Below, piece by piece: positions 1 to 64,000 of a stretch of DNA of 64,000 bases. A program made the translations under genes and the position numbers. The notes under the pieces were generated by a model that saw only the letters and a program-made list of their open reading frames with translations, had not been told where the DNA came from and ran no database searches. Each line of letters opens with the position of its first letter. The stretch's first letter is position 1. Source of the stretch: Deltaproteobacteria bacterium (lineage in GTDB: Bacteria > Myxococcota > Myxococcia > Myxococcales > SZAS-1); NCBI GenBank assembly GCA_018266075.1, contig JAFEBB010000005.1:62001-126000 (forward strand), read 5' to 3'.

Positions 1-2
1 CG

Positions 3-263
3 CAGTGGGCGGTCGAGGTCTACCAGGCCGGCGGCTCCATCCAGCCCACCTGGACGCTCACCACCAGCGACGGCCAGAGCATCAACTCGGGCTCCTCGCA
101 GCCGTACGTCTACGTGACCAACGGCATCACCGGCACCTTCAGCGTCCAGGACAACGGCGCGCAGCAGGGCGACTACGCGTTCTACTACTTGATCTCTTAC
201 ACCCAGCAGGGCGAGAGCACGGGCTCGTACGCGTTCTGGCCCGTCGCCGTGTACATGAACTGA
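3..263 (+). CDS. C-terminal end of a secreted protein (partial)
   Basis: This frame is open from the left edge of the window to TGA at 261-263, so only the last 86 residues are present. Its third codon positions are almost all G or C, which sets it apart from the overlapping alternative frames. The fragment is rich in Gly, Ser, Thr, Gln and Tyr with alternating hydrophobic residues, for example QPYVYVTNGITGTF and YAFYYLISYT. That pattern suggests a beta-sandwich or another extracellular fold. There are no Cys residues and no recognisable catalytic motif. I cannot name the family from this piece. Confidence 0.6.
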   Translation, partial: QWAVEVYQAGGSIQPTWTLTTSDGQSINSGSSQPYVYVTNGITGTFSVQDNGAQQGDYAFYYLISYTQQGESTGSYAFWPVAVYMN

Positions 264-360
264 GCGACCCCACACCGGGTGTGAACGCGGCGCCGACCCC
301 CGGAAGGAGCGGGGGCGAGCGCCGCGCGCCTTTGGGCCCAAGCTGCGATAGCGTTTGGGG

Positions 361-2886
361 ATGCCCAACTCCTCGCGCCTCCTGATCCTCGCGGCGTTCG
401 CGCTCGCCGCGTGCAGCGACAACGCGTCGAAGCCCAAGAGCGGCCGCGACGCCGGGACGCACTACCTTCCCGACGGCGGGCAGCAGTTCCCCGACGGCGG
501 CGTGGAGCTCCCCGACGGCGGCGGCCTCCTGCCCGACGGCGGCGTGCCTGGGCTCTGCGCGTCGCACACCGACTGCGCGGCGGGCCAGGTGTGCATCGCC
601 GGGAGCTGCTCGACCGCGGGCTCGGTGGGCGTCGGCGGGCGTTGCTACGCCTCGCTCGACTGCGGCACGGGCCTCTACTGCTCGCCGTACGGCTTCTGCG
701 CGCATGCGGGCTCGGGCGCGAGCGACGCGGGCTGCACCACCGACGGCGACTGCGCGAGCGGCCTGCGCTGCGTGTACTCGGGCTTCGCGGCCCACTGCGG
801 CGCATCGACCGGGAACGGCGACCTGGGCGACGCGTGCACCGCGCAGACGGACTGCATGGCGGGCCTGTTCTGCTCCAACGGCCTCGGCGGCGCGGCGCGC
901 ACCTGCCAGGCGTACGGCGCGGCGTTCCCGCCGTACACCGGCCCGACCTGCACCGACGACACGCCGCTGCGCGTGTACTTCTCGGTGCCGCGGCCGTCGG
1001 GCTATCCGTCGGACTTCTTCAAGCTGCCGTACCCGAACGACATCCGCGTCACCACCGACTCGGACGGCGGCAAGCACCTCGACATCAGCGACTTCCCAAC
1101 GCCGGGCGTGAGCCTTGCCGACGTGGACCTGGTGCAGCTCTACAAGGACGCGCTGACCGCCGACTTCGATGGCTTCTCGACGGTGGCGCCGGTGACCTTC
1201 CGCTTCTCGGGCGGGATCAACTTCTCGACCATCGGCAACTTCGTGAAGATCGTCGACCTCACGGAGCCGGTGAGCAGCTCGGTCTTCTTCTACGAGTTCA
1301 CGTACGTCACCAATGGCAACAAGTACAACTGCCCCAATCGCCTCACCGTCGGCCCCACCGAGGCCACGCCGTTGAAGGCCGGTCACACCTACGCGGTGCT
1401 GCTGATGAGCGGCATCACCGACGAGAACGGCAACGGCGTCGTGGCCGACGCGGACCTGGTCTCCATCCTCGGCGCGAGCGCGCCGCCGGACACCACGCTC
1501 GCCAACGCGTACGCCGCCTACGCGCCGCTGCGCGCGTGGATCGCCGATCCGAACAACGCCATCTCCTCGAACCAGATCGTGGGCGCCTCGGTGTTCACGG
1601 TGGGCAAGCCGCTCGCGGCCATGACCGGCGTGGCCGCAGCCGTGGCCGCCGAAGCCGCGCCCACGATCTCCGACCTCGAGGTCTGCGGCACCGGCGGCGC
1701 GTCGACGTGCGACGACCTGGGCCCGGACCACGTGTGCTCGGCCGCGTCGCCGGACTTCTACGAGATCCATGGCCGCATCAGCATGCCCATCTACCAGGCC
1801 GGCCAGGAGCCGTACCTCACGCCGGACGCGGGAGGCGGCATCTCCTTCGACGCCAACGGCAACGCCGTGAAGGTGCGCACCGAGAACGTGTGCTTCGCGC
1901 TCACCGTGCCCAAGAGCACCGCGCCCGGCGCAGGCTGGCCGCTGGTCATCACCCACCACGGCACCGGCGGCTCGATGACGGACTTCATCCGCTCGGGCGT
2001 CTCGGACAAGCTGGCCACGGCCGCGACGCCCATGGCCGTCCTCGGCTTCGACGCCGTGGAGCACGCCGACCGCCGCGGCGGCTCGACGCAGGATCCCGAC
2101 AACCTCGTCTTCAATGCGCTCAACCCGCGTGCCGCCCGCGACAACTTCATCCAGGGCGCCGCGGACATCCTCACCGAGGCCAAGTTCGCGGGCCTGGTCG
2201 TGAACGCGGCGGCCGACGGCGGCGGTCCGGGCAACGTCTCGTTCGACGCGACGCACGTGGAGTTCTTCGGCCACTCCCAGGGCTCGACCTCGGGCGAGCT
2301 GGCGCTGCCGTTCCTCGACGCCGCACCGAACGCCGTGCTCTCCGGTGCGAGCGCGCACCTCACCCAGTCGCTGCTGCACAAGACCAGCCCCATCAACATC
2401 AAGGTCGGGCTCGCGGCGCTGCTGCAGGAGGATCCGGGGCAGCTCGACACCGAGCACCCGGTGCTCGGCCTGTACCAGAACTTCTTCGACCGCTCCGACC
2501 CGATCAACTCGGTAGGCGCCATCGTCAACGCGCCGCTCACCGGCCACAACCCGCACAGCGTCTTCCTCACCTGGGGCACGCACGACACGTACACGCCCGA
2601 GCAGGTGCTCAACGCCAACGTGGTGGCCATGAACGTGCCCATCGCGCACGCGGCGGGCACGCCCGACGGCGGCGAGATCCTCGAGGGCGGCGGCTACAAC
2701 CAGGTCGACCGGCCGGTGGCGGGCAACATCACCGTCGGCAGCAGCACCGTGACCGCGGCGTTCTCGCAGTACGCCACGCCCGACGGCGGCGACGGTCACT
2801 TCGTGGCCTTCGAGGTGCCCGGCGCCGAGATCGACTGGACGAACTTCCTCCAGAGCGGCCTCGCGGGCACCCCGCAGCTCCAGTAG
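361..2886 (+). CDS. Cys-rich lipoprotein with alpha/beta-hydrolase (lipase-like) domain
   Basis: This is an 841-residue lipoprotein. The N-terminus MPNSSRLLILAAFALAAC has a lipobox (LAAC), so it should be lipidated and exported. It is followed by four PDGG runs (residues about 37-60) and Cys-rich Dickkopf-like modules of the form CxxxxDCxxGxxC (about 62-185). The C-terminal half contains a lipase-type nucleophile elbow GHSQGST near residue 639, a preceding HHGTGG oxyanion-type loop, an acid candidate in GTHDTYTP (about 742) and a His candidate in DGHF (about 814). Together these make a plausible Ser-Asp-His triad for an outer-surface esterase or lipase. I chose ATG 361 over the in-frame TTG at 355 because it starts directly at the signal peptide. 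The substrate is unknown. Confidence 0.85.
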   Translation: MPNSSRLLILAAFALAACSDNASKPKSGRDAGTHYLPDGGQQFPDGGVELPDGGGLLPDGGVPGLCASHTDCAAGQVCIAGSCSTAGSVGVGGRCYASLDCGTGLYCSPYGFCAHAGSGASDAGCTTDGDCASGLRCVYSGFAAHCGASTGNGDLGDACTAQTDCMAGLFCSNGLGGAARTCQAYGAAFPPYTGPTCTDDTPLRVYFSVPRPSGYPSDFFKLPYPNDIRVTTDSDGGKHLDISDFPTPGVSLADVDLVQLYKDALTADFDGFSTVAPVTFRFSGGINFSTIGNFVKIVDLTEPVSSSVFFYEFTYVTNGNKYNCPNRLTVGPTEATPLKAGHTYAVLLMSGITDENGNGVVADADLVSILGASAPPDTTLANAYAAYAPLRAWIADPNNAISSNQIVGASVFTVGKPLAAMTGVAAAVAAEAAPTISDLEVCGTGGASTCDDLGPDHVCSAASPDFYEIHGRISMPIYQAGQEPYLTPDAGGGISFDANGNAVKVRTENVCFALTVPKSTAPGAGWPLVITHHGTGGSMTDFIRSGVSDKLATAATPMAVLGFDAVEHADRRGGSTQDPDNLVFNALNPRAARDNFIQGAADILTEAKFAGLVVNAAADGGGPGNVSFDATHVEFFGHSQGSTSGELALPFLDAAPNAVLSGASAHLTQSLLHKTSPINIKVGLAALLQEDPGQLDTEHPVLGLYQNFFDRSDPINSVGAIVNAPLTGHNPHSVFLTWGTHDTYTPEQVLNANVVAMNVPIAHAAGTPDGGEILEGGGYNQVDRPVAGNITVGSSTVTAAFSQYATPDGGDGHFVAFEVPGAEIDWTNFLQSGLAGTPQLQ

Positions 2887-2901
2887 CCGCAGCGCACATC
2901 C

Positions 2902-3834
2902 ATGAACTTCTCGATCCTGTCGCGCTCGGCGGCCATCTACACCACCCGCCGGCTCATGGAGGCCGGTGCCGCGCGTGGACACAACGTGCGCGTGCTGGAT
3001 CCGCTCCGCTGCGAGATGCACCTCGACGGCAAGCGCGCGCACCTGTTCTACGAGCGCGCGGACCTGCCGCCGTCCGACGTGGTGGTGCCGCGCATCGGCA
3101 GCTCGATTGCGCCGTACGGGCTCTCGGTGCTCAACCAGTTCGAGCTGCGCGGCATGGCCGTGCTCAACCGCTCGGGCGCGATCGCCACGGCGCGCAACAA
3201 GATGCGCTGCCTGCAGCTCCTGGCCGCGAACGGGATTCCCATTCCTTCGACGGTCATGGCGTCCACGGCGGGTGACCTGAAGGCCATGGTGGCGCTGGTC
3301 GGCGGCGTGCCGGTGCTGGTGAAGGTGCTCCAGGCCGGCGAGCGCGAAGGCGTGATGGTCTGCCGCAGCCTGCAGAGCATGGAGGCCGCGCTCGAGGCCT
3401 TGCTCGGGCTGGGCCACAACCTGCTCATCCAGCAGTACGTGCTCGATCGAAAGGGGCGCGACATCCGCGCGCTGGTGGTGGGCGGCAAGGTGGTGGCCGC
3501 GGCGCGGCGGCGGCCGAAGGTGGGCAAGCTCTCGCGCACGCTCGCGCGCGGCGCGCGGATGGATCGCGTGGAGCTGCCGTCGGAGTTTCAGCGCATCGCC
3601 GTCGAGGCCGCGCAGCACGTGGGCCTCGAGGTGGCCGGCGTGGACCTGCTCGACCTCACCGACGGGCCGCGCATCTTCGAGGTCAACGCCTCGCCGGGGT
3701 TGAAGGATCTCGAAGAGGTGACCGGGCGCGACCTGGCCACGGAGATCGTGCTCCACGCCGAGAGCCTGGCGCCGAAGACCGTGGTTCCCAATGGCGACAA
3801 GCGTCGCCGGGCCGCGCCGCGCGCCGAGCGCTGA
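2902..3834 (+). CDS. rimK: RimK-family ATP-grasp ligase
   Basis: This is a 310-residue cytoplasmic ATP-grasp enzyme of the RimK type. The family ligates glutamate or other amino acids to a protein or small-molecule carboxylate. RimK-like features in order are: the N-terminal ILSRSAAIYTTRRLMEAG, the pre-ATP-grasp DVVVPRIGSS region, NKMRCLQLLAANGIPIP (about 95-112), the ATP-binding VLVKVLQAGEREGV (about 138-151), KGRDIRALVVGG, and the metal-binding FEVNASPGL near residue 263. The gene starts 15 bp after the preceding lipoprotein and probably shares its transcript. Whether it modifies ribosomal protein S6 or another target cannot be read from the sequence. Confidence 0.88.
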   Translation: MNFSILSRSAAIYTTRRLMEAGAARGHNVRVLDPLRCEMHLDGKRAHLFYERADLPPSDVVVPRIGSSIAPYGLSVLNQFELRGMAVLNRSGAIATARNKMRCLQLLAANGIPIPSTVMASTAGDLKAMVALVGGVPVLVKVLQAGEREGVMVCRSLQSMEAALEALLGLGHNLLIQQYVLDRKGRDIRALVVGGKVVAAARRRPKVGKLSRTLARGARMDRVELPSEFQRIAVEAAQHVGLEVAGVDLLDLTDGPRIFEVNASPGLKDLEEVTGRDLATEIVLHAESLAPKTVVPNGDKRRRAAPRAER

Positions 3835-3945
3835 ACGCGGCCAGCCGACCGCCCGTGTCGTTCGGGCCGCAAGCCCACTCGAACGCTTTCGCGCCCTTGG
3901 CTCCGGCATCTGCGCTGCACTCCCGACCTGCGTCAGGAGGAGTCG

Positions 3946-4338
3946 ATGCAGCGCGCCGAACAGCAGCCGCCGAGACGCCGACTGCGGCGGTTCGTGCGGC
4001 CGCGGCGGCGCTGGAGAAACGCGGGGATCGCGCCGCATCCGCTGGGCGCGCTGCTGAATCCGAAGGTCGCAGTGCTGCTGGTCACATCCCCGCAGGCGGC
4101 CGACGCGCTCGCTCGGGTGGCAACCGCGCTGACGGCCGCACCGCTGGTCGCAGGAATTGCGAACGCTCCCTCGCTGCAGCGGCTCTGGTCGCGCGGGCAG
4201 GTGTTGCGCTTCCACAGCCGCGACGGGACGTTGGCCGCCGCACTGTTCCTCCCGCGAGCGCGCTGGCCGGCGCCGTTCCACCGGTTGACGCGGCTGGCCC
4301 TTGAATTTCGGACGCGTCCTTGGCATCCAAGCGGGTAA
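3946..4338 (+). CDS. hypothetical basic protein
   Basis: This is a 130-residue protein I do not recognise. An excellent ribosome-binding site (AGGAGG at 3935-3940) lies five bases before the ATG. Third positions are strongly G/C, which supports it over the other frames open here. The first 30 residues are very rich in Arg (RRRLRRFVRPRRRWR). They are followed by LLNPKVAVLLVTSP and a short Ala-rich hydrophobic stretch. The arrangement suggests a nucleic-acid-binding or membrane-associated tail, but nothing specific can be claimed. It lies between the RimK-like gene and the DsbD-alpha-like gene, all in the same direction. Confidence 0.5.
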   Translation: MQRAEQQPPRRRLRRFVRPRRRWRNAGIAPHPLGALLNPKVAVLLVTSPQAADALARVATALTAAPLVAGIANAPSLQRLWSRGQVLRFHSRDGTLAAALFLPRARWPAPFHRLTRLALEFRTRPWHPSG

Positions 4339-4353
4339 CTCTTTGGAGATTCA

Positions 4354-4758
4354 ATGATCCGGACCCTGGGACTGACGCTCGGCGTGCTTCTGGCCGCCAA
4401 CGTGGCGCGCGCGGACGACGCGAAGAAGTACGAGCTCAAGATCGAGCCGGGCACGGCCAAGGTCGGTGCGAAGGGCAAGGCGGCGGTGAAGATCAACGTC
4501 GCGGCGGGCTCGCACGTGAGCGAGGACGCGCCCATGAAGTTCGTGCTCAAGGCCGAGGGCGTGAAGCTCGACAAGGAGAAGCTCACCCAGGCCGACGTGA
4601 TCGAGGGCAAGGGCGCGAGCCCGAAGCTGGAGATCCCGTTCACGGCCGAGAAGGCCGGCGCCGCCAAGATCGAAGCCGATGCCACGTTCATCGTGTGCAC
4701 CAAGGAGCTCTGCGAGCGCGAGCAGGAGCACCTCTCGATCCCGGTGAACGTGCAGTAA
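4354..4758 (+). CDS. periplasmic DsbD-alpha-like protein
   Basis: This is a 134-residue exported protein with a clear signal peptide (MIRTLGLTLGVLLAANVARA, cleaved after ARA). The mature part is a single beta-rich domain. It ends in FIVCTKELCEREQEHLSIPV, which resembles the N-terminal periplasmic domain of the thiol:disulfide interchange protein DsbD, where a Cys pair sits in a similar C-terminal strand. The two Cys here are spaced C-x5-C (about residues 115-121). DsbD normally joins this domain to a membrane domain and a thioredoxin domain. Neither is encoded nearby, so this is a stand-alone version whose redox partner is unknown. Confidence 0.65.
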   Translation: MIRTLGLTLGVLLAANVARADDAKKYELKIEPGTAKVGAKGKAAVKINVAAGSHVSEDAPMKFVLKAEGVKLDKEKLTQADVIEGKGASPKLEIPFTAEKAGAAKIEADATFIVCTKELCEREQEHLSIPVNVQ

Positions 4759-4838
4759 CCGGTTGGTTACAATCGTGGTTGTGGGAGGCGCTTCCCAGCG
4801 CCGACACCCGCAACCCATCGGTTACATCCAAGGCTCCA

Positions 4839-5579
4839 ATGCCCCGAATCATCTTCGGCGTGAACCCGGTCCTCGAGGCCCTTCGCGCCCACCCGGATCA
4901 GGTGGAGCGCATCCTCGTGGCCGAGGGTGCCAAGCCGCACGCGATTGGCGAGATCCACTCGCGCGCGGGCAAGGCGCGCGTCCGCGTGGAGACCGTTCCG
5001 CGCAACCGGCTCGACGCGGCTGCCGAAGGCGGCGTGCACCAGGGCGTGGTCGCCGAGGTCGCCGAGTTCAAGTACGTGGACCTCGAGGATCTGCTCGAGG
5101 GCACGTCGGACGAGCCGCCGCTCATCGTGCTCCTCGACGGCATCCAGGATCCGCACAACCTGGGCGCGCTCATTCGCTCGGCGCACGCGTTCGGCGCGGA
5201 CGGCGTGGTCATTCCGCAAGATCGCGCCTCGGGCGTGACGGCCGTGGCCGCGAAGGCCTCGGCGGGGGCCGTCGAGCACTGCAAGGTCGCGCGGGTGGTG
5301 AACCTCTCGCGCGCGGTGGAGCAGCTCAAGGAAGCGAACATCTGGACGGCCGCCGCGGTCGTCGACGGCGACAAGCTGCCCTGGGAGCTCGACCTCGCTG
5401 GCCCGAGCGCGATCGTGATCGGCGCCGAGGGCACGGGCGTGCGGCCGCTGGTGGCCAAGACCTGCGACTTCCGCGTGCGCATCCCCATGGCCGGCTCGCT
5501 TGGCAGCCTCAACGCCAGCGCGGCGGGCGCCACGCTCCTCTACGAAGCCATGCGCCAAAGGACGAAAACTGGCCGTTGA
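4839..5579 (+). CDS. rlmB: 23S rRNA (guanosine-2'-O-)-methyltransferase RlmB
   Basis: This is a 246-residue SpoU/TrmH-family RNA methyltransferase. The N-terminal substrate-binding domain starts with the typical IIFGVNPVLEALRAHP. The SPOUT domain carries all three signature motifs: motif 1 DPHNLGALIRSAHAFGADGV (about 104-123), motif 2 IVIGAEGTGV (about 196-205) and motif 3 IPMAGSLGSLNASAAGATLLYE (about 218-238). Together they form the knotted S-adenosylmethionine site. The family 2'-O-methylates a guanosine in the 23S rRNA peptidyl-transferase region (G2251 in E. coli). I placed the start at ATG 4839, where family similarity begins. The frame is open upstream, but that part is antisense-like junk. 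Confidence 0.93.
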   Translation: MPRIIFGVNPVLEALRAHPDQVERILVAEGAKPHAIGEIHSRAGKARVRVETVPRNRLDAAAEGGVHQGVVAEVAEFKYVDLEDLLEGTSDEPPLIVLLDGIQDPHNLGALIRSAHAFGADGVVIPQDRASGVTAVAAKASAGAVEHCKVARVVNLSRAVEQLKEANIWTAAAVVDGDKLPWELDLAGPSAIVIGAEGTGVRPLVAKTCDFRVRIPMAGSLGSLNASAAGATLLYEAMRQRTKTGR

Positions 5580-5632
5580 CAGGTGCCGAGGTGCCGGGTT
5601 ACCTAGCGCGTCCGTTCGTCGCTGAGGGCCGT

Positions 5633-5989
5633 GTGACCAAGGATCCCAAGCGCGAGAAGGAGCTGGTCGACCAAATCGCTGCCGGTTGGGTGGCAGCGCA
5701 GGCGCAGCTGGAGCGCTTGAAGCGGGCGGTCGACGAGCAGCAGTCGCTGGGGAACGCGAAGGTCAAGTTGGAGGCGGTGCAGCGGGAGCGGGAAGCGAAG
5801 CTGATTGCTCTGGGAGAAGCGGCCCTGGGTCAGTTTCGGGATGCGAAGGACGTCCCTACAGCGCTACGGGCCGCGCTGGAGGCAGTGAAGGTGACGGAAG
5901 CGAAGTTGCAGGCCCAGCGGTCGTCGATCCAGGACCTCCTGGCCGAGGCCGATGTTGTAAAGCCGGTCAAGAAGCCGGTGAAGCGCTAG
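5633..5989 (+). CDS. small coiled-coil protein
   Basis: This is a 118-residue hydrophilic protein predicted from its heptad pattern to be mostly coiled coil (for example AQAQLERLKRAVDEQQ and KVKLEAVQREREAKLIAL). It ends in a basic VKPVKKPVKR tail. Starts at GTG 5633, GTG 5591 and TTG 5576 are all in frame. I chose GTG 5633 because upstream residues lack the codon bias. A perfect TTGACA hexamer overlapping the rlmB stop (5576-5581) could be the -35 box of a promoter for this gene, but the matching -10 is poor. tRNA-Ala follows 25 bp downstream. No family was recognised. Confidence 0.55.
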   Translation: MTKDPKREKELVDQIAAGWVAAQAQLERLKRAVDEQQSLGNAKVKLEAVQREREAKLIALGEAALGQFRDAKDVPTALRAALEAVKVTEAKLQAQRSSIQDLLAEADVVKPVKKPVKR

Positions 5990-6014
5990 CGGATCCCAGT
6001 CCGCGACGAGTTGT

Positions 6015-6090
6015 GGGGTCATAGCTCAGCTGGGAGAGCGCCTGAATGGCATTCAGGAGGTCGACGGTTCGATCCCGTCTGGCTCCACCA
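6015..6090 (+). tRNA. tRNA-Ala (anticodon GGC)
   Basis: This is a 76-nt cloverleaf with encoded CCA. The acceptor GGGGTCA pairs with TGGCTCC (one G-T and one T-G wobble). The D arm contains AGCTGGGAGAGC, the anticodon stem is CCTGA/TCAGG, and the anticodon GGC is at 6048-6050. The T arm carries GGTTCGATCC. It reads GCC and GCU alanine codons. A strong intrinsic terminator starts six bases after the CCA, so the transcript probably ends there. Confidence 0.97.
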
Positions 6091-6096
6091 AATCAG

Positions 6097-6133
6097 CCCC
6101 GGTCATCCAAGTGGATGACCGGGGTTTTTGTTT
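6097..6133 (+). terminator. intrinsic terminator after tRNA-Ala
   Basis: A perfect 12-bp stem (CCCCGGTCATCC at 6097-6108 and GGATGACCGGGG at 6113-6124) closes an AAGT loop. It is followed by TTTTTGTTTT. This is a textbook rho-independent terminator directly behind the tRNA. Confidence 0.95.
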
Positions 6134-6145
6134 TCGGGGTGCGCC

Positions 6146-7393
6146 ATGCACGCGTTGCTCCTCGCCGTCGCGCTCACTGCCGCGCCTGCGCAGAGGCCGA
6201 TCCTCATCAGCGTCGATGACCTGCCCATCGCCTCGGGCAAGCTGCACCCCGATCCCGCCGAGCGCCTGAAGATCACCCAGGACCTGCTCGCGGTGCTCGC
6301 CAGGCACCACGTGCCTGCCATCGGCATGGTCGTGGGCAAGAACCACACGACGCCGGCCGACGAGGCGCTGCTCGATCTTTGGGTCAAGGCCGGGCTCGAG
6401 CTCGGCAACCACACCTTTTCGCATCCCGACGCGAGCAAGCTCGACGCGAAGGATTTCATCGCCGACGCCGACAAGGAGCGCGCGTGGCTGGCCAGGTTCC
6501 TCGCCGCGCGCGGCAAGACGCTGCGCTACTTCCGCTACCCGTACCTCGACGAGGGCGAAACGCCGGCCAAGCTCGACACGCTTCGCGCATACCTCGCGTC
6601 GAGCCATCAGACGAACCTTCCCGTCACCATCGACGACCAGGACTGGAGCTTCGAGGACGACTGGGTGGCTGCGCGGCGCAAGAACGACGCGCACGCGATG
6701 GCGGAGATTGCGGCCGACTACCAGGCCGCGCTGCGCATCCACGTGGAGCACTTCGAGGCCGAGAGCGACAAGCTCTTCGGTCACGCGGTGCCGGAGATCG
6801 TGTTGTTGCACGCGGAAGAGGTGAGCGCCGCGCAGTGGGACGCGTTCTTCACCTGGCTGGAGTCGACGGGGCACCGGTTCGCGGGCGTCGACGAGGTGAT
6901 GGCCGATCCCGCGTACCAGACGCGGCAGACCTACGTCGGGCCGCACGGCATCAGCCTCTGGGATCGCATTCGCGTGGAGCGGCGGAAGCTCGACGCCACC
7001 TCCGCCATCGCCAAGTTCCTGCAAGTGCAGGTCGCCGCCTGGAATCGGGGTGACCTGGAGACCTTCACGCGCGCGTACGCCGACGACGCCACGTTCGTGT
7101 CACCTTCTGGTTTCAATTCCGGTCGCGCGGCGGTGCTCGAGCGCTACAAGAGGAAGTACCCCGACCGGAAGGCGATGGGGCGGCTCTCGCTGGAGCTCCA
7201 GGAGACGCGGCTCCTCGAGGGCGATGAGTTCACCTACTTCGGCGACACGGTGCCCAGCCACATCCAGGGGGCCACCGTGGCCGCTCGCTGGAAGCTCGAG
7301 CTCGATGGCAAGCCGGCCGCGACCGGGACCACGCTGCTCGTGCTGCGGCCCGTGGGCGACGGCTGGGAGATCCTGCAAGACGCGTCGATGTAG
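6146..7393 (+). CDS. secreted polysaccharide deacetylase (NodB) with C-terminal NTF2-like domain
   Basis: This is a 415-residue exported protein with signal peptide MHALLLAVALTAAPAQ. Residues about 20-260 match the NodB polysaccharide-deacetylase fold: the metal/catalytic Asp pair in ISVDDLPIA, the His motif GNHTFSHPD (about 90), and LRYFRYPYLDEG (about 130). The last 130 residues (from about 285) are a separate NTF2/SnoaL-like domain, with the hallmark VQVAAWNRGDLETFTRAYADDATF and a closing WEILQDASM strand. NodB enzymes remove acetyl groups from N-acetylglucosamine polymers, here probably in the periplasm. The pairing with an NTF2-like domain is unusual and its role is unknown. ATG 6146 was chosen because the signal peptide begins there. 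Confidence 0.82.
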   Translation: MHALLLAVALTAAPAQRPILISVDDLPIASGKLHPDPAERLKITQDLLAVLARHHVPAIGMVVGKNHTTPADEALLDLWVKAGLELGNHTFSHPDASKLDAKDFIADADKERAWLARFLAARGKTLRYFRYPYLDEGETPAKLDTLRAYLASSHQTNLPVTIDDQDWSFEDDWVAARRKNDAHAMAEIAADYQAALRIHVEHFEAESDKLFGHAVPEIVLLHAEEVSAAQWDAFFTWLESTGHRFAGVDEVMADPAYQTRQTYVGPHGISLWDRIRVERRKLDATSAIAKFLQVQVAAWNRGDLETFTRAYADDATFVSPSGFNSGRAAVLERYKRKYPDRKAMGRLSLELQETRLLEGDEFTYFGDTVPSHIQGATVAARWKLELDGKPAATGTTLLVLRPVGDGWEILQDASM

Positions 7394-7550
7394 CGCGTTC
7401 AGGTTCGCAGCGCCTCGCGCGTCAGCAGCGCGTACCGCGAGGGTCATCATGCGTGCCTACTTCGAGAAGCTGAGCTCCTGAGTCGTCCCCGGCGCGCGAG
7501 CGCCGAGCGGGACGCTGCTGTGAATCGCTTTCAATCGAAGTGAGCCCAAC

Positions 7551-7886
7551 ATGGACAGGCATGACCGGGGACGTACGTCCTCGCAGCGCGCGCACGGCGC
7601 GCGCAAGACGATGCAGTTGTGCAAGCAGGTGCAGCGCGTGGTGGCGAGCGTGCTCGCGGAGTGTGCGGATGGGCACGTGAGCCAGCTCTCGCTGCTGGGC
7701 GTGGAGCCCGCGGCCGGTTCGAGCGTGCTGCGCGTGGCCGTGGTGGCCATGGGCGCGGACGGCGAAGCGCTCGCGGCGACGCGTGCAGCGCTGGAGCAGT
7801 TGAAGCCGTACCTGCGGATGGAGGTGGCCGACGCCATCTGCCGCAAGCGTGTGCCCGAGCTGGTGTTCTCGGTCGTGCCTGCGTGA
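7551..7886 (+). CDS. RbfA-like protein
   Basis: This is a 111-residue protein that resembles ribosome-binding factor A. It has an N-terminal helix QVQRVVASVLAE, two strands SQLSLLGVEP and SVLRVAVVAM, a long helix ALAATRAALEQLKPYLRMEVADAI, and the final strand RKRVPELVFSVVP. This last segment corresponds to the highly characteristic RbfA ending (R.VPEL.F). RbfA binds the 30S subunit during 16S maturation. The usual rbfA gene sits in a nusA-infB operon, which is not present here, so this may be a paralogue. The basic N-terminal extension (MDRHDRGRTSSQRAHGARK) is not typical. Confidence 0.65.
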   Translation: MDRHDRGRTSSQRAHGARKTMQLCKQVQRVVASVLAECADGHVSQLSLLGVEPAAGSSVLRVAVVAMGADGEALAATRAALEQLKPYLRMEVADAICRKRVPELVFSVVPA

Positions 7887-8051
7887 CAGCGCGTCGTCGG
7901 CGTGCGCGAACCGCGCGCCAATGCGGCAAATCGGTGCCCGGGGACGATGGCGCGAATGACATCGCGTCAATCGTCCTCGGGCGCTGAATTTCGTTCGGCC
8001 ACGTCGCGTTTGCCGCTTGCTCGCACAACCCGCGAGCGAGGAGGCACGCAC

Positions 8052-8666
8052 ATGTCGATGCGAAGCATGGCCGTGGTGCTGTCGCTGCTGGTTCCCGCGC
8101 TGGCGCACGCGCAGGCCGAAGTGGAGCAGGTGCAGGAGCGCAACGAGCGCTGGGCGCTCGGCGGTGGGCTCACGCTCGCGCCCGTCGTTCTCTCCGATGG
8201 CTCGCTGGGAGCCCTCTCGCCGGCGCCGACGGTCACTGCCGAGCGACGCATCGGCTCCACCTGGCTGCGTCTCGGACTGGTGACGGCGGTGACGCAGCTT
8301 CGATTTGACACAGGTCAATCGACCGACGCGGCTTCCTTCCAGCTTCGTGTTGGCGCACGGAAGCCGTTGCTCGCTGGCGGTCCCGTGGAGCTCTCGGTCT
8401 ACGCGGACGCGACCGGCCTCTACAACGTCGCCAGGGCGTTCGACGACAGCTCGGCGTCGCGCAACATCGGCGCAGGCGTGGGCGGCGGGCTCATCGCGCA
8501 GGTGGCGCTCGCGAAGCAGGTCGACCTCAGGCTCACCGCCGAGCTGGCGCGGCTCACGGCCTCGCGCGCGGTGACGACCGCGCCGCTCAACAGCACTGCG
8601 GGTACGTGGGTGCTCAGCGGTGGGCTGACCGCTGAACCGACGCTCGCGCTCTTCTTCCGGTTCTAG
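8052..8666 (+). CDS. outer-membrane beta-barrel-like protein
   Basis: This is a 204-residue exported protein. AGGAGG at 8039-8044 precedes the ATG by seven bases. The signal peptide MSMRSMAVVLSLLVPALAHAQ is clear. The rest alternates hydrophobic and polar residues in amphipathic strands (for example TWLRLGLVTAVTQLRF, VELSVYADATGLYNVA and QVDLRLTAELARLTAS). It ends in a C-terminal aromatic, ALFFRF, typical of proteins inserted by the BAM complex. No specific family is recognised. The long frame open upstream of the ATG is not coding-like. Confidence 0.7.
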   Translation: MSMRSMAVVLSLLVPALAHAQAEVEQVQERNERWALGGGLTLAPVVLSDGSLGALSPAPTVTAERRIGSTWLRLGLVTAVTQLRFDTGQSTDAASFQLRVGARKPLLAGGPVELSVYADATGLYNVARAFDDSSASRNIGAGVGGGLIAQVALAKQVDLRLTAELARLTASRAVTTAPLNSTAGTWVLSGGLTAEPTLALFFRF

Positions 8667-8668
8667 GC

Positions 8669-8896
8669 TTAGGCGGGCTCCGCGAGCTCGGGCCCGTCGC
8701 GGAGCTCGAGCTCGAGGTCCGCGTCGAAGCGGCCGTTCTTGAGCCGCTGGGGCACCTGGGTGCTGGTCACGATCAGGCGCTTGTAGGGACCGGCTTTCAC
8801 GGGCGACGCCTCGATCCACGCGTCGCGCGAGGCGCGCGTGCGGAAGCGAAAGATGACGTGACCCTCTTTGGCGTAGTGCGAGTGGCTGCGAGGCAT
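8669..8896 (-). CDS. small hypothetical protein
   Basis: This is a 75-residue protein, convergent with the preceding beta-barrel gene (2 bp between stops). It contains a ferredoxin-like alternation, VIFRFRTRASRDAWIEASP...RLIVTSTQVPQRL, and an acidic C-terminus. I chose the ATG at 8896 over the TTG at 8932 because similarity to a folded domain starts there, although no good ribosome-binding site is visible. No family was recognised. Confidence 0.45.
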   Translation of the reverse strand: MPRSHSHYAKEGHVIFRFRTRASRDAWIEASPVKAGPYKRLIVTSTQVPQRLKNGRFDADLELELRDGPELAEPA

Positions 8897-9007
8897 CGTG
8901 ACTATCTGCCCAGTTCGAGCGTGAGCGGTCAATCAAACAAGCGGGTACGCTCCTGATGGGTATCGACCCGCGCCCCTTGAGGGGTTCGAAGCACCTTTCT
9001 AGGGTGC

Positions 9008-9772
9008 GTGTCCGTGAAGGGTGACGTGCATCACGTTGAGCTTCGCGGCCCGGCGAACCGGAGGCTCGCGGCGACCTGGGTCGACGCGGGCGGCGCCGCT
9101 TCGGTGGTGCTCGTGCACGGATTCACGAGCGATCGCCACTCGCGCGGCCGGTTCCCCGCGCTCGCCGAATCACTCGCCGCGCATGGCATCTCCACGCTCG
9201 CGTTCGACGCGTCGGGCTGCGGCGAGAGCGACGACGCGCCGCTCACGGTTTCAGGGCTCGTCGAAGACCTGCGCGCGGCGCTCGCATTCACCCGCGCGCG
9301 CACGAAGGGCAAGCTCGGGATCCTCGGACACAGCCTCGGCGGCAAGGTGGCGGTGCTCGGGTGCCCGAGTGATGTCGCCGCGCTGGTGCTCACCGGCGCG
9401 CCGCTCGGACCGATGGGCTACGACTGGACCGCGCACCACGCGCCCGAGCAACTGCGCGCGCTGGCGGAGCAGGGGGCCTTCACCATCGAGCGCGACGAGC
9501 CACTCCGGAAGCGCTGGATCATCACGCGCGAGCTGCTCGACAGCTTCGACGATGCGGTCGATGTCGCGCGCGTGAAGGCGCCCACGCTGCTCGTGTTCGG
9601 CGACGGCGACGACGAGGAGCGCCACGCGCTCGCCCTCGGACGCGCCGCGCTTCCCAAGCTGCCGGACGGATCTCGGCTCGAGGTCATCGCCGGAGCGCCG
9701 CACGGCTTTGGCGCGCAGTACGACGAGGTGAAGCGCCTGGCCGTCGACTTCCTCGCCGCGAACCTCGGGTAG
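9008..9772 (+). CDS. alpha/beta-hydrolase fold protein
   Basis: This is a 254-residue cytoplasmic hydrolase. The fold markers are VVLVHGFTSD (oxyanion hole, about 32-41), the nucleophile elbow LGHSLGGKV (Ser near 107), an acid in LLVFGDGDDEE (about 198), and His in IAGAPHGFG (about 234). It resembles the small alpha/beta hydrolases of the dienelactone hydrolase/osmotic-stress esterase type, but the substrate cannot be inferred. GTG 9008 is the likely start, and GTG 9014 two codons later is equally possible. It stands alone, 57 bp ahead of the DUF885 gene. Confidence 0.85.
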   Translation: MSVKGDVHHVELRGPANRRLAATWVDAGGAASVVLVHGFTSDRHSRGRFPALAESLAAHGISTLAFDASGCGESDDAPLTVSGLVEDLRAALAFTRARTKGKLGILGHSLGGKVAVLGCPSDVAALVLTGAPLGPMGYDWTAHHAPEQLRALAEQGAFTIERDEPLRKRWIITRELLDSFDDAVDVARVKAPTLLVFGDGDDEERHALALGRAALPKLPDGSRLEVIAGAPHGFGAQYDEVKRLAVDFLAANLG

Positions 9773-9829
9773 AGTCCGCGAACCTTTCAGCTCGAGCGGG
9801 TTTGGCTCTGGGCTGTTCGAGGAGGCGTC

Positions 9830-11554
9830 ATGCACGTCATGCTCCTGGCCGCGCTGCTCGCCGGCACCGATGCGCCGCCGACGCAGGCCTGGGTCGCGCG
9901 CAGCAACGCCATCGCCCAGCAGCTCCTGCAGCAGGAAGCCACGGTCTCGCCCGAAGGCGTGACCGAGCTCGGCATCGAAGGCTTCGACGAGGCCATCACC
10001 AACCTCGCGCCGGGCTACGAGGACCGTCGGCGCGCGCTCGCGAAGTCGGAGGAGGCGCTGCTCGTGGGCAGGCTCGCGAGCGAGACCGATCCGCAGGTGA
10101 AAGAGGATCTGAAGATCATGCTCGACGCCGTCCGCCGCAGCGGACGCGGCGTCGATCTCGAGGCGCAGTACCTCGTGCCGGTTCACAACGTCGGCGAAGA
10201 GGTCTTCAGCGGCATCAAGACGCTGCTCGACGATCAGATCGCGCCCGAGCGTCGCAAGGCCGCGCTGGTGCGCCTGCGCAAGTACGCCGGGCTCGAGAAG
10301 GGCTCGCAGCCCTACGCGTCGCTCGCGCGCGCGCTGACCGAAGAAGCGATGAAGAATCCCAAGCGGCAGATGCCGTCGAAGGCCGAGATCGAGAAGGACC
10401 TCAAGGCCGGCCCGATGGAGCTCGAGGGCGTGGGCAAGCTGTTCCAGAAGTACGGCATCGCGGGCTACGAGCCATCGCTCGCGGAGCTCAAGAAGCAAGC
10501 TGCCGCGTATGACGCGTGGCTCAAGAACGACATCCTCCCCAAGGCGCCGGCCGACTTCCGCTTGCCGCCGCCGGTGTACGCGTTCGCGCTCGAGGCGTAC
10601 GGCGTCACCGAGCCGCCCGCACAGCTCGCCGCCGACGCGCACGCGGCCTACGACGGGCTGCACAAGGAGATGCAAGCGCTGGCGACGGAGATCGCCAAGG
10701 AGCGCCACCTTCCCAAGAGCGACTTCCGCGACGTGCTGCGCGAGCTGCGCAAGGAGCAGCTCACCGAGACCACGATCCTGCCGCACTACCAAAAGCGGCT
10801 CGCAGAGATCGAGGCGATCATCCAGCGCGAGCACCTGGTGACCTTGCCCAAGCGCGAGTGCCGCATCCGGCTCGCGAGCGAAGCCGAGAGCGCTCGAATG
10901 CCCGCGCCGCACATGGACGGCCCGCGGCTCGTGAACAACCACGGCGAGCAGGGCGTGTTCGTGTTGCCGGTGAGCAATCCCGTCGCGAATGGCGGTGACA
11001 GCCGCATCGATGACTTCTTGAATGCGAGCGCGTCGTGGGGCCTGGCGGCGCACGAGGCGCGGCCGGGACACGAGCTGCAGTTCGCGTCGATGGTGGAGCG
11101 TGGCGTGTCGCAGGCGCGCGCCATCTACGCGTTCAACTCGGCGAACGTCGAGGGCTGGGGCTTGTACTCCGAGTCCATCATCGCGCCGTACATGAGCAAG
11201 GAGGGCCAGCTGCTCGCGCTGTGGATGCGCTCGTTCCGCGCGGCGCGCGCGTTCCTCGATCCGGAGCTCCAGGCCGGAAGGATCACGCCCGAGCAGGCGA
11301 TGAAGTTCCTCGAAGAAGACACGGTGTGCTCGCACGGCCTCGCGAGCGAAGAGGTCGATCGCTACACGTTCCAGATGCCCGGCCAGGCCACATCGTATTT
11401 CTTTGGCTACAGCCAGCTGCGCGCGCTGCGCGCCGAGGCCGAGAAGCAGCAGGGCAAGAGCTTCAACGCCGGCCGCTTCCACGACCTGGTGCTCGCGCAA
11501 GGCGCGCTGCCGCTGGGGATGCTGCACGACGCGGTGCTCGCGCAGCTCAAGTGA
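9830..11554 (+). CDS. DUF885 family putative metallopeptidase
   Basis: This is a 574-residue protein of the DUF885 family. Its members carry a zinc-peptidase-like HEaxPGHxLQ motif, and here HEARPGHELQ lies near residue 407. It is followed by the family-typical NVEGWGLYSE (Glu near 443) and ATSYFFGYSQLRALR. The N-terminus MHVMLLAALLAGTDAPPTQ is compatible with a short signal peptide. The length matches the family. It is convergent with the copper ATPase, whose stop codon abuts this one with no gap. Related proteins are thought to be periplasmic peptidases, and the substrate is unknown. Confidence 0.8.
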   Translation: MHVMLLAALLAGTDAPPTQAWVARSNAIAQQLLQQEATVSPEGVTELGIEGFDEAITNLAPGYEDRRRALAKSEEALLVGRLASETDPQVKEDLKIMLDAVRRSGRGVDLEAQYLVPVHNVGEEVFSGIKTLLDDQIAPERRKAALVRLRKYAGLEKGSQPYASLARALTEEAMKNPKRQMPSKAEIEKDLKAGPMELEGVGKLFQKYGIAGYEPSLAELKKQAAAYDAWLKNDILPKAPADFRLPPPVYAFALEAYGVTEPPAQLAADAHAAYDGLHKEMQALATEIAKERHLPKSDFRDVLRELRKEQLTETTILPHYQKRLAEIEAIIQREHLVTLPKRECRIRLASEAESARMPAPHMDGPRLVNNHGEQGVFVLPVSNPVANGGDSRIDDFLNASASWGLAAHEARPGHELQFASMVERGVSQARAIYAFNSANVEGWGLYSESIIAPYMSKEGQLLALWMRSFRAARAFLDPELQAGRITPEQAMKFLEEDTVCSHGLASEEVDRYTFQMPGQATSYFFGYSQLRALRAEAEKQQGKSFNAGRFHDLVLAQGALPLGMLHDAVLAQLK

Positions 11555-14038
11555 TCACGGCTTTGGCGTGAAGCGCCGCAGCCGGAGCGCGTTCGACACC
11601 ACGCTCACCGAGCTCAGCGACATCGCCGCGGCCGCGAGCATCGGCCCACCGAAGCGCTCGAGCAGCCCGAGCGCGGCGATCGGAATCGCGAGCACGTTGT
11701 AGCCCAGCGCCCAGTACAGGTTCTGTCGGACGATCTCCAGCGTGCGCCGCGCGACGTCGATGGCGGCGGGCAGCGCGCGCAGATCCGAGCGCATCAGCGT
11801 GACGGGCGCGGCCTCGAGCGCGACGTCGCTTCCGGCGCCCAGCGCGATTCCGACATCTGCAGCTGCGAGCGCAGGCGCGTCATTCACGCCATCGCCGACC
11901 ATGGCCACGCGCTGGCCGCTCGCCTGAAGCCGGCTGACCTCCGCCGCCTTTCCGTCGGGCCGCACCTCCGCGAGCACCGACGACTCGTCGAGGCCGAGCT
12001 GCTTTGCGATGGCCAGCGCCGTGCCGCGTCGATCGCCGGTGAGCAGGCGCAGTTCGAGGCCGCGCGCCTTCAACGCGGCCAGCGCATCCTTCGACTCGGG
12101 GCGCGGCGGATCGGCGATGGCGAAGACGGCCCTCGCCTGGCCGTCGACCTCCACCGCAATCGCGATCTGCCCATGCGCCTCCGCAAGCGAGACAGCCTCG
12201 AGCAGCTTCGCGTCTGTGATCGACAGCCAACGCGGCGAACCGACCCGCACGCGATGGCCGTCGACGAGCGCGCTCGCGCCATCGCCGGCGTGGGCGAGGA
12301 ACTCGGAGGGTTCGGCCAGCGCGATGCTCCGAGCGCGCGCAGCCTGAACCAGCGCCTGCGCCAGCGGGTGCTCCGAGTGCAGATCCGCGCTCGCCGCAAA
12401 GTGTAACGCTTCGTTTTCATCTCCCAGCGAGGTCGCCTGCTCGAGCACAGGCTTGCCGAGCGTCACGGTGCCGGTCTTGTCCAGGACGATGGTCTTCACG
12501 GAGGCGAGCCGCTCGAGCGCCTCGGCGTCGCGGAAGAGCAGACCCAGGTTCGCCGCGCGGCCGGTTCCGACCATGATCGCGGTGGGCGTCGCCAGGCCGA
12601 GCGCGCACGGACAGGCGATGACCAGCACAGCGACCGCCGGTCCAAGCGCCGCGGGGATCGACGCATTCGCGATCACCAGCCAGCCACCGAACGTGAGCGC
12701 CGCTGCCGCGAGCACGATGGGCACGAAGACCTCTGCCACCTGATCCGCGAGCCGCTGGATGGGCGCGCGCGACCCCTGCGCCGACTCCACCAGCCGCGCG
12801 ATCTGTGCCAGCGTCGACTCTGCTTGGCGATGCGTGGCCTCCACGAGCAGGGTGCCCTGACCATTGAGCGTGCCGCCGGTGACGGTGTCGCCGGGCCGCT
12901 TGGAAACGGGCAGGCTCTCGCCGGTGAGCATGGACTCGTCGACGGCGGAGCTGCCCTCGAGCACCTTGCCGTCCACCGCGAGCTTCTCGCCGGGGCGCAC
13001 GCGCACCTTCCAGCCGACTTCGACTTCCTCCAACGGCTGCTCGCGCTCGCTGCCGTCGGCCTGGACCACGCGAGCGGCCGGCGGCGCCAGGCGGAGCAGG
13101 GCAGAGAGCGCAGCGCCGGCGCGTCCGCGCGCGCGGGCCTCGAGGAAGCGGCCGATGAGCACGAACGCGACCACCAGCGCGCCGACCTCGAAGTAGAGCG
13201 CGCCTTTCCCCGTCAGCAGCGCGACCACGCTCTCGAGCCACGCGGCCAGCGCGCCGAGCGCCACGAGCGTGTCCATGTTCGCGGTGAAGTGCCGCGCGCG
13301 GATCGCCGCGGTGCGCAGGATGGGCCAGCCCGCGCCGAAGATCGTCGCCGTCGCGAGCGCCGCTTGCAGCCAGGTCGAGCCCGGGAACCTCAGGTCGGCC
13401 ATGGAGATGACGAGCAGCGGCAGCCCGAGCGCAATGGCCGCGATGGCACGCGCACGCGCCTCGGGAAGCTCGTCGTGCGTGTGCGCGTCCCGATGCGGCT
13501 CGGCGTGGTAGCCCGCGGCCGCGACGGCCTTGAAGATGGGCTTCGGCTCGACGCCCGGCCCGAGCTTCACCTCCGCGCGCCGCGTGGCCAGGTTCACCGA
13601 CGCCTGCTGCACGCCGGGCACCTTGGCGATGGCCTTCTGCACCGTGATGGCGCAGCTCGCGCAGGTCATCCCCTGGATGTCGAGGTGCAGCAGGTTCACG
13701 GTGGGTGAAGTCGCGACGGCGGGCTCGGCGAGCGCGGCCTCGGGGTTCGCGCTGAACTTCGCCGCGCAATCCGGGCCGTCGAAGTACCAGCGCACACCGT
13801 CGTGATCGACGTGCGGCGCGTGCGTGCGATCGACCGGCCGGTGGCACACCGGGTCCTCGGCCGGCGCAGCGAGCACTCCGTCGGGATCGGTTTCGAACTT
13901 CGCTCGGCACTTCGGATTGCAGAACCCGTAGGTCACGCCTGCGTGCACGAGCGTGCCGCCGCGCGGGCTTTCGCCCACCAGCATGTCGCAGACGGGATCC
14001 GTCTCGGCGACGCGCTGCTCTGTCGTGACGCCCTCCAT
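11555..14038 (-). CDS. copA: copper-type P1B ATPase with two YHS domains
   Basis: This is an 827-residue heavy-metal P-type ATPase that exports Cu(I) across the inner membrane. Domains in order are: two YHS metal-binding modules (DPVCDM and DPVCHRPV, about 14-105), an HMA domain with GMTCASC (about 124), eight transmembrane helices including the CPC metal site in [12 protein letters not shown] (about 476), phosphorylation motif DKTGT (about 519), the SEHPLA histidine motif, and the hinge motif GDGVND (about 711). Tandem N-terminal YHS domains before an HMA domain are less common than one or two HMA domains. Related enzymes are usually called copper- or silver-translocating. No CueR-like regulator or chaperone lies next to it. 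Confidence 0.93.
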
Positions 14039-14153
14039 GGTCCTAGGAATAACCAGATTCCGCCCCTCGACAACGTTGACCGGGCTGTGTCGCTGTCGCT
14101 ATATCGTGCGCCCTCGCGAGCCGGGCGGTTTCCGGAGCGCCGGGAGGGCCGGA

Positions 14154-14486
14154 ATGTCGTCGGAAGCGGAGCTCCAGACCGAGCTGCAGAGCCTGTCCAA
14201 GCGCCTCGAGGATCGGCTGTCGATCGTGCACTTTGCGTGGGCCTTTGGCCTCGCGTGCGCGGCGTTCATGGGCGTCGGCGTGGGCATCAAGCTCTTCCAC
14301 GACTCCATCCGCACGCCGAAGCTCGCCTTCGTGCTGCTCGCGGTGGGCATGGGCTGCGCCATCGTCGCGGCCATCCGGCTGACGCGCGGATTCAAGCTCT
14401 TTGCCGCCGAGGGGCGCGACTACCAGCGCTTCATGACGGTGCGTTCCGAGCTGGGCCTCGATCGTCCGCAGCTCCCCTCGGCGTGA
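14154..14486 (+). CDS. small two-helix membrane protein
   Basis: This is a 110-residue protein starting at ATG 14154 after GGGAGGG. The first 25 residues form an amphipathic or coiled segment (ELQTELQSLSKRLEDRLS). Two hydrophobic helices follow (about 28-48, FAWAFGLACAAFMGVGVGI, and about 57-77, LAFVLLAVGMGCAIVAAI), then a soluble tail. Its TGA stop overlaps a possible GTG start of the thymidylate kinase gene in a GTGA arrangement, so the two genes are probably translated from one message. Function unknown. Confidence 0.65.
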   Translation: MSSEAELQTELQSLSKRLEDRLSIVHFAWAFGLACAAFMGVGVGIKLFHDSIRTPKLAFVLLAVGMGCAIVAAIRLTRGFKLFAAEGRDYQRFMTVRSELGLDRPQLPSA

Positions 14487-14533
14487 CCGGGCGTCGGCAC
14501 AGCCTGCCGCCGCTGCGCGATGGGCGCGGCCGG

Positions 14534-15148
14534 ATGCGGCGCGGCCTCTTCCTGGTGCTCGAAGGCATCGACGGCGCGGGCACCACCACGCAGGCCGCGG
14601 CGCTGGACAGGGCGCTTCGCGCGCGCGGGCAGCGCACGCAGGTGACCGCCGAGCCGTCGGGCGGGCCGGTGGGCATGCTCCTGCGGCAGGCGTTGTCGGG
14701 CCGGCTGCGCGGGCATGGCCAGCCGATGGACGCGACCACGATGGCGCTGCTCTTCGCCGCCGATCGCGCGGACCACGTGGCCCAGGAGATCCTTCCCGCG
14801 CTGAATTCGGGCGTGACCGTGATCAGCGATCGCTATGTTCTCTCGTCGATCGCCTACCAGGGCCTGGAGCTCGAGTTCCCCGACGTGACCGCGATGAACG
14901 CGCACGCGCCCGCGCCGGATCTCACGCTCTTCCTCGATGTGCCGCCTGGCGTGGCCGCGAAGCGCCGTGCGGCGGTGCGCGGTCGCGAAGAGCTGTACGA
15001 CGCGCTCAAGCTGCAGCGCCGCATCGATCGAAACTATCGACGCGCGATCGCGCACGGGCTGCACGGCGGTCACGTGGTGATCGTCGACGGCACGCTGCCC
15101 GAGGGGCTGGTCACCGCCGAGCTGCTCTCGGCGATTGATACACTTTAG
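14534..15148 (+). CDS. tmk: thymidylate kinase
   Basis: This is a 204-residue dTMP kinase, which phosphorylates dTMP to dTDP. Visible motifs are: the P-loop EGIDGAGTTTQ (about 10-20), the DR(Y/F) motif ISDRYVLSSIAYQG (about 96-109), the DLTLFLDVPPGVAAKR strand and LID-side Arg (about 135-150), and REELYDALKLQRRI. The invariant P-loop Lys of the usual GSGKTT form is replaced by Thr, which is notable. Starts are ATG 14534 or GTG 14483. The latter overlaps the previous stop codon by four bases. ATG 14534 fits the usual family length. Confidence 0.87.
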   Translation: MRRGLFLVLEGIDGAGTTTQAAALDRALRARGQRTQVTAEPSGGPVGMLLRQALSGRLRGHGQPMDATTMALLFAADRADHVAQEILPALNSGVTVISDRYVLSSIAYQGLELEFPDVTAMNAHAPAPDLTLFLDVPPGVAAKRRAAVRGREELYDALKLQRRIDRNYRRAIAHGLHGGHVVIVDGTLPEGLVTAELLSAIDTL

Positions 15149-15150
15149 TG

Positions 15151-15696
15151 ATGGTTGCGCACCTCGCCGCACTGGTCCTGCTCGGCGCGAGCAACCCGAG
15201 CTGGTGGGTGGTGCAGCGCGTGTCCGTGACCGACGACCTGGTGCGCAAGGACGTGGCGCTGCACTTCACCGCCGACGAGGTCGACGTGGTGGCCAAGGGC
15301 GCCGTCGACGAGCGGCTCTCGTGCTCGAGCGACGGCGCCACGACCACCTGCGGCACGCGCGAGCTCAGCCTCCAGCGCGACGGCGACAAGGCCACGCTCA
15401 GCAACGGCTTCCGCGGCGTGGGGCAGATTTCGAGCGCCGAGCTGCGTCGGGCGACGGCGAGCGAGACGGAGAGCTGGAACAAGTTGCTCGCCGCGGCGCC
15501 GTCGATCGCGGATGCGTGCGCGCAGGCCCACGCGTGCGCCGTGCAGGGGCGCAAGAAGGCCAAGATCGGCGACGCGCGCTACGAAGTGGGAAAGACCGCG
15601 ACCTGGCGCCGCTGCGTGGATGCCAAGCGCGCGCTCGTGGCGGCGATTCAAGAGCGGAAGAAGAAGCTCCCGCCCGCGTGCCGCGACGCGAAGTAG
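15151..15696 (+). CDS. secreted hypothetical protein
   Basis: This is a 181-residue protein, two bases after the tmk stop. A short hydrophobic N-terminus (MVAHLAALVLLGAS) suggests export. Six Cys residues occur in spaced pairs (LSCSSDGATTTCG, ACAQAHACA, RRCVD with PPACRD), so disulfides are likely in the periplasm. The C-terminus is basic. No family was recognised. The in-frame GTG at 15148 immediately before the ATG is an alternative start. Confidence 0.6.
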   Translation: MVAHLAALVLLGASNPSWWVVQRVSVTDDLVRKDVALHFTADEVDVVAKGAVDERLSCSSDGATTTCGTRELSLQRDGDKATLSNGFRGVGQISSAELRRATASETESWNKLLAAAPSIADACAQAHACAVQGRKKAKIGDARYEVGKTATWRRCVDAKRALVAAIQERKKKLPPACRDAK

Positions 15697-16018
15697 TCAG
15701 GGCCGCACGACGACGGAGAAGAGGTCCCAATGCTTCGCCCAGTCGCCTGTGCCCGTACGCGCTCCATCACGGCCCGCGCACGCACGTGAACGAACAACTG
15801 CTGGCCGCCAGAACCGAGGATGTAGATCGTCTGCAGGTCGCTCGGACGAGCGTGACTGTTCCATTCTGGCGCACCGCAATGGACGCCGAGCCGCTCTCCT
15901 TCGCGACTTGCTCGAGGCTCGCGAGCGGGCCCGCGTCTGGCGTCGCCGCGAGGGCAATGGCGAGCAGCGGCAGGAGCATGATCCACGGGCCTTTGCGCGA
16001 ATCGGCCCTCCCGCGCAT
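15697..16018 (-). pseudogene. secreted protein gene broken by two frameshifts
   Basis: On the minus strand a coding-like track with strong G/C third positions needs two frame changes. Frame one begins MRGRADSRKGPWIMLLPLLA (signal peptide) and runs to NGTVTLVR near 15843. The biased reading then continues one base back as SDLQTIYILGSGGQQLFVHV up to about 15750. A second shift of the same kind gives GTGDWAKHWDLFSVVVRP and a stop at 15697. Each step is consistent with loss of one base. Without repair, the first frame ends at 15767 after 84 codons with poor codon use. It could be a decayed gene or assembly error. The family was not recognised. Confidence 0.5.
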
Positions 16019-16030
16019 CATTGCACCGAA

Positions 16031-16690
16031 ATGCCCGCGCCCTCGCTCATCCTCGACTTCGACGGCACGCTCACGATGGTGGACGTCGGCGACGCGCTCT
16101 GCGCGCGCTTCGCGGATCCCGAGTGGCTGGAGATCGATCATCGCTACGCGCGTGGCGAGATGTCGCTGCCCGACGCGCAGCGGCTGATGTGGGGCCTCTT
16201 CCGCGCCAACCGCGAGCAGGCATGCGCGTACGCGCTCGAGATTGGCAAGCTGCGGCCGGGCGTCGACGCGCTGCTCGATCGCGCCCAATCGCTCGGCTAC
16301 ACGCTGCGGCTCGCGAGCGGCGGCTTCGACTTCTACATCGAGGCCATCCTCGGGCCCGAGCGGCTCGCGCGCTTTGCGAGCGTGCATGCGAACTCGGCGC
16401 GCTTCGTGTCCAACGCCGTCGAGCCGCTCTTCGCCGAGGGCCTGGGCTGCGTGCGCTGCGCGGTGTGCAAGGGCAACGTCGTGGACCGCTACGGCGCCTC
16501 CAGCATCTTCGTGGGCGACGGCCACTCGGACACCTGCGTCATCGGCCGGGCCAGCCAGGTCTTCGCCGTGCGCGACGGCAAGCTGCACCGCGAGGCGCTC
16601 GCTCGGCAAGCAGCGGTGACGCCCTTCGCGGATCTGACCGAGGTCGCCGAGCGGCTGCCGCGGATTGTGTTCGCCGCGTCGGCCGACTAG
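16031..16690 (+). CDS. HAD-superfamily phosphatase (MtnX-like)
   Basis: This is a 219-residue HAD hydrolase of the phosphoserine-phosphatase/MtnX type. Motif I is LDFDGTLTMVD (nucleophile Asp near 8, acid/base Asp near 10). Motif II is the Ser in LASGGFDFYI (about 97). The Lys of motif III is probably in CKGNVVDRYG, and motif IV is FVGDGHSDTCVIGRA (about 160). A Cys cluster CVRCAVCK (about 141-148) just before motif III could bind a metal. MtnX relatives dephosphorylate a methionine-salvage intermediate. No other salvage gene is nearby, so the substrate is uncertain. It is divergent from the broken gene upstream. Confidence 0.8.
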   Translation: MPAPSLILDFDGTLTMVDVGDALCARFADPEWLEIDHRYARGEMSLPDAQRLMWGLFRANREQACAYALEIGKLRPGVDALLDRAQSLGYTLRLASGGFDFYIEAILGPERLARFASVHANSARFVSNAVEPLFAEGLGCVRCAVCKGNVVDRYGASSIFVGDGHSDTCVIGRASQVFAVRDGKLHREALARQAAVTPFADLTEVAERLPRIVFAASAD

Positions 16691-16718
16691 AACCAAGACA
16701 CTCCCGGAGCGCCGCCAA

Positions 16719-17360
16719 ATGAGCTCGATCCAGTTCGTCCAGAACTACGAAGACCTGTCGACCGACAAGGGCTACCAGTTCAAGTTCCACTGCGACAAGT
16801 GCGGCAACGGCTACCTCTCCACGTACGAAGCGTCGACGCTGGGTATGGCCACGGGCCTGCTGTCGGCGGCGGGCTCGCTGCTGGGCGGCGTGTTCGGCCG
16901 CGCGGCGGAGAGCACCTACGAGGTGCAGCGCGCCATCGGCGGCAAGGCCCACGACGACGCCGTCCGCAAGGCCGTGGAGGAGATCAAGCAGAAGTTCCAC
17001 CAGTGCCACCGCTGCGGCAAGTGGGTGTGCCCGGAGGTCTGCTGGAACGAGAAGCGCCAGCTCTGCCTCGACTGCGCCCCCGACCTCGCGCAGGAGACCG
17101 CCGCCGCGCAGGCCCAGGCCAGCAAGGACCAGGTCTTCCAGAAGGCGCAGCAGACCAACCTCATCGGCGACGTGGACATGACCAAGGAGGCCGCCGCGAG
17201 CTGCGCCTCCTGCGGCGCCGCGGTGGGCACGGCCAAGTTCTGCCCCGAGTGCGGCAAGCCGGTGAACGCCAAGGTGAAGTGCAGCAAGTGCAACGCGGAG
17301 ATGAACTCCTCCGCCAAGTTCTGCCCCGAGTGCGGCACGCCGCATCGACCGCAGGTGTAG
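16719..17360 (+). CDS. multi-zinc-ribbon protein
   Basis: This is a 213-residue protein with many CxxC knuckles: CDKCGNGY near 27, a central CHRCGKWVCPEVCW and CLDC (about 100-128), and a C-terminal double zinc ribbon made of CASCG...FCPECG and CSKCN...FCPECG (about 165-208). Between the first and second groups is a Gly/Ala/Leu-rich, possibly membrane-inserting stretch (MATGLLSAAGSLLGGVFG). Double zinc ribbons are common adaptor domains. No enzymatic signature is present. The gene runs in the same direction as the CinA-like gene 21 bp downstream. Confidence 0.75.
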   Translation: MSSIQFVQNYEDLSTDKGYQFKFHCDKCGNGYLSTYEASTLGMATGLLSAAGSLLGGVFGRAAESTYEVQRAIGGKAHDDAVRKAVEEIKQKFHQCHRCGKWVCPEVCWNEKRQLCLDCAPDLAQETAAAQAQASKDQVFQKAQQTNLIGDVDMTKEAAASCASCGAAVGTAKFCPECGKPVNAKVKCSKCNAEMNSSAKFCPECGTPHRPQV

Positions 17361-17381
17361 TGGCGCCAGAAGGGCGGGGGA

Positions 17382-18128
17382 ATGGCGCGCACGGCAGCGA
17401 TCGTCGTCATCGGCAACGAGGTCCTCTCGGGCAAGGTGCGCGAGGAGAACGCGAGCTGGCTCATCGGCCGGCTGCGCGAGCTCGGCGTGGAGCTCAAGCG
17501 CATCTTGGTGGTGCCCGACGAGAGCGACGCCATCGTCGACGCGGTGAAGGCCACGTTCCGCAAGGTCGACCACGTGTTCTGCTCCGGCGGAATCGGGCCG
17601 ACGCACGACGACATCACCGTCGAGTCCGTGGCGCTGGCGCTCGGCGTGCCCGTGGTGCGCTCGCAGCAGCTGGTGGCGCTCATCGACGCGCACTACCGCG
17701 ACCGTAAGCCCGACGGCTCGCTGCCGCCCGAGGCCTACCGGCTCGCCGAGGTGCCCGAGGGCGCGCGGCTCATCTCGCATGCGGGCATCTGGTATCCGGC
17801 CATCGCGTTCGACGAGCTGTATCTCCTGCCGGGCGTGCCCATGCTCTTCCGCGCGCAGTTCGACGCGCTCTCGGCCCGCTTCCGCGACGCGCCGTTTCAC
17901 CTGCGCGAGCTGTTTCTGTCGATTGGCGAGGTGCCCATCGCGGCGGCGCTGGATGCCGTGGTCGGTCGGCACGCCGACGTGTCCATCGGCAGCTACCCGC
18001 GCTTCGACGCCGACGCCGACCATCGCGTGAAGCTCACCGTGGAGTCGCGCGACGCCGACGCGGTGAAGCGCGCCTTCGATGACTTGAAGGCCAGCCTGCC
18101 CGCGGGCGCCATCGTCCGCGAGGCGTGA
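17382..18128 (+). CDS. CinA N-terminal (molybdopterin-binding fold) protein
   Basis: This is a 248-residue protein with the MoCF-binding (MoaB/MogA) fold as found in the N-terminal half of CinA. The motifs VIGNEVLSGKVREENA (about 9-24), CSGGIGPTHDDIT (about 67-79), and LLPGVPMLFRAQF (about 148) are all conserved. The C-terminal PncC nicotinamide-nucleotide amidase domain of full CinA is missing, as in many stand-alone members. The family is linked to ADP-ribose and NMN metabolism. It is convergent with the giant TPR gene (6 bp between stops). Confidence 0.85.
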   Translation: MARTAAIVVIGNEVLSGKVREENASWLIGRLRELGVELKRILVVPDESDAIVDAVKATFRKVDHVFCSGGIGPTHDDITVESVALALGVPVVRSQQLVALIDAHYRDRKPDGSLPPEAYRLAEVPEGARLISHAGIWYPAIAFDELYLLPGVPMLFRAQFDALSARFRDAPFHLRELFLSIGEVPIAAALDAVVGRHADVSIGSYPRFDADADHRVKLTVESRDADAVKRAFDDLKASLPAGAIVREA

Positions 18129-18134
18129 CCGGGC

Positions 18135-21100
18135 TCAGGCAAGTCCGAGGCGGAGCTTCTGCCGCATGCGGAAGAAGTCGTCGCTGATGGCGAAGGCCAT
18201 GAGCTCTCGCACGTCGGGGCGGTTCGCAGCGGCGGCCTTCACGGCGTCGAGGCTGTCGAGGCGCGCGTTGGCCTGCTGCGGATCCTCGCGGACCATCAGC
18301 GTCAGGGCGCCCACCAGGTCGCCGGAGTAGATGAGCCCGGCGCGGTCGGCGGAGAGCACGCAGCCCTGCGCCAGCACGGAGGCGTCGAGCTTGGCGCGCG
18401 AGAGCTCCGGCGCCATCGCCTCCAGCTCCTTGAGAATCTTGCCCGGCAGCGCCTTGCGAACGCGCTTGGAGAGCTCCACGTCCGGAACGCCCAGCCGGTC
18501 GAAGTTCGGCGACACGGCGCGCACGGCGGCACCGAGCAGGTTCGCCAGCTCGGGCGCGGTGAGCTTGAGCGCGAGCAGGCTCCGCGCGCGCAGCGCCAGG
18601 GCCGCGCGAGCGAAGAGGAAGCGCTGGTCGCGCGTGGTCTGGTACTTGCGCACCACGTCCGGGCCGATGACGACCGACTGGGGATCGGTGTTCTCCACGG
18701 TCACCGTGGCGCCGCGCTTGCCCTGGTAGACCTCGTACTTCTCCAGGCTCAGCGAGCCGCAGATCACGCGCAGCGGACGGCCCAGCGCGTGATCGGGCTT
18801 GAGGCGGTCGCTGCGGCCGAGGCCCAGCGCGTCGAGGTCGGCGGGATAGAGCTTGTACAGGTCGGCGCCGATGAGCCGCAGCACCTCGCCGAGCGGGCCG
18901 CGGTGCGCCGGGTGGAGCACCAGGGTCTCGTAGTCGGCGTCGGCGACCTTCTCCACGGTCTCCTGCGGCGCGCGCGTCTTCGCGTCGTTCACGAAGAGCG
19001 ACTCCAGCTCCGTGGCCTGCTTGAGGAACACCAGCATCGACGCCGCGCAGAACTGGCGATCCACCTGCTTGCTTTGGTCGTAGAGCCGGAAGAGCGCGTG
19101 GTACGCATCGGCGCGGAACGGGTCGATGCGCAGGAGCTGGCGGTACTCCTCGATCGCCGCGGTGATGCCGGCCGGCTCGCGCGCGAGCAGCTCGGCCAGC
19201 GCGGCGCGGGGCTCGGTGGAGGTCGGGTCGGCCTCGATGGCGAAGCGGTACTGCGCCGAGGCCCGGGTGGGCTCGTTCAGCTTGGCGTAGAGGTGACCCG
19301 CGCGGAGCCGCAGCGAGACGGCCTGCGCGCCGGCGGAGCCCATCGCCTGCTGCTCGAGGAGCCCGGCCAGGTCGGAGCTCTTGCCCAGGCGCTCGTAGAG
19401 GTACGCGAGCCTGTCGAAGACGGCCGTGTCCTGCGGGTTGTAGTGGAGCACGCGCTGGTAGGCCACGATGGCCTGGGCCGCGTCGTTGAAGCCCTCGTCG
19501 AGCACGCGCGCGAGCGAGAGGGTGTGCGCCGCGAGCCGATCGGGCTGGTTCTCGAGCGAGATGAGGCGCTGGAGCACGTCGCCGGCGGCCGTCCAGTTGC
19601 GCACCTCGAGGTGGATGGCCGCGAGGCGCTCGAGGGCGTTCACGTTGTCGGGCACGTCGGCGAGCGCGGTTTGGAGATGTGCCGCGGCGCGCTCGGTCTC
19701 GCCGAGCGAGTCCTGGTAGAGCACCGCGAGTCGGAAGTGCACCTCGGCGAGCTCATGGCGGTCGCCGCCTTGCTCCACGCGCGCAGCGTACGCCCGCGCG
19801 GCCTCGTGCGGATGGCCGCCTTCGGCGAGGAGCTCGCCCTGCAGGGTCAGCGCGGCCGGGTTCGTCGGCGCGGCCACGAGGGCGCGCTCCACGGCACCCA
19901 GCGCCCCTGTCGCGTCGCGGAGGTCGCGACGCAGCACGCGGGCCGCGTCGATGAACGCTGCCGCGGCTTCGTCGTTCTGGCTCGACGCGAGGCGCGCTTC
20001 GCCGCGACGCAGCTGCATCTGCACCAGCGCCGAGCTGCCGCCGCGCCGCGCGAGCAGCTCTTCGAGCCGCGCCGCCGGCGCCGCGGCCAGGGGGTCGAGC
20101 TCGAGGGCCTTCTGGAAGTCGGCCGTCGCGCCGTCGGCGTCGTTCAAGCGCTCCTGGGCGATGAGGCCTGCCTCGTAGAACGCCTGCACGGCCTCGCCCT
20201 TGTCGGCGCAAGCGGCGGCCTCGGCATGGAGGCCAGCGCGCGCGCCCGACCAATCGCCAGCCGCCACGCGCATCCGACGCACACCGCGCAGCGCAGGCAC
20301 GAAGCCCGGCACTGCCGTGGACGCGACCTCATAGAGGGCGAGCGCGTTGGCGCCATCGCCCGAGCTCTCGGCGAGCCGTGCGGCGCGGAGCGCGAGGCTG
20401 CTTCGCTCGGCTGCGGCGGTGGTTCGCTCGAGCTGGGCCACCAGGAGCTGAATCAGCGCGCGCACGTCGCCGGTGCGGACGAGGGCGGCCTCGAGCCCGG
20501 CCACGGCGCGGGAAAGGGTGGGGTGCGCCGCGTAGGCGCGCTTCCAGAGGGCGACCGCCTCGTCGGCCTTGCCCTGCCGCTCCATGTCCGTCGCGGCGGA
20601 GGTCCAGAGCGCGGCGGCGATCTGCGGAGACTGAATCTGGTCGGCGAGCTGGCGGCGGATGTCGAGGCGGCGCGCGCGATCCTGCGCGCGGATGATCTCC
20701 AGCCCCTTGAGCGCCTCCATGTGCCCGGGCTGCAGCGCGAGCAGCTGCTCCCAGCACTGGGCGGCGCGCTGGGGCTCGTCGAGCTTGTGCTGGTACACGC
20801 GGCCGAGCTTGGCGTACGCGGCCACGCGGTCCTCGGGCGTCGACGCGGCCTGCGTCTCGCGCTCGAACAGCGCCACCAGGTCGGCGGTGTTGTTTTGCTC
20901 GGTGAAGATGCGCTCCAGCGCGCGCAGCGACGTGGAGTGCGACGGCGAGAGCCGCAGCACCTCCTGGTACGCCTCCACAGCCAGCTCGAGGCGGCCCGCG
21001 TCCTCCCAGATCGCCGCGACCTGGAAGAGGGTGTTCGCGCGCTCGCCGGGATCGGTGCGTGCAGCGGCCTCGGCGCGCAGCACCTCGACGAGGTTCTCCC

Positions 21101-23123
21101 ACGCGCCGCTCTGGCGATGAATCCGACCGAGGGCCCGCAGCGCCTGGAAGTGCGTGGGCGCGAGCGTGAGCACCTCCTGGTACGCGGTCACGGCGCCGTC
21201 GAGGTCCTTGAGCTTGTCCTCGTGGATCTCGCCGATTTTGAAGGTCAGCACCGCGGCCTGCTCGATCGACGGCGCGATGTCGGCCTCTTGCCGGTACATC
21301 TGGATGAGGTCGGCCCAGCGCTGGCGCTGCGCGTAGAGCCGTCCGAGCGCCTTCAACGCGGGCAAGTACGCGGGCGAGAGCGCGAGGAGCTTCTTGTAGG
21401 CCTCGACGGCCTCCTCGGGCTTCTGCAGCTTCTCCTCGTAGATCTCCGCGTTGCGGTGCAGCAGCGAGACGATCTGCTTGGTGTCGCCGGTGTGCTGGCT
21501 CTCCAAGTCATTCATCGCGATGACGTCGGCGTAGTTGCCCGTGCGCTCGTGCAGGCGCGCCAGCGCGCGAATGGTGGGCAGGTGCTCCGGCGCCATCTCC
21601 AGCGCGCGCTTGAGCGCGGCCGCGGCCTGGACGGGATCCTTCAGGTGCTCTTCGTAGATGGTCGAGACCTGGTGCAGCGTCGAAATCGCCTGGTCGCGAT
21701 CTCGGGTCGCAGTGACCTCGGCCTCGTACATCGCCGCGAGCTCGGCGTAGCGCGCGTGCTTCTCGTAGAGCCGCGCCAGCGCCTTCTGCGCGGGCAGGTA
21801 GCCCGGCACGAGCTGCAGGATCTCGTTGTACCGGCCGATGGCCTCGTCGTCGCGGCCCAGGCGCGTCTCGAGCGTCTCGGCGGCCTTGTAGAGCGGCGCG
21901 GCCTTGAGCTTGGGATCGTCGAGCGTCGCGGCCTCGCGCTCGTGCGTGGAGAGCAGCCCCTGCCAGTCCTGGCGGCGGAAGTAGAGCTTGCCCAGCGCGG
22001 TCAGCGCGAGCTGGTTCGCGGGCTGGAGCTGCAGCACCGCCTGGTAGCGGGCGATGGCCTCGTCCTCGCGCTTGAGCCGCTCCTCGCAGAGCGCGCCCAG
22101 GCGCATGTTGAGCGCCACCTTCTCGGCCTCGTCGGCGATGACGCTTGCCCGCGACGCCAAAACTTCGGCCAGCTCTTCCCAGCGCGCGAACGTCTCGTAC
22201 AAGCGCGCGAGCTCGCTCAGCACCAGCGCGTCCTGCGGCGCGGCCCGACGCGCGGCCTGAAGCGCGCCCACCGCGTCCTCGTTGCGGCCGAGGCGCTCGT
22301 AGATGCGGCTGATGCGGTAGTACGCGGGGCCGGCCTGTGCGCCGAGCCCTTCCGCTTCGGCCGCGAGCGCCTTGAGCAGCGCCTCGCCCGAGCCCGAGCG
22401 CTCCGCGCGCCGCTTCACCGCCGCGAGGATGACCGGATCCTTCCGCCGCAGCGCGAAGGCCTTGTCCAGCAGCTCCGTCGCCTGCGCGTCCATGCCCAGC
22501 CGGTCCGCGCAGAGCGTCGACGCCTCGTAGAAGTAGTGCGCGCGCAGCTGGTCGTCGGTGGAGAGCTCGGCGAGCGCCAAATAGATCGGCAAGAGCTTCG
22601 CGTCCTCGTGGCGCGAGGCGTACGCCTGCTCGAGCGTCGTCAGCAGCGAGAGATCCTGGCCGTTCTCGGCGAGGCCCTTCTCGTAGGACTCCATCGCATC
22701 CGCGGCGCGCCCCAGCCGTTCTTCCAGGAGCTGCCCGCGCTCGAACCAGAGCGACGCGCGCACCGGACCGTCCGACGTCGCCTGCAGCTCGGCATCGAGC
22801 AGCGAGAGCACCAGCTGCCAGTTGCCGACTTCTGCGAAGAGGCGTCGCGCGGCGCGCAGGTTGGGCAGGAAGGCGGGGTCGAGCCGCAGGGCGTGCTCGT
22901 AGCAGAGGCTGGCGTTGCGCGGGCTCTTGAGCTGCTCCCAGAGCTGTCCCATCTCATGGAACAGCGGCGCCGCGGCGGGCACGCTGCCCAGGGCCTTGGC
23001 CTCCTTCTCGTAGCGACCGAGGAGGGCCTGCACCTCGCTGTCGACGCCGGTCGCGGCGTTCGCTTGCGACGCGGGGACAGGGCTTCCCGCTTGCGCGGGC
23101 TCGTGCGGATCGACGCTGCTCAT
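18135..23123 (-). CDS. giant TPR-repeat protein with unknown C-terminal domain
   Basis: This is a 1,662-residue protein starting at ATG 23123 behind GGGAG. There is no clear signal peptide. Residues about 30-1,380 consist of dozens of TPR or TPR-like helical repeats in which the unit is easy to see (for example A..AYQEVL.L.P....AL.AL.R.). The last 280 residues are different: a conserved-looking globular region with VKKYQTTRDQ-like and RFLFARAALALRARS segments and, near the end, SADRAGLIYSGDL. That last piece resembles the third-ligand region of M48-type peptidases, but no HExxH is present. A protein-scaffold role is likely. Its partners are unknown. Confidence 0.85.
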   Translation of the reverse strand: MSSVDPHEPAQAGSPVPASQANAATGVDSEVQALLGRYEKEAKALGSVPAAAPLFHEMGQLWEQLKSPRNASLCYEHALRLDPAFLPNLRAARRLFAEVGNWQLVLSLLDAELQATSDGPVRASLWFERGQLLEERLGRAADAMESYEKGLAENGQDLSLLTTLEQAYASRHEDAKLLPIYLALAELSTDDQLRAHYFYEASTLCADRLGMDAQATELLDKAFALRRKDPVILAAVKRRAERSGSGEALLKALAAEAEGLGAQAGPAYYRISRIYERLGRNEDAVGALQAARRAAPQDALVLSELARLYETFARWEELAEVLASRASVIADEAEKVALNMRLGALCEERLKREDEAIARYQAVLQLQPANQLALTALGKLYFRRQDWQGLLSTHEREAATLDDPKLKAAPLYKAAETLETRLGRDDEAIGRYNEILQLVPGYLPAQKALARLYEKHARYAELAAMYEAEVTATRDRDQAISTLHQVSTIYEEHLKDPVQAAAALKRALEMAPEHLPTIRALARLHERTGNYADVIAMNDLESQHTGDTKQIVSLLHRNAEIYEEKLQKPEEAVEAYKKLLALSPAYLPALKALGRLYAQRQRWADLIQMYRQEADIAPSIEQAAVLTFKIGEIHEDKLKDLDGAVTAYQEVLTLAPTHFQALRALGRIHRQSGAWENLVEVLRAEAAARTDPGERANTLFQVAAIWEDAGRLELAVEAYQEVLRLSPSHSTSLRALERIFTEQNNTADLVALFERETQAASTPEDRVAAYAKLGRVYQHKLDEPQRAAQCWEQLLALQPGHMEALKGLEIIRAQDRARRLDIRRQLADQIQSPQIAAALWTSAATDMERQGKADEAVALWKRAYAAHPTLSRAVAGLEAALVRTGDVRALIQLLVAQLERTTAAAERSSLALRAARLAESSGDGANALALYEVASTAVPGFVPALRGVRRMRVAAGDWSGARAGLHAEAAACADKGEAVQAFYEAGLIAQERLNDADGATADFQKALELDPLAAAPAARLEELLARRGGSSALVQMQLRRGEARLASSQNDEAAAAFIDAARVLRRDLRDATGALGAVERALVAAPTNPAALTLQGELLAEGGHPHEAARAYAARVEQGGDRHELAEVHFRLAVLYQDSLGETERAAAHLQTALADVPDNVNALERLAAIHLEVRNWTAAGDVLQRLISLENQPDRLAAHTLSLARVLDEGFNDAAQAIVAYQRVLHYNPQDTAVFDRLAYLYERLGKSSDLAGLLEQQAMGSAGAQAVSLRLRAGHLYAKLNEPTRASAQYRFAIEADPTSTEPRAALAELLAREPAGITAAIEEYRQLLRIDPFRADAYHALFRLYDQSKQVDRQFCAASMLVFLKQATELESLFVNDAKTRAPQETVEKVADADYETLVLHPAHRGPLGEVLRLIGADLYKLYPADLDALGLGRSDRLKPDHALGRPLRVICGSLSLEKYEVYQGKRGATVTVENTDPQSVVIGPDVVRKYQTTRDQRFLFARAALALRARSLLALKLTAPELANLLGAAVRAVSPNFDRLGVPDVELSKRVRKALPGKILKELEAMAPELSRAKLDASVLAQGCVLSADRAGLIYSGDLVGALTLMVREDPQQANARLDSLDAVKAAAANRPDVRELMAFAISDDFFRMRQKLRLGLA

Positions 23124-24004
23124 GCCGGCTCCCGGAGCGTGTCTTGCTGGGTGCAAAGGTCCGTCTGGACGAGCGAAAAGCGCGCCCGGACGCGCCCCAA
23201 CGAGTACCACACCGCGCCGGCTGCCTTGAAGCGCCGTTCCGCGAAGTCGGGCAGGGCGATCGACGGCCGCAAGGTGCCCGTCGCGGTCTACGTCCGGGCG
23301 CGCTGGGGTGCTTGGCGATTGGTTCGTTGAACCCGTACGGCGTCGTCATCGTGCTCGTATCGGCGATGGCGTCGTTGATGGTGGTACGTCCGACTCCTTT
23401 GTGGATGATGGAGACCGCCGAGGGAGAGTCGCCGGCGACGACCCAAGCGCCACGGATGTGCGCCCCCCCAATCCGCGTGGATCGTGGCCGCGATCGCCAT
23501 CTCTGCGGGCTCGACGCACCGACTTTCGGGCCGACGATTCGACCCTGACGGTCCTTAGCAGGCCTCTTTTCGGCTCCGAAGGGCCTCCGCCCCCCTTGAT
23601 GCGCGCGATGGGGGGCCGGTCATTGTCGATCACCCCCTCGGACTGGTTTTGGGGGGCCCAAATCGAGGTCGGGGCCCCCGAAGCACCCTGTTTGGAGCTT
23701 CGTCGCGGCAACGAGGGCCCTCCCGAGAACGCCTCGACGGGAAAATTGCCGGGCGGAGGCCCCGATCTGGTCCTCGAACGGCGATTTCTGCTTCTCGGGG
23801 GCCCTCGCGAGCGACTCGAACCCAAAATGTCGGGCGAGGGAGGGGGGCACTCTCGAATCCGGGCCCAGAAAATACACTTTTGGGGCGTCGCTCGGCCTTC
23901 GCGAGGCGTGAGAGCCATCGATGCCCCCCTCATTCGCGAAAACCGGCCCCCATTTGGACCAACGAGGGGGTCAAACTCGAAAAGGGGCCCCCGGTTGGGC
24001 GCGC
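23124..24004. other. 881-bp non-coding island, homopolymer- and palindrome-rich
   Basis: No frame here has both a good start and the codon bias of the neighbours. The left part (23124-23560) is ordinary GC-rich DNA that should hold the promoter of the TPR gene. From about 23560 the composition changes. Runs of five to seven G or C are mixed with AAAA and TTTT runs, and the palindrome GGGCCC occurs six times at 23654, 23672, 23715, 23799, 23861 and 23985. The open frames across it are in my view chance products of low stop-codon frequency. Confidence 0.6.
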
Positions 24005-24403
24005 TCAACGCGCGCGCTTGGCTCTTGCGGCGGGCTTGGCGGCTTTCTTCGACGCCTTTGGCCTCTTGGGTGGCAGCTTCGAGGCGAGCTCGAAGGCGCG
24101 CTTCACCCACGCGCGCAGCTCTGCCGGCTCATCCATGATCGACTCGGGCATCTGCACCTTGTCGCTGCGCCTGCCGTCGCCGAGCGGGTCGAACGGCTCT
24201 GCACCTTCGAGGGCCAGGGCCTCGGCGCGATCCGCATCGCTGAGAAGCAGCGCCACCGAGCGCCCAAACGCGCCGCCGAAGAAGTTGCCGTTCACCTTCG
24301 CGGCCAGCCCGCCGAAGAGAAGCTGGGTCTCGATGCGCGTGTCCTTTGGGAGCGCGTCGCGGAAGATCGCGTGGTGCTCGGGCGGGACCTTGATCCAGGG
24401 CAT
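24005..24403 (-). CDS. TfoX N-terminal domain protein
   Basis: This is a 132-residue protein. Residues about 15-105 match the TfoX/Sxy N-terminal domain: ETQLLFGGLAAKVNGNFFGG, VALLLSDADRAEAL, and a closing helix LRAWVKRAFELASKL. The last 25 residues are a Lys/Ala/Pro/Arg-rich tail (RPKASKKAAKPAARAKRAR) that may bind nucleic acid. In gammaproteobacteria TfoX regulates competence, but single-domain members are widespread and mostly uncharacterised. The gene borders the unusual non-coding island. Confidence 0.78.
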   Translation of the reverse strand: MPWIKVPPEHHAIFRDALPKDTRIETQLLFGGLAAKVNGNFFGGAFGRSVALLLSDADRAEALALEGAEPFDPLGDGRRSDKVQMPESIMDEPAELRAWVKRAFELASKLPPKRPKASKKAAKPAARAKRAR

Positions 24404-24534
24404 TCGACGAGCCTAGCAGCGCGGCACGCTCCGCACGCCCACAGAACTTGTGGACGGCCTTTGGACCGGTCGCCTGGCCGCTTCCCGTGCATTCCCCTTT
24501 CGCACAAGCGAGGCTGTTCTATGATGCCCGGCGC

Positions 24535-26418
24535 ATGCCCCCTCCCGGAGCCGGACCGCCCAAGCCCAAGCCCGCCGCCAAGCCGGCCGCGAAGGCGCCC
24601 AGCTCCAAGGGCGGAGGCGCGAAGCAGGCCGGCGGACCCAAGCCCACCGCGCGCTACCAGCTGCTGGAGAAGGTGGCCACCGGCGGCATGGCGCAGCTCT
24701 GGAAGGCCCGCGTGGTCGGGCCCGAGGGCTTCGACAAGCTCGTCGCGGTGAAGCGCATCCTCGACACGTTCTCTTCGAACGAAGAGTTCGTGCGCATGTT
24801 CATCGACGAAGCCCGGCTCGCGGCGCTCTTGAACCACCCCAACGTGGTGCAGGTCTTCGAGCTCGGCCGCGACGTCGACGCGAACCTCTTCATCAGCATG
24901 GAGCTCGTCGTCGGCGTGGAGCTGGCGGCGATGCTGGAGAAGCTCCGCGCCAAGCGCCGCCGCGTGCCCGAGGCCGCCGCGCTGGAGATCATGGTCCAGG
25001 TGCTGCGCGGCCTGCACCACGCGCACGTCAAGGCCGACATCCGCGGCAAGCCGCTGCACATCGTGCACCGCGACGTCTCGCCGCAAAACATTCTGGTTAA
25101 TACGGAAGGCGTCGCCAAGCTCCTCGACTTCGGCGTGGCCAAGGCGCGCGGGCGCCTCACCGAGACCCAGGCCGGCCTCATCAAGGGCAAGTTGCTCTAC
25201 ATGAGCCCGGAGCAGAGCCGGAACCGGCCCATCGACGCCCGCACCGATCAGTTCGCGGCCGCGCTGGTGCTCTGGGAGTGCCTGGTCGGCGAGCCCTGCT
25301 ACACCTTCCCCACGGAGCAGCAGCTCCTGCGCGCGGTGGCGCTGGGCGAGGTCCGCAAGTTCGAGGACGTGGGCGTGCCGGTGGACCCGGAGCTCGAGGG
25401 CGCCATCATGGCCGCGCTCTCGCCCAAGCCCGAAGACCGCTACGAGACGTGCGAGGACTTCGCCAACGCGCTGCTCCGCTACAAGCAGCGCAACTACCCG
25501 AGCTACACGCCCACGATGCTGGGCCAGTTCGTCGAGGAGACCTGCCCCAAAGAGATCGATGCGATGCACAACGTGCCCGATCTCGAGGGCCCGAACGTGC
25601 AGCCGCTCTACGTGGCGCAGGTCGATGTCTCCAACCTCGGCAACCAGAAGGGCAGCAAGCTCAACAAGTGGGCGCTTGCGGGTGGCGGCGCTCTGGCCGC
25701 GATCGGCCTGGCCGTCGGCGGAGTTGCCTGGTACCTGCGCGCGACCGCGCCGCCGCCGGAAGAGAAGATCGTCGTCGTGCAGAAGCCGGCGGAGATCAAG
25801 ACGGTGGTGGAGAAGGTCGTGGAGTACCGCGACCAGGACATGGCGCGCCTGGCCGGGCTCGACCTCGACGCCGGCATCAAGTTCGAGCCCATCGAGCTCG
25901 AGGACGGCGGCACCGCCAAGGCCGTGCGCCTGCCCAGCGGAAAAGTAGGCTGGGTGGTGGGCCTGGGCGACGGCACGCACGTGCTCCGCGTGGACCTGGA
26001 GGACGGCGGCAAGCTCCTCGTGCCCATCACCGTCCCGGCGGACCCCGTGCCGGCCTCGGCGGAGATGGTGAACTTCGACGACGGCGGCATCGCGGCGAAG
26101 GCGCACCTCACCGACGGCGGCTACGGCTGGATCACCCGCGCCGACGGCGGCGGCTTCCTGGTGGAGATCCCGGGCAGTCCGGAGCCGTTCAAGTACGACG
26201 GCCCGGTGCCCGACGACATGCCGCTCCCCGAAGCACCCATCCCCACGACGATCGAGAGCGTGACCCTCGAGGACGGCGGCACCGCGGTGCAGGCCCACCT
26301 CCCGGATGCAGGAAGCGGCTGGGTGCAGACCATCAACGGCAAGACGACGCTCATTGTCGTGAAGGACGACGGCACGGAAGAGCGCGCTCCGTTCACCATG
26401 CCCGGCTCGGCGCCCTGA
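24535..26418 (+). CDS. membrane Ser/Thr protein kinase with three extracytoplasmic DGG repeats
   Basis: This is a 627-residue kinase. The N-terminal 38 residues are a Pro/Lys/Ala-rich tail. The kinase domain (about 40-310) has a glycine loop VATGGMAQLWKA, VAVKRI Lys, HRDVSPQN catalytic loop (about 177), DFGVAKARG (about 197) and MSPEQ. One transmembrane helix (ALAGGGALAAIGLAVGGVAW, about 378-400) is followed by a possible coiled stalk (EKIVVVQKPAEIKTVVEKVV). The outer part contains three related units of about 55-60 residues, starting near 450, 508 and 572. Each has an acidic-DGG turn and a Gly-Trp-Val/Ile strand. They resemble no named sensor domain I know. TATGAT at 24520-24525 could be a -10 box, making the message nearly leaderless. 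Confidence 0.88.
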   Translation: MPPPGAGPPKPKPAAKPAAKAPSSKGGGAKQAGGPKPTARYQLLEKVATGGMAQLWKARVVGPEGFDKLVAVKRILDTFSSNEEFVRMFIDEARLAALLNHPNVVQVFELGRDVDANLFISMELVVGVELAAMLEKLRAKRRRVPEAAALEIMVQVLRGLHHAHVKADIRGKPLHIVHRDVSPQNILVNTEGVAKLLDFGVAKARGRLTETQAGLIKGKLLYMSPEQSRNRPIDARTDQFAAALVLWECLVGEPCYTFPTEQQLLRAVALGEVRKFEDVGVPVDPELEGAIMAALSPKPEDRYETCEDFANALLRYKQRNYPSYTPTMLGQFVEETCPKEIDAMHNVPDLEGPNVQPLYVAQVDVSNLGNQKGSKLNKWALAGGGALAAIGLAVGGVAWYLRATAPPPEEKIVVVQKPAEIKTVVEKVVEYRDQDMARLAGLDLDAGIKFEPIELEDGGTAKAVRLPSGKVGWVVGLGDGTHVLRVDLEDGGKLLVPITVPADPVPASAEMVNFDDGGIAAKAHLTDGGYGWITRADGGGFLVEIPGSPEPFKYDGPVPDDMPLPEAPIPTTIESVTLEDGGTAVQAHLPDAGSGWVQTINGKTTLIVVKDDGTEERAPFTMPGSAP

Positions 26419-26499
26419 TCTGGGCGTCCCTTCGACGAAGGAAGTTGTAGGCAATATTGACGATTCCGCCATCAGTGTGGGATTTACCAGACCCGCTTC

Positions 26500-26516
26500 G
26501 AGGAGGCCGGCTCCTC
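26500..26516 (+). promoter_or_regulatory. leader hairpin before lipoprotein gene
   Basis: GAGGAG (26500-26505) and CTCCTC (26511-26516) form a perfect six-bp stem with loop GCCGG. It sits 17 bases ahead of the ATG of the Cys-rich lipoprotein. The true ribosome-binding site appears to be AAGGA just before the ATG. The hairpin may influence mRNA stability or translation; no function is proven. A TTGACG at 26457-26462 is a possible -35 box. Confidence 0.3.
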
Positions 26517-26532
26517 TGGACAAGGACTGACC

Positions 26533-27891
26533 ATGAAGACGCTGTTCGCTATCGTGGCGCTGGGCGGAGCTCTCGCCCTGGGCGCCGTGGGATGTAGCTC
26601 CTCGAACTGCGGCCCGGGCAACTGTACGGGCTGCTGCGACGCCAACAACAACTGCCAGATTGCCGCGTCCGATCACTGCGGCGCGAACGGCGCGGCCTGC
26701 GCCACCTGCACCGCGGCGCAGAGCTGCGTGGTGGGCGTCTGCCAGTTCGCCGGCGGCAACAACGGCTCCGGAAACGGCTCGGGCAACAACGGCTCGGGCA
26801 ACGGCAACGGCTCGAACGGCAGCACCGCGTCGAACACCACGAGCACCAACGGCTCGTCGTCGACCAACAGCACCAACTCGACCACTGGCCAGACCAACAC
26901 CACCGGCACCAACGCCAGCACGACGACCAACGGCTCCACCACGGGCACCTCGGGCTCGTTCGACTGCTCGGCCAAGGGCCCCTGCCAGAACGACACCACG
27001 CCGACCTCGAGCACGATCGCCCAGTGCCAAGCGGCGGAGAGCGACCCCAACTGCGGCACGCAGTTCCTGGCGTACGCGAACTGCGCGCTCACCAATGACG
27101 TGTGCGACTCGAGCGGCAAGAGCAGCCTGCCCAGCGGTGCCTGCCAGACCGAGCTGACGAACTACACCAACTGCATCGAGGCGCACTCCACCACGAGCGG
27201 CACCACGGGGACGACCTCCACCAACAGCAACACCAGCACCACGGGCACGACGGCCACCAACAGCACCACCACGACCGGCACCTCGACGACGGGCACCACC
27301 GGGAGCTTCTGCAGCACCGGCCCGACCGAGGCCACCATCGACAACGGCGGCATCGGCACCCCCTGCACGGGAAACGTGACGTACGCCGATGGCGGCATCG
27401 AGCTCGTGCAGGGTTCCTGCGCGGCCGGCCAGTACTGCTTCGAGTTGCTCAGCGGCGACACCGGTCCGCGCTGCCAGTTCATGTGCGGCAGCACGGCCTG
27501 CCCGTCGAGCTCGTACTGCTACGACTTCAGCCAAGGCTCCAGCCCGTCGACGGACTCGTGGTGCCTCCCCATCGGCTACTCGGACGGCAGCCAGTGCCCC
27601 ACCGGGTACACGGCCAGCGCGCCGTCGCTCGACCCGGCTGATTTGCAGATTTGCGTCCCGCGCTGCGGCGGCACGGGCTCCGCGTGCCCCGCGAACACCA
27701 CCTGCCTGAGCAACGGCGAGTGCGGTTGCACCAACAGCGCGGCCTGCGGCACGGGCTTCACCTGTGACACCGCTTCGGGCGCCTGCTACATCCCATGCAC
27801 GAGCAGCACGCAGTGCGTGGCGGGTGGCCAGGCGTACGGCTGCTGCCTCCAGTACGGCGGCAAGGACTTCTGCGACCCGTACGGTCAGTAG
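26533..27891 (+). CDS. Cys-rich lipoprotein with Ser/Thr/Asn/Gly-rich linkers
   Basis: This is a 452-residue lipoprotein with lipobox GAVGC. The N-terminal Cys module (CGPGNCTGCCDANNNCQ, GAACATCTAAQSCVVGVC) is followed by a linker of Gly, Ser, Asn and Thr (about 75-145). Then come a Cys domain (FDCSAKGPCQND to CIEAHS), a second Thr/Ser-rich linker (about 217-258) and a large Cys-rich C-terminal domain with EGF-like spacing. The same N-terminal module begins the lipoprotein at 52207-53577, so the two are paralogues. The protein is probably surface exposed, and its linkers are candidates for O-glycosylation. Function unknown. The gene is followed by a bidirectional terminator. Confidence 0.8.
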   Translation: MKTLFAIVALGGALALGAVGCSSSNCGPGNCTGCCDANNNCQIAASDHCGANGAACATCTAAQSCVVGVCQFAGGNNGSGNGSGNNGSGNGNGSNGSTASNTTSTNGSSSTNSTNSTTGQTNTTGTNASTTTNGSTTGTSGSFDCSAKGPCQNDTTPTSSTIAQCQAAESDPNCGTQFLAYANCALTNDVCDSSGKSSLPSGACQTELTNYTNCIEAHSTTSGTTGTTSTNSNTSTTGTTATNSTTTTGTSTTGTTGSFCSTGPTEATIDNGGIGTPCTGNVTYADGGIELVQGSCAAGQYCFELLSGDTGPRCQFMCGSTACPSSSYCYDFSQGSSPSTDSWCLPIGYSDGSQCPTGYTASAPSLDPADLQICVPRCGGTGSACPANTTCLSNGECGCTNSAACGTGFTCDTASGACYIPCTSSTQCVAGGQAYGCCLQYGGKDFCDPYGQ

Positions 27892-27916
27892 TCCCGAGTC
27901 AGTCCTGTTGAAGCCA

Positions 27917-27951
27917 GAAGCCCCGGCCCGCGCACGCGGGACCGGGGCTTC
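27917..27951. terminator. bidirectional terminator between lipoprotein gene and hutH
   Basis: GAAGCCCCGG pairs with CCGGGGCTTC. An inner CCCGC/GCGGG stem and one bulged A extend it to about 15 bp, with a small loop. GCTTTCCC follows on the plus side and TTCTGG on the minus side. It lies between two convergent genes and can serve both. Confidence 0.75.
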
Positions 27952-27977
27952 GCTTTCCCGGGTACTGAGAGCTGACG

Positions 27978-29492
<1,515 letters not shown>

Positions 29493-29612
29493 GAAGCACC
29501 TCTCCAGGAGCGCGCGTACTTCTAACACCGCGGCCAGAGAAGCCAACGGTTCCGCGCCGCAAGAACCCGGAATCCGCGTATCCTCTGCGGACCTTCCCCG
29601 GGGACACCCTCC

Positions 29613-31088
29613 ATGCGCGCTGCCCTCCTCGCTGGCCTGTTGCTCGGTTCGTCGACCGCCTGGGCCCAGACGCCCGGAACCACGGCCGTGGTCGCGGCCG
29701 GAAGCTGCAGCGCGCCGTCGCAGGGCGCCCAGGCTCGAGCGCTGCGCGAGGCGCTCACTCGAAAGCTCGGCGGCGCCGTCCAGAACGAGGCCGCGAGCGC
29801 GAAGTCTTTGGGCGGACTCTCCAGTGCGTCGCAGGCGGAGCTCGATCGCCGATTGGCCGCCGCGCGAACCGACTTTCTGCAGCAGAAGTACGCCCGCGTG
29901 CAGAAGGACGTGCAGGACATCCGCGAGGCGCTCTGGCAGCTCGCACCTTCAGACGCGCGCTGGAAGAGCCTGCAGGACGCCGCGGCGCTCTCGGCCTGGA
30001 TCGCGGAGAAGCTGGGGAGCAGCGCCGACGCCGAAGCGGCGCTGCTTCCTGTCGTCCGCATCGACCCGGGCTTCCACCCGGACAAGCACCTCTTCCCGCC
30101 CAACGTGGACAAGCTCGCGCGCCAGGCTGCCGCGCGCGCGAAGGGCGAGCCCGAGGGGTCGCTTCGGGTGACCAGCGTCCCGGACGGCTTGCCGATCTGG
30201 TTGGACGGCAAGCCCGTGGGCAAGGCGCCGCTGTCGCTGCAGCTCGCGCGCGGCGATCACCGCATCGAGGCCACGTTCAACGGCCACCGCGGGCTCGCTC
30301 ACACCGTGCACGTGGAGGAGAGCGCGGTGGTGGAGCTCGACCAGGCGCTCGACGGCGCCGTCTGGGCCGACGCGGGCCCCTGCATCGACGCCGACGCGGA
30401 CCGCAACACGCGCCTCAAGACGCTCGTCTCGGTGGGCCACGTGCTGGGCGTGAAGACGCTGGTCGCCGTTCGGGGCGACGAGCCGGCGCCGAGCGAGCGC
30501 TACCTGGTCGCGACGGCGATCGACGTCGAGAGCGGCCAGGAGGCGCGCGAGGCCAAGGTGAAGCTGAGCGAGGCCGGTGCGTCGCCCGAGGCCATGGACA
30601 AGCTCGCCGCCTTCATCGCCACCGGCGACGTGGCGCCGCCGCTCGAGGCCACGCGCGGCGGCAAGGCCGCGACGCTCGCCAGCGCTGCACCGCCGACGGC
30701 CACCGCGCCTGCGGGCGGGCTCACCCAGACGGCTCCCGAGTCGGGCAGCGGCATGCGTACGGGCGCGTACGTCGCGGGCGGCGTGGCCGTGGCGGCGCTC
30801 GCGGTGGGCGGCTTCTTCGCGCTCGATCTCAAGTCCGCCAACACCACCATCGACAGGGACTGCCCCGGCGGCTCGTTCTGCAGCCCGGGCACGCTCTCCG
30901 AGGTCCAGGACGCCACCTCGCGCCAGGGCCGCGATCGCGCGCTGGCGTTCACCGGCCTCGGCGTGGGTGTCGCGGCCGGCGCAGCCGCCGTGGCGCTCTT
31001 CATGATGGGCGAGCCCGCCACCGCACCGACGACCTCGACCAGCGCGAGCGTGCACCTCACGCCCACCGGGTTGGCGGGCACCTTCTGA
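29613..31088 (+). CDS. PEGA-domain membrane/periplasmic protein
   Basis: This is a 491-residue exported protein with signal peptide [20 protein letters not shown] helical N-terminal region (about 45-160) resembles a TPR-like or coiled domain. The PEGA domain (about 183-235) has the typical [18 protein letters not shown] and [17 protein letters not shown]. It is followed by a mixed alpha/beta region. Two hydrophobic segments lie near the C-terminus (about 385-405, [20 protein letters not shown], and about 450-470). Such PEGA proteins with C-terminal helices are frequent in myxobacteria. The stop codon overlaps the next gene's proposed CTG start by four bases. Confidence 0.78.
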
Positions 31089-31438
31089 AGCGGCCCTGGA
31101 GCACCTGGATCCTCGCGCCGGCCTTCGCCGCAGCCGCGCTGTTCCACGTCGCGGCGCTCGTCGATCCGGGAATCGCCGGGACGGATCCCGCCTGGCGACA
31201 CGCGCTCTTCGCGGGCATCAACGCCGCGCTGGCGGTGCTTTTCGTCCTTCGGCCGCGCTGGCTGCCGTGGCTGCTGAGCGCGCTCGCGGTCCAGCAGCTC
31301 TGGAGCCACGGCCACGCGCTCGTCCTCGCCTGGCGACTGGAGCAGCGGGTGGATTGGACGTCGGTCGTGGTGCTGGTTGGCATTCCGATCGCCCTGGCGG
31401 TCGTGGTGCACGATGCCCGAGCGGCCCGAGGGTGGTAG
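31085..31438 (+). CDS. small four-helix membrane protein, probable CTG start
   Basis: The reading frame with strong G/C third positions runs from CTG at 31085, overlapping the previous TGA by four bases (CTGA), to TAG at 31436-31438, giving 117 residues. It encodes four hydrophobic stretches: ILAPAFAAAALFHVAALVD, ALFAGINAALAVLFVL, WLPWLLSALAVQQLW and SVVVLVGIPIALAVVV. The first conventional start in this frame is GTG 31235, which would cut off two of the four segments. I therefore read CTG 31085 as the start, coupled to the PEGA gene. A weak GGCGGG lies upstream. Function unknown. Confidence 0.6.
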   Translation: MKRPWSTWILAPAFAAAALFHVAALVDPGIAGTDPAWRHALFAGINAALAVLFVLRPRWLPWLLSALAVQQLWSHGHALVLAWRLEQRVDWTSVVVLVGIPIALAVVVHDARAARGW

Positions 31439-31466
31439 GGTTTCGGGCGTCTTTCCGGAGCCGGTG

Positions 31467-34064
31467 ATGGGCCTTTTCGACTGGCTGAACAAGAAGCCGG
31501 GGGAGGGCGGCGAGCAGCCCGGCGCCGCCGCCCCCGAAGATCCCGACGACGCCGACTCGGCCCAGATCGACGCGGGCCACCAGCGCGTCGACGGCGAGGA
31601 GAAGTACGTCGACGAGGGCCAGATCGCCCGCGGCGGCATGGGCTCCATCCGCCGCGTCTTCAACCACAACCTCCTGCGCAAGGAGGCCATGAAGTGCCTC
31701 GACCCCAAGGTCGCGGAGGACGAGAACGAGCTCTTGCGGTTCATCGAGGAGGCGCAGATCACCGCGCAGCTCGATCATCCCAACATCCCTGCCGTCCACG
31801 ACCTGGGCCAGCGCGCGGATGGGCAGCACTTCTTCAACATGAAGCTCGTGCGCGGCAAGACGCTCGAGCAGATGCTGAACAACAGCCGCTTCAAGGTGAA
31901 CGACGACGAGCAGCTCTTCGGCGTGCTCCAGGTCTTCATCAAGGTCTGCGACGCGATCGCGTTCGCGCACAGCCGCAGCGTCATCCACTGCGACCTGAAG
32001 CCGCCCAACATCATGGTCGGCCGGTTCGGCCAGGTGTACGTGATGGACTGGGGCATCGCGCGCGTGAAGGGTGCCGATCGCAAGGTCCGCGGCGAGACCG
32101 GCGCCGAGCTCATCCAGACCGCCGGCCGCGACCGCCACCTCGACGACGGCCGGGTGATGGGCACCCTGGGCTACATGCCGCCCGAGCAGGCCCTGGGCTA
32201 TGTGGACCAGCTCGACGAGCGCAGCGACGTGTTCGCCCTCGGCGCGCTCCTCTACCGCATCCTCACCGGCCGCGCGCCGCACGTGGGCCAGACCCCCGAG
32301 GAGACCTGGGACCTCGCCAAGGCCTGCCAGATCCTGCCGCCGCAGGAGATGCTGGAGCAGATGGGCAGCAAGCTGAAGCTGTCGCAGCGGCTCTGCCAGA
32401 TCACCTCGAAGGCGCTCGAGGCCGACAAGGAGCTCCGCTACCAGAGCGTGGCCGAGCTGCAGCGCGATGTGGAGGAGTACCTCCGCGGCGCGGGCCGCTA
32501 CCCCACGGCGACGTTCCCCGCGGGCACACTGGTCATCAAGCAGGGCGACGAAGGCGATGCGGCCTACGTCATCACCAGCGGCCGCGCGCGCGTGTTCCGC
32601 ACCGACGGCAGCGGCGCAGGCAAGACCATCCGCCAGCTCGGCCCGGGCGAGGTGTTCGGCGAGACGGCCATCCTCACTTCGTCGCCGCGCTCGGCGAGCA
32701 TCGAGGCCATCGAGGATCTGCAGTGCGTGGTGGTCGCGCGCGACGCGCTCGAGCGCGAGCTGGGCCAGACCTTCTGGGTGGGCCACATCCTCAAGGCGCT
32801 GGCCGAGCGCTTCAAGGACATCGACCAGCGCATGGAGGCCGAGGCCAAGAAGCTCGAGCCGCTGGTGCAGGACCTGGTGCTGCGCTTCTTTGCCTTCAAC
32901 GGGCACGTCCGCGAGGACGGCGCGCGCGTGGTGGGCTGGATGCTGCTTCGCCGGCACGTGCGCAACACCCTCAAGCTCGGGGACGTGCAGACCATGGCGC
33001 TCTGTGCGGGCGTGCGCGGACTGCACCTCGACACCGCCAGCGACGAGGCCGTGCTGGTGGCCGATCCGCCGGGTGTGCGGCCCGGCTCGGGTTCGATGCC
33101 GGCGATCCCTGCGGCGCCCAAGGCTCCCGCGGTGCCGAAGCCGCCGCCGCGCCTCGAGAGCGAGACGCTGCCCGTGCTCTCGGACAAGCCCACGGCGCGA
33201 CCAGCTTCGCGCCTGGGGATGCAGGCCATCTCGTCGCCCGGCACGCCGCGACCCGGCTCGCGCCCGATGCCGGTGGCAGCCGAGCCGGACACCGGCGAAG
33301 AGCCGGCGCTCTCCGACAAGCCCGCGCGCACCCGGTCGGGCGAGGTCGAGGTGGTGTCGGAGGCGCCAGTGCTCTCGGACAGGCCCATGCCGCGCGGGAA
33401 GTCGGGGCAGATGCCCGCGCTGCCGGAGCCGTCGACGGGTGAGGAGCCGGTGCTCTCGGACAAGCCCACGCCGCGCGCCAAGTCCGGTCCGATGCCGGCC
33501 ATCGAGCCGCCGCCCGCGGTGGAGCCAGCGCCTTCGTCGCGGCCGCCGTCGCGAGCCATTCCGAGTGCGCGCCCGCCGTCGCGCGCGATCCCGAGTGCGC
33601 GTCCGCCGTCGCGAGCGATCCCGAGTGCGCGTCCGCCGTCGCAGCGGATGTCCGAGGTGTCGACTCCTTCCGCGCGTCCGCCGAGCCGGCCTGCGCCGTC
33701 GGTGAACATGCCGAGGCCGCCCAGCCAGCCTTCGCCGGTGGCGCGGACCTCGCCGTTCGAGGCGCCGGCCTTGGAGCCCACGCCGGCGCCGCCGCCCACG
33801 CCCGCCGCGGAGGCCTCGCCATTTGCGCCCACGGCGCCGCTCTCGCCGTTCGCGCCCACGCCGCCGACCGAGGCACCGCCGAGCGCGCCTGCGCCCGAGG
33901 CTCCGAAGTATCCCGACAACGCCACGGTCGCGGATCTGCCGCCCGAGTTCGCGGCCACCGAGCTCATGCCCGAGAACATGGACATCGACGCGCTCATCGC
34001 CGCGGCCAGCAAGGCCAAGGCGAAGCTCGACGGCGAAGGCGGCGGGCAGGGCGGCGGGAGCTGA
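31467..34064 (+). CDS. Ser/Thr kinase fused to cyclic-nucleotide-binding domain
   Basis: This is an 865-residue, apparently cytoplasmic protein. Residues about 48-335 are a Ser/Thr kinase: IARGGMGSIRRVF, an EAMKCLD Lys, the catalytic loop HCDLKPPN (about 173) and MDWGIA (about 192) in place of HRD and DFG, and MPPEQ. A cyclic-nucleotide-binding (Crp-type) domain follows at about 350-470, with GTLVIKQGDEGDAAYVITSG, LGPGEVFGETAIL and SPRSASIEA. A helical segment comes next (to about 530). The tail (about 535-865) is low complexity, rich in Pro, Ser and Ala, with repeated LSDKP motifs and three exact RPPSRAIPSA decamers. ATG 31467 was chosen because MGLFDWLNKK begins the coding-like part. Confidence 0.85.
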   Translation: MGLFDWLNKKPGEGGEQPGAAAPEDPDDADSAQIDAGHQRVDGEEKYVDEGQIARGGMGSIRRVFNHNLLRKEAMKCLDPKVAEDENELLRFIEEAQITAQLDHPNIPAVHDLGQRADGQHFFNMKLVRGKTLEQMLNNSRFKVNDDEQLFGVLQVFIKVCDAIAFAHSRSVIHCDLKPPNIMVGRFGQVYVMDWGIARVKGADRKVRGETGAELIQTAGRDRHLDDGRVMGTLGYMPPEQALGYVDQLDERSDVFALGALLYRILTGRAPHVGQTPEETWDLAKACQILPPQEMLEQMGSKLKLSQRLCQITSKALEADKELRYQSVAELQRDVEEYLRGAGRYPTATFPAGTLVIKQGDEGDAAYVITSGRARVFRTDGSGAGKTIRQLGPGEVFGETAILTSSPRSASIEAIEDLQCVVVARDALERELGQTFWVGHILKALAERFKDIDQRMEAEAKKLEPLVQDLVLRFFAFNGHVREDGARVVGWMLLRRHVRNTLKLGDVQTMALCAGVRGLHLDTASDEAVLVADPPGVRPGSGSMPAIPAAPKAPAVPKPPPRLESETLPVLSDKPTARPASRLGMQAISSPGTPRPGSRPMPVAAEPDTGEEPALSDKPARTRSGEVEVVSEAPVLSDRPMPRGKSGQMPALPEPSTGEEPVLSDKPTPRAKSGPMPAIEPPPAVEPAPSSRPPSRAIPSARPPSRAIPSARPPSRAIPSARPPSQRMSEVSTPSARPPSRPAPSVNMPRPPSQPSPVARTSPFEAPALEPTPAPPPTPAAEASPFAPTAPLSPFAPTPPTEAPPSAPAPEAPKYPDNATVADLPPEFAATELMPENMDIDALIAAASKAKAKLDGEGGGQGGGS
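33541..33643 (+). repeat. 30-bp tandem repeat in kinase tail
   Basis: Three full copies of a 30-bp unit (33541-33570, 33571-33600, 33601-33630) and a partial fourth (33631-33643) encode RPPSRAIPSA three times and then RPPS. The copies differ at only a few positions. Because the unit is a multiple of three, copy-number change would keep the frame. Confidence 0.9.
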
Positions 34065-34073
34065 CGCGCGACC

Positions 34074-34526
34074 TCAGCTCGATTGTTCCTCGATCACGAG
34101 GAACATCCACGGGCTCTGGTCCTTCGCCTTGAAGACGAAGAGTCCCTCGAGCTCGTGAAGCGCGAGCGCACAGAGCTCGTCGATCTCCTCGCGCCGCACC
34201 GCGAACCCGGCCGTATTGAAGATCTGGTAATGCGTCTTCTGCGCCAGGCGCTTCAAGCGTGCTGAACGTTCGCGCGCGAGCGGCGGAAACGCGTCGTTGG
34301 CCCAGCCCCAAAGCCAGCTCGAGCGCTCGGGAACGTAGGTCGCTATCGGCGTGAAGCCGTACGCGTCGGCGCCCAGCCTGAACGCGCCGGTAACGAGGTC
34401 GTAGTGCCAGGCCCCCTCGGCGTCCGTCAGCCGGGCCTGCTTGGCGACGTACGCCGCCATCGCCTTCGCGAGCAGCGCATCGAACGCGTCGTCAATGGGG
34501 TCGTTGTGGTCGTGATGGCGTTGCAT
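34074..34526 (-). CDS. DUF6882-like protein
   Basis: This is a 150-residue soluble protein with the pattern of the DUF6882 family: DALLAKAMAAYVAKQARL, WHYDLVTGAFRLG, and the hallmark SSWLWGWANDAFP near residue 70. It starts with a His-rich MQRHHDHND. It is convergent with the kinase (9 bp between stops) and 9 bp ahead of the AgmX-like gene on the same strand. The function of the family is not known to me. Confidence 0.6.
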   Translation of the reverse strand: MQRHHDHNDPIDDAFDALLAKAMAAYVAKQARLTDAEGAWHYDLVTGAFRLGADAYGFTPIATYVPERSSWLWGWANDAFPPLARERSARLKRLAQKTHYQIFNTAGFAVRREEIDELCALALHELEGLFVFKAKDQSPWMFLVIEEQSS

Positions 34527-34535
34527 CGACCAAGC

Positions 34536-35453
34536 TCAGTGCTTCGGCCCCCAGGCGAACTTGAGCTTCACGTTCGCCTGCTCGCCTTCGTAGTGGGGGA
34601 AGCTCCAGGTCTTGAGCGTCTTCACCAGGCACGCGTAGAGCGGCGTGCCCTCGCCGAAGTCGTGGTTGTCGACCCAGACCTTGCCCACGCGGCCGTCGTT
34701 GCCCACGGTGAACTCGAGCGGCAAGTTGACCTGATCGGTCGGCGGGTGCGCCACCGCCTCGGCCTTGATGCACGGGTACACCGTGTTCGCCTTCTGCTGC
34801 GCAATCTGGGAAATGGTCGCGCTGTCGAACTGCTGCGTGGCCTTCATGCCGTCCGGATCGGTGGCGTCGGTCTGCGGGCTCGCGCTGGGCGTGGGCGCCG
34901 TGCTCCCGTGGTGCTTGGTCGGGACGCCCTTGTGCGGCGGGGCAGGCACGGCGGGGTTCGTCCCGGACGGCTCGGGGATCGCAATCGCCACCTCGTCCGA
35001 CGGCTTGGCCGCCAGGGAGATGGCCGGCGCCTCCACGCTGATGGTGATGAGGTCCGCGTCGTTGGCGTTGCGCCAGGGCTTGTTCACCGCGAGCCAGTAC
35101 GCGCCGTACGCGCCGCCGGCCAGCACGATGAGGCCCACCGCGCCAAAGCCTCCCAACTTCAGATTCCGCTGCTTCTTCTGGACGGCGATCTGGGTGGTGG
35201 TGTCCTTGTCGATCTGGACTTTGACCTGGGCCTTCTTCGCGTGGACCTTGAAGAAGTCGATGGTCTCGATGGGCACGAAGTCGTCGCTGCCCTCGCGCGC
35301 CACGAACGTGCGGCCGGTGATCTCGCCCTTGTAGAGCTTGTCGACGAGCACCTTGGCCGGGACGGGCCCAAGCAGCATGTCGTCCTGCTTGAAGAGCCAA
35401 TCGCCGCCTGAGGTACCGACGTCGACGCCCAACTGGCTTGGCGCTGCCGCCAT
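34536..35453 (-). CDS. GYF_2 / AgmX-PglI C-terminal domain membrane protein
   Basis: This is a 305-residue protein. A GYF_2-type domain (DWLFKQDDMLLGPVPAKVLV and ITGRTFVAREGSDDFVPI, about 17-65) precedes one transmembrane helix (about 104-121, GGFGAVGLIVLAGGAYGAYW). A Pro/Ser/Thr linker with KHHG follows. The C-terminal domain (about 205-305) is typical of gliding-motility AgmX/PglI (GltJ-like) proteins, with Cys in YPCIKAEAV and ACLVKTLKTWSFPHYEGEQ. It has the same architecture as the larger protein at 47998-50169 but lacks the zinc ribbon. By analogy it may link a cytoplasmic GYF partner to the envelope. The start ATG 35453 faces truA across a 100-bp divergent region. Confidence 0.8.
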   Translation of the reverse strand: MAAAPSQLGVDVGTSGGDWLFKQDDMLLGPVPAKVLVDKLYKGEITGRTFVAREGSDDFVPIETIDFFKVHAKKAQVKVQIDKDTTTQIAVQKKQRNLKLGGFGAVGLIVLAGGAYGAYWLAVNKPWRNANDADLITISVEAPAISLAAKPSDEVAIAIPEPSGTNPAVPAPPHKGVPTKHHGSTAPTPSASPQTDATDPDGMKATQQFDSATISQIAQQKANTVYPCIKAEAVAHPPTDQVNLPLEFTVGNDGRVGKVWVDNHDFGEGTPLYACLVKTLKTWSFPHYEGEQANVKLKFAWGPKH

Positions 35454-35553
35454 CCGCACCTCGTGACCCCGCGAGACGTCGACGATTCTACCCAACCGAT
35501 CGTTACCGACAAGGCGGGCGGGCGCCGGTCTGGACGTGTAGTGTCCCGCCCCC

Positions 35554-36363
35554 GTGGCCCGCCCCCCCAAGCGCCGCTTCGCGCTGCTCCTCGCCTACGA
35601 GGGTACCCGCTTCGCCGGCTGGCAGATGCAGCCCGGCGCCCGGACCGTCCAGGAGACCGTGGGCGACGCGCTGGTGGCGGTGGGCATTACGCCCCGCGTC
35701 GAAGGCGCCAGCCGCACCGATCGCGGCGTCCACGCGCGAGCGATGGTGGTGAGCATCACCGCGCGCATCCCGCATGGGCCGGAGTGGCTCCGCGACGAGC
35801 TGCGAAAGCACCTGCCGGACGACGTCCGCCTGCGCGCCGTGGCCGGGGCCCGCGACGACTTCCACGCCCAGTTCTCCTCGGTGGGCAAGCGCTACCGCTA
35901 TCGATTGTGGCTCGCGCGCGAGCCGGGCGGGTCGCGCTTCGCCTGGCGGCTTCCGGACGCCGAGCATCCCCAAGCGACGGTCGAGGGATTCTCGCTCCGC
36001 GCGCTGCAGTCGGCGCTCGCGGCGATGGTGGGCAAGCGCAGCTTCGCGGGCGCCATGCACGGCACCGCGAGGGAAGGGCTGAGCGATCTCGTGGAGGCGC
36101 GGCTGGTGCGTCAGGTGGACTCACCGCGCGGGCGCGAGCTCACGCTGGCCTTCACGGCCGATCGCTTCGGCAAGTACATGGTGCGCACGCTGGTGGGCAT
36201 CGCGGCGCGCGCGGCATGGGGCGAGCTCGATCCGGCTTCGCTCGGCCGCCAGCTCGATTCGGAAGTGCGCCTCAACCAGCTCGTGGCGCCGCCGCAGGGG
36301 CTTCTGCTCTCCAAGGTCTTCTACCGCGACGGGGAAGACCCTTTTCCGTGGCTGCAACGCTAG
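35554..36363 (+). CDS. truA: tRNA pseudouridine synthase A
   Basis: This is a 269-residue pseudouridine synthase acting on positions 38-40 of the tRNA anticodon arm. The catalytic Asp lies in ASRTDRGVHA (about 55). FALLLAYEGTRFAGWQMQP opens the domain. YRYRLW and the C-terminal DRFGKYMVRTLVGIA with APPQGLLL are all typical. GTG 35554 is the likely start. It is divergent from the GYF_2 protein gene. Confidence 0.93.
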   Translation: MARPPKRRFALLLAYEGTRFAGWQMQPGARTVQETVGDALVAVGITPRVEGASRTDRGVHARAMVVSITARIPHGPEWLRDELRKHLPDDVRLRAVAGARDDFHAQFSSVGKRYRYRLWLAREPGGSRFAWRLPDAEHPQATVEGFSLRALQSALAAMVGKRSFAGAMHGTAREGLSDLVEARLVRQVDSPRGRELTLAFTADRFGKYMVRTLVGIAARAAWGELDPASLGRQLDSEVRLNQLVAPPQGLLLSKVFYRDGEDPFPWLQR

Positions 36364-36404
36364 AGGCGACAGCGTGGCCCAGGCTCGACCCGGACCCGGT
36401 CCTG

Positions 36405-36563
36405 CTAAATCGCCTCTGGGTCGTACTTCGCCAACAGGTCCGCGATGGCCTCGCGGAGGTACTCGCTCTGCCGCACGCGGGTGCGCCGCGACAGGTCCTT
36501 CAGCTGCTCCAAACGGGGCTTGGGAATCCGGAACACCAACGAAGTGAGCCGCATCCGATCCAT
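36405..36563 (-). CDS. small ribbon-helix-helix protein
   Basis: This is a 52-residue protein with an excellent GGAGG six bases before ATG 36563. The strand SLVFRIPKPRLEQLKDLS and the helices ending SEYLREAIADLLAKY fit the ribbon-helix-helix (CopG/Arc) DNA-binding fold. Such proteins are often antitoxins, but no toxin gene adjoins this one, so it may be a stand-alone repressor. The longer in-frame start at 36596 is not needed. Confidence 0.7.
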   Translation of the reverse strand: MDRMRLTSLVFRIPKPRLEQLKDLSRRTRVRQSEYLREAIADLLAKYDPEAI

Positions 36564-36650
36564 ACGACCTCCGCGCGATTGCGCATGAACACCCACATGG
36601 TCGTACCTGGAGCTACAGCCGTCAAAAAAAGCGTCGAAACGCGTCGCGCG

Positions 36651-37190
36651 CTATTCGAGCACGTAGGTGCGGAGCTGCACGCCGCCCGAGCCGCCATAGC
36701 CCACGCGGATGCCCTGGCTCACCTCCACGCTCAGCTCCGCCTGCGCGAACACGCCCACGAGCGCGGAGAGCTCGTACATCACGCCGAACTGCGCCCAGGG
36801 GCCAACGGCGTAGCGGGGCGTCGAGTCGCCCTTGATGCCGCCCTGGAAATAGGTCTTGAGCTCGTCGCGGCCGAAGTACTTGCGATAGGCGACGCCCACC
36901 GCCGCGCCCGCGTCGCTGCGGCTGTGCAGGTAGCGCCCGAGGACTACCAGCTCGTTTCCCTCGAAGCCGAGGCCGAGCGTGAGCTCCAGGCCGAGCGTCA
37001 GCCGCGCGGCGTCGAAGCCCTGGACGTTGTTCGCCGCGACGAAGAGGAAGTCCGCGCGCTCGCCGCCAATCTCCGGCGAGATTCCGAGGGCGCCACGGTG
37101 GTCGAGCCGAGGCGGGAAGTCTGCGCGCGCAGCGGTCGGCGCGAGCACGAGCACGGCGACCAGGGCGACGAGGCTGCGCACGCGCGACAT
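36651..37190 (-). CDS. secreted or outer-membrane beta-rich protein
   Basis: This is a 179-residue protein with signal peptide MSRVRSLVALVAVLVLAPTAARA. The mature part alternates in beta-barrel fashion (LTLGLELTLGLGF, AVGVAYRKYFG, FAQAELSVEV, GVQLRTYVLE). Gly and aromatic residues are frequent, as in myxobacterial outer-membrane proteins. No enzyme motif is present. It is probably transcribed with, or just after, the MYXO-CTERM-like lipoprotein upstream on the same strand (gap 51 bp). Confidence 0.65.
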   Translation of the reverse strand: MSRVRSLVALVAVLVLAPTAARADFPPRLDHRGALGISPEIGGERADFLFVAANNVQGFDAARLTLGLELTLGLGFEGNELVVLGRYLHSRSDAGAAVGVAYRKYFGRDELKTYFQGGIKGDSTPRYAVGPWAQFGVMYELSALVGVFAQAELSVEVSQGIRVGYGGSGGVQLRTYVLE

Positions 37191-37241
37191 CCTGCACCAG
37201 TGTGCGCGCGTCGTCTCGGAATTCGAAGTCAGCCGCGCGTG

Positions 37242-39914
37242 CTAGCGCCGACGACGACCGAGCAGCGTCAGCGCGAGCGCCACCAGCCCGAGCAGCGAGG
37301 TGCCGCCCGCCGCCGTGCCGCAGCCGTAGCAAGGCGTGCCGCCCTCGCAGTTGGCCTTGTGCGCAGGCTGCGTGGTGCCACCCGCCGGCGGGACGATGCC
37401 CGAGGTCGCCACGGTCTCCGCGCCACGCCAGGTCGACGCGCCCACGTTGCCCGCCTCGTCCATCACCTCGACGGTGAGCTTGCCCGCCTCGGTGATGGCC
37501 TGCGCGTCGATCGGCCGCGCCATGCCCCAGCTGCTCGGCGCGTCGTTGCCGACGGTGTAGCGGTACTGGAGCGCCTGCGGACCGGTCACGTTGTCGAGCG
37601 CCGCGACGCTGAACTGGCCCGAGCCATCGCGCGTGAGGTGCACGGCCGGCGCCTCCCAGTCGACCAGGAAGTCGAGCCGCACGGGCTGCGGATCCGCGAT
37701 GCCCTTGCCGTGCGCAGGACGCCCGCGCACGTCGATGACGTGGTGGCCCTCGATGAGCAGCCGCGGATCGGTGGCCACGAGCTGCGGCCCGGGCTTGAAC
37801 GTCGTCCAGAGGCCCTCGTCGATCCGGTAGTCGTACTCCACGTCGCCCTCGAAGCCCGTGGCGCCCACGGCGATCGTCGCCGACGGCCAGGGCAGCTTCT
37901 GGCCCGCGGGCGGATGCAGCTGCGCCGCGCTGGGGATGAAGGTCTGCACGATCTGCGCGCGCGTGTGCACCGACGCGGCGTCGCACTGGCCCGCGAGCTC
38001 GAGGTTTCCGTACAGGCCGAGGTCGTCGAAGCTGGTGCCCCCGCGGTTGCCGATGCCCTGCAGCCCGTCGATGTGCACCGCGAACCCGGACACGCTTGGC
38101 ACGGCGATCGGCTTGAGCGCAGAAGCGAGCGCCGGCTGCGCCAGGCCAATCACCGCCGGGATCAGGCCCTGCAGCACCGAGGGATCCTCGGCCAGGAGCT
38201 CCGAGCCCGAGGGCGCGTGGGTCACGGTGATGAGGTTGTGCAGGTCGCCGAGCGCCGGCGTGATGCCCTGGGGGCAGCCGTCGACGATGAGCGACATCGG
38301 CAGCTGGATATCGAGCGTGAGCGTGAAGAGCCGGCTCCAGCGGTCCTCGATGAGCGCGTAGATGTCGATGTCCACGTCGTGCAGCGTGACCGTGAGCAGC
38401 GGGTCGATCGGCATGTTCGTGGTGGGGTCGTAGGTGCCCTCGCCAATGTCGATGGTCGGAGCCTGCAGCGGCCGCAGCGCGACCATCATCGGCGCGTCCT
38501 GCGTCGCCGAGCCCGCAAGCAAGCCGAGGCTGGGCAAGAACGTCTTGAACAGGCCCGTGTTCAAGAGATCAATCTGCTGGCCGGAGATGGCGATGCAGAG
38601 CGCGCCCGAGCGGTGCGCCGAGTACAGCGCCTCGTTCAGGAAGTAATCCGACACGCCCAGGCCAAGCTGGTAGCCGCCGTCGGGCTCCGTGGCCTCGAAG
38701 TTGGGGACCGGCGGCGCCGTGCCGCTTGGTGGCGCCAGATCCGGCACGCACGGGGCCACCGCGTTCGCCTCGCCGCCGGTAAAGCTCTCCGCACCGCCGA
38801 TGAGTCCGAGCGTCAGGCCCGCATTGGGAGCGGTGGCGTCGGCCGAGTCCACGTTGCCGCCGGCGACGGCGGAGATGGCCAGCTCCGAGTCGGCCGGCAC
38901 GCCGTAGTTTCCGAGCAGCGCGCCCGGCGAGATGATGCCCTCGAGGCCCGCCATGAGCGGCAGGCACTGGCCGCTGATCTGACACGTGCCGCTCTGGCAG
39001 GTCGAGTCCTGGCCGCCGTTCTGGCCGTCGGGGCACACCGCCTGGCCCGCGGCGCCGCACTTGCGGCAGGTCTGGGCGGCCACGAGGCTCTGCACCTGCG
39101 CGTCGATCGTCGACTGCAGCTGCTGGATGATGAAGTTCAGCAGGAACGAGAGGTCCTGCGTGGCGAAGTTGGCGATGGAGAAGGTGATGTCGCCGCAGCA
39201 GTTGTCGCCGCCCAGCGACAGGTCGCTGACGTCGAGGTTGCCCAGGCCCTGGATGCTGTCGACGGAGAACGAGAGCACCGGGTGCGTGGGATCGGTGCGC
39301 GGATCGAGCGTGAGGTTCAGGTTCACGGTGAGCGGCAGCGGGTTGCTGCTGCTGTCGAAGTTGATGTGACCTTCCATGAAGCTGTCGCCGAGGAAGCAAA
39401 CGTCGCAGACGGTCTCGTCCTGGGTGCGCACCGGGATGGTGCCGGTCTGCACCGTGACCGTGGCCGCCAGGGTGACGACGCCTTCGCTGCCCGGGTTGCC
39501 CGAGGTCTGCGGCTCGATGCCGAAGTCGAGGATGTGCGCCTGCACGTCGCAGGGCGCGGGGTTGCTCGCGCACTGGTCGAAGTTGCGATCGCACAGCCAG
39601 GTGGTGCCCAGCACCGGCAGGCTCGTCGACTGGCACGCCACGGGGATGTGGATCGTCGTGTCGGTCTGGTTGAGCGCCGTCTCGAGCAGCTGCTGCCAGT
39701 TGGTGTTCAGGTAGTCGAAGCCCGCTTGCGAGATCTTCACGTCGACCGAGTTATTGGTCTTCGGGCCTTCGTAGTTCGCAATGGTGCCGTTGGGGCCAGG
39801 GATCGGCGACATGCAGCTGCCGCACGAGAGTCCGCCGCCTCCGCCCGAGCATGCGCCGAGCGTGAGATAGAGCAGGACCAGCATCCGCGTGTGCCGAACG
39901 CGGAACGAGCTCAT
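37242..39914 (-). CDS. large lipoprotein with MYXO-CTERM-like sorting tail
   Basis: This is an 890-residue exported protein. The N-terminus has a lipobox (LTLGAC) followed by a Gly run and GLSCGSC. The long middle is rich in beta structure and Cys pairs (CRKCGAAGQAVC, CQSGTCQISGQC). Its closing domain reads like an immunoglobulin-like fold. The C-terminus carries CYGCG, then a hydrophobic helix and RRRR (TAAGGTSLLGLVALALTLL), which matches the MYXO-CTERM sorting pattern. ATG 39914 follows GGGGAGG. Having both a lipobox and a MYXO-CTERM-like tail is unusual. The function of the body is unknown. Confidence 0.8.
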   Translation of the reverse strand: MSSFRVRHTRMLVLLYLTLGACSGGGGGLSCGSCMSPIPGPNGTIANYEGPKTNNSVDVKISQAGFDYLNTNWQQLLETALNQTDTTIHIPVACQSTSLPVLGTTWLCDRNFDQCASNPAPCDVQAHILDFGIEPQTSGNPGSEGVVTLAATVTVQTGTIPVRTQDETVCDVCFLGDSFMEGHINFDSSSNPLPLTVNLNLTLDPRTDPTHPVLSFSVDSIQGLGNLDVSDLSLGGDNCCGDITFSIANFATQDLSFLLNFIIQQLQSTIDAQVQSLVAAQTCRKCGAAGQAVCPDGQNGGQDSTCQSGTCQISGQCLPLMAGLEGIISPGALLGNYGVPADSELAISAVAGGNVDSADATAPNAGLTLGLIGGAESFTGGEANAVAPCVPDLAPPSGTAPPVPNFEATEPDGGYQLGLGVSDYFLNEALYSAHRSGALCIAISGQQIDLLNTGLFKTFLPSLGLLAGSATQDAPMMVALRPLQAPTIDIGEGTYDPTTNMPIDPLLTVTLHDVDIDIYALIEDRWSRLFTLTLDIQLPMSLIVDGCPQGITPALGDLHNLITVTHAPSGSELLAEDPSVLQGLIPAVIGLAQPALASALKPIAVPSVSGFAVHIDGLQGIGNRGGTSFDDLGLYGNLELAGQCDAASVHTRAQIVQTFIPSAAQLHPPAGQKLPWPSATIAVGATGFEGDVEYDYRIDEGLWTTFKPGPQLVATDPRLLIEGHHVIDVRGRPAHGKGIADPQPVRLDFLVDWEAPAVHLTRDGSGQFSVAALDNVTGPQALQYRYTVGNDAPSSWGMARPIDAQAITEAGKLTVEVMDEAGNVGASTWRGAETVATSGIVPPAGGTTQPAHKANCEGGTPCYGCGTAAGGTSLLGLVALALTLLGRRRR

Positions 39915-40003
39915 GTGTGCCTCCCCGGGTGGACGCCGGCCGACCAAGCGGTCACCCTAGTGTTTCCAGGGGTCTGCGGTCACTGCGCAGCGCGTCACGA
40001 ACT

Positions 40004-40861
40004 TCAGTTTTCCGCGGGCTTGGCGATCCCGGCGGCTTCGTTGAGGCGGCCGCTGCGAAAAGGCTCGAGATCCACGGTGACGAACTTGAAGCCGCGCTTC
40101 GCCAGCGCCTGCTGCGCGGCCGCGCGCACGTCGGGATCGAGCATCTTCGGGAGCTCTTCGGCGGACAGCTCGATGCGCGCGATGTCGCCGTGGTAGCGCA
40201 CGCGGAAGTCGCGCAGCCCGAGGGCGCGCAGATCTTTTTCCGACGAGCCAATCTGCGTGAGCCGCTCCACGGTCACGCTCGTGCCGTACGGCAAGCGCGA
40301 GGCGAGGCAGGGCGTCTGCGGCTTGTCCCAGGTCGGCAAACCCAGCAGCAGCGAGTGCGCGCGGACTTCGGCCTTCGTGAGCCCGGCCGCCGCGAGCGGG
40401 CTCTTCACGCGGTGCTCTTCGGCGGCGCGGTGACCGGGGCGATAGTCCTTCTTGTCGTCGGCGTTGAAGCCGTCGACGACGGCCGCGAGCTTCAGCTCCG
40501 CCTGCTTCGCGTCGCAGATCGAGTACAGCTCGCTCTTGCAGAAGTAGCAGCGGTTGGTCGGGTTCGCGGCGTAGGCCGGATTGTTGAGCTCGTTCGAGTC
40601 GACCACCACGTGCTTCGCGCCGATCTTCTTCGCGAGCGCTTCCGCCTCGGCGCGCTCGTCGGGCGCGACCGACGGAGAGATGGCAGTCAGCGCGATCGCC
40701 CTGTCGCCAAGCTCCTCGACCGCGACCTTGAGGACCAGCGTCGAGTCCACGCCGCCCGAGAACGCGACGAGCACCGATCCGAGCTCGCGCAGCTGCGCGC
40801 GCATGGCGGCGAGCTTGGGCGCGCTCGACGCAGCGAGCGCTCGGGCATCAGCCTCGTTCAT
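40004..40861 (-). CDS. larE: LarE-like ATP-dependent sulfurtransferase
   Basis: This is a 285-residue PP-loop enzyme. The ATP-pyrophosphatase motif VAFSGGVDSTL is near residue 36. The family marker PCLASRLPYG (about 187) contains the Cys that in LarE is the sacrificial sulfur donor or a cluster ligand. NRCYFCKSELY (about 105) supplies two more Cys, so three conserved Cys are present, as in LarE proteins reported to carry a [4Fe-4S] cluster. LarE makes the nickel-pincer cofactor with LarB and LarC, neither of which is here. It sits behind cysC on the same strand, in a sulfur-related group. Confidence 0.85.
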   Translation of the reverse strand: MNEADARALAASSAPKLAAMRAQLRELGSVLVAFSGGVDSTLVLKVAVEELGDRAIALTAISPSVAPDERAEAEALAKKIGAKHVVVDSNELNNPAYAANPTNRCYFCKSELYSICDAKQAELKLAAVVDGFNADDKKDYRPGHRAAEEHRVKSPLAAAGLTKAEVRAHSLLLGLPTWDKPQTPCLASRLPYGTSVTVERLTQIGSSEKDLRALGLRDFRVRYHGDIARIELSAEELPKMLDPDVRAAAQQALAKRGFKFVTVDLEPFRSGRLNEAAGIAKPAEN

Positions 40862-40910
40862 GGACGGACAGACCTCGTGCGTGCGGTTCGAGACTAACCC
40901 GCGCGCTGAG

Positions 40911-40970
40911 CTAGCGCTTCAAGACGCGACCGATGAAGCCCAGCAGGCGCTTCACTTGGCCTTTTTTTTA
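40911..40970 (-). other. candidate programmed -1 frameshift site at cysC end
   Basis: On the minus strand cysC runs GCT AAA AAA AAG GCC AAG TGA. The last A of the first Lys codon plus the next two codons form A_AAA_AAG, the dnaX-type slippery heptamer. After a -1 slip the frame continues as GQVKRLLGFIGRVLKR and TAG at 40911-40913, with strong G/C third positions. A GCGCT/AGCGC hairpin lies downstream at about 40917-40903. The eight-A run could also be a sequencing or assembly indel site. Confidence 0.5.
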
Positions 40971-41746
40971 GCGGCCTTCACGGTCTTCGCGGCGCGAGCA
41001 GCCGGACGGGCCTTGCTGCCGCTCTTGTCAGGGCGGCGCGCGGCGGGCGCGGCCTTGGCCTTGGCCTCGGGCTTCGCGGCCGGCTTGGCGGCGGCGGGCG
41101 CGGGCTTCGGCGTGGTGCCGGTGCGGATGTCGGCGGGCTTGGCGCCCTTGGTCTTCTTGCCGGGCTTGCCGCGCTTCATCGACTTGCCCGCGAGGAGGTG
41201 CACCTCTTCGCCGCGCAGGTAGCCGAGGTCGAGCAGGCTCTGGAAGATGCGGTCGGCGGCCTCGGCGACGGCCTCGGAGTCGGTGCGGACCACGACCTCG
41301 GGGTTCGAGGGCGGCTCGTACGGATCGGTGATGCCCACGAAGTTCGGGATCTCGCCGGTCATGGCCTTCTTGTACCGGCCGGTGGTGTCGCGGCTGATGA
41401 GCACCTCGACCGGGCAGTCGACGAAGACCTCCACAAAGCGGCCGATCTCGCGGCGAAGCTGGTCGCGCGCATCGCGGTACGGCGAAAGCGCCGGGACGAT
41501 GGCCACGCCCTGGGCGCGGGTGATGCCGCGCGCCGTGTAGCCGAGGCGCTTCACGAGCAGGTTGCGCTCTTCCTTGGTCTCGCCGAGGCCCTTGGCGAAC
41601 AGCTCCGCCGTCTCGTTGCCCTCGAGGACTTCAACCGGTCGGCCCAAGGCGTTGAAGCGACCCGCGAGGTACTTGGCCAGCGTGGTCTTGCCCGCGCCGT
41701 TCATGCCGGTGAGCCACACGGTGAAACCGGTCGAAGAGGTGGTCAT
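40952..41746 (-). CDS. cysC: adenylylsulfate (APS) kinase with Lys/Ala tail
   Basis: This is a 264-residue protein. Residues about 1-185 are an APS kinase that phosphorylates adenylylsulfate to PAPS: the P-loop TGMNGAGKTTLA (about 14), an FVDCPVEVLISRDTTG strand, and GEIPNFVGITDPYEPPSNPEV. Compared with usual GLSGSGKST the P-loop is variant but intact. A tail of about 75 residues rich in Lys, Ala and Pro follows. It ends at TGA 40952-40954 just after the heptamer A_AAA_AAG. Slipping back one base there would read GQVKRLLGFIGRVLKR and stop at 40911. ATG 41746 was chosen because the upstream residues are not APS-kinase-like. Confidence 0.85.
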   Translation of the reverse strand: MTTSSTGFTVWLTGMNGAGKTTLAKYLAGRFNALGRPVEVLEGNETAELFAKGLGETKEERNLLVKRLGYTARGITRAQGVAIVPALSPYRDARDQLRREIGRFVEVFVDCPVEVLISRDTTGRYKKAMTGEIPNFVGITDPYEPPSNPEVVVRTDSEAVAEAADRIFQSLLDLGYLRGEEVHLLAGKSMKRGKPGKKTKGAKPADIRTGTTPKPAPAAAKPAAKPEAKAKAAPAARRPDKSGSKARPAARAAKTVKAAKKKAK

Positions 41747-41949
41747 ATGTCCAAGCTCCAAATGCAAAAAGCGGCTTGATTCCGCCCAACTACGCCCCCG
41801 GAAGGCCCGCGCCGCGCCGGGAATCCCCAACTGGGGAGTGTCCCGGAACCTTCCGTTGCCGGGCCGGTGCTTTACCGGCCAAGCGCCCGAAAAAAGGGCA
41901 CACTCGTACCACGTTTTGCAAAGTTGAGCAAATGAAGGACGACTTTCGC
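41747..41949 (-). promoter_or_regulatory. structured leader of cysC
   Basis: This is the 203-bp gap ahead of cysC on the minus strand. Read in that direction it contains the hairpin GGCCGGT-AAAGC-ACCGGCC (41880-41862). It then has a nested stem in which CCGGGA and TCCCGG enclose CCCC-AGTT-GGGG (about 41848-41819). The two hairpins could be a terminator for the JAMM gene followed by a cysC leader, or a regulatory leader. No known riboswitch motif was recognised. Confidence 0.35.
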
Positions 41950-42387
41950 TCAGCCTGGGTGGCTGGTTGCTCGGGACTGGTGGCTGGCAGGCATCGGGAC
42001 GCTCGCCTCCGCGAAGTCCGCGCCAGTCCAGGTGAAAAGCCGCAGCTCGACGGTCTTTGTCCGAACCGAGAGAACGAGGTGGCGCACGTTCGGTAACACG
42101 GGTTCGCCATCGGCCAGTGCGAGGGTGCGATCCGCTTTTGAAAAATGAGCGTCGGCGTCGACGTGCGAGTGGAAGACGCAGACCACCGGCTCCGGACCCG
42201 AGAAGACTCGCAGCAGCTCTTTCGGCTCCAGAACGAAGTTCGTCCGCGGCGTCGGCGCGACATTGGCGATCGGCCGGGCGCTCACTCGCCCGGACGCTTC
42301 GCGCACGAACACACCGCAGCCTTCCCGCGGATATTCGGCCTCGCAGTGGGCCATCGCGGCCAACAGCGCCTCGGGCGGAAACGTCAT
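41950..42387 (-). CDS. JAMM/Mov34 metalloprotease (JAB)
   Basis: This is a 145-residue protein of the JAMM family, zinc peptidases that cleave isopeptide-like bonds and, in bacteria, amino-acid adducts on ubiquitin-like sulfur carriers. The full signature is present: the upstream Glu in EYPREGCGVFVRE (about 18-25), then H-S-H-x7-S-x2-D in FHSHVDADAHFSKADR (about 74-89). The ATG overlaps the TGA of the preceding E1-like gene by four bases, which implies coupled translation. Its nearest functional analogue is the Mec+ type peptidase that releases cysteine from CysO. The substrate here is unknown. Confidence 0.88.
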   Translation of the reverse strand: MTFPPEALLAAMAHCEAEYPREGCGVFVREASGRVSARPIANVAPTPRTNFVLEPKELLRVFSGPEPVVCVFHSHVDADAHFSKADRTLALADGEPVLPNVRHLVLSVRTKTVELRLFTWTGADFAEASVPMPASHQSRATSHPG

Positions 42388-42830
42388 CGGTGCGTGCAAG
42401 CGGGCAGGGCGACGTGCTCGAGCTTGGCGCCGACGATCTTCCACGCGCGCTCGACGGAACCCATTTCCAGAATCAGCCGCAGCGCTTCACTCGCCGCCAG
42501 CGACGCCGCGATTGAGCCCGACTCGAGCGGAAGTGGCCCGGAAGGCGTCCCGCGACACGACGCGCACGTCGCGCACACGAGCAGCACTTGTGAACCTTCC
42601 GCGCGGACCGTCACGCCGCGCTCGCCAATGCGAAGCTCGAGTCCTGGACCCGAGTGCGCGTCGACGCGCGCGCCCGCGGCGCTCAAGTAGTCGCCGGCGA
42701 GCTCCACGAACTGCCGCTCGCCGCGCACGTGCACTTCGGCCGCGAGCAGCTTCTCCTGGCCCACGCCGCCGACCTCGGGCAGCAGGATGTGCCGCGCGTA
42801 CCGCTGAATCTGGGCTTCGGAGAGCGGCAT
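42384..42830 (-). CDS. shrunken ThiF/MoeB-like (E1) protein lacking the nucleotide site
   Basis: This is a 148-residue protein. The N-terminus LSEAQIQRYARHILLPEVGG, then GQEKLLAAEVHV, is the conserved opening of ThiF/MoeB/HesA E1-like proteins, including the Arg that in MoeB homodimers reaches the ATP of the opposite subunit. The following Rossmann segment has lost the GxGGLG loop (VHVRGERQFVELAG), and the DxD/QR/PK/SDN core is missing. The sequence jumps to a Cys group CATCASC and to SGSIAASLAASEALRLIL, which matches the E1 C-terminal helix. It starts directly after the stop of the full ThiF-like gene (TAGATG) and overlaps the JAMM gene. Confidence 0.75.
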   Translation of the reverse strand: MPLSEAQIQRYARHILLPEVGGVGQEKLLAAEVHVRGERQFVELAGDYLSAAGARVDAHSGPGLELRIGERGVTVRAEGSQVLLVCATCASCRGTPSGPLPLESGSIAASLAASEALRLILEMGSVERAWKIVGAKLEHVALPACTHR

Positions 42831-43715
42831 CTAGCGCTTCTCCACGCGCACGCGGTGGCGCTCGGAATCCAGCGCGACGATCTCGCGCACCTGGTGGCCG
42901 TCTTCTTTCAACGAGCGGGGCACGTTGCGCAACGGCTCGTCGCCACGAAGGACGACGTCGAGCACCGTTCCCTTGGCGAGCGTCTCGAGCCGGAGCTTGG
43001 TTCGCACGTAGGTCATCGGGCAGCGCTCGGCGGTGATGTCGATGGCGAGCGGCGCGCACGTCGGACAATCCGCGCGCGGCGCCAGCTCGAGCTCGCGCGC
43101 TCGACCCGACTTCAAATCCACCGTCCGCAGCGTCGACGCCACGCGCTCACCGCGAAGAAGCTCGAGCGTCACCGCGGCCTGCATCGCGCCGAGCACGCCC
43201 ACCACCGCGCCGAGCACGCCCGCTTGCGCGCAGCTCGGAATCTCGTCGGCGGGCGGCTCCTGCTCGAAGAGACAGCGCACGCACGCGCCGCCTCGAAGAA
43301 CGGGCAAGAGCTGCCCCTGAAAGCGCAGCGCGCCCGCGTGCACGAGCGGAATCGCGAGCCGCATGGCGACGTCGGAGCAGAGGAACTTGGTCTCGAAGTT
43401 GTCCGAGCCGTCGAGGATGACGTCGTGGCCCGCGAAGAGCGCGGCGGCGTTCTCGGCTTCCACGCGGACGACGCGCGCGTCGATGGCGCACTCGGGCGCC
43501 TCGCGAAGGAGCTGCTCGCGCGCGACCTCGGCTTTCGGGCGGCCCACGTCGGCGTCGCGAAAGAGGATCTGGCGCTGGAGATTGGTGATGTCGACGTCAT
43601 CGTCGTCGACGAGCGTCAGCGCGCCCACGCCCGCGCGCGCGAGCACGAGCGCGGCCGGCGAGCCCAGCCCGCCCATGCCGATGATGAGCGCACGCTTGTG
43701 GCGAAGGAGTTCCAA
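42831..43715 (-). CDS. ThiF/MoeB-type E1 enzyme fused to a TusA domain
   Basis: This is a 294-residue protein. Residues 1-215 are an adenylating E1 core: IIGMGGLGSP (about 11), VDDDDVDITNLQRQILF with the catalytic Asp and Arg, GRPKAEVA, GSDNFETKFLCSD (about 108), and zinc CxxC pairs in CVRC and CPTC. Residues 218-294 are a TusA-like sulfur-carrier domain with ITAERCPMTYVRTKLRLE, where the catalytic Cys is followed by PMT rather than PMP. The usual N-terminal RYSRHILLP segment is absent. An in-frame stop upstream limits the start to TTG 43715 or a few codons before. The missing segment occurs in the next gene. Confidence 0.82.
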   Translation of the reverse strand: MELLRHKRALIIGMGGLGSPAALVLARAGVGALTLVDDDDVDITNLQRQILFRDADVGRPKAEVAREQLLREAPECAIDARVVRVEAENAAALFAGHDVILDGSDNFETKFLCSDVAMRLAIPLVHAGALRFQGQLLPVLRGGACVRCLFEQEPPADEIPSCAQAGVLGAVVGVLGAMQAAVTLELLRGERVASTLRTVDLKSGRARELELAPRADCPTCAPLAIDITAERCPMTYVRTKLRLETLAKGTVLDVVLRGDEPLRNVPRSLKEDGHQVREIVALDSERHRVRVEKR

Positions 43716-43800
43716 GCGGGGAATGAGTGCGCGGGAGGGCGCGGGAAGTCAATGCTTGGCGGGCGGGTCGGCGTACTTCGCGTTCGGCGCGGCCGACTGC

Positions 43801-43846
43801 AAACTCAAACGAAGAAGCGGGCCGGGAACGAATGTTCCCGACCCGC
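43801..43846 (-). terminator. terminator behind the 44.6-kb gene
   Basis: Read on the minus strand, GCGGGTCGGGAAC pairs with GTTCCCGGCCCGC (one T-G or mismatch position) around loop ATTC at 43830-43833. The T-containing tract TTCTTCGTTTGAGTTT follows. It lies between the upstream gene and the E1 gene and isolates the latter as its own unit. Confidence 0.7.
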
Positions 43847-43884
43847 CCGCACTTCCGACTTCACAGCAATCACAGCGCCGCGCT

Positions 43885-44637
43885 TCACGCGTGGGCCACC
43901 GCCTGCGGCCCCGTCGCCCCGTTGACCTGCACCACCGCGGGCGCCGCCACCGCGCCGGTGCTCGGCGCAGTCCCGTTCACGCTCGGCGGCGTGGGCGCGG
44001 GCTTCGACGGCTCGGTCGAGCTCGACTTCTTGGAGTTGCGCTTCAGCTTGGTGCGCGCCGTGTGGCCCTTCGGCGTGTTGAGGGTGATGTATTTCACGCA
44101 GGCCAGCTCGTACTCGCGCATGTTGAGCCGCGCCACGTTGGCCTGGTCCTCGAGCGCGCTCAGGTTCGCGTCGCTGCCCTTCACGTTGTCCGACTCCGCG
44201 CGCACCAGGGCCACGACCGTCTGCAGCTCGTGCGCCATCCGCTTCGCGCGCTCATCGTGGCCCTGAAGCACCTCGATGATCATGCTCGCAAACCCGAGCG
44301 GATCACTCTGCTCGAGCTTGCTCCGGACGGGGATCAGCTCCGAGAGCTTCGGCTCGACGAACCCGAGCAGCGCCCGGAACCCATCGATGACGCTGATGAG
44401 CATCTTGTTCATCGCCGCCACCCGAGCCTTGCTCTCGCGCTGCGCCTTGGCCTTCACCACCTGCTGAACCAGGTGCTGCCAGGTTGCGACCAACGCCGAC
44501 AGCTTGTCGCGCTGCTGGATGGCCTCGGGCGTGCCGATCTCGTCCAGGCCGGCCAACACCTTGCCGGCGCGTCCGAGATCGGCGCTGGAGTCCTGCTGCT
44601 GCACCTCGACATTCACCTTCGATGCGTCGTTCTTCAT
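43885..44637 (-). CDS. helical protein with Pro/Ser/Thr tail, unknown
   Basis: This is a 250-residue soluble protein starting at ATG 44637 after AAGGAG. Residues about 20-185 are predicted helical (for example AIQQRDKLSALVATWQHL, SKARVAAMNKMLISVIDG, FASMIIEVLQGHDERAKR). The last 65 residues are basic and then Pro/Ala/Thr-rich (ARTKLKRNSKKSSS, APTPPSVNGTAPSTG), ending QAVAHA. No family was recognised. A terminator closes the gene. Confidence 0.65.
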   Translation of the reverse strand: MKNDASKVNVEVQQQDSSADLGRAGKVLAGLDEIGTPEAIQQRDKLSALVATWQHLVQQVVKAKAQRESKARVAAMNKMLISVIDGFRALLGFVEPKLSELIPVRSKLEQSDPLGFASMIIEVLQGHDERAKRMAHELQTVVALVRAESDNVKGSDANLSALEDQANVARLNMREYELACVKYITLNTPKGHTARTKLKRNSKKSSSTEPSKPAPTPPSVNGTAPSTGAVAAPAVVQVNGATGPQAVAHA

Positions 44638-44818
44638 TGTGTGCTCCTTTGTGTCGCCGGCTCATGCCGACGATGGGGAGCTGAAGAGCAGGGCGTGTGC
44701 CGCGAGTGAACCGCGCGAAATCGCGTGATCGGGCGTGGACGCCGCGGCCCGTTTCGGTCAGGCGCTGCCCGATTCGGGCCGCGGAGCACATCCGCATCGA
44801 GATCGCGCGCTCCATAAA

Positions 44819-45091
44819 GCTTACGAGCGGGTTCGAGCGTCGCGTAAGGTTTATTTGGCGGTCGAGGCCCTCGAATGAGCTTTACGGGCGCGTTCGAGCG
44901 CCGCGTAAGGCTCATTTGGCGGTCGAGGCGCTCGAATGAGCTTCACGGGCGCGTTCGAGCGTCGCGTAAGGTTTATTTGGCGGTCGAGGCGCTCGAATGA
45001 GCTTCACGGGCGCGTTCGAGCGTCGCGTCAGGCTTATTTGGCGGTCGAGGCGCTCGAACAAGCTTTACGGGCGGGTTCGAGCGCCGCGTCA
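44819..45091. repeat. 61-bp tandem repeat with internal inverted arms
   Basis: Four full copies (44819-44878, 44879-44939, 44940-45000, 45001-45061; 60, 61, 61 and 61 bp) and a partial fifth (45062-45091) abut without spacers. Each unit contains TTCGAGCG, 28 bp, then CGCTCGAA, so it can fold back on itself. Because 61 is not a multiple of three, the repeat is not coding. The partial copy ends at the stop codon of the sigma-54 activator. The rest of the 44638-45088 gap (44638-44818) is ordinary sequence that should hold the promoter of the gene starting at 44637. Confidence 0.92.
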
Positions 45092-46483
45092 GTCTTCCGT
45101 GGCCGCGGCGAGCTTCTTGAGGAGCGCCCTCAGCCCGTCGGCATCGAGCGCACGGAGCTGTTCGGCATTCGGATAGCCCTTGGTGGCGTTGCGGCCGATG
45201 CCCAGCAGTTCCGAGGCCGCCGTTCTGTCGCCGTCGGTCCGGAGGATCGCCGCGCAGATGGTGTAGGCCTTCACCTCGGCCATGGTCAGCGTGTCGAGCC
45301 CCTCCAAGCGGTTTGGCGCCAGCCGCAGCAGCGGCCGGAGATCCAGGTCGTCCAGCTCGATGTCTTCGGCCTGGACGAGGCTGCGTCCCTTGAGCTTGGC
45401 CACTGCCAGCTCGAGCGCGTTCCGGAGCTCGCGCACGTTGCCCGACCAGGGGTGGGCACGGAGCTTCTGTTCGGCCAGGGCGCTCAGCTTCACCTCGCGG
45501 CCACCGGCGAACTCGCGGATGAACCGTTGCGCCAGCAAGGGCAGGTCGTCGAGGCGGTCCACCAGCGCGGGCAGCTCGATCCGGGAGCTCCCGAGCCGGT
45601 GGTAGAAGTCGTGGGCGAAGCGCCCGTCGCGGACGAGCTGGCGCAGGTCCTTGTTGGAGGCCGCGACCAGCCTCACGTCCACGTGGACGATGTCCTCGCC
45701 GCCGAGCTTCTGGAACTCGCCTTGCTCGACGGCGCGCAGGAGCTTGGCCTGGATGCTGAGCGGCATGTCGCCGATCTCGTCGAGGAAGAGCGTGCCGCCG
45801 TCGGCTTGCTCGAAGGAGCCCTTGCGGTCCTTCACCGCGCCGGTGAACGCGCCTTTCACGTGGCCGAAGAGCTGCGACTCCATCATCGATTCGCTGAGCC
45901 CGGCGCAGTTCACGACGATGAAGGGCCTGTTGCGCCGGAGCGAGCGCGCGTGGACAGCCCGGGCCATGCCCTCCTTGCCGGTGCCCGTCTCGCCGAAGAA
46001 CACCACCGGCATGTTGAAGGGCGCGCGGGCATCGATGGCCGCGAAGACGGCCTTCATTGAATCCGTTTGGCCGGTGATGCCGCAGAAGTCGCCGGCGTCG
46101 GTCGCTGAGCCCTGGGTCAGCTCGAGGCGCAGCTCGGTCTCGCCGGCTCGAAGCGAGAGCCCACCGGGGCTCAAGATGGTTTCCGTAATGCGCGAGCCGT
46201 CGTCGTTGGAGCCGGGGATCATCAAGAACGTCCCGTTGCTCGATTGCAGATCGACGACGCGCGCACCGTGTGGCACGCGTTGAAGCTTGAGGTGCCGCGA
46301 CGAGATCCACTTGTCGCTGGTAATGCGGATGTCGCAGTCGTCGCCCTTGCCGACGATGAGCACCTCGACGTCAAAGTCGCGGGCTTGGCGCTCGCGGCCG
46401 AGCACGAGCACGCGGAGCTTGGCGTCTTTGGCGAGCGGGATGCGCTCTTTGATGTCGGTGCCGCCCGGGTTTCCAGTTGGCAT
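45089..46483 (-). CDS. FHA-domain sigma-54-dependent activator
   Basis: This is a 464-residue regulator. An N-terminal FHA domain (about 22-118; the phosphothreonine-binding pattern WISSRHLKLQ and LQSSNGTFL) replaces a receiver domain. The AAA+ domain (about 137-370) has GETGTGKEGMAR, the sigma-54 contact loop GAFTGA, the Walker B GGTLFLDEIGDMP and the HPWSGNVRELRN ending. A Fis-type helix-turn-helix follows (RTAASELLGIGR), then 35 more residues. FHA activators are common in myxobacteria and are read out by Ser/Thr kinase phosphorylation, which fits the kinases in this window. ATG 46483 follows AGGGGG. Confidence 0.92.
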   Translation of the reverse strand: MPTGNPGGTDIKERIPLAKDAKLRVLVLGRERQARDFDVEVLIVGKGDDCDIRITSDKWISSRHLKLQRVPHGARVVDLQSSNGTFLMIPGSNDDGSRITETILSPGGLSLRAGETELRLELTQGSATDAGDFCGITGQTDSMKAVFAAIDARAPFNMPVVFFGETGTGKEGMARAVHARSLRRNRPFIVVNCAGLSESMMESQLFGHVKGAFTGAVKDRKGSFEQADGGTLFLDEIGDMPLSIQAKLLRAVEQGEFQKLGGEDIVHVDVRLVAASNKDLRQLVRDGRFAHDFYHRLGSSRIELPALVDRLDDLPLLAQRFIREFAGGREVKLSALAEQKLRAHPWSGNVRELRNALELAVAKLKGRSLVQAEDIELDDLDLRPLLRLAPNRLEGLDTLTMAEVKAYTICAAILRTDGDRTAASELLGIGRNATKGYPNAEQLRALDADGLRALLKKLAAATED

Positions 46484-46568
46484 GTGGCCCCCTGGAAAGA
46501 AAATCCCAGCCTCTCGCAGGTGATGTCCCGCGGGCAGATGGGGCGTCCGCCGAGTCCCGCAAACACGA

Positions 46569-46590
46569 AGCCCCGCCTTTCGGCGGGGCT
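46569..46590 (-). terminator. terminator behind Cys-rich lipoprotein gene
   Basis: A perfect nine-bp stem AGCCCCGCC/GGCGGGGCT with a four-base GAAA loop (minus strand) is followed by TCGTGTTTGC. It lies 28 bases after the stop of the 46618-47649 gene. Confidence 0.75.
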
Positions 46591-46617
46591 CCGGGGTTCA
46601 ACAAATGCTCGACCGAA

Positions 46618-47649
46618 TTACTCGGTGATGCAGGCCACGTTGCTCTCGACGTTGGTCGAGGTCACGATCACCACGCCCACGATGCCGGTGTTGTCCGAGC
46701 ACTCCATGAACGAGAACGTGCCGGACGGGTCAATGTTGACGTCGTAGTAGGTGTTGTAGGTGCTGCCGTTGTGCGAGGTGTTGCCGCTCGAGTCAACGCC
46801 CACCACGGCGTTGTACACGGCCACCGGACCGCCCGTGCCCGTGAAGTGGCCGGTCGGGGTGTTGTTGGTCGGGTCGTACCAGAAGCCCGAGAACGTATCG
46901 ACCGTGCCCGTGCTGCAGTTGCCCGCGGGGTCAGCGATGCTGCCCTTCGTGAGGCCCCAGATCGTGGGTGCGCTGTTCGCATCCCAGTTGGTCGACACGG
47001 CGCAGTTGGCGAGCGAGGTGTCCGGGTTGGCGATGATGCGGCAGATGTTGCCGACCGTGTTCACGTCAGCGCCCGGGTAGCAGGCCTGACCGGCGGGGCA
47101 AACGTCCTGGGTGTTCAGCGTGGTGCAGGCAGTGCCGGCCTGGCAGGTGTTGGTGGTCGGGTCGCAGAAGTTGCCCGCGGTGCAGAGGTTGCTCGGGCCG
47201 CACGCCACGGGGCCGGCATCGGTGCCCGCGTCGGTGCCGCCGCTGATCACGCACTGGCCGGTGGCGGTGTCGCACTTGCGCGTCTGGGCGTAGCCGCTGC
47301 AGTTCGCGTCGCTGGTGCAGCTCTGCTGGCACGCCTGGTCGACCTTGTTGCACACGAAGCCGGTGCCGCAGATGGCGTCGGTGGAGCACTGGCACACCGA
47401 GCCCGAGGCCGTGCCGGGGGCGGGGAGCGCCGCGCAGGTCTTCTCGGTGGTGGGGCAGTCGCTGCCCTGGCTGCACTTGGTCATGCAGATACCGGCGAAG
47501 GTATTACACAGATCACCGGTGGCGCAGTCGGTGTCAGAGTGGCACACGGTCGAGCCGCCGTCGGTGCCGCCGCTGCCGCTGCAGCCCTGGATGTACATGC
47601 CTGCAGCGAACCCCGCCATCGCGAGGCCCAGAAGATAAACCTTCTTCAT
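46618..47649 (-). CDS. Cys-rich secreted lipoprotein
   Basis: This is a 343-residue protein with a lipobox-like YIQGC at residues 19-23. The mature part begins with two or three Dickkopf/EGF-like Cys modules (CHSDTDCATGDLC, CSQGSDCPTTEKTC, CSTDAICGTGFVC, CTSDANC). It continues with a Thr/Asn/Gly-rich, less Cys-dense C-terminal domain (TIWGLTKGSIADPAG, FSGFWYDPTNN) that looks beta-rich. It has the same modular style as the other Cys-rich lipoproteins here. ATG 47649 follows GGAGGGAG. Surface localisation is likely. Function unknown. Confidence 0.75.
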   Translation of the reverse strand: MKKVYLLGLAMAGFAAGMYIQGCSGSGGTDGGSTVCHSDTDCATGDLCNTFAGICMTKCSQGSDCPTTEKTCAALPAPGTASGSVCQCSTDAICGTGFVCNKVDQACQQSCTSDANCSGYAQTRKCDTATGQCVISGGTDAGTDAGPVACGPSNLCTAGNFCDPTTNTCQAGTACTTLNTQDVCPAGQACYPGADVNTVGNICRIIANPDTSLANCAVSTNWDANSAPTIWGLTKGSIADPAGNCSTGTVDTFSGFWYDPTNNTPTGHFTGTGGPVAVYNAVVGVDSSGNTSHNGSTYNTYYDVNIDPSGTFSFMECSDNTGIVGVVIVTSTNVESNVACITE

Positions 47650-47997
47650 TTTGGAACTCCCTCCGTAAATGGCCGAGTGGCCTCGCTCCCTGCGAGGTTC
47701 GGCCGAGATTTTTCCGCTAGAACGGCCGCAGTCCTAGCAGCCGGCCCGGTTGATCGTCAACGAAAACCACGGCGTTCCCGTCACACGAACTCTGTCGACT
47801 TCAGCAATCGGCGCGCCAATGACAACGAGCGCCAAGTCCGCGCAGACCCGAGCGCTGCGGCCGAGCGCGCTGCGTCGGCGAGACCCGATCGCGACATCGG
47901 TGTCGCGGCGCAGGATGCGAGACCAAGCGTGCAAAATGCGACGCGCCCGGTGCCCCAGCTTGGGGACCACCGGGCGCGAGGTGCTGCGGGCTGCTGA
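47650..47997. other. 348-bp intergenic region
   Basis: The gap lies between two minus-strand genes. Its right end (47942-47978) holds a strong hairpin, given separately. The left end (47650-47710) should contain the ribosome-binding site and promoter of the Cys-rich lipoprotein. Nothing else is supported. Confidence 0.5.
47942..47978 (-). terminator. terminator behind the GltJ/AgmX-like gene
   Basis: CGCGCCCGGTG (47942-47952) pairs with CACCGGGCGCG (47968-47978) over 11 bp, with an inner CCCCA/TGGGG stem. On the minus strand it is followed by TCGCATTTTGC, 20 bases after the stop of the 47998-50169 gene. Confidence 0.75.
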
Positions 47998-50169
47998 CTA
48001 GAACTTGAAGGGGAAGTCGATCGGCATGGGGTTGCCGCTGAACTGGGGGAACTTCCAGCTCTTGATGATGCCGCTCATGCAGGAGCCCATGGGCGAGCCC
48101 TTGAACTCGTCGCTGGCCACGGCCACGCCGCTCACGCCGCCGTTCTTCTGAATCATCCAGTGCATCTTCACGACGCCGGAGGCATCCGGGTCCTTGGCCT
48201 TCTGCTTCTGGATGCAGCCGACGATCTGCGCCTTGTGGCCGGCGACCACGCCCATGATGTCGCCCTGGCCGAGCTGCTCGGGCAGGTTGCTCACCGCGGG
48301 CGGGATGTAGACGTCGCTGCCCTTCGCCTTGGCAGGCTTGGCGGGCTTCTCCTCGCCACCACCCCCGCCGCCGAGGAGCTTGTCGAAGTCGGACTCGGTC
48401 TTGGACTTCCCGGCGCCGCCGAGCAGATCGTCGTCGCCCCCAGCAGGCGCTGCCACCTGGCTCTTCTTCGGAGGCGCGCCGATCACTTCGCCGCCACCCT
48501 CGGGCGCTTCTTCCTTGCCCGCGTGCCTGCCGCCCTTGGCGTTGTGGGTCTCGGCCCACTTGCGCATCTTCTCGAGTTGCTCCGCCGACGGACCTGCCTT
48601 CTCGGTCTTCTCGGTCTTCTCGGCCTTGGGCGGGTTGGTCGCGGCGACTGCCGTCGGTGCGGGCGCGGGAGCAGGAGCGGGGGCCGGCGCGGGAGCCGGA
48701 GCAGGCGTGGGCTGCGTGGCGATGGGCGCCGGTGTGGGCTGCGTGTGCTGAACCGGCGCGGGAACGGCCGCGGGCTGCGCCGCGACTGGGGCCGGCTGCT
48801 GGTTCGTGGCGACGACCGTCTGCGGCTGCTGCTGCACCGGTTGCGGCCGACTCGAGACGAGGTACGTGATGCCAATCGCGGTCAGGCAGACCACCAGGAC
48901 GCCCGCGCCCGCGACGATGTACTTGGTGTTGTTGTTCGCCGGCGCCGGCGGAACGTACGCGGCAGGAGCCGGGTACACCGGCATCTGCATCTCGGGCTGC
49001 GACGGATACGCGGACGCGACCGGCTGCGGCCGGCGGATCATCTGCGGCTGCTCGGGCTCGGGCAGGCGCGCAGCGACCGGGGCCGGCGCGGGAGCTTCGG
49101 ACGCCGCTGCAGGCGCCGCGGGCAGCGAGGGCTGCGACTCGGCCGGCGGAGCAGGGACGTCGAAGCCGGAGAGCGCCGGCTTGATGCCCGTGGTCTCGCC
49201 CACGCCGACGGGCTCTGCGCGCGCCGCCTTCACCGGCGGCTTCGAGAGCGCCTCCATCTCGTCGGCGACCAGCGAGGCCAGCGCGCTCGCGGCCGCCGGC
49301 TTCCAATCGACCTCGTCCGGATCCGGGACCGCGGCGGGCGCGGCAGCGACCGCTGCAGGCATCTGCATGCCGCTGGCGGTTGCGCCTGCAGGCGGCTGCG
49401 CCTCGACCGGCTTCTCCACGGCCTTGCGCGGCGTGGGGATCGGCGTGAGCACCTTCACCAGGTCGGAGACGGTGGAGAGCGGCTTCCAGTCGCCGTAGCC
49501 GTTGCGCCACACGAGCGAGTCGCTGGTCACGCGGCCCGCTTCCCAGTGGCCCTTGAGCGTGTCGAGCGACATGGGTCCGGTCTGCTCTTCGTTGATCGCG
49601 GCGTACCAATCGCTCTGCGGAATGCCGTTGGTGCCGTTCGTTCCGTTCGCGCCGTTGCTGTGGCCGTTGGCCTCGTTGCGAGCGCTGTTCTTTTCGTTCT
49701 CGAGGAAGGCCTGCGCCTTCAAACCCTCGGGAATGTCGCCGACGTTGGTGCGCTCCTCGCTCGGATCGGGCGCGCTCGCGGCTGCCATGCCGGCCATCGC
49801 CTTGAGATCCACGACGCGCGTGGACTCGTGGTCCGTGTCGCCGCTCGCGCCGGACGCCGCCATGGGCATCTCGGTCTGCGTCGACGTCTGGTCGGTGGTG
49901 TCGACCCGCTTCTGCGGCCCGCTCGACAAGACGGAGTCAAAGGCCTGGCCGATCTCGTCCATATCGAGACCGCCGAAGGGCGCGCCGTCGCCGGGGTTGG
50001 TGGCGTTGGCGAGCGGGTTCTGCATCACCATGGTGGGGTCGGGTTCCACGACCTTCTTCACCACGATGATGTTGCTGCACTTCTTGCAGCGGACCTTCAC
50101 GCCGTTCGCGCCGACCTTGTCGTCGCTGATCATGTACTGGGCGTGGCAGGAGTCGCAGACGAATTTCAT
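47998..50169 (-). CDS. GltJ/AgmX-like gliding-motility protein
   Basis: This is a 723-residue protein. An N-terminal MJ0042-type zinc ribbon (CDSC at 5-8, CKKC at 28-31) is followed by a disordered region and a GYF_2 domain (about 205-255, DWYAAINEEQTGPMSLDTL and DWKPLSTVSDL). A Pro/Ala-rich stretch precedes a single transmembrane helix (about 413-436). The outer part has a Pro-Ala linker (TPAPAPAPAPAPAPAPA) and the AgmX/PglI C-terminal domain (about 630-723, with IVGCIQKQKAKDP and SCMSGIIKSWKFPQFSG). This order matches GltJ of Myxococcus xanthus, where the zinc ribbon and GYF domain contact the polarity proteins MglA and AglZ. ATG 50169 was chosen over 50181. Confidence 0.88.
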   Translation of the reverse strand: MKFVCDSCHAQYMISDDKVGANGVKVRCKKCSNIIVVKKVVEPDPTMVMQNPLANATNPGDGAPFGGLDMDEIGQAFDSVLSSGPQKRVDTTDQTSTQTEMPMAASGASGDTDHESTRVVDLKAMAGMAAASAPDPSEERTNVGDIPEGLKAQAFLENEKNSARNEANGHSNGANGTNGTNGIPQSDWYAAINEEQTGPMSLDTLKGHWEAGRVTSDSLVWRNGYGDWKPLSTVSDLVKVLTPIPTPRKAVEKPVEAQPPAGATASGMQMPAAVAAAPAAVPDPDEVDWKPAAASALASLVADEMEALSKPPVKAARAEPVGVGETTGIKPALSGFDVPAPPAESQPSLPAAPAAASEAPAPAPVAARLPEPEQPQMIRRPQPVASAYPSQPEMQMPVYPAPAAYVPPAPANNNTKYIVAGAGVLVVCLTAIGITYLVSSRPQPVQQQPQTVVATNQQPAPVAAQPAAVPAPVQHTQPTPAPIATQPTPAPAPAPAPAPAPAPAPTAVAATNPPKAEKTEKTEKAGPSAEQLEKMRKWAETHNAKGGRHAGKEEAPEGGGEVIGAPPKKSQVAAPAGGDDDLLGGAGKSKTESDFDKLLGGGGGGEEKPAKPAKAKGSDVYIPPAVSNLPEQLGQGDIMGVVAGHKAQIVGCIQKQKAKDPDASGVVKMHWMIQKNGGVSGVAVASDEFKGSPMGSCMSGIIKSWKFPQFSGNPMPIDFPFKF

Positions 50170-50364
50170 CGTGGGGCTCAATGCGCCGATCGCTGAAGTC
50201 GCGGCGCGAACAGGGAAAAGTCCCAGGTTAGCCCATGCTAGGCCGCACCCCGGGCGAGATCAAGGAACCGGCTTTGTGGGCGGCCCCGTTTCGTAGCTCC
50301 GTTGCAGGTCACGAGCGCCTCGGGTAGATGGGCGCTCCCTTTGAGAACGGCAAGGAGCGCGCAC

Positions 50365-51225
50365 ATGTCCGCGGAAACGCAGGTCCCTTCGACGTTGGCG
50401 GTGGTGGGTGCAGGCCAGATGGGCGGCGGCATCGCCCAGGTCGCCGCGATGGCGGGCCTGAAGGTCACCCTGGTCGATTCGTTCCCGGGTGCGCTCGAGA
50501 AGGGGCTCGGGAAGATCAACGAGAGCCTCCAGAAGCTGGCCAAGAAGGGCACCCTCAAGGAGGCGCCGGAGGCCGTCTTCGCCCGCATTTCGGGCACACC
50601 GTTGATCGAGAACGCTCATGGCGTCGAGTTTGCCGTCGAGGCTGTGAATGAGAACGAGCAACTCAAGAAAGAGATCTTCAAGAAGCTCGATCAGCACGTG
50701 AAGCCGGGCGGCGTGATCGCCTCGAACACCTCGAGCATCCCCATCACGCGCCTCGCCGCGAGCACCAGCCGGCCCGAGCTCGTCATCGGCATGCACTTCA
50801 TGAACCCGGTGCCGATCATGCAGCTCGTGGAGATCATCCGCGCCATCCAGACCAGCGACGCCGCCTACGCGCAGACCAAGGCGCTCGCCGAGAAGATGGG
50901 CAAGACCACCGTCGTCGCGAAGGACATGCCCGGCTTCATCGTGAACCGCATCCTCATTCCGATGCTCAATGAGGCCTGCTTCGCGCTCCACGAGGGCCTG
51001 GGCACCGTCGAGGACATCGACACCGCCATGAAGCTCGGCACCAACCAGCCCATGGGCCCGCTCACCCTCGCGGACTTCATCGGCCTCGATACCGTGCTTG
51101 CGATTGCGGAAGTCCTGCACAACGGACTCGGGGAGTCGAAGTACCGGCCCAGCCCGCTGCTGCGGCAGTACGTCGACGCGGGATGGCTCGGACGGAAGAG
51201 CGGCCGCGGGTTTTATGAGTACTAG
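50365..51225 (+). CDS. hbd: 3-hydroxybutyryl-CoA dehydrogenase
   Basis: This is a 286-residue NAD-dependent enzyme oxidising 3-hydroxyacyl-CoA in beta-oxidation or butanoyl metabolism. The Rossmann motif is VVGAGQMGGGIAQVAA (about 14-29). The catalytic His is in IGMHFMNPVP (about 149), with the partner Glu in LVEII. MPGFIVNRIL and PMGPLTLADFIGLDT complete the C-terminal domain. ATG 50365 follows AAGGAG. An enoyl-CoA hydratase gene follows on the same strand after a 155-bp gap holding an inverted-repeat pair. Confidence 0.92.
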   Translation: MSAETQVPSTLAVVGAGQMGGGIAQVAAMAGLKVTLVDSFPGALEKGLGKINESLQKLAKKGTLKEAPEAVFARISGTPLIENAHGVEFAVEAVNENEQLKKEIFKKLDQHVKPGGVIASNTSSIPITRLAASTSRPELVIGMHFMNPVPIMQLVEIIRAIQTSDAAYAQTKALAEKMGKTTVVAKDMPGFIVNRILIPMLNEACFALHEGLGTVEDIDTAMKLGTNQPMGPLTLADFIGLDTVLAIAEVLHNGLGESKYRPSPLLRQYVDAGWLGRKSGRGFYEY

Positions 51226-51240
51226 CTTTCCCCGTTCGCG

Positions 51241-51356
51241 AAACCCCATCCCCCCGACCCCTTCCCCGTCTCACGCGGGGAAGGGGAGTCTGAGCGCGAC
51301 TCACCACTTGACCCCTCCTCCCCGCGTAAGACGGGGAGGAGGTCGGGAGGTGGGGC
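51241..51356. repeat. inverted pair of palindromic GC-rich repeats (BIME-like)
   Basis: Two hairpins lie in opposite orientation. CCCCTTCCCCG/CGGGGAAGGGG (51258-51286) and CCTCCTCCCCG/CGGGGAGGAGG (51314-51342) each have seven-base loops, TCTCACG and CGTAAGA. Reversing the second gives a near copy of the first. The outer arms CCCCATCCCCCCGACC and GGTCGGGAGGTGGGG are also mutual reverse complements with few mismatches. This is the pattern of dispersed REP/BIME elements between genes. Confidence 0.75.
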
Positions 51357-51380
51357 GTCGCGCGAAAAGGAGAGTCCCCA

Positions 51381-52163
51381 ATGGCCTACGAAAATCTCCG
51401 CGTTGAAGAGCAGGACGGCATCGTCGTCGCCACGTTCATTCGCGAGAAAGCGCTGAACGCGCTCAACGCCGCGACGATTCGCGAGCTCGGCGAGATCATC
51501 GAGAGCGTCCGCAAGAGCTCCACCGCGCGCGCGCTCATCCTCACCGGCGCAGGCGAGAAGGCCTTCGTCGCCGGCGCCGACATCTCCGAGATGAAGGACC
51601 TGGGCGAGGCGGCCGCACGCGCGTTCGCCGAGTCGGGTCAGAAGACCTTCGCGCAGCTCGAGTCGCTCTCCGTGCCGACGATCGCCGCGGTGAACGGCTT
51701 CGCCCTCGGCGGCGGCTGCGAGCTCGCCATGGCCTGCGACCTCATCTACGCCGCTCCGAAAGCGCGCTTCGGCCAGCCCGAGGTGAACCTGGGCATCATC
51801 CCCGGCTTCGGCGGGACGCAGCGCCTCACGCGCCGCGTGGGAATCATGCGCGCCAAGGAGCTCATCTTCACAGCGGACATGGTCGACGCCGCCAAGGCCA
51901 AGGAGATTGGCCTCGTGCTGGAGGTCGTCGACGCCGACAAGCTCCTCGAGCACTGCAAGTCGGTCGCGAAGAAGATCGCCAGCAAGGGCAAGCTCGCCAT
52001 CGCCGAGTCGAAGAAGGCCATCGAGCTCGGCGCCGACATCGAGCTCGCCAAGGCCACCCAGCTCGAGGCCAACGCGTTCGGCGTCCTCTTCAACAGCTTC
52101 GATCGCAAGGAGGGCATGACCGCCTTCCTCGAGAAGCGCCCCGCCAAGTTCGAAGGCCGCTGA
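51381..52163 (+). CDS. enoyl-CoA hydratase
   Basis: This is a 260-residue crotonase-fold enzyme hydrating trans-2-enoyl-CoA. The oxyanion-hole segment AGADISEMKDLG (about 66-77) and the two catalytic Glu (GGGCELAMACD near 117 and QPEVNLGIIPGFGGTQRL near 139) are present. This indicates a true hydratase. ATG 51381 follows AAAAGGAGAG. With the dehydrogenase upstream and the acyl-CoA dehydrogenases downstream it completes a beta-oxidation set apart from the thiolase. Confidence 0.92.
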   Translation: MAYENLRVEEQDGIVVATFIREKALNALNAATIRELGEIIESVRKSSTARALILTGAGEKAFVAGADISEMKDLGEAAARAFAESGQKTFAQLESLSVPTIAAVNGFALGGGCELAMACDLIYAAPKARFGQPEVNLGIIPGFGGTQRLTRRVGIMRAKELIFTADMVDAAKAKEIGLVLEVVDADKLLEHCKSVAKKIASKGKLAIAESKKAIELGADIELAKATQLEANAFGVLFNSFDRKEGMTAFLEKRPAKFEGR

Positions 52164-52206
52164 CGGCCGCTTTCACGTTTGTCCGGGCTGGCGCGTTGGG
52201 TGGGTC

Positions 52207-53577
52207 ATGTCGACCCAACGCCTCCTCTTCGCGGCCTGCTGCGCGCTCTTCACGCTGAGTGCGTCCACGGCCCTCGTCGGCTGCGGCCAGAGCTGCGGCC
52301 CCGGCAACTGCGCCGGCTGCTGCGACGCCAACGGCGCCTGCCAGGGCGCCAGCCCGCAGACCTGCGGCCAGAACGGCGCGGCCTGCGTGACCTGCCTCTC
52401 GTTCCAGAGCTGCTTCGAGGGCGCGTGCTTCAGCCCGGGCGGCAGCGGCAACGGCAACTCCTCGGGCGGCAACTCGACGAACGGAACGTCGGCCACGGGC
52501 TCGGGCACGACCACCGGGCAGGGCACCGCGACGCAGGGCAGCACCAGCAACGGCACGACCACGACGTCATCCACGACCAGCAATGGCTCGGGCACGACGA
52601 CCGCCAGCTCGACCACGACGTCGAATACATCGAACACTTCGAGCACGTCGACGAGCACCACGGGCACCAGCGGCAGCAACTCGCCGCCGCAGATCGAGAG
52701 CCTCACCGCGAACCCCACCACCATCGGCCCCGGAGGCTCGACGGTGATCTCGGCCATCGTCAGCGATCCCGACGGCCTCTCGGACCTCGCGGGCGGCACG
52801 CTCGCGGCCCCGAGCGGCAGCGGCACCTACGGCGCGTTTAGCACGCCGGGCGGCCAGGGCACGTTCACCTTCACGCTGAGCTGGAGCGAGCTGCAGTCGG
52901 TGTCCGCGTTCGAGATCCCGGCGGGCGGCAAATCGATCTCGGTGAGCGCCACGTTCTTCGACAACCACGGCCACTCGACCACCCAGACCTTGAACCTCAC
53001 CGCGGCCTGCTCGCCCAGTGGCGACGCGACGTGCAGCGGCTCGTGCACGGATCTCCAGACTGACCCGAACAACTGCGGCAGCTGCGGCAACGTGGTCGCT
53101 TCCGGTGGCAGCTGCGTGAACGGCTCGCCGGGCTGCCCGCACAGCTACGACGTGGTCTGCAACGGCGCCTGCGTGGACGCGAAGTTCGACAGCTCCAACT
53201 GCGGCTCTTGCGGCAACGACTGTTCCACCTGGGCCATGAACCACGGCCTCTCCGCGTCGCAGGCCACGTGCGACTACGGCGTGTGCGCGCTCCAGGCCAC
53301 CGGGGTGATCAACGAGTCGTGTGCCTCGTATTGCGCGAGCCAAGGCACCGGGTTGACCTGCTACCTCGACGCCAAGTGCGAGAACGCCGACGGCTCGTAC
53401 ACGGGCTACGTCAACGCAGGTTGTGCCATCTACAGCGACACCACCACCGGCGGCATCTGCACAGCCCAGGTGGCCCTGAGCTGCAACGATGCGCCGCCCG
53501 CGACCGAGCCCTCCTGCAACACCGGCTCGACCGATCCGGGCACGCTCTCGTACGCCGACTGCCTCTGCACGGGCTGA
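52207..53577 (+). CDS. Cys-rich lipoprotein, paralogue of the 26.5-kb gene
   Basis: This is a 456-residue lipoprotein. A lipobox-like ALVGC follows a hydrophobic leader. The N-terminal module CGPGNCAGCCDANGACQ...NGAACVTC...QSCFEGAC is nearly the same as in the 26533-27891 protein. A linker of Ser, Thr, Asn and Gly (about 78-155) precedes a beta-sandwich-like domain (PPQIESLTANPTTIGPGGS; PKD/cadherin-like) and a Cys-rich C-terminal domain with repeated CGSCG and CxGxC (CSGSCTDLQTDPNNCGSCG). Many of these spacings recall myxobacterial adhesion-type lipoproteins. Function unknown. Confidence 0.78.
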   Translation: MSTQRLLFAACCALFTLSASTALVGCGQSCGPGNCAGCCDANGACQGASPQTCGQNGAACVTCLSFQSCFEGACFSPGGSGNGNSSGGNSTNGTSATGSGTTTGQGTATQGSTSNGTTTTSSTTSNGSGTTTASSTTTSNTSNTSSTSTSTTGTSGSNSPPQIESLTANPTTIGPGGSTVISAIVSDPDGLSDLAGGTLAAPSGSGTYGAFSTPGGQGTFTFTLSWSELQSVSAFEIPAGGKSISVSATFFDNHGHSTTQTLNLTAACSPSGDATCSGSCTDLQTDPNNCGSCGNVVASGGSCVNGSPGCPHSYDVVCNGACVDAKFDSSNCGSCGNDCSTWAMNHGLSASQATCDYGVCALQATGVINESCASYCASQGTGLTCYLDAKCENADGSYTGYVNAGCAIYSDTTTGGICTAQVALSCNDAPPATEPSCNTGSTDPGTLSYADCLCTG

Positions 53578-53582
53578 CCGCC

Positions 53583-54566
53583 TCAGTGCGACGTCGTCGG
53601 CTGCGCGTCGATGGACACGATCGTCCCGTTCGCGCGCGTCACGTGCACCACCTGGCCGAGCCGCGCGCCCGGGATCGCCTGCCGGTGGATGAACAGCCCG
53701 CGATCCATGCAGGCCAGGTGCGCGATGGCCTTGTCGGTGTCGAGGTAGACCACGCGGTACGCCGCCGGATCGCCGCTCGCCAGCTCGCGCTCGGGCAGTT
53801 GGTCCAGCGCGGCCCGCGCGCGCTCGCGAAGCGGACCGGCGTCGAGCAGCGTCGCGAACCAATAGCCGACCGCCGCTTGCACCTTCGAGCTCTGGAACAC
53901 GTGCTGTGACAGGAACGCGAGCTGGAACCACGCTCGCGCGACCGCGTCCTGAAGCTCCGGCCACATCTTCGGCCGGGCAAATTGCGTGGCTGCAATCACC
54001 TGCGAGAGCGCCTCGCCCCAGCGCTTCAGCCGTCGGTACGCCTCGGAGAGCGCGACGTGCGCCGCGGCCTTGTCGTGCTCGGGCGTGAGGCGCTCGGTGT
54101 TCGCCACGTCCACCGCTTCCTTCATCACCTTCAGCGCCTCGTCGAGCCGCTCCAGCCGCAGGAGCTTGTGGCCCACGCTCATCAAGGTCGAGGCCCAGCG
54201 CGGCTTCTGCGCCACGGACACGACCTCCGCCTCCCGCCGCGACGTGGCCAGCGACGCCTCCAGATCGCCCAAATGGTCCTGCACGATGGCGATGCTGTGC
54301 AGCGTGTCGGCGACGGCGCCGCTCTTCGGCCCGTGCACCTTGGCGTCGAGCGCGAGCGCGGCCTGGAAGGCGACCAGCGCGTCCGCGTGGCGGCCCTGCT
54401 TGTCGCGAAGCACGCCCTCCTGGAAGTGGGTGTGACAGGCGAGCTCGTCGGTGCCCACCGCGCGCGCGATGCGCCAGAGCTCCGCGAGCTGCGGCTCGGC
54501 TGCGTCGAAGTCCCGGCGGGTCACCGCGTCCTGAAGCGCGGCCCGCTGCTTCTGCCACTCGGTCAC
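53583..54566 (-). CDS. TPR-repeat protein
   Basis: This is a 327-residue soluble protein built mostly of TPR-like helical repeats (for example LACHTHFQEGVLRDKQGR, AVADTLHSIAIVQDHLGD, ALKVMKEAVDVANTER, AAAHVALSEAYRRLKRW). The last 70 residues are a small beta-rich domain, DPAAYRVVYLDTDKAI...GLFIHRQAIPG. No catalytic motif is seen. GTG 54566 is chosen because the in-frame residues from GTG 54608 to there lack codon bias. No good ribosome-binding site is visible for either. It is divergent from the acyl-CoA dehydrogenase gene. Confidence 0.65.
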   Translation of the reverse strand: MTEWQKQRAALQDAVTRRDFDAAEPQLAELWRIARAVGTDELACHTHFQEGVLRDKQGRHADALVAFQAALALDAKVHGPKSGAVADTLHSIAIVQDHLGDLEASLATSRREAEVVSVAQKPRWASTLMSVGHKLLRLERLDEALKVMKEAVDVANTERLTPEHDKAAAHVALSEAYRRLKRWGEALSQVIAATQFARPKMWPELQDAVARAWFQLAFLSQHVFQSSKVQAAVGYWFATLLDAGPLRERARAALDQLPERELASGDPAAYRVVYLDTDKAIAHLACMDRGLFIHRQAIPGARLGQVVHVTRANGTIVSIDAQPTTSH

Positions 54567-54648
54567 GGCGGGACTTTGCCATCGCTTGTTCGCCAAAACC
54601 ACGGCCACGGCTCTTGAAGCTTGGGCCGTCGCGGGCTATCTCCGGCGC

Positions 54649-55791
<1,143 letters not shown>

Positions 55792-55794
55792 ACC

Positions 55795-56244
55795 ATGATC
55801 ACGCACCTCATCCTCATCGCCGCGCTGGCCCAGGCCGGCGCCACCGAGCTCAACCAGGGCGACGTGGCCCCAAAGGCTGACGGCACCGCGCCGGCGCCCG
55901 CCAAGAAGCCCGGCCCCGACGTGAGCAAGATGCCGTTCACGCCCTACTCGATCCAGGAGGTGGTCAAGTTCCACCTGCCCGAGATCCAGAAGTGCTACGA
56001 CGACGTCGTCCTCGAGATTGGCAAGAACCCGCCCGAGGGCAAGGTGATGGCCGTGTTCTCCGTGGCGTCGACGGGGCTCACCGACAAGGTGAAGATCGAC
56101 CGCAAGAAGACCACCATCAAGAACCAGCGCATCCAGGACTGCGTCACCGACGCCATCCGCGGCTGGGAGTTCCCCAAGCCCACCGACGGTCGCGAGCACC
56201 CCATCGAGTACCCGTTCGAGCTCAAGGTCGCGAAGGAGAAGTAG
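55795..56244 (+). CDS. exported AgmX/PglI C-terminal domain protein
   Basis: This is a 149-residue protein with a signal peptide (MITHLILIAALAQA, cleaved near AGA). The mature domain (about 50-149) matches the C-terminal domain of AgmX/PglI proteins: the Cys in PEIQKCYDDVVLEI, GKVMAVFSVASTGLTDKVKI, IQDCVTDAIRGWEFPKP, and the final EYPFELKV strand. Such a domain is found in the two larger proteins at 34536 and 47998, but here it is alone. It starts three bases after one acyl-CoA dehydrogenase and its stop abuts the start of another, so it is translated from a beta-oxidation operon. Confidence 0.82.
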   Translation: MITHLILIAALAQAGATELNQGDVAPKADGTAPAPAKKPGPDVSKMPFTPYSIQEVVKFHLPEIQKCYDDVVLEIGKNPPEGKVMAVFSVASTGLTDKVKIDRKKTTIKNQRIQDCVTDAIRGWEFPKPTDGREHPIEYPFELKVAKEK

Positions 56245-57384
56245 GTGGATCTGGAGCTCAACGCCACACAGCAGGCCGTGCAGGAGACGGCGCGGCGGTT
56301 CGGCCAAGACAAGCTCGTCCCCAAGGCCCGCGAGCGCGATCGCACCGAGCAGTTTCCCTTCGAGGAGCTGAAGGCGCTCGCCGAGCTCGGCTTGCTGGGC
56401 GTGAACATCCCCGAGGAGCTGGGAGGCGCGGCGGCAGGCGTGGTCGCGTACAGCCTGGCGATGATGGAGCTCGCCGCGGCCGACGCCTCGGTGAGCGTGG
56501 CCGTGGCCGTGAGCAACATGTGCGCGGAGCTCATCGCCGCGTACGGCAGCGACGCGATCAAGAAGAAGTACGTGCCGCGCATCACCAGCGGCGACGCCAT
56601 CGCCGGCGCGTTCGCGCTCAGCGAGCCGCACGCGGGCAGCGACCCCGCGGCGATGCGCACGTTCGCCGAGAAGAAGGGCGACCGCTACGTCATCAACGGC
56701 AGCAAGCAGTGGATCACCAGCGGTCAGCACGCGGGCGTGATGGTCGTCTGGGCCAAGACCAGCAAGGACGACGGCCACAAGGGCATCAGCGCGTTCGTCG
56801 TCGAGGGCGGCACCAAGGGCCTCATCCCCGGCAAGCCCGAGGAGAAGATGGGCCTGCACGGCTCGAACACCGTGGGCCTCACGTTCGAGGATTGCGAAGT
56901 CCCCGCGGAGAACGTGCTCGGTGAAATCGGCGGCGGCTTCAAGCTGGCCATGACCGCGCTCAACGGCGGCCGCATCGGCATCGCCAGCCAGGCGTGCGGC
57001 ATTGCGCGCGCGGCGATCGAGGCGAGCGCGCGCTACGCGAAGGAGCGCCACGCGTTCGGGAGCCCCATCGGCGACTTCCAGGCCATCAAGTGGTTCCTCG
57101 CGGACATGAAGGTGAAGCACGAGACCTCGCGGCTGCTCACGCTGCGGGCCGCGTGGCTGAAGGAGCACGGCAAGCCGTTCGTGCGCGAGGCGTCGATGGC
57201 CAAGCTGCACGCCACCGAGAGCGCGGTGTGGATTGCCGACAAGGCCGTCCAGATTCACGGCGGCTACGGCTACATCGACGAGTTCCCCGTCGAGCGCTAC
57301 GTCCGCGACGCGCGCGCCACGCCGATCTACGAGGGCACCAACCAGATCCAGCGCGTGGTGATTGCGCGCGAGCTGCTCAAGTAA
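56245..57384 (+). CDS. acyl-CoA dehydrogenase
   Basis: This is a 379-residue acyl-CoA dehydrogenase starting at GTG 56245, directly after the preceding TAG, with AAGGAG inside the upstream gene as ribosome-binding site. Motifs are FALSEPHAGSDPAAM (about 117), RYVINGSKQWITSG (about 147), ARYAKERHAFGSPIGDFQAI, and the catalytic Glu region ATPIYEGTNQIQRVVIAREL (about 363). It is a diverged paralogue of the enzyme at 54649. The two may differ in chain length preference. Confidence 0.92.
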   Translation: MDLELNATQQAVQETARRFGQDKLVPKARERDRTEQFPFEELKALAELGLLGVNIPEELGGAAAGVVAYSLAMMELAAADASVSVAVAVSNMCAELIAAYGSDAIKKKYVPRITSGDAIAGAFALSEPHAGSDPAAMRTFAEKKGDRYVINGSKQWITSGQHAGVMVVWAKTSKDDGHKGISAFVVEGGTKGLIPGKPEEKMGLHGSNTVGLTFEDCEVPAENVLGEIGGGFKLAMTALNGGRIGIASQACGIARAAIEASARYAKERHAFGSPIGDFQAIKWFLADMKVKHETSRLLTLRAAWLKEHGKPFVREASMAKLHATESAVWIADKAVQIHGGYGYIDEFPVERYVRDARATPIYEGTNQIQRVVIARELLK

Positions 57385-57441
57385 CGACGCGCGAGATTTT
57401 GCATCGACGCGGCTGTATCGGCGGCGCATGATTCGCGTCCG

Positions 57442-57993
57442 ATGTCTCGCGCTGCGCTCGTGCTCCTGCCGCCCGGTTTCTCCGAGTCCGAGCTCGGCGT
57501 GACGCTGGGCGTGCTGCGCGCGGGCGGCTTCACCGTGGCGACTGCGGGCGTGGGCCAGCAGCCGGTGCGCGGTGAGGGCGGGCTCACGGTCTTGCCCGAC
57601 CTCGGCCTCGACGGGCTCTCGCGCTACGGCATGGAGGCGCTGATCATTCCGGGCTTCACCACGCTCGACAGCGTCTACAGCGAACCGAGCTGGGACGTCG
57701 CCATTCGCGAAGTGGGAAGTCGCCCCGAGGTGACGGTCGCGGCCATCAGCGCGGGCGTGTATCTCGTGGCGCGCGCTGGAATCATGGGCTCGGCGCGCTG
57801 GACCGCACCCTGGAGCGCCGCGGATTGTCGCGCGCTCGGCGTGTTCCGCGAGGCGTGGCGACAAGAAGCGTCGCTCGTGCGCGACGGCCGCTTCATCACC
57901 GCGCTCGGCTGGGCGCACCTCGAGTTCGCGTTCGCGCTCGGCGATGCGCTCCAGATTCCGTATCGCCGCGAGCAGTTCACGACGCGCGGGTAG
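57442..57993 (+). CDS. DJ-1/PfpI-like protein with Ser in place of the nucleophile Cys
   Basis: This is a 183-residue protein of the DJ-1/PfpI fold. The N-terminal strand AALVLLPPGFSESELGVTLG and the acidic residue early on are typical. The nucleophile elbow, usually AICAGP, reads VAAISAGVYLVARAG near residue 104. The reactive Cys is therefore replaced by Ser, so hydrolytic or glyoxalase-type activity is doubtful. ATG 57442 was chosen. It is convergent with the acyl-CoA ligase gene, whose end overlaps this one by 17 bp. Confidence 0.78.
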   Translation: MSRAALVLLPPGFSESELGVTLGVLRAGGFTVATAGVGQQPVRGEGGLTVLPDLGLDGLSRYGMEALIIPGFTTLDSVYSEPSWDVAIREVGSRPEVTVAAISAGVYLVARAGIMGSARWTAPWSAADCRALGVFREAWRQEASLVRDGRFITALGWAHLEFAFALGDALQIPYRREQFTTRG

Positions 57994-59515
57994 TCGGCTG
58001 TGTCGGCAGTTCTGCCAGCGCCTTGCGATCAATCTTGCCCAGCGTGTTTCGTGGAATCTGCATCACGAAAATGATCTCGCGCGGCAGCTTGAAGCGCTCC
58101 AGTCGCTCGCGCAGCCACGCGCGCAAGGTCTCTGCATCGAGCGAGTCGCCCGCCCGAACCACCACGAACGCGATCATGCGGTGGCCGAACTCGGCGTCTG
58201 GAACGACCGTCACGGCCGCATCGGCAATGGCCGGATGCTGCTGCAACGGCCCTTCGGTCTCCTCCGGGTACACGTTCTCGCCGCCGGAGATGAACATCGA
58301 GTCTGCGCGGCCGCAGACGAAGAGCCGGCCGCCGTCGTCGAGCCGGCCGAGGTCGCCCGTGTCGAACCAGCCGTCGTCGCCGCCGCCGAGCACCAGCGGC
58401 CCGCGCACGCGCACCCGCCCGAGCTGACCGGCCCTCACCTCGGCCCCATTGGCGTCGACGAGCCGCACTTCGGTACCTGGCAGCGGCTGCCCCACGCTTC
58501 CGGGCGCAGCGCGCAGCGCAGGCGGATTGGCCATGGCGATGAGGCCGGCCTCGGTCGAGCCGTAGAGGTTGAAGAGCACCGGCCCGAGCGCGTCGAGCGC
58601 CTTCACGCAGAGTGAAGTATCGAGCGGCGCGCTGCCGCTGATGACCGCCGCGAGCGGAATGGGCTTCGGCGAATCCTTGAGCCAGCGCTGCAGCAGAGTC
58701 GGCACGGTGATGAGCACCGGTCCTGCGTTCTCCGGCAAGCGCGCGAGCAGCGGCCCGATCTCGTAGCGACGGCCCACGTGCAGGGGCGCCGCGAGCGCGA
58801 GTGACATCGCCAGCGCGGTGAGCCCGTAGCCGTGGTTGAGCGGAATGGCGAGCACTGCGGGCCGGTGCATCTCGATGGGCAGGCCCTCGAGCAGCCCGGA
58901 GAGCGCCGGAAGCACGATGCGCAGCGAGGTCCGTCGACGGATGCCCTTTGAAATCCCGGTCGAGCCCGAGGTCAGCACGACGATCTGCGCGGCGCGCGGC
59001 GGTCGCGGAATCTTCCCATCGAGCGCAGTCGGCAGCGGTTCGACGCAGCGGCGCGCGAGCCCAGGCGCGCTCTGCTCGAGCAGCGGCGTGAACTCGGCGT
59101 CGTGGAGCACGAAGCTCTGTCGCTGTCGGTCGAGCACGCGCTTGAGCGACGCGGCGGGGCTCTCCGTTCCGAGCGCGAGCGTGTCCACGCCGAGCCGACT
59201 CAGCGCCAGCAGGCCCGTCACGAACCCGCGATGGTTTCGGCAGAGCAGCGCCGCCTGCTGCCCCGCGCGCAGGCCGTTCTCGCGGAGCAGCGCGAGGGCG
59301 AGCGCGTCGGCGCGGGCTGCGAGCTCGGCGAAGGTGAGGGTGCCTTCGTCGTCGTGCAGCGCGACGCGATTGGGAAAGCGAATGGCCGCGATGCCCGCGA
59401 GCGCAGCGTAGGAGCTGCCGCAGCGAAACCACACGAAGAGCGAGCGGACGAAATCGATCGGCGAGAAGCGCAGCAGCCCCGAGCGCCACATCGCGCGCAG
59501 GATTCGCCCGATCAC
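57977..59515 (-). CDS. AMP-dependent acyl-CoA synthetase/ligase
   Basis: This is a 512-residue ANL-superfamily enzyme that activates a carboxylate to its CoA ester through an acyl-adenylate. The core motifs are VVLTSGSTGISKG (about 178), NLYGSTEAGLIAM (about 312), FDTGDLG (about 393), and FKLPREIIFVMQIPRNTLGKIDRKAL with the catalytic Lys (about 480-505). GTG 59515 overlaps the TGA of the short-chain dehydrogenase gene by four bases. The long upstream open frame is not a fusion; that DNA encodes the dehydrogenase in another frame. Substrate probably a fatty acid. Confidence 0.9.
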   Translation of the reverse strand: MIGRILRAMWRSGLLRFSPIDFVRSLFVWFRCGSSYAALAGIAAIRFPNRVALHDDEGTLTFAELAARADALALALLRENGLRAGQQAALLCRNHRGFVTGLLALSRLGVDTLALGTESPAASLKRVLDRQRQSFVLHDAEFTPLLEQSAPGLARRCVEPLPTALDGKIPRPPRAAQIVVLTSGSTGISKGIRRRTSLRIVLPALSGLLEGLPIEMHRPAVLAIPLNHGYGLTALAMSLALAAPLHVGRRYEIGPLLARLPENAGPVLITVPTLLQRWLKDSPKPIPLAAVISGSAPLDTSLCVKALDALGPVLFNLYGSTEAGLIAMANPPALRAAPGSVGQPLPGTEVRLVDANGAEVRAGQLGRVRVRGPLVLGGGDDGWFDTGDLGRLDDGGRLFVCGRADSMFISGGENVYPEETEGPLQQHPAIADAAVTVVPDAEFGHRMIAFVVVRAGDSLDAETLRAWLRERLERFKLPREIIFVMQIPRNTLGKIDRKALAELPTQPTTRAS

Positions 59516-60405
59516 GGCTTCACTCCGCGTGAAAAAGGAAGGCCCAGCGCCCACGCCACGACACCTTCGAGCGGCGGCAGGAACCAGCGGACGGGCCGCA
59601 CCCACCACGGCGCGATCGCGCGCGGCTTGTTGATCAGCGCGCGACACACCACCTGCGCGGCCTCGTCGGGCGTCTGGCCGGGCATGGTGCGGTACATCTC
59701 GGTGGGTGCGCTCATGCGCGTGTGCACGAGCCCGAAGTAGATCGACGTGCACGCAATCCCGCGACCCTTGAGCTCCGGCGCCACCGAGCGAATCCACACG
59801 TCGAACGCCGCCTTCGATGCCGTGTACGCGGCCCAGCGCGGCGCTGGCGGCATGCGCACGCCCAGGCTCGAGACATTCACGATGTGCCCGCCGCGCGCGA
59901 GCATGGCCGGCAAGAGCGCGAGCTGGAGCTGCACCGGCCCGAGGTAGTTCACGGCCATGGTGCGCTGGAAGTCGTGGTTGCGCTCGAGCGAGTCCAGCAG
60001 CAGCCGGCGGATCGACTTGCCGGCATTGTGAATCACGACGTCGACCGGCCCGCCGGCGTTGAGCTTCTCGGCTGCCTTCTCGATCTGCGCCGAGTCCATG
60101 AGATCGAGCGGGAGCACTTCTGCATTCCCGATGCGAACGGCGAGCGCCTGGAGTTGCTCTTCGCTGCGCGCCGCGAGGATCACGCGCGCGCCCGCAGCGC
60201 CCAGTCGCAACGCGAGAGCCTCGCCAATTCCAAACGACGCGCCCGTGACGAGCACGCGCTTGCCCTCGACGGCGCGCCGCAGCCGCTCGACGCTCGCGAT
60301 TCCCCAGGGCGCGAGCAGCTTCGAGAGCAGCGGGTGCGGCCGCGGCGGCGTGGCCAGCTCGAGCTCCGGCTTCGGCTTGGGCGCGTCGGGTTGCGCGGGC
60401 GTCAC
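59512..60405 (-). CDS. short-chain dehydrogenase/reductase
   Basis: This is a 297-residue SDR. The cofactor motif VLVTGASFGIGEALA (about 51-65), DLMDSAQ, NAG (about 128), and the catalytic Ser and YTASK (Ser in NVSSLGV near 175, Tyr in RWAAYTASKAAF near 190) are intact. A 40-residue Pro-rich N-terminal extension and hydrophobic stretches near the C-terminus suggest membrane association. Stop and start codons overlap the neighbours by four bases each (GTGA), so START protein, SDR and ligase are translated together. Probable role in lipid metabolism. Confidence 0.9.
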   Translation of the reverse strand: MTPAQPDAPKPKPELELATPPRPHPLLSKLLAPWGIASVERLRRAVEGKRVLVTGASFGIGEALALRLGAAGARVILAARSEEQLQALAVRIGNAEVLPLDLMDSAQIEKAAEKLNAGGPVDVVIHNAGKSIRRLLLDSLERNHDFQRTMAVNYLGPVQLQLALLPAMLARGGHIVNVSSLGVRMPPAPRWAAYTASKAAFDVWIRSVAPELKGRGIACTSIYFGLVHTRMSAPTEMYRTMPGQTPDEAAQVVCRALINKPRAIAPWWVRPVRWFLPPLEGVVAWALGLPFSRGVKP

Positions 60406-61112
60406 TTGGGCGCGTCTCCCATCGAGCGCGGATCGACCTCGAATGGAACCTTGGCCACCGCCTTCGCATCGCCCACGTGCCGCCGCACGAATTCAGCGTA
60501 GCGGCCCTGCGTGGCGCCCACTTGCCTCACCAGGCCTTCGATCGTCTTTACGGGCGCTTGTTTCACGAACTTCTTCACGGCCCACGTCGGCAGGGCGCCG
60601 CCTACATCGAGCCGGATGATGACCTGCGCTTGTGAGCGATTTTTGTCGATATATCTAAAGTTCATGCTCCCGCGCACCGCGGGCATGCGCACGATGCCCA
60701 CGCGCACCGGCGCCTTGTTGGTCACGACCTCGTGGTAGTCGACGGCGACCTCGAGCTTCTCGAGGTCCGCATGGATGGTGGACTCGACCACCGAGTCGCG
60801 GTTCTGGAGCGGCCAGGGCAGGCCGTACTCCTCGTACATCACGACCTTCGATTCGACGTCGCCATCGACGATTCGCGACTGCTTCAGGTCGTGCATCCAC
60901 TCGGTGCGGCGCGGGATGTCGGCGAGCACCGCCATGAGGTCGAAGAGGTTCGCGTCGATCACGCCCTCGGCCTTGAACGAGGGCAGCGGGCCGGAGTCGT
61001 CGCGGTACACGCTCAAGCCATCTTGCGTGTACTGGAGCTCCCAGTTGTCCGCGTGCGCGCGCGCCGGTGCGAGCAGGGCCAGCACGAGCAGCAACGGCGC
61101 GGCAAATCGCAT
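60402..61112 (-). CDS. exported START-domain (lipid-binding) protein
   Basis: This is a 236-residue protein with signal peptide MRFAAPLLLVLALLAPARAHA. The mature part is a START-type domain: WELQYTQDGLSVYRDDSG opens it. Family markers are FKAEGVIDANLFDLMAVLADIPRRTEWM, YEEYGLPWPLQNRD and the C-terminal helix VKTIEGLVRQVGATQGRYAEF. START domains carry a hydrophobic ligand such as a sterol or phospholipid. Its coupling to an SDR and an acyl-CoA ligase suggests a periplasmic lipid-transfer step linked to lipid modification. Confidence 0.85.
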   Translation of the reverse strand: MRFAAPLLLVLALLAPARAHADNWELQYTQDGLSVYRDDSGPLPSFKAEGVIDANLFDLMAVLADIPRRTEWMHDLKQSRIVDGDVESKVVMYEEYGLPWPLQNRDSVVESTIHADLEKLEVAVDYHEVVTNKAPVRVGIVRMPAVRGSMNFRYIDKNRSQAQVIIRLDVGGALPTWAVKKFVKQAPVKTIEGLVRQVGATQGRYAEFVRRHVGDAKAVAKVPFEVDPRSMGDAPK

Positions 61113-61174
61113 CGCGCGAGGCTAGCACGTCGGTTCGCCGTGAAACCCGCCGCGTGCGCGCCTAGACTGCGGCC

Positions 61175-62017
61175 ATGGCACACGAACCCATGGTCCTCAC
61201 CGCCGCGATCGTCGGCGCCGAAGTCACGCGCGAGCAGACGCCGTACGTGCCCATCACCGCCGAGGAGATCGGCATCGAGGCCGCGAAGTGCCGCGAGGCG
61301 GGCGCGAGCATCGTCCACGTGCACGTGCGCAGGCCCGACGGCTCGCCCTCACAGGCCACCGAGCTCTTCGACGCCGCCATCGCCGAGATCCGCAAGCGCA
61401 CCGACATCATCGTGCAGGTGTCCACGGGCGGCGCGGTGGGAATGACCGCCGAGGAGCGCACCGGGCCGCTCAAGCTCACCGGCAAGACCAAGCCCGACAT
61501 GGCCACGCTCTCCACGGGCACCGTGAACTTCGGCAACGACGTGTTCCAGAACCCGCGGCCGCTCATCCGCGAGATCGCCACGCGCATCAAGGCGCTGGGC
61601 ATCCCGCCGGAGATCGAGTGCTTCGACGTGGGGATGATCGACGAGGCCTTCGCTTTGCAAAAGGAAGGTTACATAACCTTTCCGTGTCATTTCGACTTCG
61701 TGCTCGGCGTTCCCGGCTCGGTGGGCGCGCGGCCTGAGGTGCTGGAGCTGATGCGCAAGTCCATCCCCGAGGGCGCCACCTGGACCGTGGCCGGCGTGGG
61801 CCGCTTCCAGATCCCCATGGCCGAGCTCGCCGCGGAGCTCGGCGGAAACGCGCGCGTGGGCCTCGAGGACAACATCTACCTGTCGAAGGGCGTGCTCGCG
61901 AAGGGCAGCTTCGAGCTCGTGGCCGAAGCTGCCAAGCGCGCCAAGGCCAAGGGCCGGGAGATCGCGACGCCCGAGCAGACGCGGACCCTGCTGCGCGTTC
62001 CAAGGGTCGTGAGCTGA
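61175..62017 (+). CDS. BKACE-family beta-keto acid cleavage enzyme
   Basis: This is a 280-residue TIM-barrel enzyme of the BKACE (DUF849) family, which transfers an acyl group from acetyl-CoA onto a beta-keto acid while releasing acetoacetate. The zinc His pair is in IVHVHVRRPDG (about 49-53). GGAVGMTAEER, PEIECFDVGMIDEA (third ligand region) and RVGLEDNIYLSKG (about 225) are all conserved. The best-known member, Kce, acts in lysine degradation. The substrate here is uncertain, but the nearby acyl-CoA dehydrogenases fit an acyl-CoA catabolic role. Confidence 0.9.
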   Translation: MAHEPMVLTAAIVGAEVTREQTPYVPITAEEIGIEAAKCREAGASIVHVHVRRPDGSPSQATELFDAAIAEIRKRTDIIVQVSTGGAVGMTAEERTGPLKLTGKTKPDMATLSTGTVNFGNDVFQNPRPLIREIATRIKALGIPPEIECFDVGMIDEAFALQKEGYITFPCHFDFVLGVPGSVGARPEVLELMRKSIPEGATWTVAGVGRFQIPMAELAAELGGNARVGLEDNIYLSKGVLAKGSFELVAEAAKRAKAKGREIATPEQTRTLLRVPRVVS

Positions 62018-62126
62018 ACGAGATCGCGCTGGAGCGCTTGCGCGATCTTTCTTGAGCTCCGCTGGCCCGCAAATGGCCGAGATCCCGCAGGACCGCACAG
62101 AATCTGGAGGAGATGAGGGTTGCCGC

Positions 62127-62156
62127 TTGACGAGCGCGATCGCGCTTGCCTAAGGT
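62127..62156 (+). promoter_or_regulatory. housekeeping-type promoter of the HU gene
   Basis: TTGACG (62127-62132) and TAAGGT (62151-62156) are separated by 18 bp. This resembles a vegetative sigma promoter with a TANNNT -10. Transcription would start near 62164, leaving an 80-base leader before the HU ATG. Confidence 0.5.
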
Positions 62157-62243
62157 CCGCGCAATTTCGGCTGGGCGGGGGATGGTCCAACGCGCTGGTC
62201 GGGGGAGTTCAAACACGGGAGCGCACACGCGCTCGGAGGCCGC

Positions 62244-62519
62244 ATGACCAAGGCTGAGCTGATCGAGAAGGTGTCCAAGGAGTTCGGTGGCGAGCTGTCC
62301 AAGAAGGCCGTCGGCGAGATCGTCGAGGGGACCTTCGCGGAGGTTGCGAAGTCGATCAAGAAGGAGAAGCGCTTCGGCTTCCCCGGCTTCGGCACCTTCA
62401 CCGTTCGCGAGCGCGCCGCGCGCATGGGCCGCAACCCGCAGACGGGCGCCCCGGTCAAGATCGCCAAGTCGAAGACCGTGAAGTTCAAGGCCGCGCCGGA
62501 GCTCAAGAAGAGCCTGTAG
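62244..62519 (+). CDS. hup: HU-family DNA-binding protein
   Basis: This is a 91-residue histone-like protein that bends and packages DNA. MTKAELIEKVSKEFG, the helix VGEIVEGTFAEVAKSIKK, and the DNA-arm sequence FPGFGTFTVRERAARMGRNPQTG are nearly textbook, including the Pro of the intercalating arm in GRNPQTG. The C-terminus KFKAAPELKKSL is standard. CGGAGG lies five bases before ATG 62244. A promoter and terminator flank it, so it forms its own transcription unit. Confidence 0.96.
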   Translation: MTKAELIEKVSKEFGGELSKKAVGEIVEGTFAEVAKSIKKEKRFGFPGFGTFTVRERAARMGRNPQTGAPVKIAKSKTVKFKAAPELKKSL

Positions 62520-62546
62520 TCGCAGCCGCAGGGGGCATCACGCGAG

Positions 62547-62570
62547 GGGCTCTGGCGAAAGCCGGGGCCC
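62547..62570 (+). terminator. terminator behind the HU gene
   Basis: GGGCTCTGGC and GCCGGGGCCC form a ten-bp stem with two G-T wobbles and a GAAA loop. It is followed by TTCGTCGTTG. It lies 27 bases after the HU stop and 14 bases before the convergent MCE gene stop. Confidence 0.6.
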
Positions 62571-62584
62571 TTCGTCGTTGCGGG

Positions 62585-63598
62585 CTACTTCCAGAGCACC
62601 TTCCACGGGTGCGCCTTCAGGTCCGCCACGAGCGCCTTGAGGTCCTTGTAGACCTGATCGTCCTTCACGAGCCCGCCGACGCTGCCCTTGCCCTCGTCGA
62701 TCTCCTTGATCAGCTTGTCGGCGCGCGTGGCGATGTCCTCCAGCGACTCGCTCGCTCTTTCGTAGCGCGCAATCGCCGCCTTGAGCTGCGCGCCGTCCTG
62801 CGGCGTGAAGTCGCCGGCCATGTTGTTTGCCGAGTGCGCGAGCTGGCGCGCGTCGGTCATGAGCGGCGGCACGTTCTCCTTCAAGTTCGACGCCACGCTC
62901 GACGCGTCGTCCACGAGCCCGCGCACCTTGCCGCTCGCAAGCAGCGTCCTCGACTCGGCGGCAATCTCGCGCAGGTCGCTCGCGGCCTCGCGGACATCCT
63001 TCAGCGTGCCGGTGATGGAGTCGTGGCTCTCGCCGAGCAGCGCGTCCACGCCGCGCGTGAGGTGCGACGCGTCCGCGAGCAGGCCCATCGCGCCGCCGTC
63101 GCTCGTGCCCATCGCGAGCAGATCGGCAGCGGTCTCGCTGAGCTTGTCCATGCGCGCGAGCAGCAGGTCGAGCCGGGGAGGATCGTCGCCGCGCAGCTCG
63201 TCACCCGACTTGAGCGCCGGGCCCGCGCCGACGCCGGGATCGATCTCCACGAACGGCTCGCCGAGCGCACCCTGCATGGCCACGCCGATGCGCGCGTCGC
63301 GATGGAGCTTGTCGAGGATCGGACCCTGGAGCGTGAGGTCCATCGTCACCGCGAGCGGCTGGCCTCGCGGATCGAGCCGCTCGGGCGCGAGGGTGATGTC
63401 GCGGACGCGACCGACCTGCACGCCCGCGACCTTCACCGGCGCGCCCACGGGCACGCCGCCCGAGTGCGCGAAGTCGACCTTCAGCCGCGCCTCGCCGTTG
63501 TCCTTGAACGAGCCGATGAGCCAGAGCAGTCCCGCGCCGCTGGCCAACGCGGCCAGGGCCAGGAGCGCAACGCGCAGCTCGAGGCGACGCTCATCCAT
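62585..63598 (-). CDS. MCE/MlaD-family substrate-binding protein
   Basis: This is a 337-residue protein with one N-terminal transmembrane helix (LRVALLALAALASGAGLLWLI). The MCE domain (about 38-120) has RLKVDFAHSGGVPVGAPVKVAGVQVGRV, MDLTLQG and GALGEPFVEIDPG. The rest is mainly helical (about 150-320). MCE proteins thread lipids through the envelope as part of an Mla-type ABC transporter, and the ATPase gene overlaps this one directly upstream. ATG 63598 overlaps the ATPase stop by eight bases; GTG 63604 is also possible. The permease is presumably beyond the window. Confidence 0.87.
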   Translation of the reverse strand: MDERRLELRVALLALAALASGAGLLWLIGSFKDNGEARLKVDFAHSGGVPVGAPVKVAGVQVGRVRDITLAPERLDPRGQPLAVTMDLTLQGPILDKLHRDARIGVAMQGALGEPFVEIDPGVGAGPALKSGDELRGDDPPRLDLLLARMDKLSETAADLLAMGTSDGGAMGLLADASHLTRGVDALLGESHDSITGTLKDVREAASDLREIAAESRTLLASGKVRGLVDDASSVASNLKENVPPLMTDARQLAHSANNMAGDFTPQDGAQLKAAIARYERASESLEDIATRADKLIKEIDEGKGSVGGLVKDDQVYKDLKALVADLKAHPWKVLWK

Positions 63599-64000
63599 CC
63601 TCACCCCGTTCTAGCAGCGCGGTGGCGGCAGGCGAGTTTGACGCCTTCAGCCCCGAGGCCGGCCCGTCGTAGCCCACGCGGCCCTTGTGCAGAACGAGCG
63701 TGCGTTGCGCGGTGCGTTCGGCCGACGCGAGATCATGCGAGACGACGATCGCTGCGGTTCCGCGTCGGGCCGCGTCGGCGATGAGGTCGTCCACCTGGCG
63801 CGCCGAGCGGGGATCGAGCCCGGTCGTCGGCTCGTCGTACACGAGCGCGCGCGGGCCGCACGCGAGCGCCCGCGCGACGCTCGTTCGCTTCTGCGTGCCC
63901 GGCCCAACTTCGGACGGCCGTCGATCCGCGACTTCCGCGAGCCCGACCTGCGCCAATGCGGCATCCGCGCGCTCGAGCGCCTCACGCTTCGACACTCGCC
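63591..64000 (-). CDS. MlaF-like ABC transporter ATPase (partial)
   Basis: The frame is open to the right edge, so only the C-terminal 136 residues or so are seen. Walker B and D-loop ALVYDEPTTGLDPRSA, the H-loop AAIVVSHDLASAE and the closing LVLHKGRVGYDGPASGLKAS are typical of MlaF. The signature motif, normally LSGGM followed by KR, reads SEVGPGTQKRTSVARAL, so the LSGG core is degenerate (VGPG). It is translationally coupled to the downstream MCE gene and should power lipid transport. The N-terminal Walker A lies outside the window. Confidence 0.82.
   Translation of the reverse strand, partial: RVSKREALERADAALAQVGLAEVADRRPSEVGPGTQKRTSVARALACGPRALVYDEPTTGLDPRSARQVDDLIADAARRGTAAIVVSHDLASAERTAQRTLVLHKGRVGYDGPASGLKASNSPAATALLERGEDG

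Follow-up and report, generated by a model that had tools for sequence, protein, structure and literature searches.

E1 enzymes of the MoeB/ThiF type, among them E. coli ThiF and MoeB, MoeZ and Uba4, are homodimers with a full N-terminal arm and two active sites. In MoeB, one critical arginine near the N-terminus contacts the triphosphate, as a preliminary description of the locus studied here had stated, and in eukaryotic E1s the critical arginine lies in the inactive domain while ATP is bound by the active domain (PMC9378703). Arg57 has been named as the ATP-site arginine of UBA1 (PMC12355090). Operons with a rhodanese-less E1, SirA/TusA, ThiS/MoaD, a JAB/JAMM peptidase and APS kinase appear in row 4e of Table 1 of Iyer et al. 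2006 (PMC1779556), and SirA (TusA) is predicted there to take the role of rhodanese. Row 4c of the same table includes a cysteine synthase, and Anaeromyxobacter is listed under row 4b, with an E1 fused to rhodanese; a split or inactive E1 is not mentioned in rows 4c and 4e. The CysO-CysM-Mec+ cysteine pathway of mycobacteria combines a ubiquitin-fold carrier, a cysteine synthase and a JAMM peptidase with a full-length, MoeZ-type E1.

The window, by which we mean the whole 64-kb stretch of DNA that was analysed, carries three coupled genes on the minus strand. The first (42831..43715; 294 aa, TTG start) encodes the putative catalytic E1 subunit, here called CAT, in which an N-truncated ThiF/MoeB core (residues 2-218, 43062..43712; PF00899) is followed by a TusA persulfide-carrier domain with a CPMTYVR motif (residues 225-293, 42837..43043; PF01206, 2.8e-14). 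Its TAG stop abuts the ATG, at 42830, of the gene for PSE (42384..42830), a pseudo-E1 subunit of 148 aa that retains the N-terminal arm and, towards the C-terminus, a helix remnant. The PSE gene overlaps by 4 bp (ATGA, 42384-42387) that of a JAMM/MPN+ metalloprotease of 145 aa (41950..42387; PF14464, 7.5e-14), which has the full HSH-x7-S-x2-D zinc signature (HSHVDADAHFSKAD, 42130..42171). In all of these respects (the coupling of the genes, the C-terminal TusA domain and the intact JAMM signature) the preliminary description was borne out. The three-gene arrangement is not a product of chance, since it recurs in about 90 related loci. Two conserved neighbours lie on the same strand, an APS kinase with a low-complexity tail (40952..41746; PF01583, 4.3e-41), which adjoins PSE or JAMM in most loci, and a LarE-type PP-loop sulfur transferase (40004..40861; TIGR00268, 9e-93).

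CAT is homologous to the MoeB/ThiF-type enzymes along its length after the arm and, like them, keeps the nucleotide residues, the zinc cysteines, the catalytic cysteine and neighbouring sulfur carriers. Whereas those enzymes have the full arm, here a second, degenerate protein carries it, and rhodanese is replaced by TusA. CAT is predicted to form a heterodimer with one active site, in contrast to the MoeB/ThiF homodimer with two. In pairing one active with one inactive ThiF-type subunit, of which only the inactive one would carry the N-terminal arginine for the ATP triphosphate, the two proteins appear to follow the same division of labour as the E1s of human SUMO and NEDD8 signalling (SAE1/UBA2 and APPBP1/UBA3) and the IAD and AAD halves of UBA1. 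Unlike in the eukaryotic enzymes, catalytic-cysteine half-domains and a ubiquitin-fold domain are lacking from the myxobacterial subunits (CAT being a bare ThiF core plus TusA), PSE is far smaller, and the genes sit in a setting of sulfur metabolism and not of protein conjugation. Relatives that have a carrier gene fit the class of row 4e, and those that bear CysM resemble row 4c (PMC1779556) and the mycobacterial pathway; the locus in the window combines JAMM, E1, TusA and APS kinase without a ThiS/MoaD gene, and it differs from the mycobacterial pathway in having no CysM.

Division of E1 residues between the two proteins

The match of CAT to Pfam ThiF is strong (E=2e-65) and begins only at profile position 16. 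All of N70, R73, K86, D130 and the GxGGLG motif are present (MoeB numbering, from an alignment to E. coli MoeB), and C187 and the zinc cysteines are also conserved. The predicted CAT core matches E. coli ThiF with a TM-score of 0.86 normalised to ThiF, and fold searches with it returned only ThiF/MoeB. The RYxRQ/H arm that is characteristic of MoeB/ThiF-type E1s is found on PSE and not on the CAT chain, as the preliminary description had noticed. The motif is absent from the open frame upstream of the window CAT, and translation of the upstream sequence at all loci gave no motif with the right spacing, so an arm in an in-frame extension of CAT was rejected; three automatic matches to the motif (L039, L055 and L230) lay upstream of the start codon with the wrong spacing and were discarded on inspection.

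Residues 3-53 of PSE match the N-terminus of MoeB (NCBIfam PRK08762, 1.4e-8; PRK05690, 2.4e-8), and its match to Pfam ThiF is not significant (0.18). A profile built from relatives of PSE covers MoeB end to end (1.7e-27). The same profile aligns with SAE1 (5e-11) and APPBP1 (9e-6) from the arm onwards and with the inactive half of UBA1, whereas its alignment with UBA2 and UBA3 starts only at position 26-31, past the arm. The arm of PSE reads RYARH (42789..42803, minus strand), and its second arginine, R13, corresponds to MoeB R14. By the profile offset it also corresponds to R57 of human UBA1, provided that the equal-length match has no gaps, and to residue 21 of SAE1.

The complementarity of the two pieces extends to their relatives. 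CATs keep N70 in 90/94, R73 in 91/94, K86 in 91/94 and D130 in 90/94 cases, and no CAT linked to a PSE has the arm. All 90 PSEs whose start is intact have an arginine at the position of MoeB R14; N70, R73 and C187 are lost from them, and K86 and D130 survive in one of the 90 each, the middle of the alignment to MoeB being uncertain because PSE is so reduced. That PSE lacks a nucleotide site, and that E1 functions are divided between an active and an arginine-donating subunit, had both been proposed in the preliminary description; the first agrees with these counts, and the second is supported by the complementary residues together with the alignments to SAE1, APPBP1 and UBA1.

We consider it quite probable that CAT and PSE pair as a heterodimeric E1 with a single active site, PSE contributing the arginine and TusA serving as the sulfur donor. 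CAT would hold the nucleotide pocket, the zinc site and the catalytic cysteine, and PSE, as a degenerate E1, would pack in the place of the second MoeB/ThiF protomer and insert R13 at the ATP triphosphate in CAT. The sequences themselves establish that the E1 is split, that the two pieces are complementary and co-occur, and that they are under selection; the complex, the placement of the arginine, the sulfur donor and the end product are inferred from there. For structure prediction, CAT-TusA-PSE was given to AlphaFold2 as one chain with the TAG read as Gln. In the first of two runs, most of TusA and PSE were without alignment, and the second used a trimmed alignment; the CAT core was confident and PSE weak (pTM 0.58 and 0.61), and the interface was not resolved in either run.

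Alternatively, CAT could be a homodimer in which another residue replaces the arm, with PSE acting as a regulator or a scaffold that brings in TusA, the carrier or JAMM. This alternative finds support in G073, where the operon (L259:8210-11767, minus strand) has two CysM genes, a carrier and JAMM, and the E1 is armless with no PSE partner; this genome is the exception to the pattern. A delivery role for PSE would also be compatible with in-frame fusions of PSE to a carrier in three genomes. We nevertheless regard this alternative as unlikely, as the ATP-contacting arginine is the one residue kept in every PSE, and CAT is armless wherever PSE is present and carries the arm in G163, where PSE is absent. 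G163 belongs to another order, and the E1 in its very similar operon (LarE, APS kinase, JAMM, CysM, carrier, TusA and E1) is complete, with the arm RHSRQ. G110, a one-contig assembly of 10.26 Mb, has a CAT without N70, R73 and D130 together with a PSE that has lost its arm and has a broken N-terminus, and is, by its sequence, one case of joint decay of CAT and PSE.

Complete MoeB-rhodanese proteins are encoded elsewhere in many genomes with the split E1. In G005 (one contig, 100% complete) and G012, however, the only ThiF-family matches are CAT and PSE. There is therefore no complete E1 in these two genomes that could lend an arm. The frequent MoeB-rhodanese proteins might suggest that they are the partners of PSE, CAT working alone or also with MoeB-rhodanese, but the two genomes without any further ThiF-family protein, and the position of PSE next to CAT with tight spacing in many loci, make this a very improbable reading.

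Second CAT/PSE pairs without TusA, carrier and JAMM were seen in three places (L256:8541-9922, minus strand; L257:9046-10442, minus; L258:8209-9592, plus). In the three paralogous pairs (G078, G022 and G049) the CATs have lost several ATP-site residues and the PSEs keep the arginine, which counts against the heterodimer reading. The L257 pair lies near genes that resemble moeA and aldehyde ferredoxin oxidoreductase.

Recurrence and history of the split E1 in Myxococcota

A PSE query in 60 genomes of the same order returned short open frames beside E1 genes. Profiles built from these frames were run against 195 genomes of the phylum, and the set of loci retrieved for annotation numbered about 100. 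The comparison thus covers Myxococcota, and other phyla were reached by one contig scan, of which the best 80 loci were kept. Among 94 related loci with a CAT-type or full E1, PSE lies downstream of the E1 on the same strand, at a spacing of 29-943 bp, in 88, which answers the question of whether the two pieces co-occur that the preliminary description had raised. The six loci without PSE comprise two contig ends, three complete E1s and one unexplained case (G073). The split E1 is spread over families of the order and is found in two families outside it (G069 and G165). Of 63 loci examined from the contig scan, 6 were Myxococcaceae with the split, 56 had full-length E1s with the arm and one was unreadable; outside Myxococcota only full-length E1s were found among these best loci.

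The usual operon order is CAT, TusA, ThiS-like carrier, PSE, sometimes CysM, JAMM, APS kinase and LarE. TusA is usually a separate gene in relatives, in contrast to its fusion to CAT in the window. Carrier, CysM and JAMM are variably present, and the genes seen per locus are a lower bound because many fetched stretches are short. Two of the most constant neighbours, APS kinase and LarE, are present even at loci without CysM, carrier and JAMM; at 14 of the 94 E1 loci, TusA, APS kinase and LarE were the only companions of the split E1 in the stretch examined. The HSH-x7-S-x2-D type signature is present in 55 of the 57 JAMMs from these loci.

PSE varies in length across loci, having lost most of the Rossmann fold, and is only about 107 residues long at its smallest. 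This variability, and the broken N-terminus in G110, could be taken as signs of a decaying gene remnant without function. However, dN/dS of PSE is about 0.04-0.17 in 14 close pairs, much as for CAT. PSE is therefore under purifying selection and is not a remnant; its spread over families of the order, and to two more families of the phylum, is likewise hard to reconcile with decay, which we regard as the least probable of the alternatives. A tree of 82 sequences separates all PSEs, which have long branches, from the rest at one branch (99/98), and a single origin of PSE is therefore likely. The history of CAT is less clear than that of PSE, as the CATs need two changes on the same tree.

Unsplit relatives of the system were seen in Bacillota, namely a TusA-CysM-MoeB-JAMM cluster (L095:4490-7187, plus strand) and a full MoeB-TusA fusion (L129:1931-3097, plus). 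At two loci (L038:5123-5869, plus; L041:6171-6695, plus), degenerate cysteine-synthase-like (PALP) genes lie immediately upstream of CAT, with intact CysM in the same operons, and are possibly a second pseudo-subunit. One PSE (L055:6978-7454, minus) apparently begins with CTG, in a CTGA overlap with the carrier stop, there being no ATG, GTG or TTG at the expected place.

Sulfur carriers and end use

In many relatives the split E1 would adenylate the C-terminal Gly-Gly of a ubiquitin-fold sulfur carrier encoded at the locus, a protein like SAMP1 or CysO. These locus carriers end in PAIAGG or PAMAGG, and the four tested match NCBIfam SAMP1 above its cut-off as well as Pfam ThiS. A ubiquitin-fold gene was not found at the CAT/PSE locus of the window, which agrees with the preliminary description, but this does not hold for relatives, where a carrier usually adjoins these genes. 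The locus carrier is missing from several genomes, and a SAMP1/CysO-type carrier is absent genome-wide from 13 of the 24 tested. The genome of the window encodes three candidate carriers on other contigs, one MoaD-like, one ThiS-like and one SAMP1-like, and the carrier of its split E1 would be one of these. The SAMP1-like protein, which ends in GG, is encoded directly downstream of a gene resembling BNR/sialidase-type repeat proteins (L058:320-1770, plus strand). In G005 the sole carrier found is ThiS-like and its gene lies beside genes resembling thiG and thiE, suggesting that thiamine synthesis in this genome can draw on the split E1.

The TusA domain of the window CAT retains its cysteine, in a CPMT motif as against the conserved CPxP. 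In the preliminary description this domain was a possible sulfur acceptor. A conserved C-terminal Gly-Gly is absent among the separate TusA proteins listed, and a donor role is more likely, in line with the replacement of rhodanese by SirA/TusA in the operons tabulated by Iyer et al. (PMC1779556). TusA is probably the sulfur donor, and as a domain of CAT it would provide persulfide sulfur in the way that the rhodanese domain does in MoeB-RHD enzymes.

The JAMM protease may free or trim carrier C-termini; that of the window matches the desampylase model NF041370 at 3.4e-14, below the model cut-off. A single open reading frame encodes both the ubiquitin-fold carrier and PSE in three genomes that belong to one genus (L201:2234-3163, plus; L203:2554-3492, plus; L204:1660-2598, minus). 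These fusions read PAIAGG-APELD...RWARQ, with no stop and no ATG, GTG or TTG between the Gly-Gly and the arm, and would be carrier precursors that need a cut after Gly-Gly.

Where the operon includes CysM, we suspect that the sulfur ends up in cysteine; the adjacent LarE may be another recipient. LarE is a candidate for the end use because it is a constant neighbour, has the RCxxC motif (27/27 long LarE matches) and, as an Fe-S LarE, would take sulfur from outside; RCxxC is the motif type of Fe-S LarE enzymes, which use outside sulfur (PMC9283937). TtuA, an iron-sulfur PP-loop enzyme that works with the thiocarboxylated carrier TtuB (PMC9283937), offers a precedent by analogy for a link between carrier and LarE. 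It is conceivable, though we hold it to be somewhat less than an even chance, that the split E1 mainly serves LarE, with a thiocarboxylated carrier or the TusA persulfide recharging [4Fe-4S] LarE and the sulfur not going to cysteine; this would be compatible with the heterodimer. The constancy of APS kinase and LarE where CysM, carrier and JAMM are missing, the RCxxC motif and the presence of LarC in 9/9 genomes tested all favour such a role, whereas CysM is directly in the operon at several loci, two of which (in f9 genomes) have no LarE nearby.

Implications for E1 evolution

The sulfur-pathway context of these operons is already known. In full-text searches of open papers we came across no account of a bacterial E1 divided in this way, and relative to the open literature searched the split is new. 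The transition from symmetric prokaryotic E1 homodimers to asymmetric two-subunit E1s has been known only from its eukaryotic end product. We lean towards the view that bacteria evolved a heterodimeric E1 separately from eukaryotes, when a MoeB-type homodimer was duplicated and the copies degenerated in complementary ways, and that PSE was reduced in some lineages to hardly more than an arm and a docking scaffold and was fused in one genus to the carrier, behind its Gly-Gly, as a precursor that JAMM would need to cut.

The analysis assigns a function to genes that resemble E1 fragments, and it cautions that CAT should not be annotated as a stand-alone MoeB/ThiF. Given that split and unsplit versions of similar operons occur in related bacteria, the transition can be tested with small soluble proteins, as can the minimal requirement for an inactive E1 half. 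A bacterial lineage seems to have reached the same division of labour between E1 subunits as eukaryotes.
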